A program made the position numbers and the translations under genes. 64,000 nucleotides of DNA from Microbacterium sulfonylureivorans (GTDB lineage: Bacteria > Actinomycetota > Actinomycetes > Actinomycetales > Microbacteriaceae): NCBI RefSeq assembly GCF_003999995.1, contig NZ_RJAD01000004.1, positions 124,001-188,000 of the forward strand, in the 5' to 3' direction. Shown one piece after another: positions 1-64,000 of this stretch. Below the pieces are notes generated by a model that saw nothing but the letters and a program-made list of their open reading frames with translations, did no database searches and was not told where the DNA came from. Numbering within the stretch: the first letter of the stretch is position 1; each line of letters opens with the position of its first letter.

Positions 1-166
1 GTTGCGCGTCCCCTCGTCGATCCTAGGCGGCCTCCGGCGCGAGCACCTCGGGACCGGCGAGGCGAGGAGACCACGCGGTAGCACTCGACCGCGCGCAGGG
101 CAATCCCCGTACGCGAGAGGGGGCTCGGTGCGTACGGTCGAAGTGTTCCGACGACAGGAGAACCCC

Positions 167-757
167 TTGGCCACGACCACTGCGAAGAAGACGAGCACGA
201 CGAAGTCCGCCTCCACCGCCTCGACGGCGCGCAACAAGCGTCGCAGCGCCCGCGGCGGTGTCGGCGCCGAGCTGACCAGCGAGCAGAACGCTGAGCAGGG
301 GTTCACGGCATCGGAGTCCCTCAGCGAGAACCTCCAGAAGGTGCTGGTCGACCTCATCGAGCTGTCGCTGCAGGGCAAGCAGGCCCACTGGAACGTCGTG
401 GGCCGCAACTTCCGCGACACCCATCTGCAGCTCGACGAGATCATCGAGGCGGCCCGCGACTTCGGCGACACCGTCGCCGAGCGCATGCGCTCGCTCCACG
501 CGCTGCCGGACGGGCGCAGCGACCTGGTCGCCCAGACCACGACGCTGCCGGAGTTCCCCCAGGGCGAGATCGCCACGAGCGAGGTCGTCGACCTGATGAC
601 GGAGCGACTGGATGCCGTGGCCACGACGTGCCGCGACGTGCACGACGACGTCGACGACGAAGACCCCACGAGCGCCGACATCCTCCACGCGATCCTCGAA
701 CGCGTGGAGCAGCTCTCGTGGATGGTGAGCGCGGAGAACCGCACCCCCAAGCGGTGA
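167..757 (+). CDS. dps: Dps-family ferritin-like DNA-protection protein
   Basis: A 196-residue Dps protein, which binds DNA non-specifically and oxidises and stores iron using peroxide. The ferritin-like core starts near residue 50. KQAHWNVVGRNF followed by H86, D90 and the FGDTVAER block matches the Dps ferroxidase pattern (H74, H86, D90, D101, E105). Residues 1-35 are Lys/Arg/Ser/Thr-rich, the type of basic tail that binds DNA in actinobacterial Dps proteins. I chose the TTG start at 167 because AGGAG at 156-160 sits six bases upstream; reading further upstream gives no Dps-like sequence. Bases 1-166 hold no gene that I can support. A hairpin follows the gene. Confidence 0.93.
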   Translation: MATTTAKKTSTTKSASTASTARNKRRSARGGVGAELTSEQNAEQGFTASESLSENLQKVLVDLIELSLQGKQAHWNVVGRNFRDTHLQLDEIIEAARDFGDTVAERMRSLHALPDGRSDLVAQTTTLPEFPQGEIATSEVVDLMTERLDAVATTCRDVHDDVDDEDPTSADILHAILERVEQLSWMVSAENRTPKR

Positions 758-775
758 CCCCCTAGGCGCTCGACG

Positions 776-804
776 CTGCCCGCCTCCCCCCGGACGGCGG
801 GCAG
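776..804 (+). terminator. Hairpin terminator after dps
   Basis: CTGCCCGCC (776-784) and GGCGGGCAG (796-804) form a perfect 9-bp stem with an 11-base loop, 18 bases after the dps stop. There is no U-run, which is common for actinobacterial terminators. Confidence 0.6.
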
Positions 805-846
805 TGCCATCCCCGGACCACTTCACCGGGTCGCTACCCTGATCCG

Positions 847-1794
847 ATGGATGTGCACGGAGGCCGCAGCCGTCTCGCGTGGTCGGATCTGCCCTCTGCG
901 GTCCGCTCCCGCATCGAGGAGCTCGCCGGCGCGCGGATCGTCGAGGCGACCACGGCGCTCGGCGGCTTCTCCCCCGGCCTCGCCTCGACCCTGACGCTCG
1001 CCGACGGGCGCACGGTGTTCGCGAAGGCTGTGGCCACCGACACCGGACCGGGCAGCTCCGAGCTGCTCCGTCGCGAGCGGTCGAATCTGGAGCGCCTCGG
1101 CGAGCGTCCCTTCGCGTCCCGCATGCTCGCCGCCCACGACGACGGCGATTGGGTGGTGGTGCTGTTCGACCATGTTCCGGGACACGCGCCACGGCCGTCC
1201 GACCGGGCCGAGCGGGCGCGGATGATCCGGGCGTACGAGGAGGTCGCGGCATCCTTCACCCCCTCGCCGATCGCCGCGGCGACGTTCGCGGAGGCGAGCG
1301 ACCGCAGCCTCGATCGGTGGAACGAAGCCGCTCCCGGCGACCCGGGCGTCGAGCTCGACCCGTGGATCTCCGCGAACTTCGACCTCGTGCGGACAATCGC
1401 GTCGCGGTGGCGGGATGCCTCGGCCGGCGACGCGCTCGTGCACGGCGACCTCCGCGCCGACAACATGCTTCTCGACGGCGACACGGTGACCATCGTCGAC
1501 TGGACCGAGGTCTGCATCGGCGCACCGTGGGTGGACTGGACGCTCGCGGTGCCGAGCGTGTGCCTCTTCCCGGGAACCCCGGCACCGGAGGACGCCTTCC
1601 GCGAGTCGTCGCTCGCCGCGATCGCCCCGCCGGCAGACGTCACCTCGCTCGTGGCCGCGGCGGCCGGCTACTTCCTGTGCTCGTCGGCGCTCCCGGTGAT
1701 CCCGGCCCTGCCGACGCTGCGCGACTTCCAGCGCGAGCAGGGGCTCGTCGCCGCGCTCTGGCTGCAGTCGCGGGTCGAAGCAGGTCTGGCCTGA
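847..1794 (+). CDS. Aminoglycoside phosphotransferase-family kinase
   Basis: A 315-residue protein of the APH/choline kinase-like fold. The catalytic loop HGDLRADN (residues 199-206) carries the catalytic Asp, and DWTE (218-221) gives the Mg-binding Asp. The N-terminal lobe has a FAKAV segment consistent with the ATP-binding Lys. The substrate cannot be read from the sequence; family members phosphorylate aminoglycosides, macrolides, homoserine or small alcohols. The ATG at 847 lies directly downstream of a TACCCT hexamer (835-840) with no ribosome-binding site between them, so the mRNA may be leaderless. The gene stands alone, convergent with the MFS gene. Confidence 0.85.
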   Translation: MDVHGGRSRLAWSDLPSAVRSRIEELAGARIVEATTALGGFSPGLASTLTLADGRTVFAKAVATDTGPGSSELLRRERSNLERLGERPFASRMLAAHDDGDWVVVLFDHVPGHAPRPSDRAERARMIRAYEEVAASFTPSPIAAATFAEASDRSLDRWNEAAPGDPGVELDPWISANFDLVRTIASRWRDASAGDALVHGDLRADNMLLDGDTVTIVDWTEVCIGAPWVDWTLAVPSVCLFPGTPAPEDAFRESSLAAIAPPADVTSLVAAAAGYFLCSSALPVIPALPTLRDFQREQGLVAALWLQSRVEAGLA

Positions 1795-1819
1795 CGGATG
1801 CGCTCCGCCGTCCGATGCG

Positions 1820-3058
1820 TCAATCGGTGCGGGCGGTGCGCAGCGGCGACAGCAGGGCGACCAGGAACGCGACAGTGAAGACGGCTGCCGCTCCGAAGAG
1901 CACGGCGTTCACCCCGACGAATGTCGCCGCCACACCTCCTGCCAGCGCGCCCGCAGCCGCCATCGTGCGATTGGCCGACCGCCGCGTGCCGTTCACCCTG
2001 CCGAGGAGCGCGTCCGGCGTGACGGTCTGCCAGATGCTCATCTCATTGGCGTTCTCGACACCCGCCGCCAACCCCTGCACCGCGAACGCGGCGAACAGCA
2101 CGACGAGCGCGGCCGCATCCGCCTCGCCGGACGGCAGCGACGCGATCAGCACCCACGCGATCGGATAGAACCCGCGTGCCACGATGATGGCCCGCCCCGA
2201 CCCGATGCGCGCCCCGACGACCGTGGCGAGAGTCGCTCCCAGGAGCGTCGCCGCGCCCCCGGCCGCGAACAGCAGGCCGAACACGAAGGCGCCGAGTTCA
2301 AGGCTGCGCAGCGCGAACACCGCGAGGACCGTGAGCGCGGCGGCGTTCGCGAAGAACCAGACGTGTGTCGACCAGGCGAGCGGCGCGAGCGTCGCGTGCC
2401 GATACATCCACCGCAGACCCTCGGACACCTCCCGCCGCAGCGAGCGTCTCACCCCGGCCCGCTCGACCGTCTCGCGGATGCGGGCGCCGGCGATGAGCAG
2501 GGCATCGGCGACGTAGGTCACGGCGTCCACCGCGAGGGCGAGCGGAGCACCGAGGAGGCCCACGAGTGCGCCGCCCAGCGCCGGCCCCGCCGTCTGCGCC
2601 GCGGCCTCCGCCTGATCGAGCCGCGCATTGGCGGCGAGGAGAGCCCGGCGATCGACGATCTGCGGAAGGAGGGACTGCGTGGCGGCGAAGCCGAACACGG
2701 CGAACGAGCCGAACAGCAGCAGGAGGGCGATGAGCACCCAGAGCTGCAGCGCCCCCAGCGCCCACAGCACCGGGACGAGCCCGAGCGACACCGCCCGGCC
2801 GATGCTCGCCCAGACGAGCACCCGCTGGCGCCTCCAGCGGTCGACGTAGGCGCCGGCGACGAGCCCGAGAACCGCATACGGGACGAATTGCGCGGCCGAC
2901 ACGAGACCCACCTCGAAGGGACTCGCCTCCAGCACGTCGACCACCAGCACCGGCAGCGCGACGGCCGTCAGTGCGGTTCCGAAGGCGCCGACGGCGACCG
3001 CCGAGAAGTACCGCACGAACGCCGGACGCCGGAACAGCCCGTCGCCGCGCTCGCCCAT
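1820..3058 (-). CDS. MFS transporter (putative drug/metabolite exporter)
   Basis: A 412-residue membrane protein with about 12 hydrophobic helices and the MFS loop between helices 2 and 3 (AGAYVDRWRRQRVLVW), where the Arg-rich turn follows an Asp. The sequence resembles the MFS_3 / enterobactin exporter-like group, whose members export siderophores, macrolides or other small molecules. The start is the ATG at 3058, preceded by GGAG in GCGGTGGAGACCC. It is transcribed divergently from the small membrane protein gene, and its downstream end faces the phosphotransferase gene. Confidence 0.88.
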   Translation of the reverse strand: MGERGDGLFRRPAFVRYFSAVAVGAFGTALTAVALPVLVVDVLEASPFEVGLVSAAQFVPYAVLGLVAGAYVDRWRRQRVLVWASIGRAVSLGLVPVLWALGALQLWVLIALLLLFGSFAVFGFAATQSLLPQIVDRRALLAANARLDQAEAAAQTAGPALGGALVGLLGAPLALAVDAVTYVADALLIAGARIRETVERAGVRRSLRREVSEGLRWMYRHATLAPLAWSTHVWFFANAAALTVLAVFALRSLELGAFVFGLLFAAGGAATLLGATLATVVGARIGSGRAIIVARGFYPIAWVLIASLPSGEADAAALVVLFAAFAVQGLAAGVENANEMSIWQTVTPDALLGRVNGTRRSANRTMAAAGALAGGVAATFVGVNAVLFGAAAVFTVAFLVALLSPLRTARTD

Positions 3059-3153
3059 GGGTCTCCGTCCACCGCTCTTGCATCCACCTTCTCAGACGAG
3101 CCGTCTCATCCTCTTCGGATGACGCGGGCACCACCCTGCGGGCCGATAAAGTC

Positions 3154-3522
3154 ATGCCCATGGCATCAGGACACCAGCAGGAACCGCACGGCGGAGTTCT
3201 CAGCGGCAACGGCAGCCCGGGGCTCTGGGGGGCGCTCATCGGACTCATCATCTTCGCGTTCGTCGCGGTTCCGATCTCGGCGGCGATCAAGTATGCGACC
3301 CACCCGAACTCGCAGCAGCTGTTCGGCGGCCGTCTCTCCGAGGCCACGACCGCGGGCTACGTCGCCTTCTGGTGGATCGTCGCGATCCTGCTCTTCGCAC
3401 TCCCGTTCCTCGTCGGCTGGGCGGTCGCGAAGCTGTCGGGCAAGACGCTGGGGATCATCACGGCGATCCTCGCCCTCTTCTTCATCGCGATCATCGTCAT
3501 GGGGCAGCTCTTCGTCTTCTGA
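3154..3522 (+). CDS. Small membrane protein of unknown function
   Basis: A 122-residue protein, or 120 if ATG 3160 is used. It has a short polar N-terminus and three hydrophobic segments (about residues 26-46, 69-93 and 97-118). The N-terminal stretch is Gly/His/Gln-rich. I recognise no catalytic motif. The ATG at 3154 sits five bases after a GATAAA hexamer (3144-3149) with no visible ribosome-binding site, suggesting leaderless expression. The third-position GC bias and the good membrane pattern make it a real gene. The role is unknown. Confidence 0.7.
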   Translation: MPMASGHQQEPHGGVLSGNGSPGLWGALIGLIIFAFVAVPISAAIKYATHPNSQQLFGGRLSEATTAGYVAFWWIVAILLFALPFLVGWAVAKLSGKTLGIITAILALFFIAIIVMGQLFVF

Positions 3523-3569
3523 TCCGGCGGCGAGGCGTCGCCCGTCACCACCCTCGGCATAATGGGGGT

Positions 3570-4175
3570 ATGGCGGCCGGCTACAGCGCGATCTCGAGCT
3601 ATTCGCGCGTCGAGATCATGCACCTCGTGCAGCAGCGTCCGCGGCGGCCGATCGCGGAGCTCGTCGACGCCACGGGGCTCCACCCCAACACCGTTCGCGA
3701 GCACCTGCAGCGCCTGATCGACGCCGGCTACGTCATCGCCGAGACCGAGCGCCGCATCACCCGGGGCCGGCCGCGGGTGCTCTACACGGCTGCGACCGGC
3801 GAGCCCGCGGCATCCAGCCCCGTCGCCGTTCGCAAGGCGAGGGATGCCGCGCGCCGCGGCGACCTGCTGCGCACGGTGTATCCGACCGACGCGGGCGAGA
3901 CACTGTCCGCCGATGCCCTGCACCAGCTCGACGCGCTCGTCGAGGATCTGGGCACGGCGGGATTCGACCCGCTCGTCGACGAGGGCGCCCTCACCGTCGA
4001 TCTCACGCCGTGCCCGCACGGCGCCGCAGCCGAGCATCGGGGCACGCTGTGCGGCGTGCATGTCGGGCTCATGGACGGAGTGCTCGCCCAGGCCGGCGGA
4101 CCGCTCAGGGTCGACGGCATCGCGCCGTCGTGCGACCCGTCGCACTGCGTCGTGCACCTCGCGGTCCAGGACTGA
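3570..4175 (+). CDS. SufR-like winged-helix regulator with Cys/His cluster
   Basis: A 201-residue regulator of the ArsR/SufR-like group (COG2345 type). The winged helix-turn-helix is at residues 24-75 (LVDATGLHPNTVREHLQRL, then a wing containing RGRPRVLY). The C-terminus has C148, C161 in CGVH, C188 and C193 in PSCDPSHC, the layout used by SufR-type proteins to hold an Fe-S cluster; metal binding here is inferred. ATG 3570 follows CATAAT (3559-3564) with no ribosome-binding site, so the transcript may be leaderless. It is convergent with fdhD and may sense redox or Fe-S status for the nearby molybdoenzyme and cytochrome bd genes, but no target is shown by the sequence. Confidence 0.78.
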   Translation: MAAGYSAISSYSRVEIMHLVQQRPRRPIAELVDATGLHPNTVREHLQRLIDAGYVIAETERRITRGRPRVLYTAATGEPAASSPVAVRKARDAARRGDLLRTVYPTDAGETLSADALHQLDALVEDLGTAGFDPLVDEGALTVDLTPCPHGAAAEHRGTLCGVHVGLMDGVLAQAGGPLRVDGIAPSCDPSHCVVHLAVQD

Positions 4176-4190
4176 CGAACGCGACCCTGA

Positions 4191-5081
4191 TCAGCTGCCC
4201 GTCAGCACCCGATCGGCTCGCGCGTACAGGTTCATCGAGGCCCCGCGCACGAACCCCGCGAGCGTGAGTCCGGAGGCCTCGGCCAGCTCGACCGCCAGCG
4301 ACGAAGGCGCCGAAACGGCCGACAGGATCGGGATGCCCGCCATCACCGCCTTCTGGACGAGCTCGAAGCTCGCTCGACCCGACACCTGCAGCACCGTGCC
4401 GGTCAGCGGCAGCCGGTCATCGAGCAGCGCCCAGCCGACGACCTTGTCGACGGCGTTGTGGCGTCCGACATCCTCCCGCACGACGAGGAGCTCGCCGGTC
4501 GCGGCGTCGAACAGGGCGGCCGCATGCAGCCCGCCCGTCTTGCCGAACCCCGCCTGCTCCGCCAGGAGTCGATCCGGCAGCGAAAGCAGGTCGGCCGCGG
4601 CGATGGTCGCGGCATCCGTCGCCACGTCGTACGACGACACGGTCTCGACCGCGTCGATCGACGCCTTGCCGCAGAGCCCGCACGAGCTCGTCGTGTAGAA
4701 GCTGCGTGCGAGGTCGGGGGCGGGAAGCGCGACGCCCGGCGCGAGCGCCACGTCGAGCACGTTGTAGGTGTTCTCGGCCGAGGTCGGGGCACCGAGGAGG
4801 CTGGTCGCCCCGGCTGGGATCGGTGCGGTGCCGGGGCCGCCGCAGTGGATCGCCGCACGGAACTGATCGCCGCGGGCGATGACGCCTTCCGACACGAGGA
4901 ACCCCGCAGCGAGCTCGACGTCGTGCCCGGGCGTGCGCATGGTGATCGCCAACGGCGCGCCCGCGATCCGGATCTCGAGGGGCTCCTCGACGGCGAGGGT
5001 GTCGCTGCGCCGGCGCTGCGTCGTGCCGTCGGCACCGAGGACCACCTTCACGACGGGGCGATGGACGGTGAGCCTGCCCAC
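4191..5081 (-). CDS. fdhD: Formate dehydrogenase accessory sulfurtransferase FdhD
   Basis: A 296-residue FdhD. It moves sulfur from a cysteine desulfurase to the molybdenum cofactor of formate dehydrogenase-type enzymes, adding the essential Mo-sulfido ligand. The sulfur-carrying loop [10 protein letters not shown] contains the CxxC pair; the later [16 protein letters not shown] segment is the conserved cofactor-binding block. It starts with GTG, only four bases after the moaA stop, so the two are co-transcribed. Its likely client is the FdhF/YdeP-type enzyme at 24314-26767. No formate dehydrogenase gene is adjacent. Confidence 0.95.
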
Positions 5082-5085
5082 GGCC

Positions 5086-6171
5086 TCAGCCGCCGATCGC
5101 GTTCATGCCGCGCACGGGCTGGAGGAAGCTCGGGTCGTTGATCGCGTGACCGGGGAGCTTTCCGCGGACGCAGGAGCGCAGCATCCGGTCGATGTCGACG
5201 TCGAGCCCGGCAGCCGGGTCGGCGCGGAGGACCGGGAGCAGGTCGTACTCGGTCGTCGAGAAGAGGCAGTTGCGCAGCTGTCCGTCGGCGGTGAGTCGCA
5301 GCCGGTCGCAGTCGCCGCAGAACGGGGCGGTGACCGACGCGATGACGCCCACGGTGTGCGGGCCGCCGTCGAGGAGCCACCGGGCCGCCGGCGCGCCGCC
5401 GCGCCCGGGAACGGGCTCGAGCGACCACCGCGACGAGAGCGTGGCCAGAATCTCGTCCTGCGTGACCATGCGCGAGCGGTCCCACGTGTGCCCGGCGTCG
5501 AGCGGCATCTGCTCGATGAACCGCATCTGGGCGTCGTGGGCCGTGGCGAACTCGACCAGGTCGACGAGCTCGTCGTCGTTGACGTCGCGCATGGCGACGG
5601 CATTCAGCTTGAGAGGGCGGAGACCGGATGCCGCGGCCGCCGCGATCCCGTCGAGCACGTCGTCGAGCCGGTCGCGGCGGGTCAGCTCGTGGAATCGATC
5701 GCGCCGGAGAGTGTCGATCGAGATGTTGAGGCGGCGGAGCCCGGCGTCGACGAGCGCGGGCAGCACGTCGGGGAGCCGGATGCCGTTCGTGGTCATCGCG
5801 ATGTCGACCGGACGCCCGTCGGGCCCGGAGATCGCCGCGAGGCGTCGCACGACCTCGACGATGTCGGCGCGCAGCAGCGGCTCGCCGCCGGTGAGTCGGA
5901 AGGTCGTGATGCCGTCGGATGCGGCGACGCGGGCGATCGCGACGATCTCGTCGAGGGTCAGGATGCTCGACTTGGCGAGCCACTCGTTGCCCTGCTCGGG
6001 CATGCAGTAGGTGCAGCGCAGGGAGCAGCGGTCGGTGAGCGAGATCCGCAGGTCGCGGTGCACGCGGCCGTGGGTGTCGACGAGCGGGTCACCCGGGGCC
6101 GCGGCGGCGTCGGAGGCATGAGCTGCGGGCCGCGGCATCCGCGGTGCGATCGTGACCGGGATGGCGGTCAC
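5086..6171 (-). CDS. moaA: GTP 3',8-cyclase MoaA (molybdenum cofactor step 1)
   Basis: A 361-residue radical SAM enzyme that, with MoaC, turns GTP into cyclic pyranopterin monophosphate. The N-terminal cluster motif is CSLRCTYC in [18 protein letters not shown]. The C-terminal cluster region is [17 protein letters not shown], and the chain ends in the functional Gly-Gly tail (NAIGG). I chose GTG 6171 because AGGGGA sits seven bases upstream (6179-6184). The frame is open further upstream to 6255, but that extension has no MoaA similarity and overlaps the probable promoter. It is first in a two-gene unit with fdhD. Confidence 0.95.
6126..6140 (-). repeat. Exact 15-base copy of dispersed motif GGATGCCGCGGCCCG
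   Basis: Read on the minus strand, inside the start of moaA, in the frame that gives Met-Pro-Arg-Pro. The same 15-mer occurs at 9639-9653, 46166-46180, 55887-55901 and 63250-63264. Confidence 0.85.
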
Positions 6172-6253
6172 GCGACCGTCCCCTGCCGCTCGCACTCTGT
6201 CGCCATGGTTCGAGGGTAGTCGCGGCGCGAGGCGGCGGGCCGCGTGCACGCTC

Positions 6254-6283
6254 ATTATTCACGGCGGGAAGGGGTGCGGTCAG
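6254..6283 (-). promoter_or_regulatory. Probable moaA-fdhD promoter
   Basis: On the minus strand CTGACC (6283-6278) and AATAAT (6259-6254) are separated by 18 bases, a fair match to the vegetative -35 and -10 consensus. Transcription would start near 6247, leaving a leader of about 75 bases before the GTG at 6171. Confidence 0.45.
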
Positions 6284-6339
6284 TGCGGAATCCTGGGACG
6301 CTGAGTCGCAGGGCGGTCATCATCCCGGCCGCCGCGACC

Positions 6340-6375
6340 TGTGGTCAGACCACATGCTAATGTGGTCAGACCACA
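6340..6375 (+). promoter_or_regulatory. Two tandem GntR/FadR-like operators upstream of cydA
   Basis: TGTGGTCAGACCACA occurs twice, at 6340-6354 and 6361-6375. Each copy is a perfect inverted repeat around a central A, and the centres are 21 bp apart, two helical turns. The core TGGTCAGACCA equals the core of FadR-type GntR operators. TGCTAATGT between the copies could be an extended -10 element, in which case binding would block transcription of cydABDC. The cognate regulator is not in the window. Confidence 0.75.
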
Positions 6376-6404
6376 CGATCAGCTCGGCGATCGGAGAACG
6401 CATC

Positions 6405-7850
6405 GTGGATCTGCTGGACCCTCTGCTCCTGGCCCGTTGGCAGTTCGGCCTCACGACGCTGTACCACTTCCTGTTCGTGCCGCTCACCCTCGGCATGGCC
6501 CTCACCGTCGCGATCTTCCAGAGCGCCTGGTATCGCACGGGCAAGGTGAAGTGGCTCCACCTCACGCGGTTCTTCGGCAAGATCTTCCTCATCAACTTCG
6601 CGATGGGCGTCGTCACCGGCATCGTCCAGGAGTTCCAGTTCGGCATGAACTGGTCGTCCTACTCGCGGTTCGTCGGCGACGTGTTCGGCGCACCGCTCGC
6701 CTTCGAAGGCCTGATGGCCTTCTTCTTCGAGGCGACCTTCATCGGCCTGTGGATCTTCGGATGGGACCGACTGCCCAAGGCGCTGCACCTCGCGAGCATC
6801 TGGATCGCGACCATCGGCGCCTGGTTCTCGGCGTACTTCATCCTCGCGGCCAACGCCTTCATGCAGAATCCGGTCGGCTTCACGATGGCCGAAGACGGCT
6901 CGCGCGCGGAGATGACCGACTTCCTCGCGGTGCTCACCAACCCCGTCGCCCTCGCGGCGCTCCCCCACACGCTGTTCGCGGCTTTCATGATGACCGCCGG
7001 CGTGATCATCTCGATCTCGGCCTGGCAGCTCATGCGCGGGCAGAACGTCGAGATGATGCGGTCCTCACTGCGCTACGGCCTGTGGGGCATGGTCATCGCC
7101 TTCGGCGGCGTCGCGCTCTCCGGCGATCAGCTCAGCCTCGTCATGGTGCAGACGCAGCCGATGAAGATGGCCGCCGCCGAGGCGACGTTCGACACGGTCT
7201 GCGGAGCGGATGCCTCGTTCTCGATCTTCACCCTCGGCACTCCGGACGGCTCGAGCGAGCTGTTCTCGATACGGGTGCCGTACCTGCTGGCGCTCCTCTC
7301 GACGCACTCGCTCGACGGCTGCGTAGAGGGCATCAACGACCTGAACGCCCTTTACACGAACGAGCTGTTCCCGCAGTTCGCCGACCAGGTCGACGGCAAC
7401 TTCGCCCCGATCCTGTGGGTCACGTACTGGTCGTTCCGCTGGATGATCGGCCTCGGCGGGATCGCGGCGCTCACCGCGGTGGTCGGCCTCTGGCTCACCC
7501 GCAAGAAGGCCAAGCGCGCCGTCCCGCAGTGGGCGTGGAGGCTCGCTGTCTGGGCCTGGCCGGCGTCGCTGTTCGCGATCCTCGTCGGCTGGATCTTCAC
7601 CGAGATGGGGCGCCAGCCCTGGATCGTGTTCAGCCTCATGCTCACCGAGGACGGCGTCTCGCCCAGCGTGCCGGGGTGGACGGTGCTCATCTCGCTCGTC
7701 AGCTTCACGCTCATCTACGCGGCGCTCGCCGTCGTCGAGATCGGGCTGATCATCAAGACCTCCAAGAAGGGACCCGATCCCCTCCCCGGTCCCGACGACC
7801 CGGATCCGCGCGAGCGGGCGGTCGAAGACACCCCCACGACGGTCTACTAG
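6405..7850 (+). CDS. cydA: Cytochrome bd ubiquinol/menaquinol oxidase subunit I
   Basis: A 481-residue CydA. It binds hemes b558, b595 and d and oxidises quinol while reducing oxygen with high affinity. The N-terminal LLARWQFGLTTLYHFLFVP contains the conserved His heme ligand. The signature GRQPW is present in GWIFTEMGRQPWIV. There are nine membrane helices and the loop is of the short-Q-loop kind seen in Gram-positive bacteria. I chose GTG 6405, with GGAGA at 6393-6397; the ATG at 6354 overlaps the operator repeats and adds residues with no CydA similarity. First gene of cydABDC. Confidence 0.95.
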   Translation: MDLLDPLLLARWQFGLTTLYHFLFVPLTLGMALTVAIFQSAWYRTGKVKWLHLTRFFGKIFLINFAMGVVTGIVQEFQFGMNWSSYSRFVGDVFGAPLAFEGLMAFFFEATFIGLWIFGWDRLPKALHLASIWIATIGAWFSAYFILAANAFMQNPVGFTMAEDGSRAEMTDFLAVLTNPVALAALPHTLFAAFMMTAGVIISISAWQLMRGQNVEMMRSSLRYGLWGMVIAFGGVALSGDQLSLVMVQTQPMKMAAAEATFDTVCGADASFSIFTLGTPDGSSELFSIRVPYLLALLSTHSLDGCVEGINDLNALYTNELFPQFADQVDGNFAPILWVTYWSFRWMIGLGGIAALTAVVGLWLTRKKAKRAVPQWAWRLAVWAWPASLFAILVGWIFTEMGRQPWIVFSLMLTEDGVSPSVPGWTVLISLVSFTLIYAALAVVEIGLIIKTSKKGPDPLPGPDDPDPRERAVEDTPTTVY

Positions 7851-7860
7851 GAGCATCGAC

Positions 7861-8892
7861 ATGGACCTCGCATACCTCTGGTTCTGGATCGTCGGCTTCC
7901 TGTTCGTCGGCTACTTCGTGCTCGACGGCTTCGACTTCGGCGTCGGGATGTCGCTCCCCTTCCTCGGCAAGGACGACATCGGCCGCCGGCAGATCATCAA
8001 CACCATCGGTCCGGTCTGGGACCTCAACGAGACGTGGGTCATCGTCGCCGGCGCCTGCCTCTTCGCGGCCTTCCCGGAGTGGTACGCCACGCTGTTCAGC
8101 GGCTTCTACCTCGCTCTGCTGCTGATCCTGCTGGCACTGATCCTCCGTGGCGTCTCGTTCGAGTACCGCCATCAGCGCGACAGCCTGCGCTGGAAGCGCG
8201 GGTTCGACACGATGATCGTCATCGGATCCGCCGTGCCCGCACTCCTCTGGGGCGTCGCGGTGGCGAACATCGTGCAGGGCGTGCCACTCGACGCCGACCA
8301 CGAGTTCACCGGCTCGCTCCTGACGCTGCTGAACCCGTACGGCCTGCTCGGCGGCCTCACGACGCTCCTGCTGTTCTTCACGCACGGCGTGTACTTCGTC
8401 GCGCTCAAGACCGACGGCCAGGTGCACGAAGACGCCCGGCGTCTCGCGCGCCGCTCGGGTCTGCTGACGGTCGTCGTCGCCGCCGCGTTCCTGGTGTGGA
8501 CGATCTTCATCGCCGCGGGTCACGGGGCTCCGCTCATGGCCGGAGTGATCGCGTGCGCGGCGATCGCCGCCATCACCCTGGTGATGTCGCTCGTCTTCAA
8601 TCTGCGCGATCGCGAGGGCTGGGCGTTCGGGTTCGGGGCCGCCACGATCGTGGCCGCGGTGCTCACACTGTGGTTCGCGCTGTACCCCTACGTCATGCCC
8701 GCGTCGAACGACCTCGCGAACAGCCTCACGATCGAGAACGCGTCGAGCACGGACTACACGCTCACGATCATGACGTGGGCGGCCGCGATCTTCCTGCCTC
8801 TCGTGCTGCTGTACCAGGGCTGGACGTACTGGATCTTCCGCAAGCGGGTCTCGCGCACCCGGATCGAGAAGGCGGCCGCGGCGGTCCACTGA
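7861..8892 (+). CDS. cydB: Cytochrome bd oxidase subunit II
   Basis: A 343-residue CydB, the second membrane subunit of the bd oxidase, stabilising the heme d site with CydA. It begins with LWFWIVGFLFVGYFVLDGFD, the typical CydB N-terminus with the Phe-Asp-Phe-Gly segment. GPVWDLNETWVI follows, a hallmark of the family. There are eight to nine hydrophobic helices. It starts 10 bases after the cydA stop with GGAG upstream, so it is translated from the same mRNA. Confidence 0.95.
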   Translation: MDLAYLWFWIVGFLFVGYFVLDGFDFGVGMSLPFLGKDDIGRRQIINTIGPVWDLNETWVIVAGACLFAAFPEWYATLFSGFYLALLLILLALILRGVSFEYRHQRDSLRWKRGFDTMIVIGSAVPALLWGVAVANIVQGVPLDADHEFTGSLLTLLNPYGLLGGLTTLLLFFTHGVYFVALKTDGQVHEDARRLARRSGLLTVVVAAAFLVWTIFIAAGHGAPLMAGVIACAAIAAITLVMSLVFNLRDREGWAFGFGAATIVAAVLTLWFALYPYVMPASNDLANSLTIENASSTDYTLTIMTWAAAIFLPLVLLYQGWTYWIFRKRVSRTRIEKAAAAVH

Positions 8893-8951
8893 CCCATGCC
8901 GCGCGCCGCGCGGGAAAGCGGACGGGTGCGGATGGGTAGGGTCGAAGGGCG

Positions 8952-10622
8952 ATGAGCGAACCGGAGAGCACAGGGCCGCCCCGCGCGGCGGGGAAGCCCG
9001 TCGATCCACGACTCCTGCGGTATGCGAGCGCCTCGCGCGGCTTCTTCGTCGCGATCGGCGCGATCGCCGTGGCCCAGACCGCGGCCGTCGTCGCGTTCGC
9101 CTGGCTGCTCACGCGCGCCATCACCGGCGCGATCGACGGGATGCCGCTCCCCGACCTCGCCACGACGCTCGGCGCCCTCGCGGCTGTCGTCGCGGCCCGC
9201 GCGGTGCTCCTCTGGACCCGTGAGGCCGTCGCCGCCCGTGCGGCCTCGCGCGTGCAGACGCAGCTGCGCACCGCGCTGATCGGCGCGGTCGGCGAACTCG
9301 GCCCGGACTGGCTCGACCGCCGCAACTCGGCGCAGCTGGCCGTGACGGCCGGCCGCGGGCTCGATGCGCTCGAGGCCTACTTCGGACGCTACCTCCCGCA
9401 GCTCGTTCAGACCGTCGTGGCGACGCCCGTCATCGTCGCGGTGATGTGGTGGCAGGACTGGATCTCGGGCCTGACCGTGCTCCTCACCCTCCCGCTGATC
9501 CCCGTGTTCATGGTCTTGATCGGGCTCGCGACCCGGTCGGTGCAGCAGCGCCAGTGGCAGACGCTCCAGCGCCTGGCCGCGCGCTTCGCCGATACGGTCC
9601 AGGGTCTCTCGACGCTCAAGGTCTTCGGTCGACAGCAGCGGGCCGCGGCATCCATCGAGCAGGTCACCGGCGAGTACCGCCGCGAGACGATGCGGGTGCT
9701 TCGGGTCTCGTTCCTCTCGGGGTTCGCGCTCGAGTTCCTCGCCAGCATCTCGGTCGCCATCATCGCCGTGTCGATCGGCTTCCGGCTCATCGACGGCTCT
9801 CTCGCACTCGGCGTCGGCCTGTTCGTGCTGCTGCTCGCGCCCGAGGCGTACCTCCCGCTGCGGCAGGTCGGCGTGCAGTTCCATGCCGCGTCCGAAGGCG
9901 TGGCGGCGACGGACGAAGTCTTCGCCGTGCTCGACGCCGCGCGCGCCGCACCGCCCCGCTCCTCCGACGCCGAGCCCGCACCCGGGGGCAGTGTCCTGCG
10001 CCTCGATGCCGTCCGCGTGCAGCGAGGCGAACGGATGCTGCCACCGGTGTCGCTCGAGGCGGCACCCGGCACCGTGACCCTGGTGGAAGGACCCAGCGGG
10101 GCGGGCAAGTCGAGCCTGCTCGCGGCGCTGCGCGGCGCGGCGCGGTTCGAGGGTGACGCCGCCTACGGAGATGCCGATGTGCGCTCGCTGGCACCGGCGG
10201 CGTGGCTGGCGTGGGCTGGGCAGCGGCCGGGGCTGATCGCCGGCCCGATCGCGGTCAACGTCGCGCTCGGCGACACCGAGCCCGACCCCGCTCTGGTGCG
10301 TCGTGCACTCGATCTCGCGTGCGCCGACGATCTCGATCCCGCTCGCGAACTCGGCGTGCAGGGCGCCGGGCTGTCGGGCGGTCAGGCGCAGCGCGTGGCG
10401 GTCGCCCGTGCGTTCTACCGACGCCTGCGCGGGCGCGCCGGGGTGGTCGCCCTCGACGAGCCCAGCGCCGCACTCGACCCCGACACCGAGGACCGTCTCT
10501 GGCAGGGCGTCCGCGCCCTCGCCGACGCCGGTGCGGCCGTGCTGCTCGTGTCGCATCGCACGAGCGCCCGCGCGATCGCAGACGACGTCGTGCGTCTCGA
10601 GCGGAGCGAGGTGAGCGCGTGA
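8952..10622 (+). CDS. cydD: Thiol reductant ABC exporter subunit CydD
   Basis: A 556-residue half-transporter, membrane domain fused to ATPase. With CydC it exports cysteine or glutathione-type thiols (or handles heme) needed to assemble cytochrome bd. The membrane domain covers about residues 20-315. The ATPase domain has Walker A GPSGAGKS, signature LSGGQAQR and Walker B GVVALDEP. It starts at ATG 8952, 59 bases after cydB. Its end overlaps the cydC start by four bases (GTGA), showing translational coupling. Confidence 0.93.
   Translation: MSEPESTGPPRAAGKPVDPRLLRYASASRGFFVAIGAIAVAQTAAVVAFAWLLTRAITGAIDGMPLPDLATTLGALAAVVAARAVLLWTREAVAARAASRVQTQLRTALIGAVGELGPDWLDRRNSAQLAVTAGRGLDALEAYFGRYLPQLVQTVVATPVIVAVMWWQDWISGLTVLLTLPLIPVFMVLIGLATRSVQQRQWQTLQRLAARFADTVQGLSTLKVFGRQQRAAASIEQVTGEYRRETMRVLRVSFLSGFALEFLASISVAIIAVSIGFRLIDGSLALGVGLFVLLLAPEAYLPLRQVGVQFHAASEGVAATDEVFAVLDAARAAPPRSSDAEPAPGGSVLRLDAVRVQRGERMLPPVSLEAAPGTVTLVEGPSGAGKSSLLAALRGAARFEGDAAYGDADVRSLAPAAWLAWAGQRPGLIAGPIAVNVALGDTEPDPALVRRALDLACADDLDPARELGVQGAGLSGGQAQRVAVARAFYRRLRGRAGVVALDEPSAALDPDTEDRLWQGVRALADAGAAVLLVSHRTSARAIADDVVRLERSEVSA
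9639..9653 (-). repeat. Exact 15-base copy of dispersed motif GGATGCCGCGGCCCG
   Basis: Inside cydD, which reads the complementary strand as Arg-Ala-Ala-Ala-Ser. One of five exact copies in the window. Confidence 0.85.
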
Positions 10623-12289
10623 CCGCCGTGAGCTCGGGCGGCGTGCTGCGCGGCGCGCTCCCCCCGGCGCGCCGCTTCTGGCCGGCCCTCGCGGCGGGCT
10701 TCGCGTCCGAGGCATCCGCCGTCGCCCTGCTCGCGGTGAGCGCGTGGCTCATCGTCCGCGCGAGCGAGCAGCCCCCGGTGCTGTACCTCTCGGCCGCCGT
10801 CGTCGGCGTGCGGTTCTTCGCGCTGGCACGGGCGAGCTTCCGCTACCTCGAGCGCCTCGCCGGACACGACGCCGCTCTGCGCCAGCTCGCGACGACCCGT
10901 GCCTCGCTCGTGAGACGGCTCGTGCCGCTCGCCCCCGACGGGCTGTCTCGCACCCGGCGCGGCTCGGTGCTCGGAGCCCTGGTCGACGACGTCGACGACC
11001 TGCAGAACCTCCCGCTCCGGGTGGTTCAGCCGCTCGTGTCGTCGGCGACGGTCGCACTGGGCGCGGTCGTCCTCGTGGCGGTCATCTGGTGGCCGGCGGC
11101 GGTCGCACTTCTCGGATGCCTCGTCGCGGCCGGGCTCGCCGCCACCCTGTGGGGATGGGCCGCCGGGGCACGCGCCGAGCGCGACATCGCTCCGCTGCGC
11201 GCCCGGCTGGCCGACGCGGTGCTCGACCACTTCGGCAGCCTCGAGGTTCTCGCCGCCTTCGGCGCCGAGAGCCGGAGCCGCGCGCGGATCGCCGACGCCG
11301 ACGCCGCTCTCCGCCGGGCCGTCGTGCGCCGCGCCGGCGCCCAGGCGGGCACGGCCGCACTCGTCTCGCTCCTCGCCGGGGCGGCGTCGATCCTCGCGGT
11401 CGTCGCCGCGGCGCCCGGGGCCGCCTCCGGCGCGCTCGACGGCCCCTCGCTCGCGGTGGTCGTCCTGGTGCCGATGGCGGTGTTCGAGGTGTTCGCCGCG
11501 GTGCCGCTCGCGGCCTCCGCGTGGCGCCAGGTGAAGGCTTCCGCCGACCGCATCGCCGGCGCCGTCCCCGCCGAGCCGCCCGCGCAGCTCGTCGACGAGA
11601 CCGTTCCCCCCACGGGCGTCGCGCCCGCGCTCGGCGACGGCGTGCGCCTGCGGGGCGCGTCGGTGCGCTGGCCGGGCGATGCGGATGCCTCGCTCCATGA
11701 CGTCGATCTCGACATCCGTCCCGGCGAGCGCCTGCTCGTGATCGGCTCGAGCGGTGCGGGGAAGACGACGCTCGCGCACGCTCTGGTGCGCTTCCTGGAG
11801 ACCGACGGCGGATACGACGTGGGCGAGAGGTCGGTGCACGATGTCGCCGGGGACGACGTGCGGCTCACCGTCGGGCTGTGCGAGCAGCGACCGATGCTGT
11901 TCGACGAAGACATCCGCCAGAACCTGCTGTTCGCGCGCGACACGGCCAGCGACGCCGATCTCGAGGCCGTGCTCCGGCGTGTGGGGCTCGCGGACTGGCT
12001 CCGCGAGCGCGGCGGTCTGGATGCCCGGGTCGGCGAGCGAGGATCCCTCGTGTCGGGCGGGCAGGCGCAGCGCATCGCGCTCGCCCGCGCCCTGCTCCGC
12101 GACTTCCCGGTGCTGGTGCTCGACGAGCCGACGGCGGGCGTCGACCCCGAGGCATCCGATGCACTGCTCACCGATCTGCTGTGCGCGGTGGGAGACGACC
12201 AGGCGGTGGTGCTGATCTCCCACGTCGCGGTGCCCGAGGGGCTGGTCGACCGCGTGGTGCGCATCGAGCGGGGCCGCCTCGTCGCCTAG
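10619..12289 (+). CDS. cydC: Thiol reductant ABC exporter subunit CydC
   Basis: A 556-residue half-transporter that pairs with CydD. The membrane domain covers residues 10-310. The ATPase domain has Walker A GSSGAGKT, signature VSGGQAQR and Walker B VLVLDEP. The start GTG 10619 overlaps the cydD stop by four bases; the frame is open farther upstream but that part runs through cydD. It ends the cydABDC unit. Confidence 0.93.
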   Translation: MTAVSSGGVLRGALPPARRFWPALAAGFASEASAVALLAVSAWLIVRASEQPPVLYLSAAVVGVRFFALARASFRYLERLAGHDAALRQLATTRASLVRRLVPLAPDGLSRTRRGSVLGALVDDVDDLQNLPLRVVQPLVSSATVALGAVVLVAVIWWPAAVALLGCLVAAGLAATLWGWAAGARAERDIAPLRARLADAVLDHFGSLEVLAAFGAESRSRARIADADAALRRAVVRRAGAQAGTAALVSLLAGAASILAVVAAAPGAASGALDGPSLAVVVLVPMAVFEVFAAVPLAASAWRQVKASADRIAGAVPAEPPAQLVDETVPPTGVAPALGDGVRLRGASVRWPGDADASLHDVDLDIRPGERLLVIGSSGAGKTTLAHALVRFLETDGGYDVGERSVHDVAGDDVRLTVGLCEQRPMLFDEDIRQNLLFARDTASDADLEAVLRRVGLADWLRERGGLDARVGERGSLVSGGQAQRIALARALLRDFPVLVLDEPTAGVDPEASDALLTDLLCAVGDDQAVVLISHVAVPEGLVDRVVRIERGRLVA

Positions 12290-12305
12290 CCGGAGGCGTG
12301 CCGCC

Positions 12306-12476
12306 ATGCCACGCTGGGGGGATGACAGGACCGACGACGCGCCTGCCGGATTCCAGCGCCTGATCGAACTCGGCGCGAGACCCGTGAAGGAGCCGAGCCC
12401 GTGGCTCGGGCGCCTTCTCATCGCGTGGGTCGAGGATCCGGACGGCCATCTCGTCCAGGTCGTGCAGGACGCCTGA
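12306..12476 (+). pseudogene. Remnant of a VOC (glyoxalase-like) protein gene
   Basis: An open frame of 56 codons that encodes only the C-terminal part of a VOC/glyoxalase-superfamily domain. FQRLIELGARPVKEP is the usual helix and strand, and WVEDPDGHLVQVVQ is the terminal metal-ligand strand (the usual DPDGNxxxL). The N-terminal half of the domain is absent, since cydC ends 16 bases upstream. It is either a decayed gene or a tiny half-domain protein. I favour a remnant. Confidence 0.6.
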
Positions 12477-12525
12477 CCCCGCACCGGCACGACACCGAGC
12501 GGATGCCTCGGCTACCGTTTCACGC

Positions 12526-13077
12526 ATGACCCTCACGGTCCGGACCGCCTCCCGCGACGATGCCGCGAGCATCACCCGCGTGCGCGTCGACACGTGGCGG
12601 GCCGCCTACGCCGGCTTGATGGCATCCGAGATCCTCGACGGCATGGACGCCGACCGCGAGGCGGAGCGCCGACGCGAGCGGTGGGACGAGATGCACGGCG
12701 ACCCGCGCGGATGCGACCTCCTCGCCGAGGTCGACGGCGTCGTCGCCGGGTGGGCGGCCCTGGGAAGCTCGATCGACGACGACCGTCCTCGCGACGGGCA
12801 GATCTACGCGATCTACGCCCGTCCGGAGTTCTGGTCGCGCGGGGTGGGGCACGCCCTGCTGGTCACGGCGGAGCAGCGACTGCGCACCTCGGGCTTCCGC
12901 AAGGCCCACCTGTGGGTGCTCGACCGCAACGAGCGCGCGGCGTCCTTCTACGAGCGACACGGCTGGCGCGAGGACGGCGCCACGATGACCGACGAACGCC
13001 GGATCGACGGCACGGGGTTCACCCTCCTGGAGCGACGCCGGGTCCGCGACCTCAGGGAACGGCTCTCGCCGAGGTGA
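12526..13077 (+). CDS. GNAT-family N-acetyltransferase
   Basis: A 183-residue GNAT protein. The acetyl-CoA-binding loop appears as RPEFWSRGVGHALL, followed by LWVLDRNERAASFYERHGW, the typical C-terminal strand and helix. The substrate is unknown. ATG 12526 lies 13 bases after TACCGT (12513-12518) without a ribosome-binding site, another candidate leaderless start. Confidence 0.88.
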   Translation: MTLTVRTASRDDAASITRVRVDTWRAAYAGLMASEILDGMDADREAERRRERWDEMHGDPRGCDLLAEVDGVVAGWAALGSSIDDDRPRDGQIYAIYARPEFWSRGVGHALLVTAEQRLRTSGFRKAHLWVLDRNERAASFYERHGWREDGATMTDERRIDGTGFTLLERRRVRDLRERLSPR

Positions 13078-13104
13078 CGAAGATGCCTGGTCCGCAGCAG
13101 CCCG

Positions 13105-14748
13105 TCACCGCGCTGCGCCCGCGGTGTCGGGCTCGGGACGGGGGTCGTCAGCTTCGCCTCCGGCATCGGCATCGGCCTCGCGCACCTCGGGCACCGCGGT
13201 CTCGCCCTCGTCCTGCCCGGTCGACGCCGCCTCGGCGGCGGCCGCGATGCGGCTCGCCATCCCCGCGAAGATGAAGCCGTGGAAAGGCAGCACGGCCAGC
13301 CAGTAGAGTCGTCCGGCGAGACCGAGCGGGAAGAACACGGCGCGCTGGTCGTACCGGGAGCCCGAGGAATCCGGCGTCGCCCGAAGCTCGAGCCACGCGA
13401 GACCCGGCACCTTCATCTCGGCCCGGAGGCGCAGGAACGAGCCGGGCTCGATCGCCTCGACCCGCCAGAAGTCGAGCGCGTCGCCCACGCCCAGTCGCGC
13501 CTTCGACCGGCGTCCCCGCGCGAGGCCGATGCCGCCGACCAGGCGGTCCATCCAGCCGCGCACCGCCCACAGCAGCGGCGACGAGTACCAGCCGTTCTCT
13601 CCCCCGATGCCCTCGATGACCCGCCACAGCGCGTCCGGCGGCGCGGACGTCGTCGCGGTGCGGGCATCGGTGAAGACGACTCTGCCCGACCAGTCCGGGT
13701 CGCTCGGCAGCGGGTCGCTGGGCACCCCGAGCACCTCGGAGTCCTGCCAGCTCGTCTCGATCGCGTCGCCCTTCACGCGGCCGAGCGCCAGGCGCACGGC
13801 CGCCCGGTACCCGGTGAGCCCGTCCTCGGGCGGCGGGACGAGGTCGTCGATGGCGTGATCCTTCATGACGCACTCGTTCTGGAGCGACTCGACGAGCGGG
13901 CGGGCGATGGATGCCGGAATCGGCGTGACGAGATTCACCCAGAGCGAGGCGAGCCGCGGCGTCAGGACCGGAAGGGCGGCGATCGGGCGCTGGTGCAGCC
14001 CGGCCTCGACCGCGTAGCCGTTCATCATCTGGCCGTACCGCAGCACGTCGGGTCCGCCGACGTCGACGGCCCGGTTCACGTCGGCGGGCACGCGCGCGGC
14101 GCCGAGCAGATAGTGCAGGACATCGCGCACGGCGATGGGCTGGATGCGGTTGCGCACCCATTTGGGGGCCGGCATGTACGGCAGCACCTCGGTGAGGTGG
14201 CGGACCATCTCGAACGACGCCGAGCCCGAGCCGATCACGACGCCGGCCTGGAGCACCAGAGTGGGCACGCCGCTGCGGAGGAAGACCTCCCCCACCTCCA
14301 CGCGGGAACGCAGATGCGGCGACAGCTTCACCCCGTCGGGATGGAGCCCCCCGAGATAGACCAGACGGCGGACGGATGCCTCGGCCGACGCGGACGCGAC
14401 CGTCTCGGCGGCGGTGCGGTCCGCGTCGGCGAACCCCCTGCCCGCCGACATCGAGTGGACCAGGTAGTACAGGACGTCGACGTCGCGCACCGCGCGCGCG
14501 GCGGCGGCGGCATCCGTCGCGTCGCCGGCGACGATCTCGACGCTGCTCCCCCACCCGAACGCGGCCACGCGCGACGGGTCGCGGGCCAGCACCCGGACGT
14601 CGTACCCGGCGGCGAGGAGGCGCGGCACGAGACGGCCGCCGATGTAACCCGTCGCGCCGATCACGAGTGCTCGCGGGGCGGTGCCGTCGGGTCGCGGGAC
14701 GGCGACGAGCGCGGGCTCGCGGCCGGTGGGCGCGGAGAGGTCGTCCAT
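13105..14748 (-). CDS. SDR-family NAD(P)-binding protein with DUF2867 domain
   Basis: A 547-residue two-domain protein. The N-terminus has an extended NAD(P)-binding fold with GATGYIGGRL at residues 31-40. The C-terminal domain (about 360-510) matches DUF2867, with the late conserved block FHGFIFAGMASRI. The family is common in actinobacteria and is usually annotated as an NAD(P)H-binding or nucleoside-diphosphate-sugar epimerase-like protein. The tail after residue 515 is Glu/Asp-rich and disordered. Substrate unknown. It stands alone, convergent with the GNAT gene upstream in the window. Confidence 0.82.
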   Translation of the reverse strand: MDDLSAPTGREPALVAVPRPDGTAPRALVIGATGYIGGRLVPRLLAAGYDVRVLARDPSRVAAFGWGSSVEIVAGDATDAAAAARAVRDVDVLYYLVHSMSAGRGFADADRTAAETVASASAEASVRRLVYLGGLHPDGVKLSPHLRSRVEVGEVFLRSGVPTLVLQAGVVIGSGSASFEMVRHLTEVLPYMPAPKWVRNRIQPIAVRDVLHYLLGAARVPADVNRAVDVGGPDVLRYGQMMNGYAVEAGLHQRPIAALPVLTPRLASLWVNLVTPIPASIARPLVESLQNECVMKDHAIDDLVPPPEDGLTGYRAAVRLALGRVKGDAIETSWQDSEVLGVPSDPLPSDPDWSGRVVFTDARTATTSAPPDALWRVIEGIGGENGWYSSPLLWAVRGWMDRLVGGIGLARGRRSKARLGVGDALDFWRVEAIEPGSFLRLRAEMKVPGLAWLELRATPDSSGSRYDQRAVFFPLGLAGRLYWLAVLPFHGFIFAGMASRIAAAAEAASTGQDEGETAVPEVREADADAGGEADDPRPEPDTAGAAR

Positions 14749-14856
14749 CCCGGCAGGCTACGCGGGCGCCGCCTGCGGACGAAGGGGTTGACGCACGACC
14801 CCGTCCGTGTCCGCATCGCATCCTGTTCGCGTGGCCAACGGAAAGGGCCGCGGGGC

Positions 14857-15456
14857 TCAGTCCAGGGTCGTGCCGAACGCCTGCGCGCCGTCGTGCGAGG
14901 GCAGCGGGGCGAAGCCGACCCGCGGGTAGAACGCGATCGCGCCGGCGTTGTCGGATGAGGCCACGAGATGCAGCCCCGGGACGCCCTGCGCGCGCAGCGC
15001 CTCGATCAGGGTCGCGATGAGCTCACGGCCGAGTCCGCGGCCCTGGGCCTCGGGGAGCAGGTCGATGTGGAGGTGCGCGGGGTACTCGTCGCCGTACGGC
15101 TCGGCGCCACCGCGGCGGCCGTAGGCGTAGAGCAGGATCCCGTCCTGCCGGGATCCCTCGGCCGCGGGCTTCGGCCACCGCGCCCCGTGCTCGGGCCACC
15201 ACTCGGTGCGGAACCACTCCTCGAACGCGCGGGTGTCGGGCGCGCCGACGATGTATCCGACCACGCGCCCGTCGTCGGACTCCGCCACGAACGCGAGCTC
15301 GGGATGACGCGCCGCGTACGGCAGCACGAAGATCTCGGCCCACAGGTCGTCGTCGTCGAGCACGCCTGTCGCGTCGGCTCCGGCGTCCGCCGTCTTCAGG
15401 CAGATGTCGGCGAGCGCCGGCTCATCGCCGGAACGGAAGGGACGGATGCGGGCCAC
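14857..15456 (-). CDS. GNAT-family N-acetyltransferase
   Basis: A 199-residue GNAT protein. The acetyl-CoA loop is LPEAQGRGLGRELI, with GAIAFYPRVGFAPL toward the C-terminus. The middle contains an unusually long DTRAFEEWFRTEWWPEHGA insertion, as in GNATs related to O-GlcNAcase-associated acetyltransferases. Substrate unknown. It lies 58 bases beyond the end of modC on the same strand. Confidence 0.85.
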   Translation of the reverse strand: MARIRPFRSGDEPALADICLKTADAGADATGVLDDDDLWAEIFVLPYAARHPELAFVAESDDGRVVGYIVGAPDTRAFEEWFRTEWWPEHGARWPKPAAEGSRQDGILLYAYGRRGGAEPYGDEYPAHLHIDLLPEAQGRGLGRELIATLIEALRAQGVPGLHLVASSDNAGAIAFYPRVGFAPLPSHDGAQAFGTTLD

Positions 15457-15514
15457 CCGACGAGTCTAGGAGGCCCCATGGCTCGCGCGAGCGGCAGGGT
15501 GCCTGCGCCGTCGG

Positions 15515-16615
15515 TCAGCACGACGTGACGAAGCGCACGTCCGAGCCGGCCACGCGCAGCCGCACCGGCACGCCCGGCGCGAGGCCCAGTTCCGCCACGC
15601 GGTCGGCCGAGACGTCGACGGCGACCTCGGGGTCGGCCGTGCGCACGCGCACGCCCGCGGGCGTCTGCTCGAGACGCGTGACCCGCGCCAGCCACTCCCC
15701 GTCCGCCACGGTCGGCGCGAGCCGCAGCACCCCCGTCCAGGTGTCGGCCTCGGCCCGCTCGATCGCGACCGCCGAGGGCCGGAACACGGCCGCGACCTCC
15801 GAGCCGCTGAGGACCGCGGATGCCTCGTCCCCGGCCGGGAGCACCATGGCGTCGCGCTCCCACCGCCCGGCGTGCACGGCTCCCGCGACGCGGTTGAGGC
15901 CCGCGACCGCCGCGGTGAAGCGCGTCGCCGGCGAGGCCAGCACCTCGCGCACCGGGCCGGACTGGGTGACCTGGCCGCCCTCGAGCACGATCAGGCGGCT
16001 CGCGAGCGACACCGCGTCGACGGCATCGTGGGTCGCGACGACCGCGGTCGTGCGCGTCGCCGCCAACTGGTCGTGCAGGAGCGCACGGACATCGCCTGCC
16101 GTCTCGGTGTCGAGCGAGGTCAGCGGCTCGTCGAGGAGGATCGCCGCAGGGCTCGTCGCGAGGGCACGCGCGAGCGCGACGCGCTGCTGCTGCCCTCCGG
16201 ACAGCTCAGCCGGCCGCCGCGCACCCATCCCGTCGAGCCCGACGCGCCACAGCCACTCGTCGGCCTCGGCGGCCGCGACGTCCTTCGTCGCCCCGTGCAC
16301 CCGCAGGCCGAACGCGATGTTCGCGTGGGCCGACAGATGCGGGAAGAGCCTCGGCTCCTGCCCGAGCAGGACGATCCCCCGGCGAGACGGCGTCGTGCGC
16401 CGACGCGGGCGGGGCGCGGCATCCAATTCGCGCTCACCCAGCCGCACGTGCCCCTCGTCGAGCGGGACCAGCCCGGCGAGCACTCCGAGCAGCGTGGACT
16501 TGCCGGCGCCGCTCGGGCCCATCACGGCCACCGCCTCCCCCGCGGCGGCCTGCACGTCGGCGTCGAGGCGGAATCCCGCACGCTCGACCACGACGTGCGC
16601 ATCGAGCGCGCTCAT
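15515..16615 (-). CDS. modC: Molybdate ABC transporter ATP-binding protein
   Basis: A 366-residue ATPase that powers molybdate import. Walker A is MGPSGAGKS (residues 32-40); the signature is LSGGQQQR; Walker B is AAILLDEP. Residues from about 295 form a molybdate-binding (TOBE/Mop) domain with VTRLEQTPAGVRVR. The start is ATG 16615, overlapping the modB stop by four bases. The open frame upstream runs through modB and is not coding. A motif copy of the dispersed repeat lies at 16410-16424 in the poorly conserved DAAPRPRRR loop. Confidence 0.93.
   Translation of the reverse strand: MSALDAHVVVERAGFRLDADVQAAAGEAVAVMGPSGAGKSTLLGVLAGLVPLDEGHVRLGERELDAAPRPRRRTTPSRRGIVLLGQEPRLFPHLSAHANIAFGLRVHGATKDVAAAEADEWLWRVGLDGMGARRPAELSGGQQQRVALARALATSPAAILLDEPLTSLDTETAGDVRALLHDQLAATRTTAVVATHDAVDAVSLASRLIVLEGGQVTQSGPVREVLASPATRFTAAVAGLNRVAGAVHAGRWERDAMVLPAGDEASAVLSGSEVAAVFRPSAVAIERAEADTWTGVLRLAPTVADGEWLARVTRLEQTPAGVRVRTADPEVAVDVSADRVAELGLAPGVPVRLRVAGSDVRFVTSC
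16410..16424 (-). repeat. Exact 15-base copy of motif variant GGATGCCGCGCCCCG
   Basis: Inside modC, read as Asp-Ala-Ala-Pro-Arg. The same 15-mer occurs at 19880-19894 and 24930-24944. Confidence 0.85.
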
Positions 16616-17430
16616 CGCTGGGCCTCCGGCCGCCAGGCGCGCACGAGCAGGAGCACGGCGACGGCGGTCACGAGCAGGAGGAGCGAGAGCGCGACGGCCG
16701 ACCCCTGCGAGACGCCGGCGCCGTTGAACGCGGTGTAGATCGCCAGCGGCATCGTCTGCGTCACGCCCGGCGCATTGCCGGCGAACAGCGCGGTCGCCCC
16801 GAACTCGCCGATCGCGCGGGCGAAGCACAGCACCACCCCGGCGATCAGGCCCGGCGCCGCGAGGGGCAGCGTCACCCTTCCGAGGATGGTCCAGCGCCCG
16901 GCGCCGAGGGCTGCGGCGGCCTGCTCGTAGCCGACGCCGGTCGTGCGCAGGGAGCCCTCCAGAGCGAGGACGAGGAACGGCAGGGCGACGAAGGTCTGCG
17001 CGAGCACGACGGCGGTGGTGGTGAACGGGATCCGGATGCCCCACTCGGCCAGCATCGCGCCCAGCAAGCTGGTGCGACCGAAGAGGAAGAGCATCGCGAC
17101 GCCGCCGACCATCGGCGGGAGCACGAGGGGCACGGTGACGAGCGCGCGCAGAACGGCCGCGGTCCGCGCACGGCTGCGCGCGATCAGCAGTGCGAGGGGC
17201 ACGCCCAGGACGACGCACACGGCGGTCGCGGTGAGCCCGGTCGCGAGCGACAGTCCGAGCGCCGAGAGTGCCTCGGCTGACGTGATGTCGGCCCACAGCG
17301 TCGACCAGTCGACCCGGAGTACGAGGGCGACGAGCGGGAGCGTGAGCAGCGCGAGCCCGACGATCGCCGGGATCGCGAGGACGCGCGGCACGAAGCCGAT
17401 CGGTCCGCGTCCGGCCGCCGAGCTGGTCAC
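16612..17430 (-). CDS. modB: Molybdate ABC transporter permease
   Basis: A 272-residue inner-membrane permease with about six helices. The cytoplasmic EAA loop that docks the ATPase reads EQAAAALGAGRWTILGRVTL. GEFGAT in the FARAIGEFGATALF segment is typical of ModB/CysT permeases. It starts with GTG 17430, overlapping the modA stop by four bases, and its stop overlaps modC, so modABC is one translationally coupled unit. Confidence 0.94.
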   Translation of the reverse strand: MTSSAAGRGPIGFVPRVLAIPAIVGLALLTLPLVALVLRVDWSTLWADITSAEALSALGLSLATGLTATAVCVVLGVPLALLIARSRARTAAVLRALVTVPLVLPPMVGGVAMLFLFGRTSLLGAMLAEWGIRIPFTTTAVVLAQTFVALPFLVLALEGSLRTTGVGYEQAAAALGAGRWTILGRVTLPLAAPGLIAGVVLCFARAIGEFGATALFAGNAPGVTQTMPLAIYTAFNGAGVSQGSAVALSLLLLVTAVAVLLLVRAWRPEAQR

Positions 17431-18242
17431 GGCGCCCCGAACCCGAACTCTCCGAGCACGGCCCGCCCCGCCGCGGAGAGCACGAAGTCCGCGAACGCGG
17501 CGGCCGCGTCGGGGTTCGACGCGTCGCCGAGCGCGGCGATCGGATACCGGTTGACGACCTCCTCCGCGCCGGCGGCCTGGACCGCCTGCACGTCGTCACG
17601 GCCGCGCACGTCGGTCGTGTACACCAGCCCGGCGTCGGCCTCGCCCGCAGCGACCTTGGTGAGCACGGCCGTGACGTTCTGCTCGAGACTCGCCGGCGTC
17701 ACATCCACCTCGTTGCCGGCGAGGAGCGACTGGGACGCCGCGCCGCACGGCACCTCGGGAGCGCAGAGCACGACGGTCAGGCCCGGCACCGCGAGGTCTT
17801 CTATGACCTTCACGCCGCCGGGGTTGCCCTTCGGCACCGCGATGACGAGCGTGTTCGAGGCGAAGAGCGCGGGGTCGGCCGCGAGGCCCGCATCGACGAC
17901 CTTCCGCATGTTGGTCTCGTCGGCCGAGGCGAAGACGTCTGCAGGCGCGCCCTCGAGGAGCTGAGTGGCGAGGGTGCTCGATCCGTCGTACGAGATCGGA
18001 AGCACGTCGACCTGCGGATGCCGCTGCTCGAACTGCGTCGCGAGCTCGTCGAAAGCGGAGCCCAGCGATGCCGCCGCGAAGACCGTCAGGTCGCCGGTGA
18101 GCTCCTGCGCGTCAGCGGGGGGCCCTGAGTCGCCGGTCGGCGGCGTCCCCGCGGGCACGTCGGCGCTCGCGCACCCCGCGAGCACGAGTCCGGCCAGGAC
18201 GAGCGCCGCCATGAGCGGCCGTCGTGCTCCAGGCATCCTCAT
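17427..18242 (-). CDS. modA: Molybdate-binding lipoprotein
   Basis: A 271-residue solute-binding lipoprotein that captures molybdate (or tungstate) outside the membrane. The signal peptide ends in the lipobox LVLAGC, with lipidated Cys24. The mature part begins LTVFAAASLGSAFDEL, the canonical ModA start whose Ser contacts the oxyanion. GNPGGVKVIEDLAVPGL and ADAGLVYTTD are also typical. The start ATG 18242 overlaps the regulator stop (ATGA). The long upstream frame is unrelated to ModA. Confidence 0.94.
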   Translation of the reverse strand: MRMPGARRPLMAALVLAGLVLAGCASADVPAGTPPTGDSGPPADAQELTGDLTVFAAASLGSAFDELATQFEQRHPQVDVLPISYDGSSTLATQLLEGAPADVFASADETNMRKVVDAGLAADPALFASNTLVIAVPKGNPGGVKVIEDLAVPGLTVVLCAPEVPCGAASQSLLAGNEVDVTPASLEQNVTAVLTKVAAGEADAGLVYTTDVRGRDDVQAVQAAGAEEVVNRYPIAALGDASNPDAAAAFADFVLSAAGRAVLGEFGFGAP

Positions 18243-18631
18243 CCCCTCGGGGTCTCCACGATGACGTTGGTCGCCTTCACGACCGCGGCCGCCAGCGAAC
18301 CGACCTCGAGGCCGAGGTCGTCCGCCGCTTCGGCCGACATCAGCGACACGACCCGATGCGGACCCGCCTGGATGTCGATCTGAGCCATGAGCCCGTCGCG
18401 CTGCACGCGGGTGACGAGGCCGACGAACCGGTTGCGGGCGCTCGAGAGCACATCGGAGCTGTCGGGAGGACTCGCGGCGAGGTCGGCCGCGCGGGCGGCG
18501 AGCGCCGCGCCCGGGATCTCCGCCGGCGACGAGCCGGTCGTGGGAAGGGCCCCGGCATCGATCCACCGGCGGACGGTGTCGTCGCTCACGCCGAGCAGCC
18601 GTGCGGCTTCGGCGACCTTGTAGCTCGGCAT
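18239..18631 (-). CDS. Excisionase-like HTH protein with molybdate-binding TOBE domain
   Basis: A 130-residue regulator candidate. Residues 4-26 form a MerR/excisionase-like helix-turn-helix (KVAEAARLLGVSDDTVRRWI). Residues 63-130 form one TOBE/Mop molybdate-binding domain (SARNRFVGLVTRVQRDG and VVKATNVIVETP). It is the actinobacterial counterpart of ModE: DNA-binding plus oxyanion sensing. It is first in the modABC unit and overlaps modA by four bases, so it probably autoregulates the unit and perhaps the divergent moeZ operon through the palindromes at 18647-18689. Confidence 0.85.
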   Translation of the reverse strand: MPSYKVAEAARLLGVSDDTVRRWIDAGALPTTGSSPAEIPGAALAARAADLAASPPDSSDVLSSARNRFVGLVTRVQRDGLMAQIDIQAGPHRVVSLMSAEAADDLGLEVGSLAAAVVKATNVIVETPRG

Positions 18632-18646
18632 CCCTGCACGATATCA

Positions 18647-18689
18647 CCGCATGTGCGGGCGCTGACGTAGGATTCCTACGCACATGCGG
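18647..18689. promoter_or_regulatory. Nested palindromes between the mod and moe units
   Basis: CCGCATGTGCG (18647-18657) is exactly inverted as CGCACATGCGG (18679-18689). Between them lies a second perfect repeat, CGTAGGA/TCCTACG (18666-18672 and 18674-18680). The array sits in the 121-base divergent gap, just upstream of the HTH-TOBE gene, so it is the best candidate operator for that regulator. Confidence 0.65.
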
Positions 18690-18752
18690 GTGAACCGGCC
18701 GCAAGTGACGGTGCCCGGGCCACCCTCCGCGAGGCGCGGATACCCTGGACCC

Positions 18753-19913
18753 ATGCCGCTTCCCCCACTCGTGGAGCCCGTCGACGCCCTCGACGCCGAC
18801 GAGCGCGTGCGCACCGCGCGGCACTCCGCGCTCTCCGGATTCGGCGAGGTCGCCCAGCGCCGTCTCGCCGCCGCCCACGTCGCGGTCGTGGGAGCCGGCG
18901 GCCTCGGCTCGCCGACCGTGCTCGCTCTGGCGGCGGCCGGCATCGGCGCCCTCACGGTGATCGACGCCGACGGGGTCGAGGCATCCAATCTCCAGCGACA
19001 GGTGATGCATCGTGTCGCCGACGTCGGACGGCCCAAGGTCGACTCCGCCGTGCGAGTGGCCGCCGACCTGTCGCCGCGCACCGTGGTGCATGCGATCCGC
19101 GCGCGGCTGACCCGCGAGAACGCCCGCGACCTGCTGTCGGGCGCGCACGTCGTGGTCGACGGCACCGACACGTTCGAGACCCGGGACGCCGTGGCCGCGG
19201 CGTGCGAGGATCTCGGCGTTCCGCTCGTGTGGGGCGTCGTGCAGGAGTTCCACGCACAGGCGACGGTGTTCTGGTCGTCGCCCCCCGCAGGGACTGCGCC
19301 CGTGCGGCTGTCGGACCTGTATCCCCCCGAGACCGTGGGCGACGTCCCGACCTGCGAGCAGGTCGGGGTGCTCGGACCGCTGTGCCTCCAGGTCGGCGCG
19401 ATCCTGGCGACCGAGACCGTGAAGCTCCTCACGGGCGTGGGTGAGCCGCTGCTCGGCCGGGTGCTCGTGATCGACGCGCTCCGCGGACGCACCGACGAGG
19501 TTCTCCTGCAGGGCGCTGCCGCGCCGACCACCGCCGAGACGGCGACCCGTGGGCCTGTTCCCGAACCGACCGCCGTGCCGACGCACCCCCTGCCGACGCA
19601 CCCCGACCCGATCGCGCACCTCGACCTCGACGCCGCGCTCGCGGCGCAGGCCGGCGGCGCGACCCTGCTCGACGTCCGCGAGCCGCACGAGACCGCGGCG
19701 GGCGTGCTCGCCGGCGTCACGCAGGTCCCGCTCGCGGCACTGCTGGCCGATCCGGCGCTCGCCGGGCCCGGCCCGGTCGTCGTCGTCTGCAAGGTCGGCG
19801 TCCGCGCCGAGCGTGCCGCCCGCGCGCTGCGCGCCGCCGGGATCGAGGCATCCGTCCTCGCCGGCGGCATGGACGCGTGGGATGCCGCGCCCCGCGTGAC
19901 GGTGGACGCGTGA
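18753..19913 (+). CDS. moeZ: Adenylyltransferase/sulfurtransferase MoeZ (MoeB-rhodanese)
   Basis: A 386-residue two-domain protein. The ThiF/MoeB domain (residues 1-250) has the ATP-binding VVGAGGLGSP and the segment PTCEQVGVLG; it adenylates the C-terminal Gly of MoaD-type carriers. The rhodanese domain (from about 285) has LLDVREPHE and active-site CKVGVRA, which supplies the sulfur. It therefore makes MoaD thiocarboxylate. ATG 18753 follows TACCCT (18741-18746) without a ribosome-binding site, so the operon mRNA may be leaderless. First gene of moeZ-moeA-moaC-mobA-DUF6457-moaD. Confidence 0.93.
   Translation: MPLPPLVEPVDALDADERVRTARHSALSGFGEVAQRRLAAAHVAVVGAGGLGSPTVLALAAAGIGALTVIDADGVEASNLQRQVMHRVADVGRPKVDSAVRVAADLSPRTVVHAIRARLTRENARDLLSGAHVVVDGTDTFETRDAVAAACEDLGVPLVWGVVQEFHAQATVFWSSPPAGTAPVRLSDLYPPETVGDVPTCEQVGVLGPLCLQVGAILATETVKLLTGVGEPLLGRVLVIDALRGRTDEVLLQGAAAPTTAETATRGPVPEPTAVPTHPLPTHPDPIAHLDLDAALAAQAGGATLLDVREPHETAAGVLAGVTQVPLAALLADPALAGPGPVVVVCKVGVRAERAARALRAAGIEASVLAGGMDAWDAAPRVTVDA
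19880..19894 (+). repeat. Exact 15-base copy of motif variant GGATGCCGCGCCCCG
   Basis: At the 3' end of moeZ, read as Asp-Ala-Ala-Pro-Arg, in the unconserved tail after the rhodanese domain. Confidence 0.85.
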
Positions 19914-21157
19914 GCCCGAACGGCTCCGATGAGCTCGTCGACATCGCCGCGCACCTCGCGACGGTGCTCGGCGCCGTCTCACCGGTGGACCCGGTGCGCA
20001 CCCCGCTCGCCGCTGCCCGCGGGCGAACCCTGCGCGAACCCGTGCGCGCGGCGGTCGACATCCCGGTGTTCGACAACTCCGCGATGGACGGCTTCGCCGT
20101 GAGATACGCCGATGTGGCGACGGCGTCGGACGACAGACCGGTGCGGCTGAGCGTCGTGGCCGATCTTCCCGCCGGCACCGCGCTCGACCCGCCGCTCGCC
20201 CCCGGAGAAGCCGCTCGGATCATGACCGGCTCCCCCGTGCCGACGGCCGCGACGGCGATCGTGCCGTTCGAGGAGACCGTCGGCGGCCTCGCCGACTCGC
20301 TCGGCGAGATCTCGGTGCTGCGCGCCCCCCGGACGGACGGCGCGCACATCCGGCGCCGTGGCGACGACGTCGTCGCGGGCGAAGAGATCCTCGTGCCCGG
20401 CAGCGTTCTCGGCGCCCTGCAGCTCGCCGCCGCCGCGGCCGCCGGAGTGCCGGACGTGGTCGTGAGCCGGATGCCGCGCATCGCGGTCGTCTCGACGGGC
20501 TCCGAGCTCGTCGCGCCCGGCGCCCCGCTCGGACCCGGCCAGATCCCCGAGTCCAACAGCGAGCTCCTGGCGGCCCTGGTCGCGGACGCCGGTGCTGAGG
20601 TCGTCCTCAGGCTGAGCGTCTCCGACGAGGGCGACGGTCCCCGCGAGGCGATCGGCGCCGCCGAGGCGCTCGGCGCCGACGTCGTCGTGTTCACGGGCGG
20701 GGTGAGCGCCGGCGCCTACGAGGTCGTCAAGAACACGCTCGGCGACAGCATGGCGTTCACGAAGGTGCGCATGCAGCCCGGAAAGCCGCAGGGGTTCGGG
20801 CAGACGGCATCCGGCACCCTTCTCTTCGGACTGCCCGGCAACCCGGTCAGCGCCGCCGTCTCCTTCGAGGTGTTCGTGCGGCCCGCGCTGCTGCGCATGC
20901 AGGGGCGGAGCGACCTCGGCCGGCCGGTGATCGCCCTGCCCGCCGCAGCCGGGTGGCGCACCCCGCCCGGTCGCACGCAGTATCTTCCCGTGACGATCGA
21001 CCGCTCCGACCCGCGCGCGTGGCGCGTCGTGGCTGCCACGAGCGGCGGCTCGCACCTCGCCGGCGGACTCGGACGCGCCGAGGCCTACGCCATCGTGCCC
21101 GCCGAGGTGTCTTCCGTCGACGCGGGCGACCTCGTCGATGTCATGCTGATCTCATGA
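19910..21157 (+). CDS. moeA: Molybdopterin molybdenumtransferase MoeA
   Basis: A 415-residue MoeA, which inserts molybdate into adenylylated molybdopterin. Diagnostic blocks are VFDNSAMDGFAVRYAD, TGSPVPTAATAIVPFEE, the MPT-binding FTGGVSAGAYEVV and LFGLPGNPVSA. The start GTG 19910 overlaps the moeZ stop by four bases; 11 further upstream codons are open but lie within moeZ. It is followed by moaC with a four-base overlap. Confidence 0.95.
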   Translation: MSPNGSDELVDIAAHLATVLGAVSPVDPVRTPLAAARGRTLREPVRAAVDIPVFDNSAMDGFAVRYADVATASDDRPVRLSVVADLPAGTALDPPLAPGEAARIMTGSPVPTAATAIVPFEETVGGLADSLGEISVLRAPRTDGAHIRRRGDDVVAGEEILVPGSVLGALQLAAAAAAGVPDVVVSRMPRIAVVSTGSELVAPGAPLGPGQIPESNSELLAALVADAGAEVVLRLSVSDEGDGPREAIGAAEALGADVVVFTGGVSAGAYEVVKNTLGDSMAFTKVRMQPGKPQGFGQTASGTLLFGLPGNPVSAAVSFEVFVRPALLRMQGRSDLGRPVIALPAAAGWRTPPGRTQYLPVTIDRSDPRAWRVVAATSGGSHLAGGLGRAEAYAIVPAEVSSVDAGDLVDVMLIS

Positions 21158-21636
21158 GCTTCACGCACCTCGACGACGCCGGCCGCGCGCGCATGGTCGA
21201 CGTCACCCAGAAGCAGCCCACGGTGCGCTCCGCGACCGCGCGGGGCTTCGTGCGCTGCGCTCCGGAGGTCGTCGCCGCGCTCCGCGACGGCACGGTGCCC
21301 AAGGGCGACGTGCTCGCCGTCGCGCGGATCGCCGGAATCCAGGCCGCGAAGCGCACGCCCGATCTGCTCCCCCTCGCCCATGTCATCGGGGTCCACGGCG
21401 CCATCGTCGACGTCGCCGTGGAGGACGACGGGGTCTCTGTCGAGGCCACCGTCCGCACCGCCGACCGCACGGGGGTCGAGATGGAGGCCCTCACCGCCGT
21501 GTCAGTCGCCTCCCTCGCCGTCGTCGACATGGTGAAGGGGCTCGACAAGGGCACCTCCATCGAGAACGTCCGCATCGTCGCGAAGACCGGCGGCAAGAGC
21601 GGCGACTGGCATCGTCCCGGTGAGGGCGTGAGGTGA
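21154..21636 (+). CDS. moaC: Cyclic pyranopterin monophosphate synthase MoaC
   Basis: A 160-residue MoaC, which converts the MoaA product into cyclic pyranopterin monophosphate. The N-terminal MVDVTQKQPTVRSATA, the active-site His in LLPLAHVIGVHG, the Glu pair in GVEMEALTAVSVA and DMVKGLDKG with catalytic Asp and Lys are all present. Where many MoaC have PLCHP, this one reads PLAHV. Starts at ATG 21154, overlapping moeA. Confidence 0.95.
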   Translation: MSFTHLDDAGRARMVDVTQKQPTVRSATARGFVRCAPEVVAALRDGTVPKGDVLAVARIAGIQAAKRTPDLLPLAHVIGVHGAIVDVAVEDDGVSVEATVRTADRTGVEMEALTAVSVASLAVVDMVKGLDKGTSIENVRIVAKTGGKSGDWHRPGEGVR

Positions 21637-22274
21637 CCGGAGCGGCCTCATCGTTCGGCGCGATCCTGCTCGCCGGCGGACGCGCGTCGCGCGTCGGCGG
21701 CGCAGCGAAGCCGCTGTTCGACGTCGACGGTCGCACCCTTCTCGCCACGGCCGTCACAGCGGCGACGGATGCCGGAGCCCGGCCGATCACGATCGTCGCT
21801 CCCGTCCTCGATCCCGCCCTCGACGTCGACTGGGTGCGCGAGGACCCGCCGTTCGGCGGTCCGGCGGCCGCGATCGTCACCGCCCTCGCGTCGTGGGCCG
21901 GACAGCCCTCCGCGGCGAACGGCCCCGAGTGGACCATCCTGCTCGCCTGCGACCTCCCGTCCGCGCGCGCCGCGGTGCGCCGGCTCGTGGCCGACATCGT
22001 TCTCCTCCCCTCCGACACGGACGGCCTGTGCCTCGGGGATGCCTCGTCACGGCCGCAGTGGCTGACCGGCGTCTACCGCACGAGCGCCCTGAGGGCCGCG
22101 GCATCCGCTCTCCCCGATGCGGGGCGGGACGGCGCCGTGCGCGACCTGATGGCCGACCTCGCGATCGCCGTCGTCCCCGCGCCCGACGACCTGACCCGCG
22201 ACGTGGACACGTGGGAGGATCTGGAGGAGGCCCGGACTCGGGCCGCCGCACGGCAGGCAGAGGAGTCGTCATGA
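21633..22274 (+). CDS. mobA: MobA-type molybdenum cofactor guanylyltransferase
   Basis: A 213-residue nucleotidyltransferase that joins GMP to the molybdenum cofactor, giving the MGD form used by formate dehydrogenase-type enzymes. It has ILLAGGRASRVGGAAKPLF (GTP-binding loop), PPFGGPAAAI and LACDLPS. The loop has GGAAKPLF in place of the usual GGxDKxxL, so the nucleotide specificity is inferred from context. GTG 21633 overlaps the moaC stop by four bases. Confidence 0.85.
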   Translation: MTGAASSFGAILLAGGRASRVGGAAKPLFDVDGRTLLATAVTAATDAGARPITIVAPVLDPALDVDWVREDPPFGGPAAAIVTALASWAGQPSAANGPEWTILLACDLPSARAAVRRLVADIVLLPSDTDGLCLGDASSRPQWLTGVYRTSALRAAASALPDAGRDGAVRDLMADLAIAVVPAPDDLTRDVDTWEDLEEARTRAAARQAEESS

Positions 22275-22543
22275 CCGAGCAGTCCCGCACCCTTCCGCCC
22301 GAGGCCCTCGATGCGTGGGCGGCGACGCTCCGGCAGCGGTTCGACCTCGCCGACGACGACGTGCCCGTCGCCGCCGTGCTCGACATGACGCGCGACGTCG
22401 CGAACGGCGTCGCCCGCCCGGCCGCACCGCTCGGCGCGTTCGTCGCGGGCCTTGCCGCCGGGCGCGCGGGCGGCGATGCGACCGCCGTGCGCGATGCGCT
22501 CGAGGCGGTCGCCGCCCTCGCCGCGGCCTGGGATCGGCCGTAG
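22271..22543 (+). CDS. DUF6457-type small helical protein in cofactor operon
   Basis: A 90-residue protein, all-helical by its pattern, with the segment DVPVAAVLDMTRDVANGVARP followed by GAFVAGLAAGRAGG. This resembles the DUF6457 family, found beside actinobacterial mobA genes; the name is from memory and should be checked. It has no Cys or His suggestive of metal binding. Its start overlaps mobA (ATGA) and its stop overlaps moaD by one base, so it is tightly co-translated between the two. The function is unknown; a MobA or MoaD partner is a fair guess. Confidence 0.75.
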   Translation: MTEQSRTLPPEALDAWAATLRQRFDLADDDVPVAAVLDMTRDVANGVARPAAPLGAFVAGLAAGRAGGDATAVRDALEAVAALAAAWDRP

Positions 22544-22776
22544 TGCCGGTCGTCCGCTACTTCGCCGCCGCGCAGGAGGCCGCCGGCCGCGACAGCGAGC
22601 GCCGCACAGAGACCAGCCTGGGCGACCTGCGTCGTGCCGTGGCCGCCGAGCACCCCGGGCTGGGAGGGATCCTCCCCCGCTGCGCCGTGCTCGTCGGAGG
22701 ATCGAGAGCCGACGACGCGACGCCGCTCGGCCCCGACGACCTGGTCGACGTGCTTCCGCCGTTCGCCGGCGGCTGA
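22543..22776 (+). CDS. moaD: Molybdopterin synthase sulfur carrier subunit MoaD
   Basis: A 77-residue ubiquitin-like sulfur carrier. It ends in PPFAGG, and the terminal Gly-Gly is adenylated and thiocarboxylated by MoeZ, then used by MoaE. The start VPVVRYFAAAQEAAGRD is typical. It begins at GTG 22543, sharing one base with the previous stop (TAGTG). It is last in the plus-strand operon and ends 10 bases from the convergent GNAT gene. Confidence 0.93.
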   Translation: MPVVRYFAAAQEAAGRDSERRTETSLGDLRRAVAAEHPGLGGILPRCAVLVGGSRADDATPLGPDDLVDVLPPFAGG

Positions 22777-22786
22777 GTCGCGGACC

Positions 22787-23242
22787 CTAGGGAAGGGATC
22801 GGGACCAGGCGACCTCGCGATCGAGTTGGCCCGAGCGCACGAAGAGGCGGACCTGATGCGTGCCGGCGAGCGCCGCGGCGAGCTCGGCTCGGTCGGCGCG
22901 GACGAACCCCAGGCCCTGCCAGAACGGGCCGGAACGGCGGCTGAACAGCCATCCTCTCGTTGCACCCTCCGAGGCCGCCGCCTCGAGGGCGAACCGTGCG
23001 AGCATCGTGCCGCGTCCGGATCCGCGCACCGCGGGGTCGACGGCGACACTGCGGATCAGCGCATGCTCGCCGGCGAGCTCGTACCCGGTGCTGCCGACGA
23101 TCGCGCCCCTGCGGTCGCGTTCGACCCAGAGGCGCACCGACGCCTCGTCGAGGCCGCTCAGCGTGAGGTCCGCGACCCCCAGGAACTCGGTGAGGTCGGG
23201 GAGGTCGCCCGGTTCCACGCGGGCGAGTGCGAGCACCGGCAT
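22787..23242 (-). CDS. GNAT acetyltransferase (ArsN2-like) in moaE operon
   Basis: A 151-residue GNAT protein. SVAVDPAVRGSGRGTML is the acetyl-CoA loop, and the layout (DLTEFLGVADLTLSGLDEA near the start, GWLFSRRSGPFWQGLGF later) resembles ArsN2-like acetyltransferases. It starts one base overlapping the moaE stop (TGATG), so it belongs to the mog-moaE unit. A link to cofactor synthesis or to oxyanion resistance is possible but not shown. Confidence 0.82.
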   Translation of the reverse strand: MPVLALARVEPGDLPDLTEFLGVADLTLSGLDEASVRLWVERDRRGAIVGSTGYELAGEHALIRSVAVDPAVRGSGRGTMLARFALEAAASEGATRGWLFSRRSGPFWQGLGFVRADRAELAAALAGTHQVRLFVRSGQLDREVAWSRSLP

Positions 23243-23670
23243 CAGCCGCCGAGCCCGAGCCAGGTGGCGGTGCCGTCAGCCTCGACCTGACGCTTCCACA
23301 CCGGCAGTTCGGTCTTGATCGTCTCGATGATCGCTCGGCACACGTCGAACGCCTCGGCTCGATGCGGCGCGGCCACCGCGATCACGACGGCGGCGTCTCC
23401 GACGGCCAGGGTGCCGATGCGATGAGACACCGCGACGATCGCGCCGGTGTCGCCGGCGGCGGCCTCCGCGATGCGGCGCAGAGCCGCCGCGGCGTCGGGA
23501 TGCGCCGAGTACTCGAGCGCCACGACGGGGGTCGCGGCATCCGGATCGTGATCGCGCACGCGACCGACGAACGTCGTGACAGCGCCGGCCCTCGCGTCAT
23601 CGACCGCCGTGAGGTGAGCGTCGAGGTCGAGCGGCTCGGAGCTGATCTCGGCGAGGCGCACCGCCGACAT
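23242..23670 (-). CDS. moaE: Molybdopterin synthase catalytic subunit MoaE
   Basis: A 142-residue MoaE, which with MoaD adds the two dithiolene sulfurs to make molybdopterin. Visible blocks are GAVTTFVGRVRDHD near residue 35, HRIGTLAVGDAAVVIAV and the active-site ELPVWKRQ with its catalytic Lys. The gene overlaps mog by one base at its start and the GNAT gene by one base at its end. Confidence 0.94.
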   Translation of the reverse strand: MSAVRLAEISSEPLDLDAHLTAVDDARAGAVTTFVGRVRDHDPDAATPVVALEYSAHPDAAAALRRIAEAAAGDTGAIVAVSHRIGTLAVGDAAVVIAVAAPHRAEAFDVCRAIIETIKTELPVWKRQVEADGTATWLGLGG

Positions 23671-24149
23671 CAGTGGTCGCCCCCGCCGAGCTGATCGAGG
23701 ATGTGGCTCGCGACGGAGAGCAGCACCGGCATCCCGGATGCCACGCCCTTCGGCGACCCCGGCAGGTTCACGACGAGGGCCCCGTGCGGATCGACGACGC
23801 CGGCGACCCCGCGAGTGAGCATGCCCGCCGGCTTCTCGGCCGCGCCGCGGCGGCGCAGCTCCTCGGCGATTCCGGGAACCTCGCGCGTGACGACCCGGCG
23901 GGTGCCCTCGGGCGTCTCATCGCGGGGTCCGACGCCGGTGCCCCCCGACGTGACGATGAGCTTCACGCCCGCCATGATCTCGGCCTGCAGCGCCCGCTCG
24001 ACGCTGTCGGCGCCGTCCGGCACCACGACTGCGTCGGCGCAGTCGAATCCGGCGTCGCGCAGCGCGGCGACCGCGACCGGTCCGCTCTCGTCGGCGCGCT
24101 CGCCCGCAGCGGACCGGTCGGAGACCGTGATGACGGCAGCGCGGGTCAT
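23670..24149 (-). CDS. mog: MogA/MoaB-type molybdopterin adenylyltransferase
   Basis: A 159-residue MogA/MoaB-fold protein that adenylates molybdopterin before MoeA inserts molybdenum. VITVSDRSAAGERADESG and TSGGTGVGPRDETPE are the diagnostic blocks, and LVVNLPGSPKG is the later binding loop. It is the first gene of mog-moaE-GNAT. The exact subfamily (MogA or MoaB) is not clear; moaA, moaC, moaD, moaE and moeA are all elsewhere in the window, so this fills the adenylation step. Confidence 0.92.
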   Translation of the reverse strand: MTRAAVITVSDRSAAGERADESGPVAVAALRDAGFDCADAVVVPDGADSVERALQAEIMAGVKLIVTSGGTGVGPRDETPEGTRRVVTREVPGIAEELRRRGAAEKPAGMLTRGVAGVVDPHGALVVNLPGSPKGVASGMPVLLSVASHILDQLGGGDH

Positions 24150-24194
24150 GGGTCCAGCCTAGACACCGGCGACATGGTCACCGGCGGGGTGCGT

Positions 24195-24290
24195 GTCATT
24201 ACTCCGCCTGGCCGGTCGACGCCCGCCGGGCATCGCGGGGAATTCGCGGACGCGTGTGACGCGCGACGGCGCACAGGCGGAGTCATGGCA
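24195..24290. repeat. Long-range inverted repeat upstream of mog
   Basis: TGTCATTACTCCGCCT (24195-24210) is inverted, with two mismatches, at 24275-24290. It lies in the 164-base gap between the FdhF-type gene and mog, both on the minus strand. No gene is present in the gap. It could be a regulatory structure in the mog leader; the function is unknown. Confidence 0.4.
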
Positions 24291-24313
24291 CACCTCCCCG
24301 CCTTCGTCGCGCC

Positions 24314-26767
24314 TCACGCCCGGCGCTCGAGCCGGACGACCACCGACTTCGACGTCGGCGTGCCGCTCACGTCGGCGACGGAGTCGAGCGGCACGAGCAC
24401 GTTCGTCTCGGGGTAGTACGCGGCGGCGTTGCCCCGCGGGGTGCGGTACGCCACGACGCGGAACGCCTCGGCACGCCGCTCCTGGAGGATGCCGTCGACA
24501 CCGCGCCACTCGGAGACCAGATCGACGATCTCGTCCTCGGCGAAGCCCATCTCGGCGATGTCCTTCGCGTTGACGAGGACGACGCGGCGGCCGCCGTGGA
24601 TGCCCCGGTACCGGTCGTCCTTGCCGTAGATCGTGGTGTTGTACTGGTCGTGCGAGCGCAGCGTCTGCAGCAGCAGTCGTCCGCGCGGGATCACGGGGAA
24701 CTCGAGCGGATTCGTGGTGAACCGCGCCCTGCCGTCTGCCGTCGCGAACCGACGCGCGTCCCGCGGCCCGTTGGGCAGATGCAGGGTGCGACCCTTGTCG
24801 ATGCGCTCCTCGTAGTCGTCGAACCCGGGGATCACCCGTTCGATGTGCGCGCGGATCAGCGCGTAGTCGGACTCGAGAGCGGCCCAGTCGGCGTGGGGCG
24901 CGGTGCGCGCACGCCGCGTTGCGGAGAGCGGATGCCGCGCCCCGGCCGGGTGGGAGCCGCCCGCTTGCTCGGCCGCCGTGCGCTCGACCTGGCCGCGGTC
25001 GACGTCGGCGGCATCCACCGGCGCCGCCGACGTCTCCGGGGCCGGGGCATCCGCTCGCCCGAACAGCAGCCCGCACAGGCGCGCGACGATCGAGACCTCG
25101 CTCAGCAGCTCGTCGGACGGCGGCGCGAGACGGCCGCGGGACGAGTGCACGGCGCCCATCGAGTCCTCGACGGTGACGCGCTGCTCGCGGCCGCCGCGCC
25201 GGTCGCGGTCGGTGCGGCCGAGCGTGGGCAGGATGATCGCACGGCGTCCGGTCACGACGTGGGAGCGGTTGAGCTTGGTCGACACCTGAACGGAGAGGTC
25301 GACGCGCGCCATGGCCGCTTCGACGACGGCGGTGTCGGGCGTCGCCGAGACGAAGTTGCCCCCCATCCCCATGAAGAACCGCACCCTGCCGTCGCGCATG
25401 GCGCGGATCGCCTCGACCGTGTCGAAGCCGTGCTCGCGGGGAGCGGCGAACCCGAACTCGGCATCGAGCGCGTCGAGGAACGCGGCCGACGGCTTCTCGT
25501 AGATGCCGACGGTTCGGTCGCCCTGCACGTTGGAGTGGCCGCGCACCGGGCACACCCCGGCACCGGTGCGGCCGATGTTGCCCTGCAGCAGCAGCATGTT
25601 CACGACATCGCGCAGCGTCGGCACCGAATGCTTGTGCTGGGTGAGGCCCATCGCCCAGCAGACGATCGTCGCCTTCGAGGTGCGCACGGCCTCCCCCACC
25701 CGGCGGAGCGCCTTCTCGGGCAGCCCGGTGGCTTCGACGAGATCTCGCCACGAGGCATCCGCCATCGCCTGCCGGTACGCCTCGAAGCCGCTCGTGTGCT
25801 CCGCGATGAATGCATGATCGAGCACACCGCCCCCCGCAGCCTCGGCCTCGAGCAGGTGCTTGCCGATCGCCTGGAACAGCGCCTGGTCGCCGCCGAGGCG
25901 GATCTGCACGAACTGGTCGGCGAGCTTCGTGCCGCCGAACGCCACGCCGCGCACGGTCTGGGGGTTGTCGAAGCGGATCAGGCCCGCCTCGGGCAGCGGG
26001 TTCACGGCGATGATCGTCGCGCCGCGCGACTTGGCCTTCTCGAGCGCCGACAGCATGCGCGGGTGGTTCGTGCCGGGGTTCTGGCCCGCGACGATCAGCA
26101 GGTCCGCGTCGTGGATGTCGTCGATCGACACGGTGCCCTTGCCGATCCCGATGGTCTCGGTGAGCGCCGATCCCGACGACTCGTGGCACATGTTGGAGCA
26201 GTCGGGCAGATTGTTCGTCCCCACACCGCGCACCAGCAGCTGGTAGAGGAAGGCCGCCTCGTTGGACGTGCGGCCCGACGTGTAGAACACGGTGTCGTCG
26301 GGGTCGTCGATTGCGGCGATCTCGTCGGCGATCTCACGCAGGGCGTCCTCCCACGAGATCGGGCGGTAGTGGGTGGCGCCCTCGTCGAGGATCATCGGAT
26401 GCGTCAGCCTGCCCTGCTGCCCGAGCCACCAGTCGTCGTGGCCGCGCAGGTCGTCGATCGAGTGCGCCGCGAAGAACTCCGGCCCGATCCGGCGCAGCGT
26501 CGCCTCCTCGGCGACGGCTTTGGCGCCGTTCTCGCAGAACTCCGCGACGTGGCGCTTGTCCTCCTCCGGCCACGCACAGCCCGGGCAGTCGAAGCCGTCC
26601 TTCTGGTTGACCTGCATGAGGGTCTGCACCGACCGGGCGACGCCCATCTGCTCGTTCGCGATCTGCAGCGCGTGCAGCACCCCGGGCACGCCGACGGCGA
26701 CCTTCTTGGGCTTCGTGACGCGGACGCGCGTCTCATCGATGTCGGCTTTCGGGGGCTTCGTCGCCAT
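24314..26767 (-). CDS. FdhF/YdeP-family molybdopterin oxidoreductase
   Basis: An 817-residue molybdopterin enzyme of the FdhF/YdeP family. It has the family's DGFDCPGCAWPEE near residue 58, the candidate Mo-ligand Cys in NMCHESSG, GQNPGTNHPR, GNIGRTGAGVCPVRGHSN and a C-terminal molydopterin-binding domain (NTTIYGKDDRYRGIHGGRRV). No selenocysteine codon is needed. The biochemical role of YdeP-type proteins is not settled; some are linked to acid resistance or formate oxidation. About residues 567-622 form a low-complexity insertion absent from the usual family layout, marked by an inverted repeat in the DNA. It is the only obvious molybdoenzyme in the window. Confidence 0.9.
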   Translation of the reverse strand: MATKPPKADIDETRVRVTKPKKVAVGVPGVLHALQIANEQMGVARSVQTLMQVNQKDGFDCPGCAWPEEDKRHVAEFCENGAKAVAEEATLRRIGPEFFAAHSIDDLRGHDDWWLGQQGRLTHPMILDEGATHYRPISWEDALREIADEIAAIDDPDDTVFYTSGRTSNEAAFLYQLLVRGVGTNNLPDCSNMCHESSGSALTETIGIGKGTVSIDDIHDADLLIVAGQNPGTNHPRMLSALEKAKSRGATIIAVNPLPEAGLIRFDNPQTVRGVAFGGTKLADQFVQIRLGGDQALFQAIGKHLLEAEAAGGGVLDHAFIAEHTSGFEAYRQAMADASWRDLVEATGLPEKALRRVGEAVRTSKATIVCWAMGLTQHKHSVPTLRDVVNMLLLQGNIGRTGAGVCPVRGHSNVQGDRTVGIYEKPSAAFLDALDAEFGFAAPREHGFDTVEAIRAMRDGRVRFFMGMGGNFVSATPDTAVVEAAMARVDLSVQVSTKLNRSHVVTGRRAIILPTLGRTDRDRRGGREQRVTVEDSMGAVHSSRGRLAPPSDELLSEVSIVARLCGLLFGRADAPAPETSAAPVDAADVDRGQVERTAAEQAGGSHPAGARHPLSATRRARTAPHADWAALESDYALIRAHIERVIPGFDDYEERIDKGRTLHLPNGPRDARRFATADGRARFTTNPLEFPVIPRGRLLLQTLRSHDQYNTTIYGKDDRYRGIHGGRRVVLVNAKDIAEMGFAEDEIVDLVSEWRGVDGILQERRAEAFRVVAYRTPRGNAAAYYPETNVLVPLDSVADVSGTPTSKSVVVRLERRA
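24926..25056. repeat. In-frame insertion bracketed by an 11-bp inverted repeat
   Basis: GAGCGGATGCC (24926-24936) is exactly inverted as GGCATCCGCTC (25046-25056), with CCCCGGCC/GGCCGGGG extending the pairing nearby. The bracketed 131 bases encode the Ala/Pro/Arg-rich insertion at residues 571-614 of the FdhF-type protein, and a third GCATCC lies at 25011-25016. It looks like a palindromic element inserted without breaking the frame. Confidence 0.6.
24930..24944 (+). repeat. Exact 15-base copy of motif variant GGATGCCGCGCCCCG
   Basis: Inside the FdhF-type gene, whose strand reads the complement as Gly-Ala-Arg-His-Pro, a different frame from the modC and moeZ copies. Confidence 0.85.
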
Positions 26768-26783
26768 GCCTCCAGGCTAGGCT

Positions 26784-26820
26784 CTCGCCGGCGCCGCGGC
26801 GGCGCTGGGGACTCGGCGAG
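26784..26820 (-). terminator. Hairpin between lepB-like gene and FdhF-type gene
   Basis: CTCGCCG (26784-26790) pairs with CGGCGAG (26814-26820), and the interior GCGCCGC/GGCGGCGC can extend the stem. It follows the signal peptidase stop and precedes the FdhF-type start on the same strand. Confidence 0.5.
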
Positions 26821-26850
26821 CGGTTCAGCAGAGAATGCGGCCGGTGCGAC

Positions 26851-27471
26851 TCAGCCCGCCCACCAGGCCCGCACCGTGCCGCGGAGGTCGGCGCGGGCGA
26901 CCGCGCCGTGTCCGGGGGCCGAGACGGTCTCGCGAGAGTCGGCCGAGGCTTCCCGGTTGTCGCCCATGACCCACACGGCATCGTCGGGCACCGTCACCCG
27001 GAACGGGGTGCTTCCGCCCGGCCGCGCATCGTCGACGAAGGGCTCGTCCACCGGATCGTCGTTGACGACGAGGCGCCCGGTGCCGGCCTCGCAGCAGACG
27101 ACGACGTCGCCCGCGACGCCGACGATGCGCTTGACGAGCACGGTGCCCGGCGAGCCCGACCACCCCTCGCGGTCGACGAGGAGCACGATGTCGCCTCGCA
27201 CCGGCGTCGTCCAGCGGTCGTAGACGACGGTGTCTCCGCTGCGCAGCGTCGGGGTCATCGACCCGTTGCGCACGGTCGCCACGCCGAGTGCCGCCGTCGC
27301 GAGGGATGCCACGAGCACCGGCACGGCGACGGCGGCCAGCGCGAGCAGGCGACGTGGGCGGACGAGCGGATGCCGCGTCCCGCCGCCGTCGGAGAACGGA
27401 GCAGGATCGGCGACGGCGGACGCGGCATCCCTCCCCGTGATGGCGGACGGGCGATCGTCCAGCGCGGTCAC
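26851..27471 (-). CDS. lepB: Signal peptidase I
   Basis: A 206-residue type I signal peptidase. It has one membrane helix (about 42-66), catalytic Ser71 in NGSMTPTL, catalytic Lys114 in VLVKRIVG and the conserved VMGDNREASADSR block. Residues 1-38 are an unusual low-complexity cytoplasmic tail encoded by a DNA palindrome (27368-27430). The start GTG 27471 overlaps the DUF305 gene stop by four bases, so the peptidase is co-expressed with DUF305 and may process the exported proteins of this cluster. The GNAT- or Sec-wide house-keeping role cannot be excluded. Confidence 0.9.
   Translation of the reverse strand: MTALDDRPSAITGRDAASAVADPAPFSDGGGTRHPLVRPRRLLALAAVAVPVLVASLATAALGVATVRNGSMTPTLRSGDTVVYDRWTTPVRGDIVLLVDREGWSGSPGTVLVKRIVGVAGDVVVCCEAGTGRLVVNDDPVDEPFVDDARPGGSTPFRVTVPDDAVWVMGDNREASADSRETVSAPGHGAVARADLRGTVRAWWAG
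27368..27430. repeat. Palindromic GGATGCCGCGTCC element in lepB coding sequence
   Basis: GGATGCCGCGTCC (27368-27380) is exactly inverted as GGACGCGGCATCC (27418-27430). Inside it, CCGCCGTCG (27383-27391) pairs with CGACGGCGG (27411-27419). The hairpin codes for the disordered N-terminal tail of the signal peptidase. Confidence 0.65.
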
Positions 27472-28157
27472 TGGTCCCCGGCGAGCAGCGCGGTCATCGC
27501 GGTGATCTCGCGTTCCTGCTCGACGAGGACGTGCTTGCCCGACGTGCGGACGAAGGCGTTCGAGCCCTCGGTGACCGCGATCGTGGCCATCGCGAGCGCC
27601 CCTTCGTGGTGGACGATCATGAGCTCGAGGAAGAGCCTGTCTGCTTCGGCGCCCTCGGCCTCGTCGAGGGCGGCGAGCTGCGCAGGGGTCGCCATGCCCT
27701 TCATCCCCGCATGGTCTGCGTGGTCGCCGCACCCGGTCGGGATGCTGCCGGCAGACGCGTCGTGCGCCGCATGGGCGGCTCCCACGCCGTCGACGGGGAT
27801 GGCGCGGGTCCAGGCATCCTGCCACGCGTGCATCGTGTCGATCTCCGTCGACTGGTCGACGACGATGAACTCGGCGAGCGCCCGGGTGCGCTCGCGAACG
27901 TCTTCGGCCTCGAGCACCAGCCGGCTCAGTTCGAGCGCCTGCTCGTGGTGCGGGATCATGCCCTCGATGTAGCAGTGGTCGGCGACCGACGGGTACTCCG
28001 CCGCCGCGGGCGGCGCCGCACCGGATGCCGCAGCCACCGGCGCGGTCGTCGCCACGCCGTCGCGGGGAGCGGTCATGCCGAACGCCACCGTCGCGAGCCC
28101 GGCCAGTCCGGCCGTGACGGCGAGGACGACTCCGGCTCCTGCAGCACGACTGCGCAT
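27468..28157 (-). CDS. Exported DUF305 protein (copper-binding type)
   Basis: A 229-residue exported protein with an N-terminal signal/anchor (residues 5-28). It contains two copies of the DUF305 His motif: MIPHHEQALELS near residue 67 and LMIVHHEGALAMA toward the C-terminus. Between them is a His-rich stretch with CGDHADHAGMKGM, also likely to bind metal. The DUF305 protein CopM of cyanobacteria binds copper; by analogy this may carry or buffer copper outside the membrane. It lies downstream of a copper amine oxidase gene and overlaps the signal peptidase gene. Confidence 0.88.
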   Translation of the reverse strand: MRSRAAGAGVVLAVTAGLAGLATVAFGMTAPRDGVATTAPVAAASGAAPPAAAEYPSVADHCYIEGMIPHHEQALELSRLVLEAEDVRERTRALAEFIVVDQSTEIDTMHAWQDAWTRAIPVDGVGAAHAAHDASAGSIPTGCGDHADHAGMKGMATPAQLAALDEAEGAEADRLFLELMIVHHEGALAMATIAVTEGSNAFVRTSGKHVLVEQEREITAMTALLAGDQ

Positions 28158-28187
28158 CGAGGTCCTTTCGGGTCAGGAGGTGGAGGT

Positions 28188-28226
28188 GGCCAGGGGGCGG
28201 CGCGGCGAGCACGCCGCCCCCTGGCC
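28188..28226 (-). terminator. Strong hairpin after the amine oxidase catalytic gene's neighbour
   Basis: GGCCAGGGGGCGGCG (28188-28202) and CGCCGCCCCCTGGCC (28212-28226) form a perfect 15-bp stem with a 9-base loop. It lies nine bases past the amine oxidase stop on the minus strand, so it probably ends or attenuates that unit before the DUF305-lepB pair. Confidence 0.75.
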
Positions 28227-28234
28227 GCGGTGTG

Positions 28235-30145
28235 TCAGGCGTGCGCCTTCAGCCCCGCCGAGCGACGCAGGTACCAGGAGGTGCCCGCGAGGCCGGCGCC
28301 GGCGACGAGGAGCACGATGCCCGACAGCAGCCAGCGGTTCGCATCGGTGCCGGTCGACGCGAGGGCACCGAGGACGGCCGCGGGCGACGCTGCGGCCACC
28401 GTGAAGGTGCCCTCCGCGACGATCGACGACGTCTGGCCGGTCAGCACAAGCCGGTGCTCACCGGTCGGCGTGTCCGCCGGGACGATGAACTGGACGCTCA
28501 CCTCGCCGTCCTCGTCGGCGACGAAGGTGCCGACGTCGACGGGGTCGGAGTGCATGACCGCACTGACGGTCTCACCGGGGGTGAATCCGGCCGCCGTCGC
28601 CGTCTGCGTCGCACCGGGGGCGACCTCGGACTGCCCGAACGAGACCGGGTTGGCCGGCGGCGTCTCGCCGTCGTCCGTCGGGTCGGTCGTGGGCGCCGGT
28701 GTGGCGCCGTCGGTCGGTTCGGCGGTGGGCGTGGGCTCCGATGTCGGCTCTGTCGTCGGCGTCGGCTCGCTGGTCGGCGTCGGCTCCGAGGTGGGCGTCG
28801 GCTCGGTCGTCGGCGTCGGTGTGGCGGTGGGCGAGGCGGTCGGCGTCGGCGTGATGTTCGGGTTCGGAACGCCGCGCATGTCGCCGTTCACCCACTTGCG
28901 GCCCTCCGGGATGATCGGATTCTGCGCCGCGAAATCGCGCGGGTAGAGGGTGAAGCCCTGCCAGTGGATCGGCATGGGGCTCTGGTCCTCGTCCCGGTTG
29001 ATGTGGTGGAACCCGACGTTGACCCACGCGATCGGGTCTTCGAGCGTTTCGCCGTCGGCGATGTAGTCGGTCACCATCTCTCCGGCCTTCGACGGGATCA
29101 GGTTGTGGCTCGCGTGGATCTCGTCCGACTTCGCCTTGGTGAACGCGATGTCGTAGTCGGTCTCCGGGTTCAGGTTGTAGGCCTGGTCGCGAGGCACGAT
29201 GATCTCGTACGAGCGCGCGTGACCGTCGGCGTTCAGGCTCGCGGGGTTGACGACACGGTATGCCTCGCGGTTGGAGCCGAGCGTCTTGGTCTCGTTCGTG
29301 ATCTCGGTGAGCGCCGTCTCGAGGATCGCCGTGTGACCGGTGTCGCCGGTCGTGCCGTACTCGCCGGTCGGCGTGGTCGCGAACTTCTCGACCTTCAGGT
29401 CTGAGCCGCTGTCGATCCCGAAGTCCACGCGCCAGAACGCCGAGTGGTAGTGGTTGACGGCGAAGTCCTCCTGGCCGGGCGCGATCGGCCAGCCCTGGTT
29501 GACGACGTCGACGTAGTCGTTGGGCGACAGGTCACCGGTCGCGCCGAGCTGCACCGAGATCTCGCCGTCGTCGTGGAAGCGGTACTGCGTCTGGTACTCG
29601 TACCAGCCGATCCGCGAGACCGTGTGCAGGACGAGGTCGGTGCCCTGGGCGGCGTAGAGCGCGTCGCGGGTGATGTTCGAGCGGTACGCGAGCCCGGAGT
29701 CCTCCTCCCCGATGCAGATCGCGGGGATGACGCCGCGGGTCGCGTCGACCCAGGAGGTGCGGACCTCGCCGACGGGGCAGTCGACGGCCTCGATGGCCTG
29801 CAGCCGGCGTCCGCCGACCTGGTAGGTCGTGACGTCGTTGTACTCGGTGGCGCCGGTGTCGTACGGCACGTTGAGCTGCGCGAGGGCGATCGAGTCGAGC
29901 ACGAGGATCGGCGACGCGTCGTCGCGCGGCTGGTAGGCCACCTTGTCGAGCACCAGTCCTCGGTACGAGTCGATCCGCCAGCACATCTGCCAGCTCGAGC
30001 CGGAGTCCATCTCCTCCGAGACGAGCGACTCGCCGGAGCAGGATGCCTCGGTGACGGTCTGCGCCGTCGCCGCGACGGGTGCGGTGAGGATGAGACCTCC
30101 CGCGAGCAGGGCGACCGCTGTGGCCGCGCTGAGGATGCGTTTCAT
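28235..30145 (-). CDS. Wall-anchored copper amine oxidase catalytic domain
   Basis: A 636-residue exported protein. After a signal peptide (1-29), residues 50-410 match the catalytic domain of copper amine oxidases: probable base D104 in EYNDVTTYQVGG, candidate topaquinone Tyr182 in GWYEY, and copper ligands H232, H234 (NHYH) and H380 or H381 (VGFHHINRDED). The usual N-terminal N2/N3 domains are missing but resemble the product of the next gene upstream. The Asn normally before the cofactor Tyr is Trp181. A Pro/Thr/Glu repeat stalk (431-494), an Ig-like domain (498-583) and LASTG (595-599) with a hydrophobic tail and Arg-Arg follow, a class E sortase signal. ATG 30145 has GGAGAG upstream. Confidence 0.85.
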   Translation of the reverse strand: MKRILSAATAVALLAGGLILTAPVAATAQTVTEASCSGESLVSEEMDSGSSWQMCWRIDSYRGLVLDKVAYQPRDDASPILVLDSIALAQLNVPYDTGATEYNDVTTYQVGGRRLQAIEAVDCPVGEVRTSWVDATRGVIPAICIGEEDSGLAYRSNITRDALYAAQGTDLVLHTVSRIGWYEYQTQYRFHDDGEISVQLGATGDLSPNDYVDVVNQGWPIAPGQEDFAVNHYHSAFWRVDFGIDSGSDLKVEKFATTPTGEYGTTGDTGHTAILETALTEITNETKTLGSNREAYRVVNPASLNADGHARSYEIIVPRDQAYNLNPETDYDIAFTKAKSDEIHASHNLIPSKAGEMVTDYIADGETLEDPIAWVNVGFHHINRDEDQSPMPIHWQGFTLYPRDFAAQNPIIPEGRKWVNGDMRGVPNPNITPTPTASPTATPTPTTEPTPTSEPTPTSEPTPTTEPTSEPTPTAEPTDGATPAPTTDPTDDGETPPANPVSFGQSEVAPGATQTATAAGFTPGETVSAVMHSDPVDVGTFVADEDGEVSVQFIVPADTPTGEHRLVLTGQTSSIVAEGTFTVAAASPAAVLGALASTGTDANRWLLSGIVLLVAGAGLAGTSWYLRRSAGLKAHA

Positions 30146-30162
30146 CGGGTTTCTCTCCATGG

Positions 30163-30987
30163 TCATGAGACGGACAGGACGGTGCTGGTGGACAGGTTGA
30201 CGACGTACGTGGTGGTGGTCAGGAACGAACCCCCGTCGACCTGCGCGAGCAGCTGCACGCAGCGGTCGACGCCGCACGACTCGGCGCCGAAGGATCCGGC
30301 ATCCGTGATGAACGAGTGGGCGGTGAGCTCGACCTCGGCGGAGCCGGGGGTGAGCGCCGAACCGCCGGTGAGGGTCGCGAACTCCTGGTCGAGCGGCTCC
30401 GACAGGTCGGAGTCGAGCAGAAGCTCCCACGCGAGCGCGGTCTCGGCGTCGGTCGGAGCGGGCTGGGTGCCGCTCGCACGCTCGACGGTCTCGACCTTGC
30501 CCTTCGTGACGTTGACGATCATGCTCACCGTCTCGTTCGTCGCGTAGTCGTAGTAGAGCGACAGCAGGCGGCGCTGACCGTCGGTGTACGCCTGCGGGTC
30601 GGCGACATCGGTCGAGAGGAACTGGAGTCCGGTGTCACCGAACAGGTCGCCCCCGGCGGCGAACGCGGCGTCCTGAGCACCGAGGTAGCGGACGTACTCG
30701 ACCTCGGCGCCGGAGAGCTGATCGTAGGCGGCGGCGACCGTCGCCGGATGCGCGATCGTCTCGGCCTTCTCGGGCGCGTCCTCGTCGGTGCTGTCGGCAG
30801 CGATCGGGGTGGCCGCGGCGTTCTGCGGCGACGAGGTCGCCTGCACGGCGGTCTGCGTCGCGAAGACGAGGGCGACGGCGGCTGCGCCCGCAGCGACGGC
30901 CGACGCGACGCCGAGCGCGCGCGGGCTGACCAGGCGCCGCGAGGGCGGCGGCGAGTCTCCCTCTGGCGAGAGCTGTGTGTCAGTCAC
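30163..30987 (-). CDS. Exported protein resembling amine oxidase N2/N3 domains
   Basis: A 274-residue protein with a hydrophobic export or anchor helix (24-45) after a twin Arg. From residue 69 it reads like the N2 and N3 domains of copper amine oxidases: LSGAEVEYVRYLG, then RRLLSLYYDYATNETVSMIV, TKGKVETVERASGTQPAPTD, and at the end CVQLLAQVDGGSFLTTTTYV. It starts with GTG 30987 with AAAGGA upstream, and its stop is 17 bases before the catalytic-domain gene. I infer that the oxidase is made as two exported chains. The similarity was judged by eye, so the alternative is an unrelated exported partner. Confidence 0.7.
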   Translation of the reverse strand: MTDTQLSPEGDSPPPSRRLVSPRALGVASAVAAGAAAVALVFATQTAVQATSSPQNAAATPIAADSTDEDAPEKAETIAHPATVAAAYDQLSGAEVEYVRYLGAQDAAFAAGGDLFGDTGLQFLSTDVADPQAYTDGQRRLLSLYYDYATNETVSMIVNVTKGKVETVERASGTQPAPTDAETALAWELLLDSDLSEPLDQEFATLTGGSALTPGSAEVELTAHSFITDAGSFGAESCGVDRCVQLLAQVDGGSFLTTTTYVVNLSTSTVLSVS

Positions 30988-31228
30988 AGGGTTCCTTTCG
31001 ATGGGGAAGTCGCGGTGCATGCCCCGCGTCGTCGTGATTCTTCGCCGTCGCCGTTTCCCCTCTGTGTGATCGGGTGGACGCCGAGCGAAATCCTGTTGAG
31101 ACGGCTGGACCGACTCCTCGCCCCGTGGTCTCAGTCGGCGACACGCGCCCGAAACACGCGGCGGCGTCCCGCGCAATCCGGCATCGCTACCCTCGCGGCA
31201 CGCCCTCACCGGCGGAGCAGGAGGAAGC

Positions 31229-32668
31229 ATGAGCGCACTCGCCGACGCGATCCGGCAGGGTCGGCCCCGGTCCGACCTCGGCGGCAGCTCGCCGTTCACC
31301 GGCCTGCGCCGACGTCATGCGCGCACGGTCGACGTCGTGGCCCAGTCGGTCGCTGCGACCGCGCCCGCCGGAGTGCTTCTCATCCACCCCGGAGCGCTCT
31401 ACGCCCGCAGTGGGTCGCTCGCGTTCTTCGACATCGCCGTCACCCTCACGCTCGTCATCGGGGTGGCGCTCGTGATCGGCATGTTCGCGCGCCGCGTGGC
31501 GAGCACCGGCTCTCTCTACACGTTCGCGGCACGCGGGCTCGGTGCCCACGTCGGCCTCGTCGCCGGCAGCGCGCTCGGGATCGGCTATCTCGCGATCGCG
31601 ATGAACACGCTCAGCTCGGGCTCGAGCCGGGTGGCGCAGCTCCTCACGGCGAGCGCCGAGCCTCCCGGGTGGATGATCGCCGGACTGATGGTGCTGTTCG
31701 GCGCCGTCATCGCGGTGGTCATCGCCCGCGGTCTGCGGATGTCGACCCGCATGCTGCTCGTGATCGAGTCGTTCGCGGTGCTCACCGTGCTGGGGCTCTC
31801 GATCGCGGCGCTCAGCGCGACCGAGTGGGACCTCGGCCTGCTGGCACCCGATCCGTCGCATGCGTCGATCGACGCGATCATGACCGGCGTCGCCTTCTCG
31901 CTGATCGGGTTCGTCGGTTTCGAGAGCGGCGTCGCCCTCGGCCCCGAGACTCGACGGCCCTTCGCGGCAGTCCCCCGCGCGATCCTCGTGAGCGTGGGCG
32001 CCACCGGCCTGGTGATGCTCGTCGGGACGGCCGCGCAGCTGTCGATCGTCGCCGAGGCGCCGGACCAGGCATCCCTCTCCTCTGTCACCGGCCTCGCGTG
32101 GCTGGTCGATCTCATCGTGGCCGTCTCGTTCCTCGCCTGCGCGCTCGCGATGACGAACGCGGCCACCCGCCTCGCGTTCGCGATGAGCCGCGAAGGGCTC
32201 CTCCCCGAGATCTTCGGCCGCGTCTCGCGGCGGGGAGTTCCTGCGCTCGGCGGCGTGGTGCTGGCGTCGTTCGTGCTCGCGGTGCCGGGGCTCGTCTACT
32301 CGTTCGGAGGGTCCCGGCAGGACCTGCGCATGGTGACGTCGCCCGGGTCGACGATCGGATTCGTGCTCGCCTATGCCCTGGTCTGCCTGGCCGCGCCGGT
32401 CTTCCTCGCCCGGATCGGCGAGCTCACCGTCCGCTCCGCGGTCCTCGCGGCGGTGCCCTTGGCCGGCCTCGTCGCCGTGCTGGTGTTCTACCTCGTCTCG
32501 GCGGCCGCCGACAACCCCGCGGGTCTGTGGTGGGCCGCGGTGATCCTCGGGGCGGTCGTCGCCGCCGGAGCGGTCCGGCTGACGCGGCATCCCGGCCTCG
32601 CCGCCCGGGTGGGTGTGCACGACTGGCCGATCGACGCGGACTGCATCGACCCGGCGGAGGGACGGTGA
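31229..32668 (+). CDS. APC-family amino acid/amine permease
   Basis: A 479-residue transporter of the amino acid-polyamine-organocation superfamily with 12 hydrophobic helices. FVGFESGVALGPETRRPFAAVPRAI is the family signature around helices 6-8 (the FxGFE motif). Strong ribosome-binding site AGGAGGAAGC just before ATG 31229. It is divergent from the amine oxidase unit and overlaps an IclR gene, so amines or amino acids related to the oxidase are the likely cargo, by inference. The 241-base gap between 30988 and 31228 holds the divergent promoters, but I see no clear operator. Confidence 0.86.
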   Translation: MSALADAIRQGRPRSDLGGSSPFTGLRRRHARTVDVVAQSVAATAPAGVLLIHPGALYARSGSLAFFDIAVTLTLVIGVALVIGMFARRVASTGSLYTFAARGLGAHVGLVAGSALGIGYLAIAMNTLSSGSSRVAQLLTASAEPPGWMIAGLMVLFGAVIAVVIARGLRMSTRMLLVIESFAVLTVLGLSIAALSATEWDLGLLAPDPSHASIDAIMTGVAFSLIGFVGFESGVALGPETRRPFAAVPRAILVSVGATGLVMLVGTAAQLSIVAEAPDQASLSSVTGLAWLVDLIVAVSFLACALAMTNAATRLAFAMSREGLLPEIFGRVSRRGVPALGGVVLASFVLAVPGLVYSFGGSRQDLRMVTSPGSTIGFVLAYALVCLAAPVFLARIGELTVRSAVLAAVPLAGLVAVLVFYLVSAAADNPAGLWWAAVILGAVVAAGAVRLTRHPGLAARVGVHDWPIDADCIDPAEGR

Positions 32669-33411
32669 GCGGAGTGGATGCGGCGTCCCGCGCCCGACTG
32701 CCCGAGAAGGGTCTCGGTCTCGCGCTCGAGATCCTCGAGCAGGTCGCGCGCCACGACGAGGGCTCCACGGCAGCCGACATCGCCCGCGCCGTGGGCGCCC
32801 CCCGCGCCACGGTCTACCGCGTGGTGAACTCCCTCGTGCGCGACGAGTACCTGGTCCGGCGGGCGGACTTCTCGGGTTTCCTGCTCGGAGCGCGCGTGCT
32901 CGAACTCGCCGCGGTCGTCGATGCGCACCGTCGTCCGGCGTACGCGCCGGTGGTGGAGCGCCTGCGCGCGGAGACGGGCGAGGCGGTGCACCTGTTCGGG
33001 TTCCACAGCGCGGGCCTGACCATCCTCGACGAGGATGCGAAGCATCCGCTGTCCGACCCGGCGACCCTCCTCGGCGACCCGACCCGATCGGCCATCGGCC
33101 ACCTGTGGCTCATCGCCCACCCCGATCGCGAGGCTCCCCGCGCACCGCGCTGGACGGCCCGACCCTCGGCCGAGGAACTCCAGGCGATCGCCGATGCCTA
33201 CACCGTGCGCGGCTACACCGAGCAGGTCGCCATGCTGTCACCCGATCGCGGATGCCTCGCAGTGCCCGTCCGCAACCACCGCGCCGAGACGGTCGGCGCG
33301 GTCACGCTCTCGACGTCGATCTCGCGACTGTCTGTCGCCGCGCGCCACGTGCACGCCTTGCGCGGCGCCGCCGAGGCCCTCGCGGGTGTGGAGCCGCTCA
33401 GCGGTTGGTGA
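32665..33411 (+). CDS. IclR-family transcriptional regulator
   Basis: A 248-residue IclR regulator. The N-terminal winged helix (residues 15-70) has STAADIARAVGAPRATVYRVV; the C-terminal effector domain has GEAVHLFGFHSAGLTILDE and GCLAVPVRNHRAETVGAVTLS. The usual Cys-Val-Ser-Arg ligand loop is diverged. The start GTG 32665 overlaps the permease stop by four bases. It likely controls the permease and perhaps the divergent amine oxidase unit. Confidence 0.9.
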   Translation: MSGVDAASRARLPEKGLGLALEILEQVARHDEGSTAADIARAVGAPRATVYRVVNSLVRDEYLVRRADFSGFLLGARVLELAAVVDAHRRPAYAPVVERLRAETGEAVHLFGFHSAGLTILDEDAKHPLSDPATLLGDPTRSAIGHLWLIAHPDREAPRAPRWTARPSAEELQAIADAYTVRGYTEQVAMLSPDRGCLAVPVRNHRAETVGAVTLSTSISRLSVAARHVHALRGAAEALAGVEPLSGW

Positions 33412-33413
33412 TC

Positions 33414-33440
33414 CGTCCCGTCCGCACGCGGATCGGGACG
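33414..33440. terminator. Bidirectional terminator between IclR and DUF305 genes
   Basis: CGTCCCGTCCG (33414-33424) pairs with CGGA-T-CGGGACG (33429-33440), an 11-bp stem with one bulge, between two convergent genes. Confidence 0.6.
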
Positions 33441-33466
33441 CCAGGGCCTCGGCGGGCGAGCGGAGG

Positions 33467-34108
33467 TCAGCGCGGTCGGGCTGCGAGCGCCTCGAACGCG
33501 GCGGTGTCGTGCTGCCCGTCCGCGATCGCCTGCTCCGCGGCTTCCCGCACGAGGCTGTGCGGATCCGCGGCGAGCGCGTCCTGCGCGAGATCGATCACGC
33601 CAGCGGTGTGGGCGAGCATCAGCTCGGCGAAGAGCGTCTCCGCGTCGGCGCCGGCTGCCTCGGCGAGGTCGGTGCGCTGCGCCCACGTCGGGACGCCGGG
33701 CATGTCGGCGTGGGCGCCGTGACCCGCGCACGGCCCCTCGTCGGGGCGCTCGAGCGGCTTGGCCGCGGCCCATGCCACGTACCACTCCCGCAGGTCGGCC
33801 ATCTCGGCATCCTGCGCCGCCACGACGTCCGTCGCGACCTCGCGCGCAGCCGTCGAGATCCCGTCGGCGTCGAGGAGCACCGCGCCCATCCGCCGCGCCT
33901 CGACGCGGTAGAAGATCATCGATTCGACAAAGCAGAAGTCGGCCTCCGAGACGGGCTCGGCCGGTCCGGAGCCCGAGGGCGATGCCAGGACGGTCGGCGC
34001 CTTCGCACCCGTCGCGCCCGCGGTCACCGCGAGGGCGACGACCGTCGCCGCTGCGCCGAGCGCCACGACGAGGCCGGCGGCGGCGAGTGCCCTGCGCAAC
34101 GAGACCAC
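33467..34108 (-). CDS. Diverged exported DUF305 protein lacking His motifs
   Basis: A 213-residue exported protein with a signal/anchor at residues 8-32. It aligns along its length with DUF305 proteins: DFCFVESMIFYRVEARRM corresponds to the first motif and LFAELMLAHTAGVIDLAQ to the second. The paired histidines are gone: MIFYR replaces MIPHH, and LAHTAG replaces LMIxHHEG. A CAGHGAHADMPG stretch retains some possible ligands. It may have lost metal binding or changed ligand. It starts with GTG 34108, 47 bases after the HerA-like gene. Confidence 0.75.
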   Translation of the reverse strand: MVSLRRALAAAGLVVALGAAATVVALAVTAGATGAKAPTVLASPSGSGPAEPVSEADFCFVESMIFYRVEARRMGAVLLDADGISTAAREVATDVVAAQDAEMADLREWYVAWAAAKPLERPDEGPCAGHGAHADMPGVPTWAQRTDLAEAAGADAETLFAELMLAHTAGVIDLAQDALAADPHSLVREAAEQAIADGQHDTAAFEALAARPR

Positions 34109-34155
34109 CCTTCCGATCGAGTGCGCCAGCCGCCTGCGGAGCGGGCAGCCCGGGT

Positions 34156-36120
34156 TCAGCGGCGCCCGGTCCCGAAGATCCCGCGGATGACTCCCCCGAG
34201 GATAGTCTGCGTCGACTTCGAGTTCAGGATCTGCTCGATCGGCGACTTCTGGGCGCTGCGTGACGTGCGCGTCGTCCCCTGCGTCTTCTTCAGGAGGCGC
34301 TCGTACTCCTGCTGCGCCTTCTTGTCGGCAGCGGCCTGCGCCTTGTCGATCGCCGCCTTCTGCTTGGCGAGCTCCGCATCGGCCTTGGCCTTCGCGAGCG
34401 CGGCCTCCTCGGCCGCGGCCGCGTCGTCCGCCGCCTGCATCTTCGCGGTGAGGATCTCGCGCGCCGACTCGCGGTCGATCGCGGTGCCGTACTTCGCGAG
34501 GAGAGGGGATGCCTTGACCGCCGCGTCGATCTGCGGATCGGGTGTGGGCGACATGAGCCCCTGGGGCGCGCGCAGGCGGGTCCAGGCGACAGGGGTGGGC
34601 GCGCCCTTCTCGCTCATGACCGTGACGATCGCCTCACCCGTGCCGAGCTCCTGCAGCACGCGCTCGAGGTCGTAGCCCGACTTCGGGTACGTGCCGACCG
34701 TCGCCCGCAGAGCCTTGGCGTCGTCGGGCGTGAAGGCGCGCAGGGCGTGCTGGACGCGCGAGCCGAGCTGCGCGAGCACGTCGGACGGGACGTCCTTCGG
34801 TGTCTGCGTCACGAAGAAGACGCCCACGCCCTTGGAGCGGATGAGCCGGACGGTCTGCACGATCGCCGAGAGGAAGTCCTTCGACGCATCCTTGAACAGC
34901 AGGTGCGCCTCGTCGAAGAAGAAGACCAGCTTGGGCTTCTCGGGGTCGCCGACCTCGGGCAGCAGCTCGAAGAGCTCCGCGAGCAGATACATCAGGAACG
35001 TCGAGAACAGCGCGGGCTTGTCGACGACGCCGGGCACCTCGAGGAGGCTGATGATCCCCCGGCCGTCGGGCGCGACCCGCAGGAAGTCGGTGACCTCGAA
35101 CTCGGGCTCGCCGAAGAAGACGTCTGCGCCGTCGTCGGCGAACGTGATGAGCTCACGCAGGATGACTCCGGCCGTCGCCGCCGACAGGCCGCCGAGGTTC
35201 TTCAGCTCGGCCTTGCCCTCGTCACCGGTCAGGTACGTCAGCACCGCGCGCAGGTCGGACAGATCGACGAGCGCGAGGCCCTGCGCGTCCGCGTAGTGGA
35301 ACACCAGGCCGAGGCTCGATTCCTGCGTCTCGTTGAGGCCGAGGACCTTGCTCAGGAGCAGCGGCCCGAAGCCCGACACCGTCGCGCGCACCGGCACTCC
35401 CTTGCCGATCCCGCCGAGGGCGAAGTACTCGGTGACGGATGCCTCGGCCTTCCAGTCCTGCCCGATCCCCTGGGTGCGGGCCAGCAGCTTCTCGGTGCCT
35501 TCACCGGGGGTCGCGACGCCCGACAGGTCGCCCTTGATGTCGGCCGCGAACACCGGGACGCCCTTGGCGGCGAGCTGCTCGGCGAGGCCCTGCAGCGTGC
35601 GCGTCTTCCCCGTGCCCGTCGCCCCGGCCACCAGGCCGTGCCGGTTCATCATGCCGAGCGGGATGCGGATCTGCGCGTCGGGAACCGGGTCGCCGTTGAC
35701 GAGTGCGCCGACGTCGAGGGTGATGGATTCGAACGAGTAGCCCTTCACGATCGCGGCGATCTCGTCCGAGCTCAACGGGCCCGACGGCTCCGCGGACGGC
35801 TGCGCTCCGGAGCCGCCGACCGTCGATGCGGCAGATAGCACGGCGGTCTGCTCGTCGGCTGCGGCACCCGGAGTGGTCGCTTCGCGGCCGCCGGGCGCCG
35901 CCGTGGCGGGGCTCGCCTCGCCGGTCGGGGCGTTCGCCTCCTGCGCCGGCGGGTTCGTGGCCGCCTTGGCCTTGGCGGCTTCGGCCTGAGCGGCGGCGAG
36001 AGCGGCCTTCGCCTGCGCCGCCTTCAGCTGCGCCTCGGCCGCCTCGGCTTCGGCCTGGAGTCTCGCCAGTTCGGCCTCGGCGGCGGCGACAGCGGGATCG
36101 GGCGTCTCGGGCGCGGTCAT
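34156..36120 (-). CDS. HerA-like ATPase (DUF853 family)
   Basis: A 654-residue cytoplasmic ATPase of the DUF853/HerA helicase-like family. The N-terminus (residues 5-75) is an Ala/Glu-rich coiled coil, followed by a linker. Walker A is GATGTGKT and Walker B is LVFFFDEAH; ITPKDVPSDVLAQLGSRVQHALRAFTPDD-like segments (starting FVTQTPKDVP) are diagnostic. The C-terminus is again a Lys/Ala coiled coil and ends in a basic tail. The role of the family is unknown; HerA relatives pump or process DNA. It begins five bases from the PAP2 gene stop. Confidence 0.88.
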   Translation of the reverse strand: MTAPETPDPAVAAAEAELARLQAEAEAAEAQLKAAQAKAALAAAQAEAAKAKAATNPPAQEANAPTGEASPATAAPGGREATTPGAAADEQTAVLSAASTVGGSGAQPSAEPSGPLSSDEIAAIVKGYSFESITLDVGALVNGDPVPDAQIRIPLGMMNRHGLVAGATGTGKTRTLQGLAEQLAAKGVPVFAADIKGDLSGVATPGEGTEKLLARTQGIGQDWKAEASVTEYFALGGIGKGVPVRATVSGFGPLLLSKVLGLNETQESSLGLVFHYADAQGLALVDLSDLRAVLTYLTGDEGKAELKNLGGLSAATAGVILRELITFADDGADVFFGEPEFEVTDFLRVAPDGRGIISLLEVPGVVDKPALFSTFLMYLLAELFELLPEVGDPEKPKLVFFFDEAHLLFKDASKDFLSAIVQTVRLIRSKGVGVFFVTQTPKDVPSDVLAQLGSRVQHALRAFTPDDAKALRATVGTYPKSGYDLERVLQELGTGEAIVTVMSEKGAPTPVAWTRLRAPQGLMSPTPDPQIDAAVKASPLLAKYGTAIDRESAREILTAKMQAADDAAAAEEAALAKAKADAELAKQKAAIDKAQAAADKKAQQEYERLLKKTQGTTRTSRSAQKSPIEQILNSKSTQTILGGVIRGIFGTGRR

Positions 36121-36124
36121 GCGC

Positions 36125-36790
36125 TCAGCCTAGCGACGCCGCTTTCTCCGCTGCAGCGGCCCGCTCCCGCGCCATCGGAACGGCGAACGCAGCCGCGACG
36201 AGCAGTGCCGCACCGGCGCCGAGCAGCGCGCCGCCGACGGTGTCGCTCAGCCAATGGGCGTGCAGATACGTGCGACTGAACGCCATCAGGATGACCCACG
36301 CCGCGCCGACGATCATCACCCACAGCCGGGGGAAGATCACGGCGGCGGCCACCGCCAGCGTGGCCGCGTTGGCCACATGTCCCGACGGGTAGGAGCCGTA
36401 GTCGGAGACGACGATGATGTCCTCCGGCCGGACGCGGCCGAAGAGATGCTTCAGAACCTGCACCCCGCCGGCGGAGACCGCCTCGGCGGCGAGGAAGTAC
36501 GCGGCCGCCCACGGGCGGCGCATCACGATCAGCAGGATCGCGCCCCCGATCGGCACGACGAGGATCCCGAACCATCCCGCGCCCACCCAGTTCATCACCC
36601 TCGAGAAGCCGGTGAGGATCGGGCTCCACATCTCGGCGACGGCGGCGTTCCACCACACGTCGACCGCGAACGGCGGGTCGCCGTGGGTGTAGATCCAGAA
36701 CCCGAGCACGCAGGACAGCGCGATCAGCACCAGGCCGACGGCGAGGTAGGCCATCGTCGGGCGGACACCTGCCGTTCGCTCGTCCGTCAT
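36125..36790 (-). CDS. PAP2-family membrane phosphatase
   Basis: A 221-residue membrane protein with six helices and all three PAP2 motifs: KHLFGRVRP, PSGH, and SRTYLHAHWLSD. These form the active site for dephosphorylating lipid phosphates such as undecaprenyl pyrophosphate or phosphatidic acid. The start ATG 36790 gives MTDERTAG; the longer open frame upstream has no helix or motif. Likely co-transcribed with the HerA-like gene. Confidence 0.9.
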   Translation of the reverse strand: MTDERTAGVRPTMAYLAVGLVLIALSCVLGFWIYTHGDPPFAVDVWWNAAVAEMWSPILTGFSRVMNWVGAGWFGILVVPIGGAILLIVMRRPWAAAYFLAAEAVSAGGVQVLKHLFGRVRPEDIIVVSDYGSYPSGHVANAATLAVAAAVIFPRLWVMIVGAAWVILMAFSRTYLHAHWLSDTVGGALLGAGAALLVAAAFAVPMARERAAAAEKAASLG

Positions 36791-36879
36791 CGCCCCATTC
36801 TGCCCGCCGGGGCGAGACGCACACAGCGCGTTGCGATGTCGGTCTCCCGCTGATATGCGGTTCGGTGGATGATGGGCGC

Positions 36880-37386
36880 ATGCCCCGCGTCCTCGATGCC
36901 GTCCGAACCCTGGTCGCGCCACTGACCCGCACGCGGCTGTTCCGCCGGGTGCTGGGTCCCCTCCTCCTGCCCCCGATCGAGCGCGTCGTGACCTGGATGT
37001 CCGGCGGGCGGGTGCAGGTGAGCGGGCTGCTCGTGCCCTCGCTCGTTCTCCACACGATCGGCGCGAAGTCGGGCGAGCCGCGCGATGCTCCTCTGATGTA
37101 CTGCCCCGACGGGCACGGGCGCGCCATCGTCGCCGGCACCAACTTCGCCGGGGAGCGGCATCCCGCGTGGACGGCGAACCTGCTCGCGCATCCGGATGCC
37201 GCCATCACGGTGCGCGGGCGCCGGATGCCGGTGCGGGCGAGCGTCGTCCCCGACGAGGAGCGCGACGCCACGTGGGCGCGGATCGAGGCGCAATGGCCCG
37301 GCTACCGCAACTACGAGCGCCAGTCCGGCCGGACGGTGCGCCTGTTTCGCCTGCAGCCCGTGCGGGCGGACAGCGCGTCCGCCTGA
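36880..37386 (+). CDS. Deazaflavin (F420)-dependent nitroreductase-family protein
   Basis: A 168-residue protein of the actinobacterial Ddn-like family, split-barrel fold that binds F420 or flavin. HTIGAKSGEPRDAPLMY and PAWTANLLAHPDAAITV are the diagnostic cofactor-binding blocks. ATG 36880 is chosen; an in-frame GTG at 36865 would add five residues. Substrate unknown; relatives reduce quinones or nitro compounds. Confidence 0.88.
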   Translation: MPRVLDAVRTLVAPLTRTRLFRRVLGPLLLPPIERVVTWMSGGRVQVSGLLVPSLVLHTIGAKSGEPRDAPLMYCPDGHGRAIVAGTNFAGERHPAWTANLLAHPDAAITVRGRRMPVRASVVPDEERDATWARIEAQWPGYRNYERQSGRTVRLFRLQPVRADSASA

Positions 37387-37387
37387 C

Positions 37388-38740
37388 TCAGGGGGCGAGG
37401 CGCGCCACGGTGCGCGGACGCACGACGAGCCACAGCGCGAGGACGCCGATGACGGCGCAGCCCACCATCACCGAGGCCATCGTCGTGGCGGTGATGCCCG
37501 AGCCGGCGGCGAGCCAGCCGACGAGCGGCGAGATGACGCCGGCGACGCCGAAGTTCGTCGCACCGATGATCGACTGGGCCGTGCCCGCGGCCTTGCCGTG
37601 GCGGTCGAGGGCGAGCACCTGCACGCACGGGAAGGTGAAGCCGCACCCGGTCATGAAGAAGAACAGCGGGATGACCGTCCCCCACAGGCCCAGGCCGAGC
37701 TGGTCGGTGACGATGATGGCGGATGCCGAGACCACGAGCACGCCCGTCGACCATGCCATCACCCACTGCGGCCCGTACCGTGCGGCGAGCCGCGAGGCGG
37801 CCTGCACGCCGAGGACCACGCCGAGGGAGTTCACCGCGAAGAGCATCCCGTACTGCTGCGGATCGAAGTCGTACAGGCCCTGGAAGAGGAACGACGACGA
37901 CGAGAGGTACGAGAACAGCCCGCTGAAGGTCATGCCGCCGATGATGAGGACGCCGATGAACACGCGGTCGCTGAAGACGCTCTTGTAACGCTGCCACACG
38001 GTCGTCGCGCCGCGCTCGTGACGACGGGCGGGCGGCAGGGTCTCGGGGATGAAGACGGCCGCGGCGACGAGCATGATGCTGCCGTAGATGCCGAGCACGA
38101 CGAAGATGCCGCGCCACGGCATGAGGATGAGCAGCGCGGAGCCGACGAGCGGCGCGAGCACGGGCGCGACGCCCGAGACCAGTGCCAGGCGCGACAGCAT
38201 GACGACGAGGCGGCGTCCGCCGAACAGGTCGCGCACGATCGCCGCAGCCACGACACCGCCCGCGGCGGCGCCCGCGCCCATGAAGACGCGCGCGACCGAG
38301 AGCAGCTCGAGGCTCGGCGCGAGCGCCGCGGCGATGCTCGCGACGACGTGGAGCGCGGTCACGACGAGCAGCGGGAGGCGGCGCCCGACCTTGTCGCTCA
38401 GCGGTCCGACGATCAGCTGCCCGAGCGCGAAGCCGATCATCGTGCCCGCGAGGGTCAGCTGGATCGCGGCCTCGGTCGTGCCGAAATCCTCCTGCAGCAC
38501 AGGGAAGGCCGGCAGATACAGGTCGATCGTGAACGGGCCCAGTGCCGTGAGCGCGCCGAGCAGGATGATGTAGAGCACCCGCCGGCGGTGCGAGATCGAA
38601 TCTCCGGGGTGGAGGACGATCGGCGCGGTGGCGGGATTGGACCCGAGCGTTCGGATGGCACCGGTCGGCGAGCCCTGCGGACGCGGAGCGGTGTCGGGGC
38701 CTGCGGGGCGCTGTGTCGGGACAGAGGCGGTATCGAGCAA
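37388..38740 (-). CDS. Bcr/CflA-type multidrug efflux MFS transporter
   Basis: A 450-residue drug/H+ antiporter with 12 helices. The Bcr/CflA-type motif A GPLSDKVGRR follows helix 2, and FTIDLYLPAFP lies in helix 1. The N-terminal 60 residues are polar and low in complexity. The start is uncertain: TTG 38740 lacks a good ribosome-binding site, and the first helix begins near residue 58, so a later start is possible. A 14-bp palindrome lies 92 bases upstream. Its end is one base from the F420-dependent gene's stop, convergent. Confidence 0.87.
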   Translation of the reverse strand: MLDTASVPTQRPAGPDTAPRPQGSPTGAIRTLGSNPATAPIVLHPGDSISHRRRVLYIILLGALTALGPFTIDLYLPAFPVLQEDFGTTEAAIQLTLAGTMIGFALGQLIVGPLSDKVGRRLPLLVVTALHVVASIAAALAPSLELLSVARVFMGAGAAAGGVVAAAIVRDLFGGRRLVVMLSRLALVSGVAPVLAPLVGSALLILMPWRGIFVVLGIYGSIMLVAAAVFIPETLPPARRHERGATTVWQRYKSVFSDRVFIGVLIIGGMTFSGLFSYLSSSSFLFQGLYDFDPQQYGMLFAVNSLGVVLGVQAASRLAARYGPQWVMAWSTGVLVVSASAIIVTDQLGLGLWGTVIPLFFFMTGCGFTFPCVQVLALDRHGKAAGTAQSIIGATNFGVAGVISPLVGWLAAGSGITATTMASVMVGCAVIGVLALWLVVRPRTVARLAP

Positions 38741-38831
38741 AGGAGATCTTCGTTTCGGCGACGAGGCGGGAGGCGTCGACGCCGGTCGTCCGGCTCAGGC
38801 GCGCAGTGTGGGGGTGGGGATCGACGAGAAA

Positions 38832-38845
38832 TCGAATCGATTCGA
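38832..38845. promoter_or_regulatory. Palindrome TCGAATCGATTCGA upstream of the efflux gene
   Basis: A perfect 14-bp palindrome in the 298-base divergent gap (38741-39038) between the efflux gene and the DUF3105 gene. It is AT-richer than its surroundings, as operators often are. I see no gene in this gap. Confidence 0.45.
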
Positions 38846-39038
38846 CGTCCATGATAGCGGATGCCTCACCCCAGCCCGAAACCCGGAGCGCGAGGCAGCC
38901 TCTCGCGGTGCTGTCCCGGCGCAATGTCGGCGGCTTCCCAGCCGTCCCTCGCATGCGCTCGCATAGGATTGCCGTGTCCTGTCCCTGCCCGCAGCGCCTC
39001 TCGGCGCCACGCCGGGTGCCCGAGCCGAGATCACGCAC

Positions 39039-39755
39039 ATGACCCCGACACCCCCGAGCCCCTCCGAGAAGCGCACGAGCGGCAACCCCGCCAAGCAGGC
39101 AGAGATCACCCTCACCGTCAAGCAGCAGCGCGAGCAGAAGCGTCAGGAGAAGCTCGCCGAGTACCAGAAGCAGCTCGCCAAGCGCCGCCGCAGCAAACTC
39201 GTCTGGTGGGTCGTCGGCATCACGGCCGCCGTCGTCATCATCGGCCTGATCGTGGCATCCATCGTCTTCGCACCCGCTCCCCCGCAGGCGTACACGCCGG
39301 GCGGCGAGGGCGTCGAGATCGAGGGCGTCGAGACGTACGAGAACGCCACACAGCACGTCGAGGGCACCGTCGACTACGAGCAGTCCCCGCCGGCCGGCGG
39401 CCCGCACAACGCCGTCTGGCTCAACTGCGGCATCTACGACCAGCAGGTCCCCAACGAGAACGCCGTCCACTCGATGGAGCACGGCGCGGTCTGGGTGACC
39501 TACAACCCCGCGGACGTCTCGGGTGACGAGCTCGCGACGCTCGAGGCTCAGCTGCCGTCCACGTACGTCGTGCTCTCGCCCTATGAGGGACTCGACGCGC
39601 CGATCGCGGTGACCAACTGGAACCACCAGCTCAAGGTCGACTCGGCCGACGACGAGCGCATCGGGCAGTTCTTCGAGGAGTACTGGCGCAGCGCCGACGT
39701 CCCCGAGCCGAACGCCGCCTGCACCGGCGCGCTCGACGCGCCCGGCAAGCGCTGA
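39039..39755 (+). CDS. DUF3105 membrane-anchored protein
   Basis: A 238-residue protein with a Lys/Arg/Gln-rich cytoplasmic coil (residues 20-50), one membrane helix (53-75) and an extracytoplasmic DUF3105 domain. The domain shows PPAGGPHNAVWLNCGIYD, VHSMEHGAVWVTYNP and a late Cys (NAACTGA). The conserved His, Cys and Met are consistent with metal binding. It sits eight bases before a DUF305 gene, a pairing that recurs in actinobacteria and suggests a shared extracytoplasmic, perhaps copper-related, role. Function unproven. Confidence 0.87.
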   Translation: MTPTPPSPSEKRTSGNPAKQAEITLTVKQQREQKRQEKLAEYQKQLAKRRRSKLVWWVVGITAAVVIIGLIVASIVFAPAPPQAYTPGGEGVEIEGVETYENATQHVEGTVDYEQSPPAGGPHNAVWLNCGIYDQQVPNENAVHSMEHGAVWVTYNPADVSGDELATLEAQLPSTYVVLSPYEGLDAPIAVTNWNHQLKVDSADDERIGQFFEEYWRSADVPEPNAACTGALDAPGKR

Positions 39756-39763
39756 GGCCGTCG

Positions 39764-40438
39764 ATGAGCGACGACGCGTCGCGCACCGCGCCGGTCCGGC
39801 GCTGGTGGATGATCGCGCTCGTCCTCCTCGCCGTCGGCGCGCTCGCCTTCGCGATCGGCCGCTTCTCGACCTTCGGCGCCCAGAGCCGGGGCAGCGCCCC
39901 GACCACGACCTCGCCCGAGGCCGGGTTCGCGCGCGACATGCAGGTGCACCACTCCCAGGCCATCGAGATGGCCATGGAGATCTACCGCAAGACGGAAGAC
40001 CCCGAGCTGAGCGTGCTCGCGTACGACATCGCCACCGGTCAGTCCGGCCAGCGCGGCGAGATGTACGACTGGCTCGTGCAGTGGGGGCTCTCGCAGTCGG
40101 GCGAGCCGATGATGCAGTGGATGAACGCGTCCGAGGCGGGCCATGACCACGGCGGCACCGCGGAGGATCCCCTCACCGACGAAGAAGCGCGTGAGGCGAT
40201 GGGCATGGCCTCGGCCGATGAGATCCGCGCCCTCGAGGATGCCACCGGCCAGGAGGCCGACTGCCTGTTCCTCGAGCTCATGATCCGGCACCACGAAGGC
40301 GCGATCCCGATGGCGGAGGCGCTCCTCGAGCTCGGCACCGACCCCCGCGCCCTCCAGGTCGCGCAGATGATCAAGGACGGCCAGACCGCCGAGATCGACG
40401 CGATGGAGTCGATGCAGGCGCGTCTCGGCTGCGGCTGA
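39764..40438 (+). CDS. DUF305 membrane-anchored protein (copper-binding type)
   Basis: A 224-residue protein with a signal/anchor helix at 13-33 and both intact DUF305 motifs: DMQVHHSQAIEMA near residue 60 and LMIRHHEGAIPMA toward the C-terminus. Copper or silver binding is inferred from CopM-type relatives. It is co-transcribed with the DUF3105 gene. It is the third DUF305 gene in the window and the most canonical. Confidence 0.9.
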   Translation: MSDDASRTAPVRRWWMIALVLLAVGALAFAIGRFSTFGAQSRGSAPTTTSPEAGFARDMQVHHSQAIEMAMEIYRKTEDPELSVLAYDIATGQSGQRGEMYDWLVQWGLSQSGEPMMQWMNASEAGHDHGGTAEDPLTDEEAREAMGMASADEIRALEDATGQEADCLFLELMIRHHEGAIPMAEALLELGTDPRALQVAQMIKDGQTAEIDAMESMQARLGCG

Positions 40439-40506
40439 GACGCGCCCCACGACGCGCGCAGGTCGAGGCATCCGCCCTCCCGCGCACCCCGATGCGCACG
40501 ACTCGA

Positions 40507-40539
40507 CGCACCGCGCATGCCCCCCGGATGCGCGGTGCG
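40507..40539. terminator. Bidirectional terminator between DUF305 and ABC permease genes
   Basis: CGCACCGCGCAT (40507-40518) and ATGCGCGGTGCG (40528-40539) make a perfect 12-bp stem with a 9-base loop between two convergent genes. Confidence 0.75.
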
Positions 40540-40551
40540 ACGAGGGTGCCC

Positions 40552-41523
40552 TCAGCCCTTCGTGCTTCCCGCCAGGAGCCCTCTCACGAAGAACCGCTGC
40601 AGCGAGATGAAGACGACGAGCGGCACGATCAGGGCGATGAACGCGCCCGCCGTCAGCAGGTACCAGTCCTGTCCGCGGCTTCCGGTCATCTCGGCGAGCA
40701 GCTTCGTGATCGGCGCCACGTTGCCGTCGGCGAAGATGAGCGCCACCAGCAGGTCGTTCCACACCCACAGGAACTGGAAGATCGCCACCGACGCGATGGC
40801 CGGCATGGTCAACGGCAGGATGATCCGGAAGAAGATCTGCCCGTGCCCCGCTCCGTCGACGCGCGCTGCCTCGATGACCTCGCCCGGAATCTCGGAGACG
40901 AAGTTGTGCAGGAGGAAGATCGCCAGCGGCAGCGCGAACATCGTGTGCGCGATCCACACCTGCGCGTACCCCGCCGATCCGATCGCCTGGATCACGGGGA
41001 TCCCGAAGATCGTTCCCTGAGAGAAGAGCTGCAGCAAGGGCACGAGCGCCATCTGGATCGGCACGATCTGCAGCGCGAATACGAGCACGAACAGCATGTT
41101 CTTGCCGCGGAAGTCCATCCAGGCGAACGCGTACGCCGCCAGGAGGGCGATCGAGATCGGGATGATCGTCGCGGGGATCGTGATCGCGAACGAGTTGACG
41201 AAGGCCTGCGCCATCGTCAGCTGGCTGTTGCCGGCCTGCAGCGCGGTCGTGTAGTTCTCGAGCGTCCAGCCCCAGTTCTCGAAGATCGTCCACCAGCCGG
41301 TGGTCTGGATGAGCTCCCGCGGGCGGAACGAGCTGATCAGCAGACCGAAGGTGGGGATCGTCCAGAGCACCGCGATGATGAGCGCCGCGAACGTCGCCCA
41401 GCGCGACGTCAGACGCTTCTTCGACGTGCCGAACATGTCGCGATCGGCCCGGCGGGCCCCTCGCGCGAGCTCTTTCTTGCCTTCGTCGTCGAGCGGCAGA
41501 TCGACCGGCATGACAGCACTCAT
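40552..41523 (-). CDS. Alpha-glucoside-type ABC permease (MalG/AglG-like)
   Basis: A 323-residue permease with six helices. The EAA loop reads EVIEAARVDGAGHGQIFFRI. A 35-residue polar N-terminus precedes helix 1. The start ATG 41523 shares one base with the stop of the other permease (TGATG). It is the last gene of the unit and relies on a shared ATPase encoded elsewhere (MsiK-type in actinobacteria), since none is present here. Confidence 0.9.
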   Translation of the reverse strand: MSAVMPVDLPLDDEGKKELARGARRADRDMFGTSKKRLTSRWATFAALIIAVLWTIPTFGLLISSFRPRELIQTTGWWTIFENWGWTLENYTTALQAGNSQLTMAQAFVNSFAITIPATIIPISIALLAAYAFAWMDFRGKNMLFVLVFALQIVPIQMALVPLLQLFSQGTIFGIPVIQAIGSAGYAQVWIAHTMFALPLAIFLLHNFVSEIPGEVIEAARVDGAGHGQIFFRIILPLTMPAIASVAIFQFLWVWNDLLVALIFADGNVAPITKLLAEMTGSRGQDWYLLTAGAFIALIVPLVVFISLQRFFVRGLLAGSTKG

Positions 41524-42656
41524 CAGCGCGCCTCCCTCTGCTTCTTGAGCTGCACGGCGTTGTAGATCACGATCGGCATCACGAGCAGGAAGAGGATCAC
41601 GGCGAACGCCGCCGACCGCCCCGCCTCGAAGCTCTTGAACTGCGTGTACATCTCGTTCGCGATGACCGACGTGTTGTTGGCGCCGGCCGTCATGGTGCGG
41701 ACGATGTCGAACACCTTGAGCGACGCGATCGAGATCGTCGTCAGCACGACGATGAGCGCCGGGCGGATGCCGGGCACGATGACGTTGATGAACTTCTGCC
41801 AGCCGTTCGTGCCGTCGAGCTCGGCGGCCTCGAGCTGCTCGGTGGGAACGCCCTTGATCGCCGCCGAGAGGATCACCATGGCGAACCCGGTCTGGATCCA
41901 GATGAGGACGACGATCAGGAAGAACGTGTTCCACGGCTCGACCGCCAGGAAATTGAGCGGCTGGCCGCCGAACCAGACGATCACCTGATTGAGGAACCCG
42001 ATCTGCTCCTGGCCGGCCGGGCGGGCCGTGTACATGAATCGCCAGATGATCGATGCGCCGACGAACGAGATCGCCATCGGCATGAAGACGAGGATCTTGT
42101 AATAGCGCTCCCCCCGGGTCTTGTCGATGAAGTACGCGTAGGCGAGGCCGGCGATCGTCGAGACGAGCGGGGCCACGAGGACCCACACGATGGTGTTGAT
42201 GACGACGCGCAGGTTCTGAGGCTGCGAGAAGATCCAGACGAAGTTGTCCAGACCGACGAACGTCGTCCCCCGAGAGTTCATGAACGCCTGGAACCACGTC
42301 TGGATGGTGGGGATGATCAGGCCGATGACGATCAGAAGGACCGCCGGCGTCATGAACCCGAAGAGCTGGAAGAGCGAGCCCGCGCCGCCCTTGGCGCGTC
42401 TGTCGAGGAAGAAGAAGATCAGTCCGAGGACGGCAGCCGCGGCGATCGCCCATTGGTAGGACTGCAGGAACCAGAGGAAGAGGGCGGGGAACGCCACGCA
42501 GGCCGCCAGTCGGATGATGGTGTACATCCGGCCCGGGCGAGGGGCGATCTCGACGAAGAAGAGGATGAGCGCCACCACGATCAGGAAGACCCCGACGATG
42601 ACGAGGATCTCCAGCCACGGGTTGAGCGTGCTCACCCATTTCAGGAAGTCGGACAT
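41523..42656 (-). CDS. Alpha-glucoside-type ABC permease (MalF/AglF-like)
   Basis: A 377-residue permease with two or three extra N-terminal helices before the six-helix core, as in AglF-type permeases. LVFMPMAISFVGASIIWRFMY and the EAA loop EQLEAAELDGTNGWQKFINV are typical of AglF. Located between the binding protein gene and the second permease. A 10-bp hairpin in the preceding gap may reduce its expression relative to the binding protein. Confidence 0.9.
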   Translation of the reverse strand: MSDFLKWVSTLNPWLEILVIVGVFLIVVALILFFVEIAPRPGRMYTIIRLAACVAFPALFLWFLQSYQWAIAAAAVLGLIFFFLDRRAKGGAGSLFQLFGFMTPAVLLIVIGLIIPTIQTWFQAFMNSRGTTFVGLDNFVWIFSQPQNLRVVINTIVWVLVAPLVSTIAGLAYAYFIDKTRGERYYKILVFMPMAISFVGASIIWRFMYTARPAGQEQIGFLNQVIVWFGGQPLNFLAVEPWNTFFLIVVLIWIQTGFAMVILSAAIKGVPTEQLEAAELDGTNGWQKFINVIVPGIRPALIVVLTTISIASLKVFDIVRTMTAGANNTSVIANEMYTQFKSFEAGRSAAFAVILFLLVMPIVIYNAVQLKKQREAR

Positions 42657-42709
42657 GGGTTCCTTTCGAGTGCGGCGTCGGACTCGGGTTCGTTTCCCGG
42701 GTGAGAGAC

Positions 42710-42733
42710 GGGGCCGCCGACGACGGCGGCCCC
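42710..42733 (-). terminator. Intercistronic hairpin between binding protein and permease genes
   Basis: GGGGCCGCCG (42710-42719) and CGGCGGCCCC (42724-42733) form a perfect 10-bp stem with loop ACGA. It probably causes partial termination or stabilises the upstream mRNA so that binding protein exceeds permease, as in mal operons. Confidence 0.6.
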
Positions 42734-42752
42734 GCCTGTGCTCACCCGCGGA

Positions 42753-44081
42753 TCATTCGGACGGCCAGCCCGATTCGATCTGCTCCAGCACCGTGTCGAG
42801 ATCGGTGCCGTTGACGTAGTCGACCATCCCCTTGAAGAAGGTTCCGGCGCCGACCGCGCCCGGCATGAGGTCGGATGCGTCGAAGCGGAACGTGGTCGAG
42901 TCGCTCTGCAGGATCGAGATGGCCTCCTGCAGGATCGGGCTCGATGCGCTCTCCGGGTCGAGACCCTTGTTGGCGCTGATCACGCCGCCGAGCGAGACGC
43001 GGCTGTTGGCCCACTCGGGGCTGGACAGGTACTCCTGCACCTTGACCGTCGCGTCGGAGTCGTCGAACGCGGCGACGATCTCGCCGCCGCCCGTGACCGC
43101 GGCTTCGCCGCCTGCGGTGAACGGCGGCGTCAGGAACGCCCAGATGTCACCGTCCTCGCCCACCTCGACACCCGCATCGACGAGGAAGCCGTCGAAGAAG
43201 GAAGCCTGGTGGTGCAGCGCGCACGAGCCGTCGGCCAGCGCGGCCGCCGGGTCGGTGCCGAACGGCGTCGTCACGATCGTGTCGATGCCGCCGAAGCCGG
43301 CGTTGACGTAGTCCTCGTTGAGGGCGATCTTGCCGAACTCCTCGAAGGCGGACTTGATCTCGGGCGCGGTGAACTCGACCTCGTTGGCCACCCACTGGTC
43401 GTAGACCTCGGTGCCGGACTGGCGCAGGACGATGTCCTCGACCCAGTCGGTGCCCGGCCAGCCGGTGGCGGCGTCGGAGTTGAAGCCGATGCACCACGGC
43501 GGCTCGCCGGTGTCGGACTGGATCTGCGCCGTCAGGTCGAGCAGGCCCTGCCAGTCGGTGGGCACTTCCCAGTCGTTCTCGGCGAACTGCGACGGCGAGT
43601 ACCAGACCCACCCCTTGACGCTCGCCATCAGCGGAGCGCCGTAGAGCGTGTCGTCGACCGTGCCGTAGCCGGCCCAGTCCTCGGTCCAGTACTCGGCGAC
43701 GTTCGCCGCGACGCCTTCCGGCGCGGGCAGGACGAGATCGCGGCTGGCCATGTCGGCGAGGAGTCCAGGCTGCGGGAAGATCGCGAGGTCGGGCGGCGTG
43801 CCGCCCTGTGCGCGCACGGCGATCTGCGCCTCGAACTCCTTCGACCCCTCGTACTGGATGTCGATGTCGTTCTCTTCTTCCCACTCGGCCCACGACTCCT
43901 CGAGCAGCTCCTGCTCGGGAGTGACGATGGTGCCGTAGACCGTCACGACGTTGTCGCCGTCGCCACCTTCATCGCCGCCGTTGTCGACGCCGGGACCGCC
44001 CGTGCAGGCGACGAGTGCGAGACCGGTCGCTCCGGTCATCGCGAGAGCGCTGAGGATGCGGCCTCGATTGGTTGTCTTCAT
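42753..44081 (-). CDS. Alpha-glucoside-type ABC substrate-binding lipoprotein (AglE-like)
   Basis: A 442-residue solute-binding lipoprotein. The signal peptide ends with the lipobox ALVAC. The mature protein follows the AglE layout: SKEFEAQIAVRAQGGTPPDL, ASVKGWVWYSPSQF and WCIGFNSDAATGWPGTDWVED. These are typical of binding proteins for alpha-glucosides such as trehalose, sucrose or maltose. It is first in the unit, behind a promoter whose start is covered by a LacI-type operator. Confidence 0.92.
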   Translation of the reverse strand: MKTTNRGRILSALAMTGATGLALVACTGGPGVDNGGDEGGDGDNVVTVYGTIVTPEQELLEESWAEWEEENDIDIQYEGSKEFEAQIAVRAQGGTPPDLAIFPQPGLLADMASRDLVLPAPEGVAANVAEYWTEDWAGYGTVDDTLYGAPLMASVKGWVWYSPSQFAENDWEVPTDWQGLLDLTAQIQSDTGEPPWCIGFNSDAATGWPGTDWVEDIVLRQSGTEVYDQWVANEVEFTAPEIKSAFEEFGKIALNEDYVNAGFGGIDTIVTTPFGTDPAAALADGSCALHHQASFFDGFLVDAGVEVGEDGDIWAFLTPPFTAGGEAAVTGGGEIVAAFDDSDATVKVQEYLSSPEWANSRVSLGGVISANKGLDPESASSPILQEAISILQSDSTTFRFDASDLMPGAVGAGTFFKGMVDYVNGTDLDTVLEQIESGWPSE

Positions 44082-44142
44082 TCGTCCTCCTCATTGAGTG
44101 GCGCGGACCGGCGATCGGCCGAGACTCCGCGCTGGGACCATA

Positions 44143-44156
44143 GGGAACCGATTCCA
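44143..44156. promoter_or_regulatory. LacI-type operator at the binding protein promoter
   Basis: GGGAACCGATTCCA contains GGAACCGATTCC, one base from a perfect palindrome. It lies just after the -10 of the promoter at 44162-44190 and matches the second copy at 44264-44277, so LacI binding would block the start. Confidence 0.75.
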
Positions 44157-44161
44157 TGCTC

Positions 44162-44190
44162 ACGCTAGGGGATGCGCGGTAACGACACAA
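44162..44190 (-). promoter_or_regulatory. Promoter of the alpha-glucoside ABC operon
   Basis: On the minus strand TTGTGT (44190-44185) and TAGCGT (44167-44162) are 17 bases apart, matching -35 and -10 spacing. The operator lies immediately downstream. Confidence 0.55.
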
Positions 44191-44263
44191 TCGCCCTTCA
44201 TCACAACTCGGTAAATACGGGATTGGGGCTGGCGTGGCGGACGAACGAGCGGCACAATGTGCA

Positions 44264-44277
44264 TGGAACCGGTTCCA
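44264..44277. promoter_or_regulatory. LacI-type operator near the lacI-family gene
   Basis: TGGAACCGGTTCCA is a perfect 14-bp palindrome with the central CG of LacI-family operators. It lies 49 bases before the regulator start and 120 bp from the first operator, allowing autoregulation and looping. Confidence 0.8.
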
Positions 44278-44325
44278 CATTTCTGTCGCTGAGCGAAGGA
44301 GCCGCCTCACTGCCGAGGAGGGCCG

Positions 44326-45363
44326 ATGGCGGGAATCGCCGACGTCGCGCGCGCCGCGGGCGTGTCGAAATCCACCGCGAGCCGGGCGCTGACCGGAGCG
44401 GGCTACGTCTCCGACGAGACGCGCACGCGGGTGCAGGATGCTGCGACCGCACTGGGCTACGTTCCGACGACGAGCGCGGTCAGCCTCGTGACCGGCCGCA
44501 CCCAGACCGTCGGGGTGATCATGCCGACGCTCGACCGATGGTTCTTCGCCCACGTTCTCGAGGGCATCCAGGATGCGCTCCTCGAGCGCCGCTACGATCT
44601 CGCGCTCTACGGAGCGCGCCCGGAGTCCGACGCCCGCCGCGAGATGTTCGACAGCTTCCTCGCGCGCAAGCGGTTCGACGGGCTCATCGCGGTCGGGATC
44701 GAACCCAGCGCGCACGAGCTCGAGCGGCTCGTCGCGTTCGGCAAGCCCGTGGTGAGCGTCGGCGGGTACGACGTCGGCACCAACGCCGTGTCGATCGACG
44801 ACGGTGCGGCAGGGCGCATCGCGACCGAGCATCTCCTCGGCCTCGGCCACCGCGCGATCACGTTCGTGGGCGGCGACCCCGACGGGCGGCGCACGAGCTA
44901 CGGCGACCGTCAGCGGCTCGACGGCTACGTCGTGGCGATGCGCGGCGCGGGGCTCGAGGCATCCGCTCGCCATGCGCCGTCCGAGGTGAACATGCCCGGC
45001 GGGTACGGCGCGGCGGTCGAGCTGCTGGGCGACCGCCTCACGCGACCCACCGCGATCGTCGGCGTGTGCGACGAGGTCGCCGTCGGCACGGTGATCGCCG
45101 CGCGGCGCCTCGGCATCCGGGTGCCCGACCAGCTCAGCGTCGTCGGGATCGACGACCACGCGTACGCCGAGATGTTCTCCCTCACGACGCTCCAGCAGAA
45201 GCCGCACCAGCAGGGACGCGCCGCCGTGCAGCTGCTGATGTGGCAGCTCGACGATCCCGACGCGCCGACCCATCGCATCTACGAGTCGTCGCCCCTCATC
45301 GTCCGCAGTTCGACCGCGGCCGTCGACGACGCGGCGTCCGCCATCATCGGCGTCGGCCCCTGA
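44326..45363 (+). CDS. LacI-family regulator of the alpha-glucoside operon
   Basis: A 345-residue LacI-family repressor. The DNA-binding head is IADVARAAGVSKSTASRALT at residues 4-23, followed by the hinge region and a sugar-binding core (RTQTVGVIMPTLDRWFFAHV; VVGIDDHAYAEMF). It is divergent from the ABC operon and flanked by palindromic operators with the same core, so it very probably represses the ABC operon and itself, releasing on binding the transported sugar. Confidence 0.92.
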   Translation: MAGIADVARAAGVSKSTASRALTGAGYVSDETRTRVQDAATALGYVPTTSAVSLVTGRTQTVGVIMPTLDRWFFAHVLEGIQDALLERRYDLALYGARPESDARREMFDSFLARKRFDGLIAVGIEPSAHELERLVAFGKPVVSVGGYDVGTNAVSIDDGAAGRIATEHLLGLGHRAITFVGGDPDGRRTSYGDRQRLDGYVVAMRGAGLEASARHAPSEVNMPGGYGAAVELLGDRLTRPTAIVGVCDEVAVGTVIAARRLGIRVPDQLSVVGIDDHAYAEMFSLTTLQQKPHQQGRAAVQLLMWQLDDPDAPTHRIYESSPLIVRSSTAAVDDAASAIIGVGP

Positions 45364-45378
45364 CCGCGGCGGGGCCGC

Positions 45379-46494
45379 CTACCAGGGGGCGCCCAGGTCC
45401 GCGAAGGTGCGCGCCTCCCACGCGACGCGCTCCGACCACTCCTCGACACCGCGGACGACGCGGAACCGCTCTTCGCCGCTCACGGCGACGGTGACCTGAT
45501 CGGATGCCACGACCGCCGGCTCGGGCGACGCGACGACGGCCTCGAGCACCGCGGTGAACGCGCCGGTCGCCTCGAGAGGGACGGCGAGCGGCGTGCCGCT
45601 GCGCGCGTGGTCCGCGAGATCGGCGAGCAGGCCCACGCGCGCGAACTCGTACGTCCGGGGGAGGGCGGCTCCGGAAGGCTGCACCTGGAGCAGGTCGAGC
45701 GTGTAGAAGTACAGGGCGTGGCCGCGCGACCCCCGCAGCAGGACGTACGGCTCGTGCCGACGCGGTGCGGTGACGCTCAGCGCTGCGGCGATGCGCGGGC
45801 CGGACTCGAGGTCGATCACGAGCGACGACGTGTCGTCGGTCTCGATGTCGTTCGCACGGCGCAGATCGGTCCGGATGCCCCGCACGTCGCCGGGCTCACG
45901 GGCGCCGGCGATCGCGAGGGCCGTGGCGACGGCGTGCGCGAGCGGGTTGGTGACCGCGCCGTCGGCGACCACTCCCCCGTCCGGCGTGCGGCGCCGACCC
46001 GCCCACGGGCTTCGCCGCCAGTACTCCTCGGACCTCGACCACAGGCCCACCGCTCCGATGTGCTCGAGGTCGCCGATCCCCCCCGACGACACGAGGTCGC
46101 GCGCCCCGGCGACGCCTGCGCTCGCGAGCGACTGGAAGCCGACCTGCACCGAGCGCCCGGCGGCGCGGGCCGCGGCATCCACTCTCCGGTGCTCGGCGAT
46201 CGAGACGACCGGGGGCTTCTCGAGGAGCACATGCGCGCCGGACTCGAGGGCGCGCACGGCGAGGTCCGCGTGCGTGGGGATGGGGGTGCTCAGGATCGCG
46301 ATGTCGAGCTCGGCGGCATCGAGCATCGCGGCCGCGTCGGCGAACACCCGCACGCTCGCCGGCAGCTCTCCCCCGCCGCGCGGATCCGCGACGGCGACCA
46401 GCTCGACCTCCGCGCCCAGCGCGAGGGCCGCCTCGACGTGGCTGCGGCCATGGCCGTGCACCCCGGCGATCCCGACCCGCGGCCGTGCGCTCAC
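45379..46494 (-). CDS. Gfo/Idh/MocA-family sugar dehydrogenase
   Basis: A 371-residue NAD(P)-dependent oxidoreductase. The Rossmann motif is VGIAGVHGHGRSHVEAAL; the catalytic-site Lys follows in HVLLEKPPV. The C-terminal domain begins near residue 125. Typical substrates are sugars, inositol or their acids. The start GTG 46494 overlaps the LacI-DUF6807 stop by four bases, so the two are coupled. No hydrolase is nearby to suggest the substrate. Confidence 0.9.
   Translation of the reverse strand: MSARPRVGIAGVHGHGRSHVEAALALGAEVELVAVADPRGGGELPASVRVFADAAAMLDAAELDIAILSTPIPTHADLAVRALESGAHVLLEKPPVVSIAEHRRVDAAARAAGRSVQVGFQSLASAGVAGARDLVSSGGIGDLEHIGAVGLWSRSEEYWRRSPWAGRRRTPDGGVVADGAVTNPLAHAVATALAIAGAREPGDVRGIRTDLRRANDIETDDTSSLVIDLESGPRIAAALSVTAPRRHEPYVLLRGSRGHALYFYTLDLLQVQPSGAALPRTYEFARVGLLADLADHARSGTPLAVPLEATGAFTAVLEAVVASPEPAVVASDQVTVAVSGEERFRVVRGVEEWSERVAWEARTFADLGAPW
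46166..46180 (-). repeat. Exact 15-base copy of dispersed motif GGATGCCGCGGCCCG
   Basis: Inside the Gfo/Idh/MocA gene, read as Asp-Ala-Ala-Ala-Arg. One of five exact copies. Confidence 0.85.
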
Positions 46495-48347
46495 AGCCCC
46501 GCCTGTGCGCGGAGCCCGGGGAGCGCCCGCTCGACGGCGGCTGCACCGTCGAGCTCCTCGTCGAGCACGTATGCCGTGAGCTCGAGGTCGAGCTCGCCGC
46601 CCTCGGAGATCGTGCGCGGTTCGTCCCACGCGATCGCGGGGCCGGCGCCGAGGTACTCCGCGAAACGGACGAACCACGGCAGCGGATCGTCGCCCTGCGC
46701 GAGGACGACCGTCGTCCGACGCTCGGGGAACGTGAAGGCGAGCCAGGGGGTCGCCGCACCGTGCACGTCGCGTTCGGTGTCGCCCGCCGGGCTGAAGACG
46801 CGGGCGATCTCGGGAGCGAACCGCCAGAAGATGCCGCCGTAGCCCGCGCCCGCCCGGCCGTTGGTGGCGGGTGAGCCGAACGTGATCGCGGCCATGGTCG
46901 CCTTGAGGTGACTGCGCCAGCGCAGGGCCCAGCCGTTCTCGAGCTCGGCGGACCGCAGCCCGCGCACCTCGACCAGCTGCGTGGTGCCGGTGTGGTCGAC
47001 CCAGCTGAGGCGCTCGTCGAGCGAGTGCCCGTCGATGTGGAGGTGGTCGCGCCGCTGTCGTCCGTGGTTGGGCACCATGATCGACCCCTCGCCGCGGACG
47101 TAGGTGCGACCGCCCCAGTAGGAGGTGCCGTTCACGTCGGGGATCGCGAGGCTCACGCCGAGGTGGTGCGGGTGGTCGGTCGGCTCCGTCACCGACAGCG
47201 GAGTCCCGCCGCGCGAGACCACGTTGTCGAGGAACGGCCGCGGCGAGAGGACCGAGTCGACGCTCGTGCCCTCCTCGTACTGGGCCACCACGGTGGAGCC
47301 CAGCCGCAGGACCGGGCGCGCGGGACCGACCCAGCCGCTCGCGTGCGAGGCGGGGCCGGAGCTGCGCCGGGCCACGATGACGGGACGGTAGAACAGGGGG
47401 TGGTCGGCGTTCTCGCCTTCCAGTGCTTGACGCATGCGATTCCAAGCCTGCCGCCCGATCTCGATCCGCGGGACCGACATGGTCGTGAGCGGCGGGGCGG
47501 CGAATCGGGACTGGGGAATGTCGTCGATGCCGACGACGGAGAGCTGCTCGGGCACCTCGACGCCCATCTCTCCCAGGCGGGACAGCAGGCCGAGGGCGAC
47601 GAGGTCGTTGAAGGCGATGGCGGCCGTGGCGCCCGTCTCGAGCACGGCGTCGGCCGCGTCGTACCCGGCCTCCATGCTCGAGCCGGCGGCGACCGTGATG
47701 AACTCGAGGTCGGGGAACTCGCGCGCGAGCTCACCGAGCCCCTGCGCCCGCTGCTCGTTGGCGTAGCTCAGCGGCGGGCCGGCGAGATAGGCGATGCGGC
47801 GATGGCCGAACCCGCGCAGGTGGACGCCGAGCTCCTTCACGGCGGTGCCGTAGTCCACCGCGAGCTGGGCTGCGGGGCTGTCGTCGACGCGACGGTTCAC
47901 GACGACCACGGGCGTGGTGCGCTGGATGAGCTCCCGCAGCTCGGGATCGGGCATGCGGGGGGAGACGAGCACCAGGGCGTCGCACTTGCTCCGCGCCTCG
48001 ACCGCGATCTCGGCCTCGACGCCGACCGCTTCCGCGCTGTCGGCGACGAGCACCCGATAGCCGTCGCGCGCCGCCGCGACCGTCAGCCCCTTGAGGACGC
48101 CCTGGAACATGGGGTTCTCGAGGTCGGGCACGAGGAGGGCGATCGTGTGGCTGCTCCCCCGCACCAGGCTGCGCGCTGCCTCGCTGGGCGAGTAGTTCAG
48201 AGCGGCGACCGCTCGGTTCACCTTCGCGACGATGGCGGGGTCGACGGTGGCGACACCGTTGAGCACGCGCGACACCGACGCCTGCGAGACGCCGGCGTGC
48301 TGGGCGACCTGCGCCATCGTGATGGCGCGCGACGTGACCTCGGTCAA
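46491..48347 (-). CDS. LacI regulator fused to a DUF6807 (PmoA-like) domain
   Basis: A 618-residue fusion. Residues 8-60 form a LacI head (ITMAQVAQHAGVSQASVSRVLN), and 65-330 the periplasmic-binding-like sensor (IALLVPDLENPMFQGVLKG; VVGIDDIPQSRF). From about residue 345 a second domain matches DUF6807, often labelled methane oxygenase PmoA: TDHPHHLGVSLAIPDVNG, YWGGRTYV, then GAGYGGIFWRF and a C-terminal strand block. The usual DUF6807 protein is separate and cytoplasmic. The frame is open across the junction without stop or shift, and it is coupled to the Gfo/Idh gene. Whether the second domain is enzymatic or senses a ligand is unknown. Confidence 0.88.
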   Translation of the reverse strand: MTEVTSRAITMAQVAQHAGVSQASVSRVLNGVATVDPAIVAKVNRAVAALNYSPSEAARSLVRGSSHTIALLVPDLENPMFQGVLKGLTVAAARDGYRVLVADSAEAVGVEAEIAVEARSKCDALVLVSPRMPDPELRELIQRTTPVVVVNRRVDDSPAAQLAVDYGTAVKELGVHLRGFGHRRIAYLAGPPLSYANEQRAQGLGELAREFPDLEFITVAAGSSMEAGYDAADAVLETGATAAIAFNDLVALGLLSRLGEMGVEVPEQLSVVGIDDIPQSRFAAPPLTTMSVPRIEIGRQAWNRMRQALEGENADHPLFYRPVIVARRSSGPASHASGWVGPARPVLRLGSTVVAQYEEGTSVDSVLSPRPFLDNVVSRGGTPLSVTEPTDHPHHLGVSLAIPDVNGTSYWGGRTYVRGEGSIMVPNHGRQRRDHLHIDGHSLDERLSWVDHTGTTQLVEVRGLRSAELENGWALRWRSHLKATMAAITFGSPATNGRAGAGYGGIFWRFAPEIARVFSPAGDTERDVHGAATPWLAFTFPERRTTVVLAQGDDPLPWFVRFAEYLGAGPAIAWDEPRTISEGGELDLELTAYVLDEELDGAAAVERALPGLRAQAGL

Positions 48348-48436
48348 CAGGGCCTCCTCGTGCTTCCTGTCTCAATCCTGGGCGTGGCAGACCACGGCGG
48401 GGCGCATTCGCGCCCTTCCGGGGCGGTGCCGCACGA

Positions 48437-48466
48437 GGCCGGACCCCTCATCACTTCGGTCCGGCC
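48437..48466. terminator. Hairpin in the gap after the second ABC operon
   Basis: GGCCGGACC (48437-48445) pairs with GGTCCGGCC (48458-48466), loop of 12 bases. It is the second of two GGTCCGG-containing hairpins in the 177-base gap before the LacI-DUF6807 gene. Confidence 0.5.
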
Positions 48467-48486
48467 CCGTACGGGCTTCGTGACGG

Positions 48487-48516
48487 GCGGGTCGGACCGT
48501 GGGGAGTCCGACCCGC
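48487..48516 (-). terminator. Terminator of the second carbohydrate ABC operon
   Basis: GCGGGTCGGAC (48487-48497) and GTCCGACCCGC (48506-48516) form a perfect 11-bp stem with an 8-base loop, eight bases after the binding protein stop. Confidence 0.7.
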
Positions 48517-48524
48517 GCGTCGGC

Positions 48525-49856
48525 TCAGATGGCTGCGTCGTCGAGCGCCAGCTGCAGCTCGGCGAGGAAACTCGCCGCCGCGTCGGCGGGCGTCATGTCG
48601 CCGAAGAGCACCTTCTGGGTGTGCTGCTCGATGATCGTCTCGATGGCGCCGCCGCCCGGGGGCGTCGCCGGCGGGGCGTCGCCCACACGGGGCTCGATCT
48701 CTGCGAGGAACTCCACGACCTCCTGGTTGGTCGCGTCGAGCTCCGGCGTGATGTACTCGCGGATCTTCTCGTTCGCGGGGACACCGCGCTCGGCGAGGAG
48801 GATGTCGGCCGCCTCTTCGCTGTTGGACAGCCAGTCGAGGAACAGCGCGACCTCGCCCGGGTGCTCGGTCTTGGCCGAGGCCGACCAGAACATCGACGGC
48901 TTGTAGTACGCGCTCGCCTCGGCGCCCTCATCGGGCGTCGGGACCATCAGCGGCACGAGGTTGCTGCCGCTGGCCTCGCGCAGGGCCGGCACCTGGTTCG
49001 ACCACCACGGGCCGAAGGCCGACGTGTTGGTCGCGGTGAACGACTCGGCCAGACCCGCCGCCTCGCGCTCGATCGTCGCGGACGGGTCGGGCGTCCCACC
49101 CGCCTCGGTGATCTCGAGGAGGAAGTCCCACCACGAGGCGACGACGTCTTCGGACGCCGCGACCTCGCCGTCCTCGTTGTAGAGGGATTCGCCGTGCTGA
49201 CGCAGCCAGTTGTTCAGGCCCCCGTCCTCGAAGCCCCACGACTGCGAGCCCACGAGCTCTCCGCCGCTCGCGGTGCCGACCTCGACCGCGATATCGGCGA
49301 AGTCGTCCCACGACCAGGTCTCGTCGTCGGGCATCTCGATGCCCAGCTCGTCGAGCAGGTCCGCGTTGGCCATGATCGCGTAGCTGTTGATGCCGACCGG
49401 GATGCCGTACTGCACGCCGTCCAGCGCGCCCGTGCCGAGCACGGGCGCCGGGAAGTCCTCGGTCGGCAGGGCCGTCCCGAGCTCGCTGAGGTCGAGCAGC
49501 ACGCCGTTGGCGGCGTAGGTCGACAGCTGCTTCTCGTCCATCTGGATGATGTCGGGGGCGTCCCCCGCGGCGACGGTGGTCGCGAGCTTGTCCCAGTAGC
49601 CGGCCCAGTCCGTGTACTGCGGCTCGATGGTGATGTTCTCGTGCTCGGCCTCGAACGCCGCGATGAGCTGCTCGGTGATCTCGTGACGGACGTCGTTGCC
49701 CCACCACGTGAAGCTGAGCGTGACGGGCTCGTCCGACAGGGTGGGTGCGGTGCTGGGGGTCTCCGTCGACCCCGCACACGCCGTCAGCGCCAGCGTCGTC
49801 GCTGCGCCGACAGCGGTGAACAGCAACCAGCGGTGTGCGGTTCTGGTGCGTCGCAT
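48525..49856 (-). CDS. Carbohydrate ABC substrate-binding lipoprotein
   Basis: A 443-residue family 1 solute-binding lipoprotein. The lipobox is LTAC after MRRTRTAHRW and a hydrophobic stretch. VTLSFTWWGNDVRHEITEQL and TIEPQYTDWAGYWDKLATTV are typical of sugar-binding proteins. The start ATG 49856 has AAAGGA eight bases upstream; ATG 49865 is too close to that site. It is last in the operon, after both permeases. Substrate unknown. Confidence 0.9.
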   Translation of the reverse strand: MRRTRTAHRWLLFTAVGAATTLALTACAGSTETPSTAPTLSDEPVTLSFTWWGNDVRHEITEQLIAAFEAEHENITIEPQYTDWAGYWDKLATTVAAGDAPDIIQMDEKQLSTYAANGVLLDLSELGTALPTEDFPAPVLGTGALDGVQYGIPVGINSYAIMANADLLDELGIEMPDDETWSWDDFADIAVEVGTASGGELVGSQSWGFEDGGLNNWLRQHGESLYNEDGEVAASEDVVASWWDFLLEITEAGGTPDPSATIEREAAGLAESFTATNTSAFGPWWSNQVPALREASGSNLVPLMVPTPDEGAEASAYYKPSMFWSASAKTEHPGEVALFLDWLSNSEEAADILLAERGVPANEKIREYITPELDATNQEVVEFLAEIEPRVGDAPPATPPGGGAIETIIEQHTQKVLFGDMTPADAAASFLAELQLALDDAAI

Positions 49857-49912
49857 GTCTTGCATCCTTTCGACCGAAGTCGGGTTGTGTGATTGGTGCG
49901 TGTGATGAGGGT

Positions 49913-49927
49913 GGGCCCGGCGGGCCC
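49913..49927 (-). terminator. Short hairpin between permease and binding protein genes
   Basis: GGGCCC (49913-49918), loop GGC, GGGCCC (49922-49927). It lies in the 95-base gap between the second permease and the binding protein gene and may stabilise or attenuate the mRNA. Confidence 0.4.
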
Positions 49928-49951
49928 GCGAAGTGGTGTGTGACGTGGACG

Positions 49952-50875
49952 TCACTTGATTCCCGTGGTCGCGATTCCCTTGATGAGGAACTTCTGGCCG
50001 AACAGGAAGATCAGGAAGATCGGGATGAGCGAGACCACGCTCATCGCGAACATCTGGGCGTAGTTGGTCGTCCCCTGCGAGTCCTCGAACGAGCGCAGCG
50101 CGAGCGGGACGGTGTAGAGCTCGGGCTTGGTCAGGAACACGAGCTGCGAGAAGAAGTCGTTCCACGTCCAGATGAAGGTGAAGATCGCCGTCGTCGCGAG
50201 TGCGGGGACCATGAGCGGCAGGATGATCTGCAGGAAAATCCGGGGGTGGCCGGCTCCGTCGATGCGCGCCGCCTCGTCGAGCTCTTTCGGGATGCCGCGG
50301 ATGAACTGCACCATCAGGAAGATGAAGAACGCATCGACCGCCAGCATCTTCGGCACGATGAGGGGCAGGAACGTGTTGATCCAGCCCAGCTGGGAGAAGA
50401 GCACGTACTGCGGGACGATGATCACGTGGATCGGGAGCATGATGCTCAGCAGCATCACGCCGAACCAGAAGCGCTTGCCCGAGAACTGCAGCCGCGCGAA
50501 GGCGTAGGCCGCCAGCGAGCACGACACCAGGTTGCCGATGATGCACCCGATCACGATCAGCGCCGAGTTCCACAGGTAGACGTTGAACGGATAGGTGAGC
50601 GCGTTCCAGCCGTCGACGTAGTTCGACACCTCGAAGCTGTCGAGGATGATGCCCGGGTCGCGGAAGATCTCCTCGTTGGGTCGCAGCGAGCTGACGACCA
50701 TCCAGATCACCGGGTAGAGCATCCCGGCCGCGAGTGCGATGAGGAGCACGTGGCGCACGACGCTCGTCATCGGCTTGCGGAACGGGTTGCGGCGGCGGCC
50801 GGTCGGCGGTCGTCCGGTGACGATCGTCTCGGTTGCGAGCGGGACGGCCATGGGGGCGTCGTCAATCCTGGTCAT
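49952..50875 (-). CDS. Carbohydrate ABC permease (MalG-like)
   Basis: A 307-residue permease with six helices. The EAA loop is KELDEAARIDGAGHPRIFLQI, and MLSIMLPIHVIIVPQY lies in a central helix. It overlaps the preceding permease gene by 14 bases. Part of the three-gene sugar importer without its own ATPase. Confidence 0.91.
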   Translation of the reverse strand: MTRIDDAPMAVPLATETIVTGRPPTGRRRNPFRKPMTSVVRHVLLIALAAGMLYPVIWMVVSSLRPNEEIFRDPGIILDSFEVSNYVDGWNALTYPFNVYLWNSALIVIGCIIGNLVSCSLAAYAFARLQFSGKRFWFGVMLLSIMLPIHVIIVPQYVLFSQLGWINTFLPLIVPKMLAVDAFFIFLMVQFIRGIPKELDEAARIDGAGHPRIFLQIILPLMVPALATTAIFTFIWTWNDFFSQLVFLTKPELYTVPLALRSFEDSQGTTNYAQMFAMSVVSLIPIFLIFLFGQKFLIKGIATTGIK

Positions 50876-51788
50876 CGTAGAAAACCCAATACCTCGAGGT
50901 CCAGAACATCAGGACGGTGAGCACGGCGATGATCACGAGAAGGAGCCACGCCATCGCCGATGCGTAGCCCATGTTGTAGTTGGTGAACCCCTGCTGGTAG
51001 AGGTACAGCGTGTAGAAGAGCGTCGAGTCCACAGGGCCGCCGCTGCCGCCCGAGACGATGTACGCCTGCGTGAACGACTGGAACGTGCCGATCAGCTGAA
51101 GGACGGCGTTGAAGAAGATGATCGGCGTCAGGAGCGGGATGGTGATCCGGAACAGCTGCTGACGCTTGTTGGCGCCGTCGACCGAGGCGGCCTCGTAGTA
51201 CATGGTCGGGATCTGGCGCAGCCCCGCCAGGAAGATCACCATCGGCGAGCCGAACGTCCAGATGTTGAGGATCATGAGGGTGCCGAGGGCGGTGTCGGGG
51301 TTGGAGATCCATCCCTGCCCCTCGATGCCGAACAGGCGCAGCACCTGGTTGACCAGGCCGTCGATGCCGAAGATCTGCCGCCACAGGATCGCGATCGCGA
51401 CACTGCCGCCGAGCAGGGACGGCAGGTAGAACGCGGACCGGTAGAACGAGAGTCCGCGCAGCCCACGGTCGAGGACGAACGCGAGCACGAGGGCGGCGGC
51501 CAGCTGCAGCGGCAGCGAGACGAACACGTAGGTGAAGGTCACCTGCAGCGCGGTGTGGAGTCGCTCGTCCTCCCACATGCGGGCGTAGTTCTGCAGGCCG
51601 ATCCACTTCGGCGGGGCGAGCAGGTTGTACCGCGTGAACGACAGTCCGAACGAGGCGACCATCGGTCCGATCGTGATGAGCACGAGGCCCACGAACCACG
51701 GCAGCAGGAACAGGTACGCCGCCTTGTTCTGCTTCTTGCCGTCGGCCTTCGCGGTCTTGAGCTTGCCGAGCTCGCTGATGGCGCTCAT
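50862..51788 (-). CDS. Carbohydrate ABC permease (MalF-like)
   Basis: A 308-residue permease with six helices, first gene of the unit. LFLLPWFVGLVLITIGPMVA is the first helix, and the EAA loop is YYEAASVDGANKRQQLFRI. The upstream 90 bases contain an inverted repeat of a 13-base motif, probably the operator. Confidence 0.91.
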   Translation of the reverse strand: MSAISELGKLKTAKADGKKQNKAAYLFLLPWFVGLVLITIGPMVASFGLSFTRYNLLAPPKWIGLQNYARMWEDERLHTALQVTFTYVFVSLPLQLAAALVLAFVLDRGLRGLSFYRSAFYLPSLLGGSVAIAILWRQIFGIDGLVNQVLRLFGIEGQGWISNPDTALGTLMILNIWTFGSPMVIFLAGLRQIPTMYYEAASVDGANKRQQLFRITIPLLTPIIFFNAVLQLIGTFQSFTQAYIVSGGSGGPVDSTLFYTLYLYQQGFTNYNMGYASAMAWLLLVIIAVLTVLMFWTSRYWVFYDDQD

Positions 51789-51877
51789 TCGGCTGCTCCA
51801 CGCGCGCGGCCGGGCGGCTGCGTTCTGGGGCGGTGCGTCGTCGTCACCGTGTCCTCCGGTTCATCGTCTTCGATGTG

Positions 51878-51905
51878 AGAAAGCGCATTCTGGAATGCGC
51901 TTTCT
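51878..51905. promoter_or_regulatory. Inverted repeat operator upstream of the second ABC operon
   Basis: AGAAAGCGCATTC (51878-51890) is exactly inverted after two bases as GAATGCGCTTTCT (51893-51905). The half GAAAGCG/CGCTTTC recalls LacI-family operators. The 295-base gap (51789-52083) holds no gene. Confidence 0.65.
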
Positions 51906-51976
51906 TTTCTAACAGGCCGGATGCCGGGATGCAATACTCTGCCGGAAAATCAGCCCAGATCCGTGACGGAGCTGCG

Positions 51977-51989
51977 AGAAAGGGCATTC
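51977..51989. promoter_or_regulatory. Third copy of the 13-base operator motif
   Basis: AGAAAGGGCATTC differs from the copy at 51878-51890 by one base and lies 99 bp away, in the same orientation. It supports an operator role for the motif rather than a simple terminator. Confidence 0.5.
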
Positions 51990-52033
51990 ACGAATCGGCC
52001 AGCCTCAGGCTGGAGCGGCGCCGTCCGGGCAAG

Positions 52034-52070
52034 ACGAAGGCCCCGGATGCCAGGCATCCGGGGCCTTCGT
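52034..52070 (-). terminator. Terminator of the rplJ-rplL operon
   Basis: An 18-bp perfect inverted repeat: ACGAAGGCCCCGGATGCC (52034-52051) and its complement at 52053-52070, with a one-base centre, 13 bases after the rplL stop. The inner part of the stem is GGATGCC/GGCATCC, the same heptamer that is dispersed through the window. Confidence 0.85.
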
Positions 52071-52083
52071 GAGAAGAGCGTGA

Positions 52084-52467
52084 TTACTTGAGGGTAACCG
52101 TCGCGCCGGCCTCTTCGAGAGCGGCCTTGGCCTTCTCTGCGGCCTCCTTGTTGGCGCCCTCGAGGACAGCCTTCGGGGCACCGTCGACGACGGCCTTGGC
52201 CTCGCCGAGGCCGAGCGAGGTGAGCTCGCGGACCGTCTTGATGACCTGGATCTTCTTGTCGCCGGCAGCCTCGAGGATGACGTCGAACGAGTCCTTCTCC
52301 TCCTCGACAGCGGCCTCGGCGCCCGCGCCACCGGCGCCGGCAACGGCGACGGGAGCGGCAGCGGTGACGTCGAACTTCTCCTCGAACGCCTTCACGAACT
52401 CGCTGAGCTCGATGAGGGTCAGGTCGGCGAACTGCTGGAGCAGCTCCTCAGTGGTGAGCTTCGCCAT
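52084..52467 (-). CDS. rplL: 50S ribosomal protein L7/L12
   Basis: A 127-residue L7/L12, the stalk protein that recruits translation factors. The N-terminal dimer domain ([16 protein letters not shown]), the flexible Ala/Gly hinge ([12 protein letters not shown]) and the C-terminal domain with [17 protein letters not shown] are all present. Follows rplJ by 51 bases. Confidence 0.97.
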
Positions 52468-52518
52468 GATGTATCTCCTAGATAGATGGGGGTTTGTGTG
52501 GAGGAGATCGCCGGTCGC

Positions 52519-53007
52519 TTACGCGGCCTCGGCGGTCTCCAGCTTTTCGCGAAGCGCGTCGATGGTCGCGGCAGCCTTGCCCATCGTCGCCTTCATCATG
52601 CCCGCGGCCTTCGCAAGCAGAACCTCACGGCTCTCGAGCGAGGCGTACTTGTTGATCTCGTCGGCGTCGAGGGAGTTGCCCTCGAACACGCCGCCCTTGA
52701 TCACGAGAAGCGGGTTGGCCTTGGCGAAGTCACGCAGGGCCTTCGCAGTGGCGACGAAGTCGCCGTGCACGAATGCGATGGCCGAGGGGCCCTTGAGGTC
52801 CTCGTCCAGCGACGTGATCCCCGCGTTGTTCGCGGCGATCTTGGTCAGCGTGTTCTTCACCACGGCGTATTCCGCGTCCTGACGGATGGTGTTGCGCAGC
52901 TGCTTGAGCTGGGCAACCGTCAGACCGCGGTACTCGGTCAGCAGAACGGCGTTCGAGTTCTCGAAGTTCTTCGTGAGCTCGGCGACCGATGCATCCTTCT
53001 GCGCCAT
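52519..53007 (-). CDS. rplJ: 50S ribosomal protein L10
   Basis: A 162-residue L10, the base of the ribosomal stalk that carries L7/L12 dimers. [20 protein letters not shown] and KNTLTKIAA are typical. ATG 53007 has AAGGAG five bases upstream. The 219-base leader upstream carries the L10 autoregulatory RNA. Confidence 0.97.
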
Positions 53008-53226
53008 GGTCACTCCTTGTGTGGATGAGACGCTCCGCGATGGCGGGGCGTCGGCCTCGACATCCGCTCATCAGGTCTCACCACGACAAAACAAACGCCC
53101 CGGCGCAAGCGCACGGGGCGGAATCCGGCTTTCGCCGTATCGGTCGTGTCCTGCGCGGGCCCCTGCGATGCAGTGCTTCGATCTTCGTGTGCTTTCGCGC
53201 ACGTCGATGACCGGCGGTCTTCGGTT
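53008..53226 (-). ncRNA. Ribosomal protein L10 leader
   Basis: The untranslated leader of rplJ-rplL. Just after the inferred start it carries CAACCGAAGACCGCCGG (about 53227-53211), the block typical of actinobacterial L10 leaders. The leader binds the L10(L12)4 complex and controls the operon. A hairpin with a T-rich tail follows within it (53085-53120). Confidence 0.8.
53085..53120 (-). terminator. Attenuator in the L10 leader
   Basis: On the minus strand CGCCCCG and CGGGGCG flank GCGC/GCGC around an AA loop, with one bulge (53096-53120), followed by GTTTGTTTTGT. This is a classic intrinsic terminator, 78 bases before the rplJ start, so the leader probably works by attenuation. Confidence 0.75.
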
Positions 53227-53233
53227 GCCACGA

Positions 53234-53262
53234 GTCTACGTGATGCCCGCGGACCCGCCAAA
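53234..53262 (-). promoter_or_regulatory. Promoter of rplJ-rplL
   Basis: TTGGCG (53262-53257), 17 bases, TAGACT (53239-53234) on the minus strand. The start would be near 53227, directly before the conserved leader block. Confidence 0.7.
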
Positions 53263-53275
53263 TCGGGGTCGCCGC

Positions 53276-54355
53276 TCAGGCCGTGATGAAGTCGCGGTAG
53301 CGGTCGAGCGCCGCAGCGACCTCCGCGTCGGTCGCGGCATCCGTCGAGAACAGCTCCGGGATCGGCGAATCGGCGTGACGTCCGACGGCGACCGAGTGCG
53401 TCCACACTCCGATGACCTCGCCGCGGGCGACCAGGATCGGCCGCACGATGCCGTTCATGCTCGGGCCGATGGCCTTCAGGAACTCGGGCGCGCACGGCAC
53501 CGAGCGATCGACGTAGGAGAGGTAGTACTCCTCGAACGGCGGCAGCGCGAGCACCTCGGGAGCCCCCGCGGCGCGCCGCGGTGCGGGGCCGGCCGCCACG
53601 TACAGCGGCTCGGCTTCGTCGTCCACGACGACGAGGCGATCGGATGCCGCGTCCGCCGCCGCGCGCGAGACGCCGAGCGGCAGCCCCGTCCACCACGCGA
53701 AGTCGCGCGCCCCGGCCGGGCCGTGCGAGGCGATGTAGCGGAAGAACAGCTCGCCGAGGGGATTCGAAGGCCACACGGGATCCGTCACCCACTCCTCGGT
53801 GAGCACGAGGTACTGCTCGCGTGTGGGGCCGCTCTCGCGAGGCACCACCGGCCCCTGACAGATGACGCCGGGCAGCGACAGCGACACGAGCAGGTGATAG
53901 CCCCGCTGCCGCGCGGTGCTGACTCCGCCCGCCTCGAACACGTCGAACAGCTCTTTTCGGGTCAGGCGGTTGGCGCCGCGGAGCGCGCCGCGGGCGAGGG
54001 TCTCGGCCCGCGCCATCTCGGCGTCGTCGATGCTCTCGGCCCGACGGACGGCTGCGACCTGGCGCGCCTGGCGCTCCCCCGTGATCGACAGCACCCAGGC
54101 GAGGTCGCGGGCGGGAAGGAGGTGGATGGTGCCCCGCTGCGTCCACGACCGAACGATCTCGCCGCGGTCGAACGCCGCGTCGACATCGCGCACCGTGGCG
54201 CGCCCACGGGTGCGCTGGGCGATCGCCCAGCGCCCGCCCCAGAACTCCTGCGCCTGGGTGGCGAGCATGTGCGAGGCGGCGTCGGCGATCGTGGGGGCGG
54301 GGGCGCTCAGACGATGCGAGCGGAGTCGCTGTTCGAGGATCTGCGCGGGACTCAC
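53276..54355 (-). CDS. AlkZ-like winged-helix protein (HTH_42 family)
   Basis: A 359-residue protein of the winged-helix DNA-binding/AlkZ-YcaQ family. Members of this family are DNA glycosylases that remove alkylated bases or unhook interstrand crosslinks. It has the QxQ element in MLATQAQEFWGGRWAI, and the block RGTIHLLPARDLAWVL with LLVSLSLPGVICQGP. QxQ is the catalytic motif type of AlkZ; activity here is inferred. Three tandem winged helices are expected. It is alone, just upstream of the rplJ promoter on the same strand. Confidence 0.85.
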   Translation of the reverse strand: MSPAQILEQRLRSHRLSAPAPTIADAASHMLATQAQEFWGGRWAIAQRTRGRATVRDVDAAFDRGEIVRSWTQRGTIHLLPARDLAWVLSITGERQARQVAAVRRAESIDDAEMARAETLARGALRGANRLTRKELFDVFEAGGVSTARQRGYHLLVSLSLPGVICQGPVVPRESGPTREQYLVLTEEWVTDPVWPSNPLGELFFRYIASHGPAGARDFAWWTGLPLGVSRAAADAASDRLVVVDDEAEPLYVAAGPAPRRAAGAPEVLALPPFEEYYLSYVDRSVPCAPEFLKAIGPSMNGIVRPILVARGEVIGVWTHSVAVGRHADSPIPELFSTDAATDAEVAAALDRYRDFITA

Positions 54356-54392
54356 GAGGCCATTGTGCCGTGCGCCCCCGACGCCCGCGTGA

Positions 54393-55865
54393 TCAGGCGA
54401 ACGGGTTCGCCGTCAGCGTGTACTTCGTCTGGAGGTACTCGTGGATGCCCTCCGCGCCGCCCTCGCGCCCGAGACCCGACATCTTCCAGCCGCCGAACGG
54501 CGCGGCCGCGTTCGAGACGACGCCCATGTTGAGGCCCATCATCCCGGTCTCGAGGCGCTCGATCATGCGCTGGCCGCGCGACAGGCTCTCGGTGAAGACG
54601 TACGAGACCAGTCCGTACTCGGTGTCGTTGGCGATGCGCACGGCGTCGTCCTCGTCGTCGAACGGGATGATCGCGAGCACCGGCCCGAAGATCTCCTCGC
54701 GGAGGATGTCGCTGCCGGGTCGGACGTCGGTGACGACCGTGGGCTCGTAGAACGTGCCGGCGCCTTCGAGCTCCTTTCCGCCGGTCTGCACCGAGGCGCC
54801 TCGCTCGACGGCGTCGTCGACCAGCGTGCGCGCCTTGTCGACGGCATCCTGGTTGATGAGCGGGCCGATGGTGACGCCGTCCTCGGTGCCGCGGCCGATC
54901 TTCATCGACTGGACGCGCTCGGTGACACGGCGCGCGAACTCGCCTTGGACCGAGCGCTGCACGATGAAGCGATTCGCCGCCGTGCACGCCTGACCGATGT
55001 TGCGGAACTTCGCGAGCATCGCACCTTCGACGGCCTTGTCGAGATCGGCGTCGTCGAACACCACGAACGGGGCGTTGCCACCGAGCTCCATCGAGGTGCG
55101 CAGCACGCCCTGCGCGGCCTGCTCGAGCAGGCGCTGGCCGACCTGGGTGGAGCCGGTGAACGACAGCTTGCGCAGGCGCGGGTCGCGGATGATCGGCTCG
55201 GAGACCTTGCCCGACGTCGACGTGGTGAAGACGTTGACGACGCCCTTCGGGAGTCCCGCGTCCTCGAGCAGCTTCGCGAAGGCGAGGGTGGTGAGGGGCG
55301 TGAGCTCAGCGGGCTTGATGACGACCGTGCAGCCGGCGGCGAGCGCGGGCGCGATCTTGCGGGTGGCCATCGCGAGCGGGAAGTTCCACGGCGTGATGAG
55401 GAAGCACGGGCCGACCGGGTGCTGCGACACGATCATGCGGCCGGTGCCCTCGGGGTTCGCGCCGTAGCGGCCCTGCACGCGCGCCGTCTCCTCGCTGAAC
55501 CAGCGGAGGAACTCGCCGCCGTAGGCCACTTCGCCGCGCGCCTCGGCGAGCGGCTTTCCCATCTCGATGGTCATGAGGAGGGCGAAGTCCTCCTTGCGCT
55601 CCTGCAGCAGGTCGAATGCTCGGCGGAGGATCTCGGCGCGTTCGCGGGCCGGCGTCGCGGCCCACGCGGGGAACGCGTCGACCGCCGCGTCGAGGGCGGC
55701 CTTGCCGTCTTCGACGGACGCGTCCGCGATCTCCTTGACCGTGGCGCCCGTCGCCGGGTCGTAGACCTTGAGCGTGCGGTCGCCTGCCGCCGCGCGCCAC
55801 TCGCCGCCGATGAACAGCCCGTCCGGGACGGATGCCAGCAGCTCGGTCTCACGGTTCTCGGTCAC
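54393..55865 (-). CDS. gabD: NAD(P)-dependent succinate-semialdehyde/aldehyde dehydrogenase
   Basis: A 490-residue aldehyde dehydrogenase. It has the general base Glu in MELGGNAPFVVFDDADLD, the catalytic Cys in NIGQACTAANRF and FGPVLAIIPF near the end. The overall sequence best resembles succinate-semialdehyde dehydrogenases (GabD), which act in GABA or aromatic-aldehyde catabolism. I chose GTG 55865 with GAGGGAG upstream; the longer frame to 55934 passes through a hairpin. Neighbours suggest aromatic catabolism. Confidence 0.88.
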   Translation of the reverse strand: MTENRETELLASVPDGLFIGGEWRAAAGDRTLKVYDPATGATVKEIADASVEDGKAALDAAVDAFPAWAATPARERAEILRRAFDLLQERKEDFALLMTIEMGKPLAEARGEVAYGGEFLRWFSEETARVQGRYGANPEGTGRMIVSQHPVGPCFLITPWNFPLAMATRKIAPALAAGCTVVIKPAELTPLTTLAFAKLLEDAGLPKGVVNVFTTSTSGKVSEPIIRDPRLRKLSFTGSTQVGQRLLEQAAQGVLRTSMELGGNAPFVVFDDADLDKAVEGAMLAKFRNIGQACTAANRFIVQRSVQGEFARRVTERVQSMKIGRGTEDGVTIGPLINQDAVDKARTLVDDAVERGASVQTGGKELEGAGTFYEPTVVTDVRPGSDILREEIFGPVLAIIPFDDEDDAVRIANDTEYGLVSYVFTESLSRGQRMIERLETGMMGLNMGVVSNAAAPFGGWKMSGLGREGGAEGIHEYLQTKYTLTANPFA

Positions 55866-55886
55866 GGGGACTCCCTCGTCGTCGTC

Positions 55887-55901
55887 GGATGCCGCGGCCC
55901 G
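55887..55901 (+). repeat. Exact 15-base copy of dispersed motif GGATGCCGCGGCCCG
   Basis: Intergenic copy, forming the left arm and loop of a hairpin. One of five exact copies. Confidence 0.85.
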
Positions 55902-55909
55902 CGGCATCC
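55887..55909. terminator. Hairpin made of the GGATGCC motif
   Basis: GGATGCCGC (55887-55895) and GCGGCATCC (55901-55909) form a 9-bp stem with loop GGCCC. It lies 22 bases before the aldehyde dehydrogenase start and after the hydroxylase gene on the minus strand, so it may terminate the hydroxylase mRNA or shape the next leader. Confidence 0.55.
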
Positions 55910-56010
55910 CTCTCTCGATGGCTTTCGGGGCCATTCTGCCCGCTGGCCGCCGATGCGGCCGATATACGTGATGTACAGCTGCGAGGCGGTTATCACCGCG
56001 ACGGATACTC

Positions 56011-57924
56011 TCAGCGGTCGGGCTCCGCCATCGCTCGCTGATCGATCAGGGATCCGGCGAAGAAGTCCGCGAGCTCCTGCGTCGCGGTGAGCGGCAGGAC
56101 CGCGGCGACGTACTGATCGGGGCGCACGACGACGACCACTCCGTCGCGCGAGAGCTCGCGCTCGGCGAAGATGTCGGCGCGCGCCCAGGTGCTGGGCGCG
56201 GCCGCGTAGACCTTCTCCCAGTCGGTGAGACCGAGCGGCCCGGTGCGCGGGAGGAAGGCGGCCGGCACGAGCGAGATGTCGACGTCGTCGAAGCGCTGCT
56301 GATAGATCGCCTTGACGTCGAACACGGCGTCGGCGTCGGCCCCCGCCGGCGTGAAGCGAACGACGGGCGACTCGGCCGAGGTCAGCCACTGCGCCCATGC
56401 GGCCAGCGCCGAGTCGTCGCCGGCCGCCGGCCCGTCGGCGAACGCGTAGATGCGCCACCGCCCGTCGGCCTTCGCATGGTGCCCGAGGTGCACGGCGTTG
56501 CCGTCGCAGACACGGGTCACCTCGACGGACGTGAACCGCTTGCCGAGTGGGAATCCCGGGGCCAGGCTCTGGTGCGCGGCATCCGCCACGATCGTCGACG
56601 GGCCGTACTGCGTCATGAATCCCGACGGGAACTCCGCCGTCGCGAGGTAGTACGTCGCGAGGTCCTGCGCATCGGTGATCTCCTCCGGCTTGCGTGCCAT
56701 GAGCGCCGACCACTCCTTGTCGAAGTCGATGAGCTGCTGCGCCACCGGCATGCGCTCCGCCGAGTAGGTCGACAGCAGCGACGACGGGCTGAGCCCGGTG
56801 AGGACGTGGCCGAGCTTCCAGCCCAGGTTGAACCCGTCCTGCATCGAGACGTTCATGCCCTGCCCCGCCTTGGCGCTGTGCGTGTGGCACGCGTCACCGG
56901 TGAGGAAGACGCGGGGGTCGCGGCCCGTCCCCTCGGAGACGTCGTCGAACCCGTCGGTGACGCGGTGCCCCACCTCGTACACGCTGTGCCACGCCACCTC
57001 CTTCACATCGATCGAGTAGGGGTGGAGGATGTCGTTCGCCCGGCGGATGATCTCTTCGATGGGCGTCTGGCGCACACGGTGGTCGTCGTCGGCCGCGACG
57101 GCGCCCAGGTCGATGTACATGCGGCTGAGGTAGCCGCCCTCGCGCGGAATGTGGAGGATGCTGCCGGCCCGCGAGGTGATCGCGCACTTGATGCGCCAGT
57201 CGGGGAAGTCGGTGTTCACGAGGACGTCCATGACCCCCCAGGCGTGCGCGGAGATGCCGCCGACGTGCTGGCGGCCGATCGCCGCGCGCACGCCGCTGCG
57301 AGCTCCGTCGCACCCGACGACGTACTTCGCCCGAACGGTGCGCTCCTCGCCCGCGCGCTCCCCCGCCGTGTGCCGCACGCGGACCTCGACCGGGTGGTCG
57401 CCCTCGTCGTGGACGGTGAGGCCGACGAACTCGACGCCATAGTCGGGAGCGACGCGGGCAGGGCCGTGCGCGGCCGCTTCGGCGAAGTAGTCGAGCACGC
57501 GCGCCTGGTTGACGATGAGGTGCGGGAACTCGCTGATCTTCAGGCCGTAGTCCTCGGTGCGCGCGGTGCGGACGATGTCGCCCGGGTTCTCGGGGTCGGG
57601 CCCCCAGAAGTTCATGTAGGCGATGTTGTACGCCTCGGCGACGATGCGCTCGGCGAACCCGAATGCCTGGAACGTCTCGACGCTGCGGGGCTGGATGCCG
57701 TCGGCCTGCCCGAGAACGAGCCGGCCGTCGCGGCGCTCGATGATGCGGGTGGTGACGTCTGGGAACTGCGACATCTGAGCGGCGAGGAGCATGCCGGCGG
57801 GACCCGATCCGACGATGAGGACGTCCATCTCGTCGGGGAGGTCGGCGGGCCGGTCGATGCCGGTGCCGGCGGCGTCCTGCACGCGCGGCTCTCCGGAGAC
57901 GTACCCGTGGTGGTGGAACTGCAT
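56011..57924 (-). CDS. FAD-dependent aromatic hydroxylase (phenol/3-hydroxybenzoate monooxygenase type)
   Basis: A 637-residue group A flavin monooxygenase. The FAD-binding motif is VLIVGSGPAGMLLAAQ; VVGCDGARSGVR is the DG motif; FLTGDACHTHSAKAGQGMN is the GD motif. The C-terminal thioredoxin-like domain (from about 470) is as in phenol 2-monooxygenase and 3-hydroxybenzoate 4-monooxygenase. The conserved Asp and Tyr of the active site cannot be assigned with certainty. ATG 57924 has AGGAG upstream. It is divergent from an IclR gene that likely controls it. Confidence 0.88.
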   Translation of the reverse strand: MQFHHHGYVSGEPRVQDAAGTGIDRPADLPDEMDVLIVGSGPAGMLLAAQMSQFPDVTTRIIERRDGRLVLGQADGIQPRSVETFQAFGFAERIVAEAYNIAYMNFWGPDPENPGDIVRTARTEDYGLKISEFPHLIVNQARVLDYFAEAAAHGPARVAPDYGVEFVGLTVHDEGDHPVEVRVRHTAGERAGEERTVRAKYVVGCDGARSGVRAAIGRQHVGGISAHAWGVMDVLVNTDFPDWRIKCAITSRAGSILHIPREGGYLSRMYIDLGAVAADDDHRVRQTPIEEIIRRANDILHPYSIDVKEVAWHSVYEVGHRVTDGFDDVSEGTGRDPRVFLTGDACHTHSAKAGQGMNVSMQDGFNLGWKLGHVLTGLSPSSLLSTYSAERMPVAQQLIDFDKEWSALMARKPEEITDAQDLATYYLATAEFPSGFMTQYGPSTIVADAAHQSLAPGFPLGKRFTSVEVTRVCDGNAVHLGHHAKADGRWRIYAFADGPAAGDDSALAAWAQWLTSAESPVVRFTPAGADADAVFDVKAIYQQRFDDVDISLVPAAFLPRTGPLGLTDWEKVYAAAPSTWARADIFAERELSRDGVVVVVRPDQYVAAVLPLTATQELADFFAGSLIDQRAMAEPDR

Positions 57925-57993
57925 GACCCTGACTCCTGTTCCGACGGCGATGTCGAGTGCTCGCGGCGGCGGTGCTTGCGATGAGATGGTGCG

Positions 57994-58030
57994 TGTTCTA
58001 TATTCGAACACCACGTTCTACTATTGAACA
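57994..58030. promoter_or_regulatory. Two tandem IclR-type operators
   Basis: TGTTC-N7-GAACA (57994-58010) and CGTTC-N7-GAACA (58014-58030) lie 20 bp apart in the divergent gap between the hydroxylase and IclR genes. Both are AT-rich compared with the surroundings. Confidence 0.65.
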
Positions 58031-58085
58031 GATCGTATACGACTTCGCGAGCACCGGCAAGGGCTCGCGCACGAAGGAGACTGCC

Positions 58086-58790
58086 GTGGCGGACCAGAAG
58101 GCGCCCGCGTCGCAGACGCTGAGCCGCGGCATCCGGATCCTCGAAGTGCTCGCCGACGCCCGCGAGCCGCTCACGATCGACGAGATCGCCCGGCGCCTCG
58201 ACGTGCACCGATCCGTCGCGTACCGGCTGCTGCGCACCCTCGAGGACCACGGGCTCATCGCGCGCGACGGCACCGGCCGCATCGCCCTCGGCGCGCGCAT
58301 GGCCGCCCTCGCGGCGGGCGTCGCGCACGATCTCCAGGCCGAGGCGCTCCCCGAGCTGACCGACGTCGCCAACGAGCTCGGCATGACCTGCTTCCTCAGC
58401 GTGCTCGACCACGACGAGTGCGTCACGCTCGCGAGCGTCGAGCCGCGGCACGCGGTCGCGTCCGTCGCCCAGCGGCCGGGGACGCGGCATCCGGTCACTC
58501 TCGGGGCCCCCGGCAAGGCGATCCTGTCACTCGTGCCCGCAGCGTCGTGGCCCGACGGCGCCGATGCGCATCTGCGCGAGGAGGTGGCGGATGCCGCTCC
58601 CCGCGGCTGGTTCGAGAGCCACGACGAGGTCATCCCCAGCCTGCGATCGGTCGCCGTGCCCCTCGTCGTGCGCGGACGCGGCCCCGCGGCGATCGCCGTC
58701 GTCTACCTCGCGAGCCGGCACGACACGGCCGAGATCGCGAGGCGGCTGGAGCGCTCCGCCGCGGTCATCCGCCTGGCGCTCGGCGACTGA
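58086..58790 (+). CDS. IclR-family transcriptional regulator
   Basis: A 234-residue IclR regulator. Winged helix at residues 8-65 (LTIDEIARRLDVHRSVAYRLL) and an effector domain with GAPGKAIL and ESHDEVIPSLRSVAVPL. GTG 58086 has AAGGAG six bases upstream (58074-58079). Divergent from the aromatic hydroxylase; the tandem repeats in the shared gap are its likely binding sites. The effector is probably an aromatic acid, by inference. Confidence 0.92.
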   Translation: MADQKAPASQTLSRGIRILEVLADAREPLTIDEIARRLDVHRSVAYRLLRTLEDHGLIARDGTGRIALGARMAALAAGVAHDLQAEALPELTDVANELGMTCFLSVLDHDECVTLASVEPRHAVASVAQRPGTRHPVTLGAPGKAILSLVPAASWPDGADAHLREEVADAAPRGWFESHDEVIPSLRSVAVPLVVRGRGPAAIAVVYLASRHDTAEIARRLERSAAVIRLALGD

Positions 58791-58811
58791 CGTCCGCGAG
58801 CGCCCCGGGGA

Positions 58812-59114
58812 TCAGGCGAACCGCTGCCCCACGAACGCGACGTCGTAGGCCGCGACGCGCTGCGGCACTCCCGCGAACGCCTCGGCACGGGCATCCGACG
58901 CCATGTACACCTTCTCGAGGGCGAGGAAGGCCTCCTCGTCTCCCTCGGCGCTGACGGCCCACACGAACTCGTTCGTCGCCGGCAGCCCGTAGGCGAACTC
59001 GATCGCGAACCCGGCGTCGGGACGGACGCGCGGCATGCAGCCCTCCCACCACGCCACGAAGGCGTCGTACTCCCCGTCGACGAGCGTGTACCGGCGCAGC
59101 TGGATGGTCCTCAT
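58812..59114 (-). CDS. NIPSNAP-family protein
   Basis: A 100-residue ferredoxin-like-fold protein with the NIPSNAP start MRTIQLRRYTLVDGEYDAFVAWWEG-like pattern (RRYTL; FVAWWEG), then VWAVSAEGDEEAFLALEK. Related small proteins accompany aromatic oxidation gene sets. ATG 59114 is chosen; the longer frame to 59303 is not family-like. It is convergent with the IclR gene. Confidence 0.82.
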   Translation of the reverse strand: MRTIQLRRYTLVDGEYDAFVAWWEGCMPRVRPDAGFAIEFAYGLPATNEFVWAVSAEGDEEAFLALEKVYMASDARAEAFAGVPQRVAAYDVAFVGQRFA

Positions 59115-59225
59115 GGGTCCATCTTGCCCGGCCGTGGATGGGGCACTGCCCTCGAGGAAGCGCAAATGACGGATTCGCGGTGTGAACGGCCGTCGATTGG
59201 GCACGCTGGGCGGGATCGCCGCCCG

Positions 59226-59231
59226 TATACT
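59226..59231 (+). promoter_or_regulatory. Probable -10 element of the TPP enzyme gene
   Basis: TATACT, five of six bases of the -10 consensus, 109 bases before the gene start. No convincing -35 at the usual spacing; TTGGGC at 59197-59202 is too far (23 bases). Confidence 0.4.
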
Positions 59232-59339
59232 CGTGTCGTCCGGCGGGAACGTCCCCGTCGGTGCTCGAAAAAAGGGCACGCAGCGCGAACGCGCGAGACA
59301 CATACGGCCTCACATCCGTTCGTCTCGCAGGAGTTCCCC

Positions 59340-60992
59340 ATGCCCACCGTGTCCGCGCACGTCGCCCTCACCCTCGCCCGCCACATCGACCATGTGTTCG
59401 GGGTCATGGGCAACGGCAACGCGTACTTCCTCGACGCCCTCGAGCGGTCCACCGACGTCGCCTTCACGGCGGTCCGGCACGAGGCCGGCGGCGTCGTCGC
59501 CGCCGATGCCTTCCACCGCGCGTCGGGCCGACTCGCCGCGGCCACCGCGACGTACGGCGCGGGCTTCACGAACACCCTCACCGCGCTCGCCGAGGCCGTG
59601 CAGGCGCACGTCCCGCTCGTGCTCGTGGTCGGCGACGAGCCGACATCGGGCCCGCGCCCGTGGGACGTCGACCAGATCGCCCTCGCTTCCGCGGTCGGCG
59701 CCCGCACGTACACGGTCGGGCGAGCGGATGCCGCGGCCACCACCGTCATCGCGATCGAGCACGCCCTGACCTACCGCGTGCCGACGGTGCTCGCGATCCC
59801 CTACGACGTCGCGGCGCGCGACGCAGGCCCGGTGCCCGAGGCGCCGGAGCCGCGGATCCCCGGCCCGCTGACGCCCGCCGGCCCCTTCGCAGAGGGCGCC
59901 GTCGCGGATATCGCCGCGGCGCTCGCGGGAGCATCGCGCCCGTTCCTGCTGGCGGGTCGCGGGGCGTGGATCTCGGGCGCGAGCGGCGCTCTCGGCGAGC
60001 TGGCCGACCTCACGGGGGCGCTCACCGCGTCGACCGCGCTCGGCAGGGGCGTGTTCCCCCGCGGCGAGTTCGACCTCGGCGTGACCGGCGGGTTCGGCGC
60101 CGAGGGCGCCATGGAACTCGTCCGCCGGGCCGACGTCGCGGTCGTGTTCGGAGCGTCCCTGAACCAGTTCACGATGCGCTTCGGCGACCTGTTCGCACCC
60201 GGCACCCGCGTGTTCCAGATCGACGTCGCTCCGGCGGCGACGCATCCCCATGTCGGCGGCTTCGTGCGGGGGGATGCCGCGACCGTCGCAGGCTCGCTGA
60301 TCCGGGGTCTGCGCGACCGGGGCACGGAGCCGACCGGCTGGCGCGAGTCGGTCGACGTCGCCGGCGCCCGACGCTACGACGAGGGAGTCGAGCTCGCGGC
60401 GGACGGACGCCTCGACCCGCGCGCCGTGGCCGCCCGGATCGGCGCCCTGCTGCCCGAGGACCGTGTCGTCGTGTCGGACGGCGGCCACTTCATCGGCTGG
60501 GCGAACATGTTCTGGCCGGTCGCCTCGCCCGACCGCATGATGATGGTCGGCACGGCGTTCCAATCGATCGGCCTCGGGTTCCCGTCGGTGGCGGGCGCCG
60601 CTCTGGCCCGTCCCGAGGCGACCGTCGTGCTGACGACGGGCGACGGCGGCGGGCTCATGGCCCTTGCCGACCTCGAGTCCGCGGTGCGCGTCGCGGGAGG
60701 ACGCGGCATGGCCGTGGTCTGGAACGACGCCGCCTACGGCGCCGAGGTCAACCTCTACGGGCTCAAGGGGCTCGCGAAGGCGCCGATGCTCATCCCCGAG
60801 GTCGACTTCGCCGCGCTCGCCGCCGGCGTCGGCGCTGAGGGCGTCGTCGTGCGAACCCTGGCCGACCTCGAGCGCCTGGCGTCGTGGACCGCGGAGGACG
60901 CGGCATCCCGCCCCTTCCTCCTCCTCGACTGCCGCATCTCGGGCACCGTGGTGGCCCCGTACCAGGAGGAGATCATCCGCGTGAACTCGTAG
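59340..60992 (+). CDS. Thiamine pyrophosphate-dependent decarboxylase-like enzyme
   Basis: A 550-residue enzyme of the acetolactate synthase/benzoylformate decarboxylase superfamily. The cofactor-activating Glu is in RHEAGGVVAADAFHRASG; the ThDP/Mg motif is GDGG...NDAAYG (in VLTTGDGGGLMALADLE and VVWNDAAYGAEV). TYGAGFTNTLTALAEA is generic to the family. ATG 59340 has CAGGAG six bases upstream. The active-site His pattern of benzoylformate decarboxylase is not evident, so the exact reaction is unknown; the aromatic neighbourhood makes an aromatic or 2-oxo acid substrate plausible. Confidence 0.85.
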   Translation: MPTVSAHVALTLARHIDHVFGVMGNGNAYFLDALERSTDVAFTAVRHEAGGVVAADAFHRASGRLAAATATYGAGFTNTLTALAEAVQAHVPLVLVVGDEPTSGPRPWDVDQIALASAVGARTYTVGRADAAATTVIAIEHALTYRVPTVLAIPYDVAARDAGPVPEAPEPRIPGPLTPAGPFAEGAVADIAAALAGASRPFLLAGRGAWISGASGALGELADLTGALTASTALGRGVFPRGEFDLGVTGGFGAEGAMELVRRADVAVVFGASLNQFTMRFGDLFAPGTRVFQIDVAPAATHPHVGGFVRGDAATVAGSLIRGLRDRGTEPTGWRESVDVAGARRYDEGVELAADGRLDPRAVAARIGALLPEDRVVVSDGGHFIGWANMFWPVASPDRMMMVGTAFQSIGLGFPSVAGAALARPEATVVLTTGDGGGLMALADLESAVRVAGGRGMAVVWNDAAYGAEVNLYGLKGLAKAPMLIPEVDFAALAAGVGAEGVVVRTLADLERLASWTAEDAASRPFLLLDCRISGTVVAPYQEEIIRVNS

Positions 60993-61058
60993 CGCCCGGC
61001 CCGGCCAAGCCCGGTCCGGCTCGCGAGTGCGCAGGTTTCGCACTGGCGGCGCGTGTTC

Positions 61059-61097
61059 AGGGCGCAGGAACCAGGACCTCGCAGAAGACTGCGCCCT
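61059..61097. terminator. Terminator between TPP enzyme and paa genes
   Basis: AGGGCGCAG (61059-61067) and CTGCGCCCT (61089-61097) form a 9-bp stem with a 21-base loop. It lies between two convergent genes. Confidence 0.45.
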
Positions 61098-61122
61098 TGC
61101 GAGAAGCCGCCGCCGGGGGAGG

Positions 61123-61884
61123 TCAGGAACCCGTGAAGCCGGGCGTGCGCTTGGCTTGGAACGCGGCGAAGCCCTCGCGGTAGTCGGCGGTGTCGCGCAG
61201 CTCGGCCTGGCCGCGGTTCTCCTCCGCCACCACGCGCCACAGGCGCTCGTCGCGGAGGCGGTCGATCAGGTGCTTGGACGCGAGGAACGCCTGGGTCGGA
61301 CCGGTCGCCGCACGCGCCGCCCGCTCGCGCGTGAACTCCTGCAGCTCGCCGGTCGGCATCGCCCGGCTGAACAGGCCCGCGGCCACCGCCTCGGCACCCG
61401 ACAGCAGATCGCCGGTGTAGATGAGGTCGAGGGCGCGGTGGGCGCCGAGCCGCTCGTACAGCAGCGCATGGCCACCCGAGTCGAGCATCGCCCCGATGTT
61501 CACGAAGGGCGAGCCGACCTTCGCGGTCTCGGACACGTAGACGACGTCCGTCGCGATCGCGAGGCCGAGCCCGACCCCGAGGCATGCGCCCTGGACGGCG
61601 GCGAAGGTCGGGGCGGGGAACGCCGCCATGCGCCGCATGAGCGCCTCGACCGCGCCGAGATACCCGGTGACGTCGTCGGTCGCGGGATCGACGCCGGAGA
61701 TGTCGCGTCCCGCGCAGAACGCGCGGCCCTCGCCGCGGAGCACGAGGGCACGGACACCGGATGCCTCGGCCTCGGCGTACGCGGCATCCAGCTCGCCGAT
61801 CGCGTCGAGCGAGAGGGCGTTGAGCTTCTCGGGAGCGTTCAGGACGATCTCGGCGACGTCGTCGCCCACCTTCAGCGTGATCAC
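61123..61884 (-). CDS. paaG: Enoyl-CoA hydratase/isomerase (phenylacetate pathway)
   Basis: A 253-residue crotonase-fold enzyme. The oxyanion hole is in GRAFCAGRDISG, and QGACLGVGLGLA is the second glycine block. By its place after paaCDE it likely acts in phenylacetyl-CoA degradation as PaaG (ring 1,2-epoxyphenylacetyl-CoA isomerase) or PaaB/F. GTG 61884 starts 10 bases after the paaE stop. The longer open frame upstream is not crotonase-like. Confidence 0.85.
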   Translation of the reverse strand: MITLKVGDDVAEIVLNAPEKLNALSLDAIGELDAAYAEAEASGVRALVLRGEGRAFCAGRDISGVDPATDDVTGYLGAVEALMRRMAAFPAPTFAAVQGACLGVGLGLAIATDVVYVSETAKVGSPFVNIGAMLDSGGHALLYERLGAHRALDLIYTGDLLSGAEAVAAGLFSRAMPTGELQEFTRERAARAATGPTQAFLASKHLIDRLRDERLWRVVAEENRGQAELRDTADYREGFAAFQAKRTPGFTGS

Positions 61885-61894
61885 GGATGCCTCT

Positions 61895-63100
61895 CTAGAC
61901 GTCGTAGTCGACGACGACCCGGTCGGTCGTGGGGTGGGACTGGCACGTGAGGATGTACCCGCGCTCCAGCTCGTCGGGTTCGAGCGCATAGTTCTCGGTC
62001 ATCGTGACCGACCCCTCGACGAGGCGCGCACGACACGTGCCGCACACGCCGCCGGCGCACGCGAACGGGGCGTCCGGCCGCACCCGCAGCGCGGCGTTGA
62101 GGATCGACTCGTGCGCGGCGACGGGACTCTCCACCGACGCGGACTGGCCGTCGAGCGTCACCTCGATGCGGTGCACCGGCTCATCGGCCCTGACCTCGAC
62201 GGGCCGGCCCGACGGCGCTTCGACGCGGCCGCCCTCGCCGGTCGTGAACAGCTCGTAGCGCACGTGCTCCGGCGCGACGCCGATGTCGGCCAGGGTGTCG
62301 CGACACAGCTGGACCAGCTCGAACGGGCCGCAGAGGAACCATTCGTCGACGGTGTCGGGGAGGACGAGCGCGTCGAGGATCCGGCGCAGCCGCGGCTCGT
62401 CGATGCGCCCCGACAGCAGCGGTGCCGCACGCTGCTCGCGCGAGAGCACGTGGTGCAGCGCGAGGCGCGACGGGTAGCGGTCCTTGAGGTCGGCGAGGTC
62501 TTCGAGGAACATCACGTCGCTGGTGGAGCGGTTCGTGTAGACGAGCGTGAAACGCGACGACTCGGAGCGCGCGAGCACCGTGGCGGCGAGCGCCATGAGC
62601 GGCGTGATCCCCGAGCCGGCCGCGATGCCCGCGACGTGCGCGCCGTCGAGCTCGGCGAGCGTGGAGGTGAACGTGCCCTGCGGGCTCATCACGTCGATCT
62701 CGTCGCCGGGGCGGAGCTCGGACTGGGCCCAGGTCGAGAAGCGCCCGCCGAGGTCGCGCTTGATCGCGACGCTCATCGAGCCCGGCACGGGGGGCCGGCA
62801 CAGCGAGTACGACCGGCGCACTTCGTGTCCGTCGACGACGGCGCGCAGCGCGACGTGCTGCCCGGCGAGGTAGTCGAACTCGCCCTGCAGCTCGGCGGGG
62901 ACGTCGAACGTGACCTCGACGGCGGCATCCGTCAGCGGCCGCACCTCGGCGACACGGAGCGTGTGGAACCGGGTACGGCGCCGGGTCGGCGTCGACGGAC
63001 CGCCCACCGCGCTCGCGAGCAGCGCCTCGGCGATCGCCTGCGGTTCGGGGGCCTCCCGGACGGAGCCCTCGGCGGAGGGCGCGGAGGCGTCGGCGGCCAT
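61895..63100 (-). CDS. paaE: Phenylacetyl-CoA epoxidase reductase subunit
   Basis: A 401-residue reductase that passes electrons from NADPH through FAD to a 2Fe-2S cluster and on to the PaaABCD oxygenase. The flavin-binding RRSYSLC, NAD-binding IAAGSGITPLMALA and CGPFELVQ are visible. The C-terminal plant-type ferredoxin domain has CAGGVCGTC with the last Cys in LTCQSHP. Residues 1-45 are a low-complexity leader. One-base overlap with paaD. Confidence 0.93.
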   Translation of the reverse strand: MAADASAPSAEGSVREAPEPQAIAEALLASAVGGPSTPTRRRTRFHTLRVAEVRPLTDAAVEVTFDVPAELQGEFDYLAGQHVALRAVVDGHEVRRSYSLCRPPVPGSMSVAIKRDLGGRFSTWAQSELRPGDEIDVMSPQGTFTSTLAELDGAHVAGIAAGSGITPLMALAATVLARSESSRFTLVYTNRSTSDVMFLEDLADLKDRYPSRLALHHVLSREQRAAPLLSGRIDEPRLRRILDALVLPDTVDEWFLCGPFELVQLCRDTLADIGVAPEHVRYELFTTGEGGRVEAPSGRPVEVRADEPVHRIEVTLDGQSASVESPVAAHESILNAALRVRPDAPFACAGGVCGTCRARLVEGSVTMTENYALEPDELERGYILTCQSHPTTDRVVVDYDV

Positions 63101-63621
63101 CAGTGCACCTTGAAGTAGTCGAAGGGCTCGAGGCATGCGCGGCACTCGTAGAGCGACTTGCACGAGGTCGAGCCGAAGCGGGCGAGCTCCTTCGTGTCGA
63201 GCGATCCGCAGCGCGGGCACTTCACGGATAGCTGCAGTCTGATCGGTCCGGATGCCGCGGCCCGACCGGTCGGCGCGGCGATGCCGTACGCGCGGAGCTT
63301 CTCCTTGCCGACGTCGCTCATCCAATCCGTCGTCCATGCGGGTGACAGCGTGAGGCGCACCTCGACCGTCCCGAACCCGGCGTCGGTGAGGGCGAGCACG
63401 ACGTCGTCTCGGATCGTGTCCATCGCGGGGCAGCCCGAATACGTGGGTGTGATCGTCACCGTCACGCGGTCGCCGTCCACCGCGACGTCGCGCAGCACAC
63501 CGAGGTCCTCGATGCTGAGGACCGGGACCTCGGGATCCGGCACGGCGGCGGCGATCCGCCACGCGCGGGCCGCCGTGGCCGTCTCCGCTGCGCGGGTCTG
63601 CCGTTCGGCGAGGGTCACCAT
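63100..63621 (-). CDS. paaD: Phenylacetyl-CoA epoxidase accessory protein PaaD
   Basis: A 173-residue PaaD (PaaJ), a DUF59-type Fe-S assembly protein for the PaaABCE complex. The N-terminal VPDPEVPVLSIEDLGVLRDV and TITPTYSGCPAMDTIRDDV are diagnostic, and the C-terminal zinc/Fe-binding CPRCGSLDTKELARFGSTSC and CRACLEPFDYFKVH close the protein. The start is ATG 63621 (or GTG 63618), overlapping the paaC stop. Confidence 0.94.
   Translation of the reverse strand: MVTLAERQTRAAETATAARAWRIAAAVPDPEVPVLSIEDLGVLRDVAVDGDRVTVTITPTYSGCPAMDTIRDDVVLALTDAGFGTVEVRLTLSPAWTTDWMSDVGKEKLRAYGIAAPTGRAAASGPIRLQLSVKCPRCGSLDTKELARFGSTSCKSLYECRACLEPFDYFKVH
63250..63264 (+). repeat. Exact 15-base copy of dispersed motif GGATGCCGCGGCCCG
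   Basis: Inside paaD, which reads the complement as Arg-Ala-Ala-Ala-Ser. One of five exact copies. Confidence 0.85.
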
Positions 63622-64000
63622 GTCGCCCCCGGGTGCTGTCGTGCGAGCACCTGCATCTCGGCGAGGAGAAAGCCGAGCGTGGCGAAGTGACGGCCATCGC
63701 GTCCGCCGCCCGACGAGACGAACCCCGCGGGCACGTCCAGCTCGGCCTCCGCGAACACCGCGGCGATGACCGCGTCGAAGGCCGCGCGCAACGACGACGG
63801 ACGGACCGCGGCCCCTTCCAGCCGATCGATCAGCGGGTCGTCGCGGAAGAGCTCGTCGACGTACGGCCAGACGTCGCCGACCGCGCGGATCATGCGCGCG
63901 CGCGACTCGTCGGTGCCGCCGGCGAGGCGCAGCGTCCACTGCACGGCGTGGTCGCGGTGGTAGTCGACCTCTTTCACGGCTTTCGCCGCGATCGCGGCGA
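63615..64000 (-). CDS. paaC: Phenylacetyl-CoA epoxidase structural subunit PaaC (partial)
   Basis: The C-terminal 128 residues or so of PaaC, the ferritin-like subunit that supports the PaaA oxygenase. VKEVDYHRDHAVQWTLRLAGGTDESR is the family's central helix pattern (KEVDYHRDHA; WTLRLAGGTDES). The frame is open to the window edge, so the 5' end lies beyond 64000. The order paaC-paaD-paaE-paaG implies that paaA and paaB lie farther upstream, outside the window. Confidence 0.93.
   Translation of the reverse strand, partial: AAIAAKAVKEVDYHRDHAVQWTLRLAGGTDESRARMIRAVGDVWPYVDELFRDDPLIDRLEGAAVRPSSLRAAFDAVIAAVFAEAELDVPAGFVSSGGGRDGRHFATLGFLLAEMQVLARQHPGATW

Follow-up and report, generated by a model that had tools for sequence, protein, structure and literature searches.

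A candidate two-chain copper amine oxidase encoded by adjacent genes in Microbacterium sulfonylureivorans and other actinobacteria

Results

The window analyzed here is a stretch of 64,000 nucleotides from Microbacterium sulfonylureivorans (contig NZ_RJAD01000004.1, positions 124,001 to 188,000), and it contains an upstream partner ORF and a catalytic ORF that lie next to each other on the minus strand (Table 1). The positions that an earlier note on this DNA had given for the two ORFs, and the gap of 17 nt between them, were confirmed. A purine-rich stretch lies 5' of the start in both. The window and numerous relatives also have an in-frame ATG or GTG with a 4-nt overlap with the partner stop, so that the catalytic chain may start earlier than position 30145. 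Each chain has its own hydrophobic N-terminus, and export of both is predicted from inspection of these termini by eye together with the helix that is modeled there.

Table 1. Positions of the gene pair, its protein features, its neighbors, and selected frames in related loci
Feature	Position	Strand	Details
Upstream partner ORF	30163-30987	minus	GTG start, 274 aa
Putative N-terminal hydrophobic export segment	partner chain, helix predicted at residues 22-43		followed by a linker
D2	partner chain, residues ~86-172
D3	partner chain, residues ~180-274
Cys pair	partner chain, C238 and C243		one pair
Catalytic ORF	28235-30145	minus	ATG start, 636 aa
Signal peptide	catalytic chain, residues 1 to ~28		judged by eye
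Cu_amine_oxid domain	catalytic chain, residues 51-411		PF01179, E 5.1e-40, 138 bits (cut-off 27)
Codons W181-Y182-E183	29597-29605	minus	codon positions taken relative to the ORF start, 30145
Thr/Pro-rich linker, then a further small domain	catalytic chain, after the Cu_amine_oxid domain
Putative LASTG-type sorting signal	catalytic chain, residues 595-599		by eye, with a sub-cut-off NCBIfam LAXTG match
DUF305 (CopM-like) protein	27468-28157	minus	PF03713, 1.7e-37; 77 nt downstream of the catalytic gene
Signal peptidase I (S26)	26851-27471	minus	PF10502, 4.8e-27; overlaps the DUF305 gene by 4 nt
FdhF/YdeP-type molybdopterin oxidoreductase	24314-26767		downstream of the pair
Amino-acid permease	31229-32668	plus	divergent; PF00324, 8.2e-17
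IclR-type regulator	32671-33411	plus	PF09339, PF01614; adjoins the permease
Second DUF305 (CopM-like) gene	33467-34108
Lone D4 chain, Nonomuraea antri	L046:4980-6257
Lone D4 chain, Acrocarpospora corrugata	L048:4980-6299
Catalytic frame, Phytohabitans suffuscus	L035:4895-6151		reads shifted near the start
Second canonical-type CAO of genome G074	L096:822-3277		two frames, 16-nt overlap

The catalytic chain is the only PF01179 match in the genome. It had been described as a catalytic domain lacking N2 and N3, and this holds, as the PF01179 match was accompanied by no match to the Pfam N2/N3 models on this chain; likewise, none of the relatives for which precomputed domains were viewed (120 of 472) carries N2/N3 on the catalytic chain. 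The Thr/Pro-rich linker, the further domain, the LASTG-type signal, and a Trp before the cofactor Tyr are features missing from the earlier note. By eye, LASTG is followed by a hydrophobic stretch and an RR tail, and the NCBIfam LAXTG model scores 17.7 bits, below its cut-off of 65. There are two sortase matches in the genome.

Alignment of the D4 profile with that of 20 single-chain actinobacterial copper amine oxidases (CAOs; pairwise E 5e-32 over 350 columns) identified H232, H234, and H381 as the copper His, D104 as the base Asp, Y182 as the cofactor Tyr, and Y95 as the active-site Tyr, each named for the role that we take the aligned column to have in known CAOs. All six are invariant in 20/20 rows, comprising the window chain and 19 relatives, and the alignment and this invariance together bear out the proposal, made from the letters alone, that the copper His, the base Asp, and the cofactor Tyr are all in place. 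The predicted cofactor motif reads R-I-G-W-Y-E, in which the Tyr and Glu are kept and the consensus Thr and Asn are replaced by Arg and Trp. As judged from sequence, this is a departure from the full topaquinone (TPQ) consensus, which has Thr and Asn before the cofactor Tyr (PMC3382800), although the cofactor Tyr itself is present. For 120 of 472 relatives, the position preceding the cofactor Tyr was compared: 112 have Trp there, 6 have Asn, and 2 could not be read by the pattern. The Glu that follows the Tyr is kept in most of the 20 aligned rows. Loci L025 and L042 retain Asn, and the change to Trp may thus have arisen inside the split group.

The amine oxidase activity of the split form is not assured, because the Trp sits where an Asn-to-Ala change in HPAO-1 gave just 5-10% TPQ formation (PMC3382800). 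Together with the prevalence of Trp and the Arg in place of Thr in the window's motif, this would fit a catalytic chain that has lost amine oxidase function, forms no TPQ, and gives the complex a binding, structural, or other redox role. We consider such a loss of function unlikely, since none of the six active-site residues varies among the 20 rows, the Glu next to Y182 is mostly kept, Asn persists in two relatives, and the N381A form of AGAO (the phenylethylamine oxidase of Arthrobacter globiformis) has a structure in the holo form, according to PDB titles.

The identity of the partner was settled by profile-profile and fold comparison rather than by single-sequence searches. In the latter (Pfam, NCBIfam, and PDB sequences), matches of the partner to CAOs were below threshold or absent; no Pfam N2 or N3 model passed its cut-off, with the AGAO-like N2 model at E 0.42, and the partner profile found no CAO among PDB sequences. 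When compared with the D2+D3 region of the 20 single-chain CAOs, the partner profile matched over 167-168 columns with a probability of 96-97% (pairwise E 3.4e-9 and 7.2e-11), compared to 0.8% for a control against the catalytic part of the same proteins. The predicted fold of the partner is that of CAO D2+D3 over its full length. The reading of this chain as N2 and N3 is upheld by both results, and a fold unrelated to these domains, which the earlier note had named as a refuting outcome, was not obtained. The D2 and D3 alpha/beta domains are present, but on a separate upstream chain.

The concatenated pair from Jiangella, a homolog of the pair in the window, was predicted in the CAO arrangement with the partner at the D2/D3 place. 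The suggested co-folding of the halves as a complex is borne out to this extent, and is limited to covalently joined chains. The docking does not count as independent evidence, given that the chains were joined, that they came from a homologous pair, and that the training data of AlphaFold included CAO structures. The model has a mean pLDDT of 73.8, with low-pLDDT stretches within the catalytic half (432-436, 487-509, 600-602, and 665-669), and full-length Foldseek alignments to AGAO chains have an rmsd of 9.5-11 Å.

Fifty loci were collected by a catalytic-chain search of genome contigs, an approach biased toward near relatives. Forty-eight of these, from several families, encode a partner-like frame directly upstream on the same strand, so that in them, as in the window, D2, D3, and D4 are found in two ORFs rather than on one polypeptide. 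Across 46 loci, the partner and the first possible catalytic start are separated by -7 to +111 nt; L024, where the partner frame runs beyond the end seen in L026, and L035, which was also removed as a paired row, were excluded from this count. The catalytic frame of L035 (Phytohabitans suffuscus) reads shifted near its start, reflecting either a sequencing error or decay. In the remaining two loci, L046 (Nonomuraea antri) and L048 (Acrocarpospora corrugata), no partner was found, either in the locus or among the candidates scored from each genome (150/203 and 150/176, respectively), indicating that D4 may not strictly need the partner; these chains could possibly represent a stand-alone D4 enzyme. 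Upstream of D4, both loci encode an exported-looking protein of ~520 aa in the partner's stead, and that of L046 has no Pfam match.

The pair, which the earlier note had suggested looking for in other actinobacteria, does recur there. Within 296 genomes of the phylum, 6 have the partner at E<1e-80, and exactly these 6 also have the split-type catalytic domain (PF01179, E 3e-37 to 4e-42), a coincidence with a probability of ~1e-12 if genomes are treated as independent, which is a yardstick only, given that the genomes are related. Partner matches in 8 further genomes reached just E 1e-5 to 1e-3, and none of these has a split-type chain among the candidates scored (at most 8 per genome). Of the other 25 PF01179-positive genomes, 23 have canonical CAOs, with 27 places at E 1.7e-146 or better, whereas in 2 the matches are all weak and partial. 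D2+D3 and D4 share one frame in 22 of the canonical places, while 3 are known just as frames of 647-688 aa, one begins at a sequence edge (L066), and one has two frames (L096). In the last, D2+D3 and D4 are in frames that overlap near the D3-D4 linker, which may reflect a frameshift or an independent split. Among 199 genomes of the family, 3 have the partner and these 3 also have the split-type chain (E<1e-180), the two being encoded side by side; 42 others match the catalytic profile (E 1.6e-35 to 7e-11) with no partner match.

Trees were built for D4 (22 split and 20 single-chain sequences) and for D2+D3 (20 and 20). The single-chain sequences came from 23 loci (L062-L084), 20 of which were used in profiles and trees; L066 was left out as it has D4 alone in a frame that begins at the sequence edge, and L077 and L080 were left out by the start-motif pattern, yet have D2+D3 and D4 in one frame. 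An alignment of 91 concatenated and single rows (A4) was dropped because most of its partner-only rows shared very little identity with the partner portion of row 1, and one of 34 rows (A5), checked row by row, was used. In both trees, split and single types fall on opposite sides of one long branch with support of 100/100. As expected under joint descent, several groupings recur in the two trees, namely Microbacteriaceae with Jiangella and Compostimonas, Actinoplanes-Phytohabitans-Motilibacter, the Streptomyces pairs, and the Nonomuraea group. L025, L031, and L042, which have long branches, are discordant, grouping with Microbacteriaceae for D2+D3 but not for D4. Fission and fusion cannot be separated by trees that lack an outgroup.

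It is clear from the conservation of the split that a recent breakage of an ordinary single-chain gene, whether by frameshift or assembly error, can be rejected. The halves are adjacent and collinear, as such an event would leave them, and a case of this kind may exist in L096, but both halves in the window begin with a hydrophobic N-terminus and have separate start regions, the split is common to the 48 loci across several families, and a long branch separates them from single-chain CAOs, leaving breakage with a negligible likelihood.

Several genes recur around the pair. The gene directly downstream encodes a DUF305 protein with a near-threshold match to the CopM model (84.9 bits, cut-off 90), on the basis of which a role in copper handling is possible. 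DUF305 is directly downstream of the catalytic gene in just 26/50 loci, excluding it as a universal part of the system; Pfam confirmed it in L014, L021, L023, L027, L031, and L042, with the L042 copy upstream of the partner, and tblastn found no match in the Streptomyces loci. The one Streptomyces downstream gene tested, in L032, encodes the unrelated HEPN_SAV2148. A second DUF305 gene in the window flanks the region together with the first, and DUF305 is recurrent in relatives. Signal peptidase I is encoded downstream within 3 kb in 22/50 loci and is possibly involved in processing the exported oxidase chains, perhaps as a dedicated enzyme. In 20/50 loci a divergent permease gene is found on the upstream side of the partner, and the IclR-type protein, which Pfam confirmed close to the pair for the window, L021, and L023, is a possible regulator of the locus. 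A molybdopterin oxidoreductase gene is found near the pair in 13 loci, 12 from Microbacterium and one from Solirubrobacter (L025).

Discussion

The interpretation that we favor, with a probability of about 0.8, is that the products of the two genes are the two parts of a single copper amine oxidase and assemble outside the membrane as a 2+2 complex. This reading is supported by homology, predicted fold, genomics, and modeling, the computed basis being the homology and fold of each half, conserved adjacency, co-occurrence, and joint descent. The break would fall within the D3-D4 linker, so that D2+D3 would come from the upstream chain and D4 from the downstream one. Both chains would be exported and the halves would meet outside the membrane, docking as D2/D3 do in single-chain CAOs, after which two pairs would dimerize through D4 to form a heterotetramer; TPQ CAOs are typically homodimers that exchange beta-hairpin arms. 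Copper bound at H232, H234, and H381 would convert Y182 to topaquinone. Acting at the cell surface, to which a sortase would anchor the window's copy, the enzyme would oxidize primary amines, yielding aldehyde along with ammonia and hydrogen peroxide. Copper may be supplied by the DUF305 protein, and chain processing may fall to the signal peptidase.

Small exported proteins encoded just before a copper enzyme are known from Streptomyces, where MelC1 is a caddie protein encoded before the tyrosinase MelC2. MelC1 is a helper unrelated to the tyrosinase's own domains, whereas the partner described here is homologous to CAO D2+D3. An alternative is that the partner, although of D2+D3 descent, is now a transient helper for maturation or copper delivery and no longer part of the working enzyme. 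The helper-first gene order, the apparent export of both chains, the two relatives that seem to manage without a partner, and the copper-type DUF305 protein directly downstream in about half of the loci are consistent with this. However, the partner is predicted to have the CAO D2+D3 fold over its full length and to occupy the D2/D3 place, and the match between its profile and the caddie sequence among PDB sequences is at chance level (E 1.1, in an N-terminal segment), making a helper role quite improbable. A more far-reaching proposal, which we view as speculative and rather unlikely, is that the locus represents a new type of assembly in which the joining of the exported chains switches on an extracellular D2D3 + D4 heterotetramer with its own copper protein and signal peptidase, the Trp-altered cofactor site depending on the partner or a helper rather than being purely self-processing.

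Returning to the divided oxidase, the two-chain locus is a variant of the known CAO class and not a new enzyme class. A review (PMC3382800) describes all structurally characterized CAOs as homodimers with subunits of 70-80 kDa and D2, D3, and D4 along one sequence. AGAO and the bacterial single-chain CAOs (PF01179 with AGAO-like N2/N3) share with the split form the folds and order of D2, D3, and D4, the three copper His, the base Asp, the cofactor Tyr, and the active-site Tyr, but they are one chain, whereas the split form has two and mostly Trp in place of Asn (112 of the 120 relatives compared). Single-chain actinobacterial CAOs have 25% identity to the split type in the D4 profile alignment and lie across the long branch. 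The CAOs of Escherichia coli (1qak and others) and Hansenula polymorpha (CAO-1; 1ekm and others) are also single chains, unlike the form described here, and HPAO-1 is called peroxisomal in PDB entries. Split Doa10 and split cox2, as far as the available accounts extend, are similar cases in which a protein that is one chain elsewhere comes from two genes, although they are unrelated proteins in other compartments. Among the papers listed in a search of the open-licence PMC literature, none was seen to describe a two-chain CAO.

A natural division between D2D3 and D4 in many actinobacteria would make the role of D2/D3 directly testable by comparing the catalytic half with and without its partner. 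Such a comparison could show what D2/D3 contribute to folding, to the loading of copper, to formation of the cofactor, and to the substrate channel. The replacement of Asn by Trp is likewise a natural experiment at a position that affects cofactor formation.
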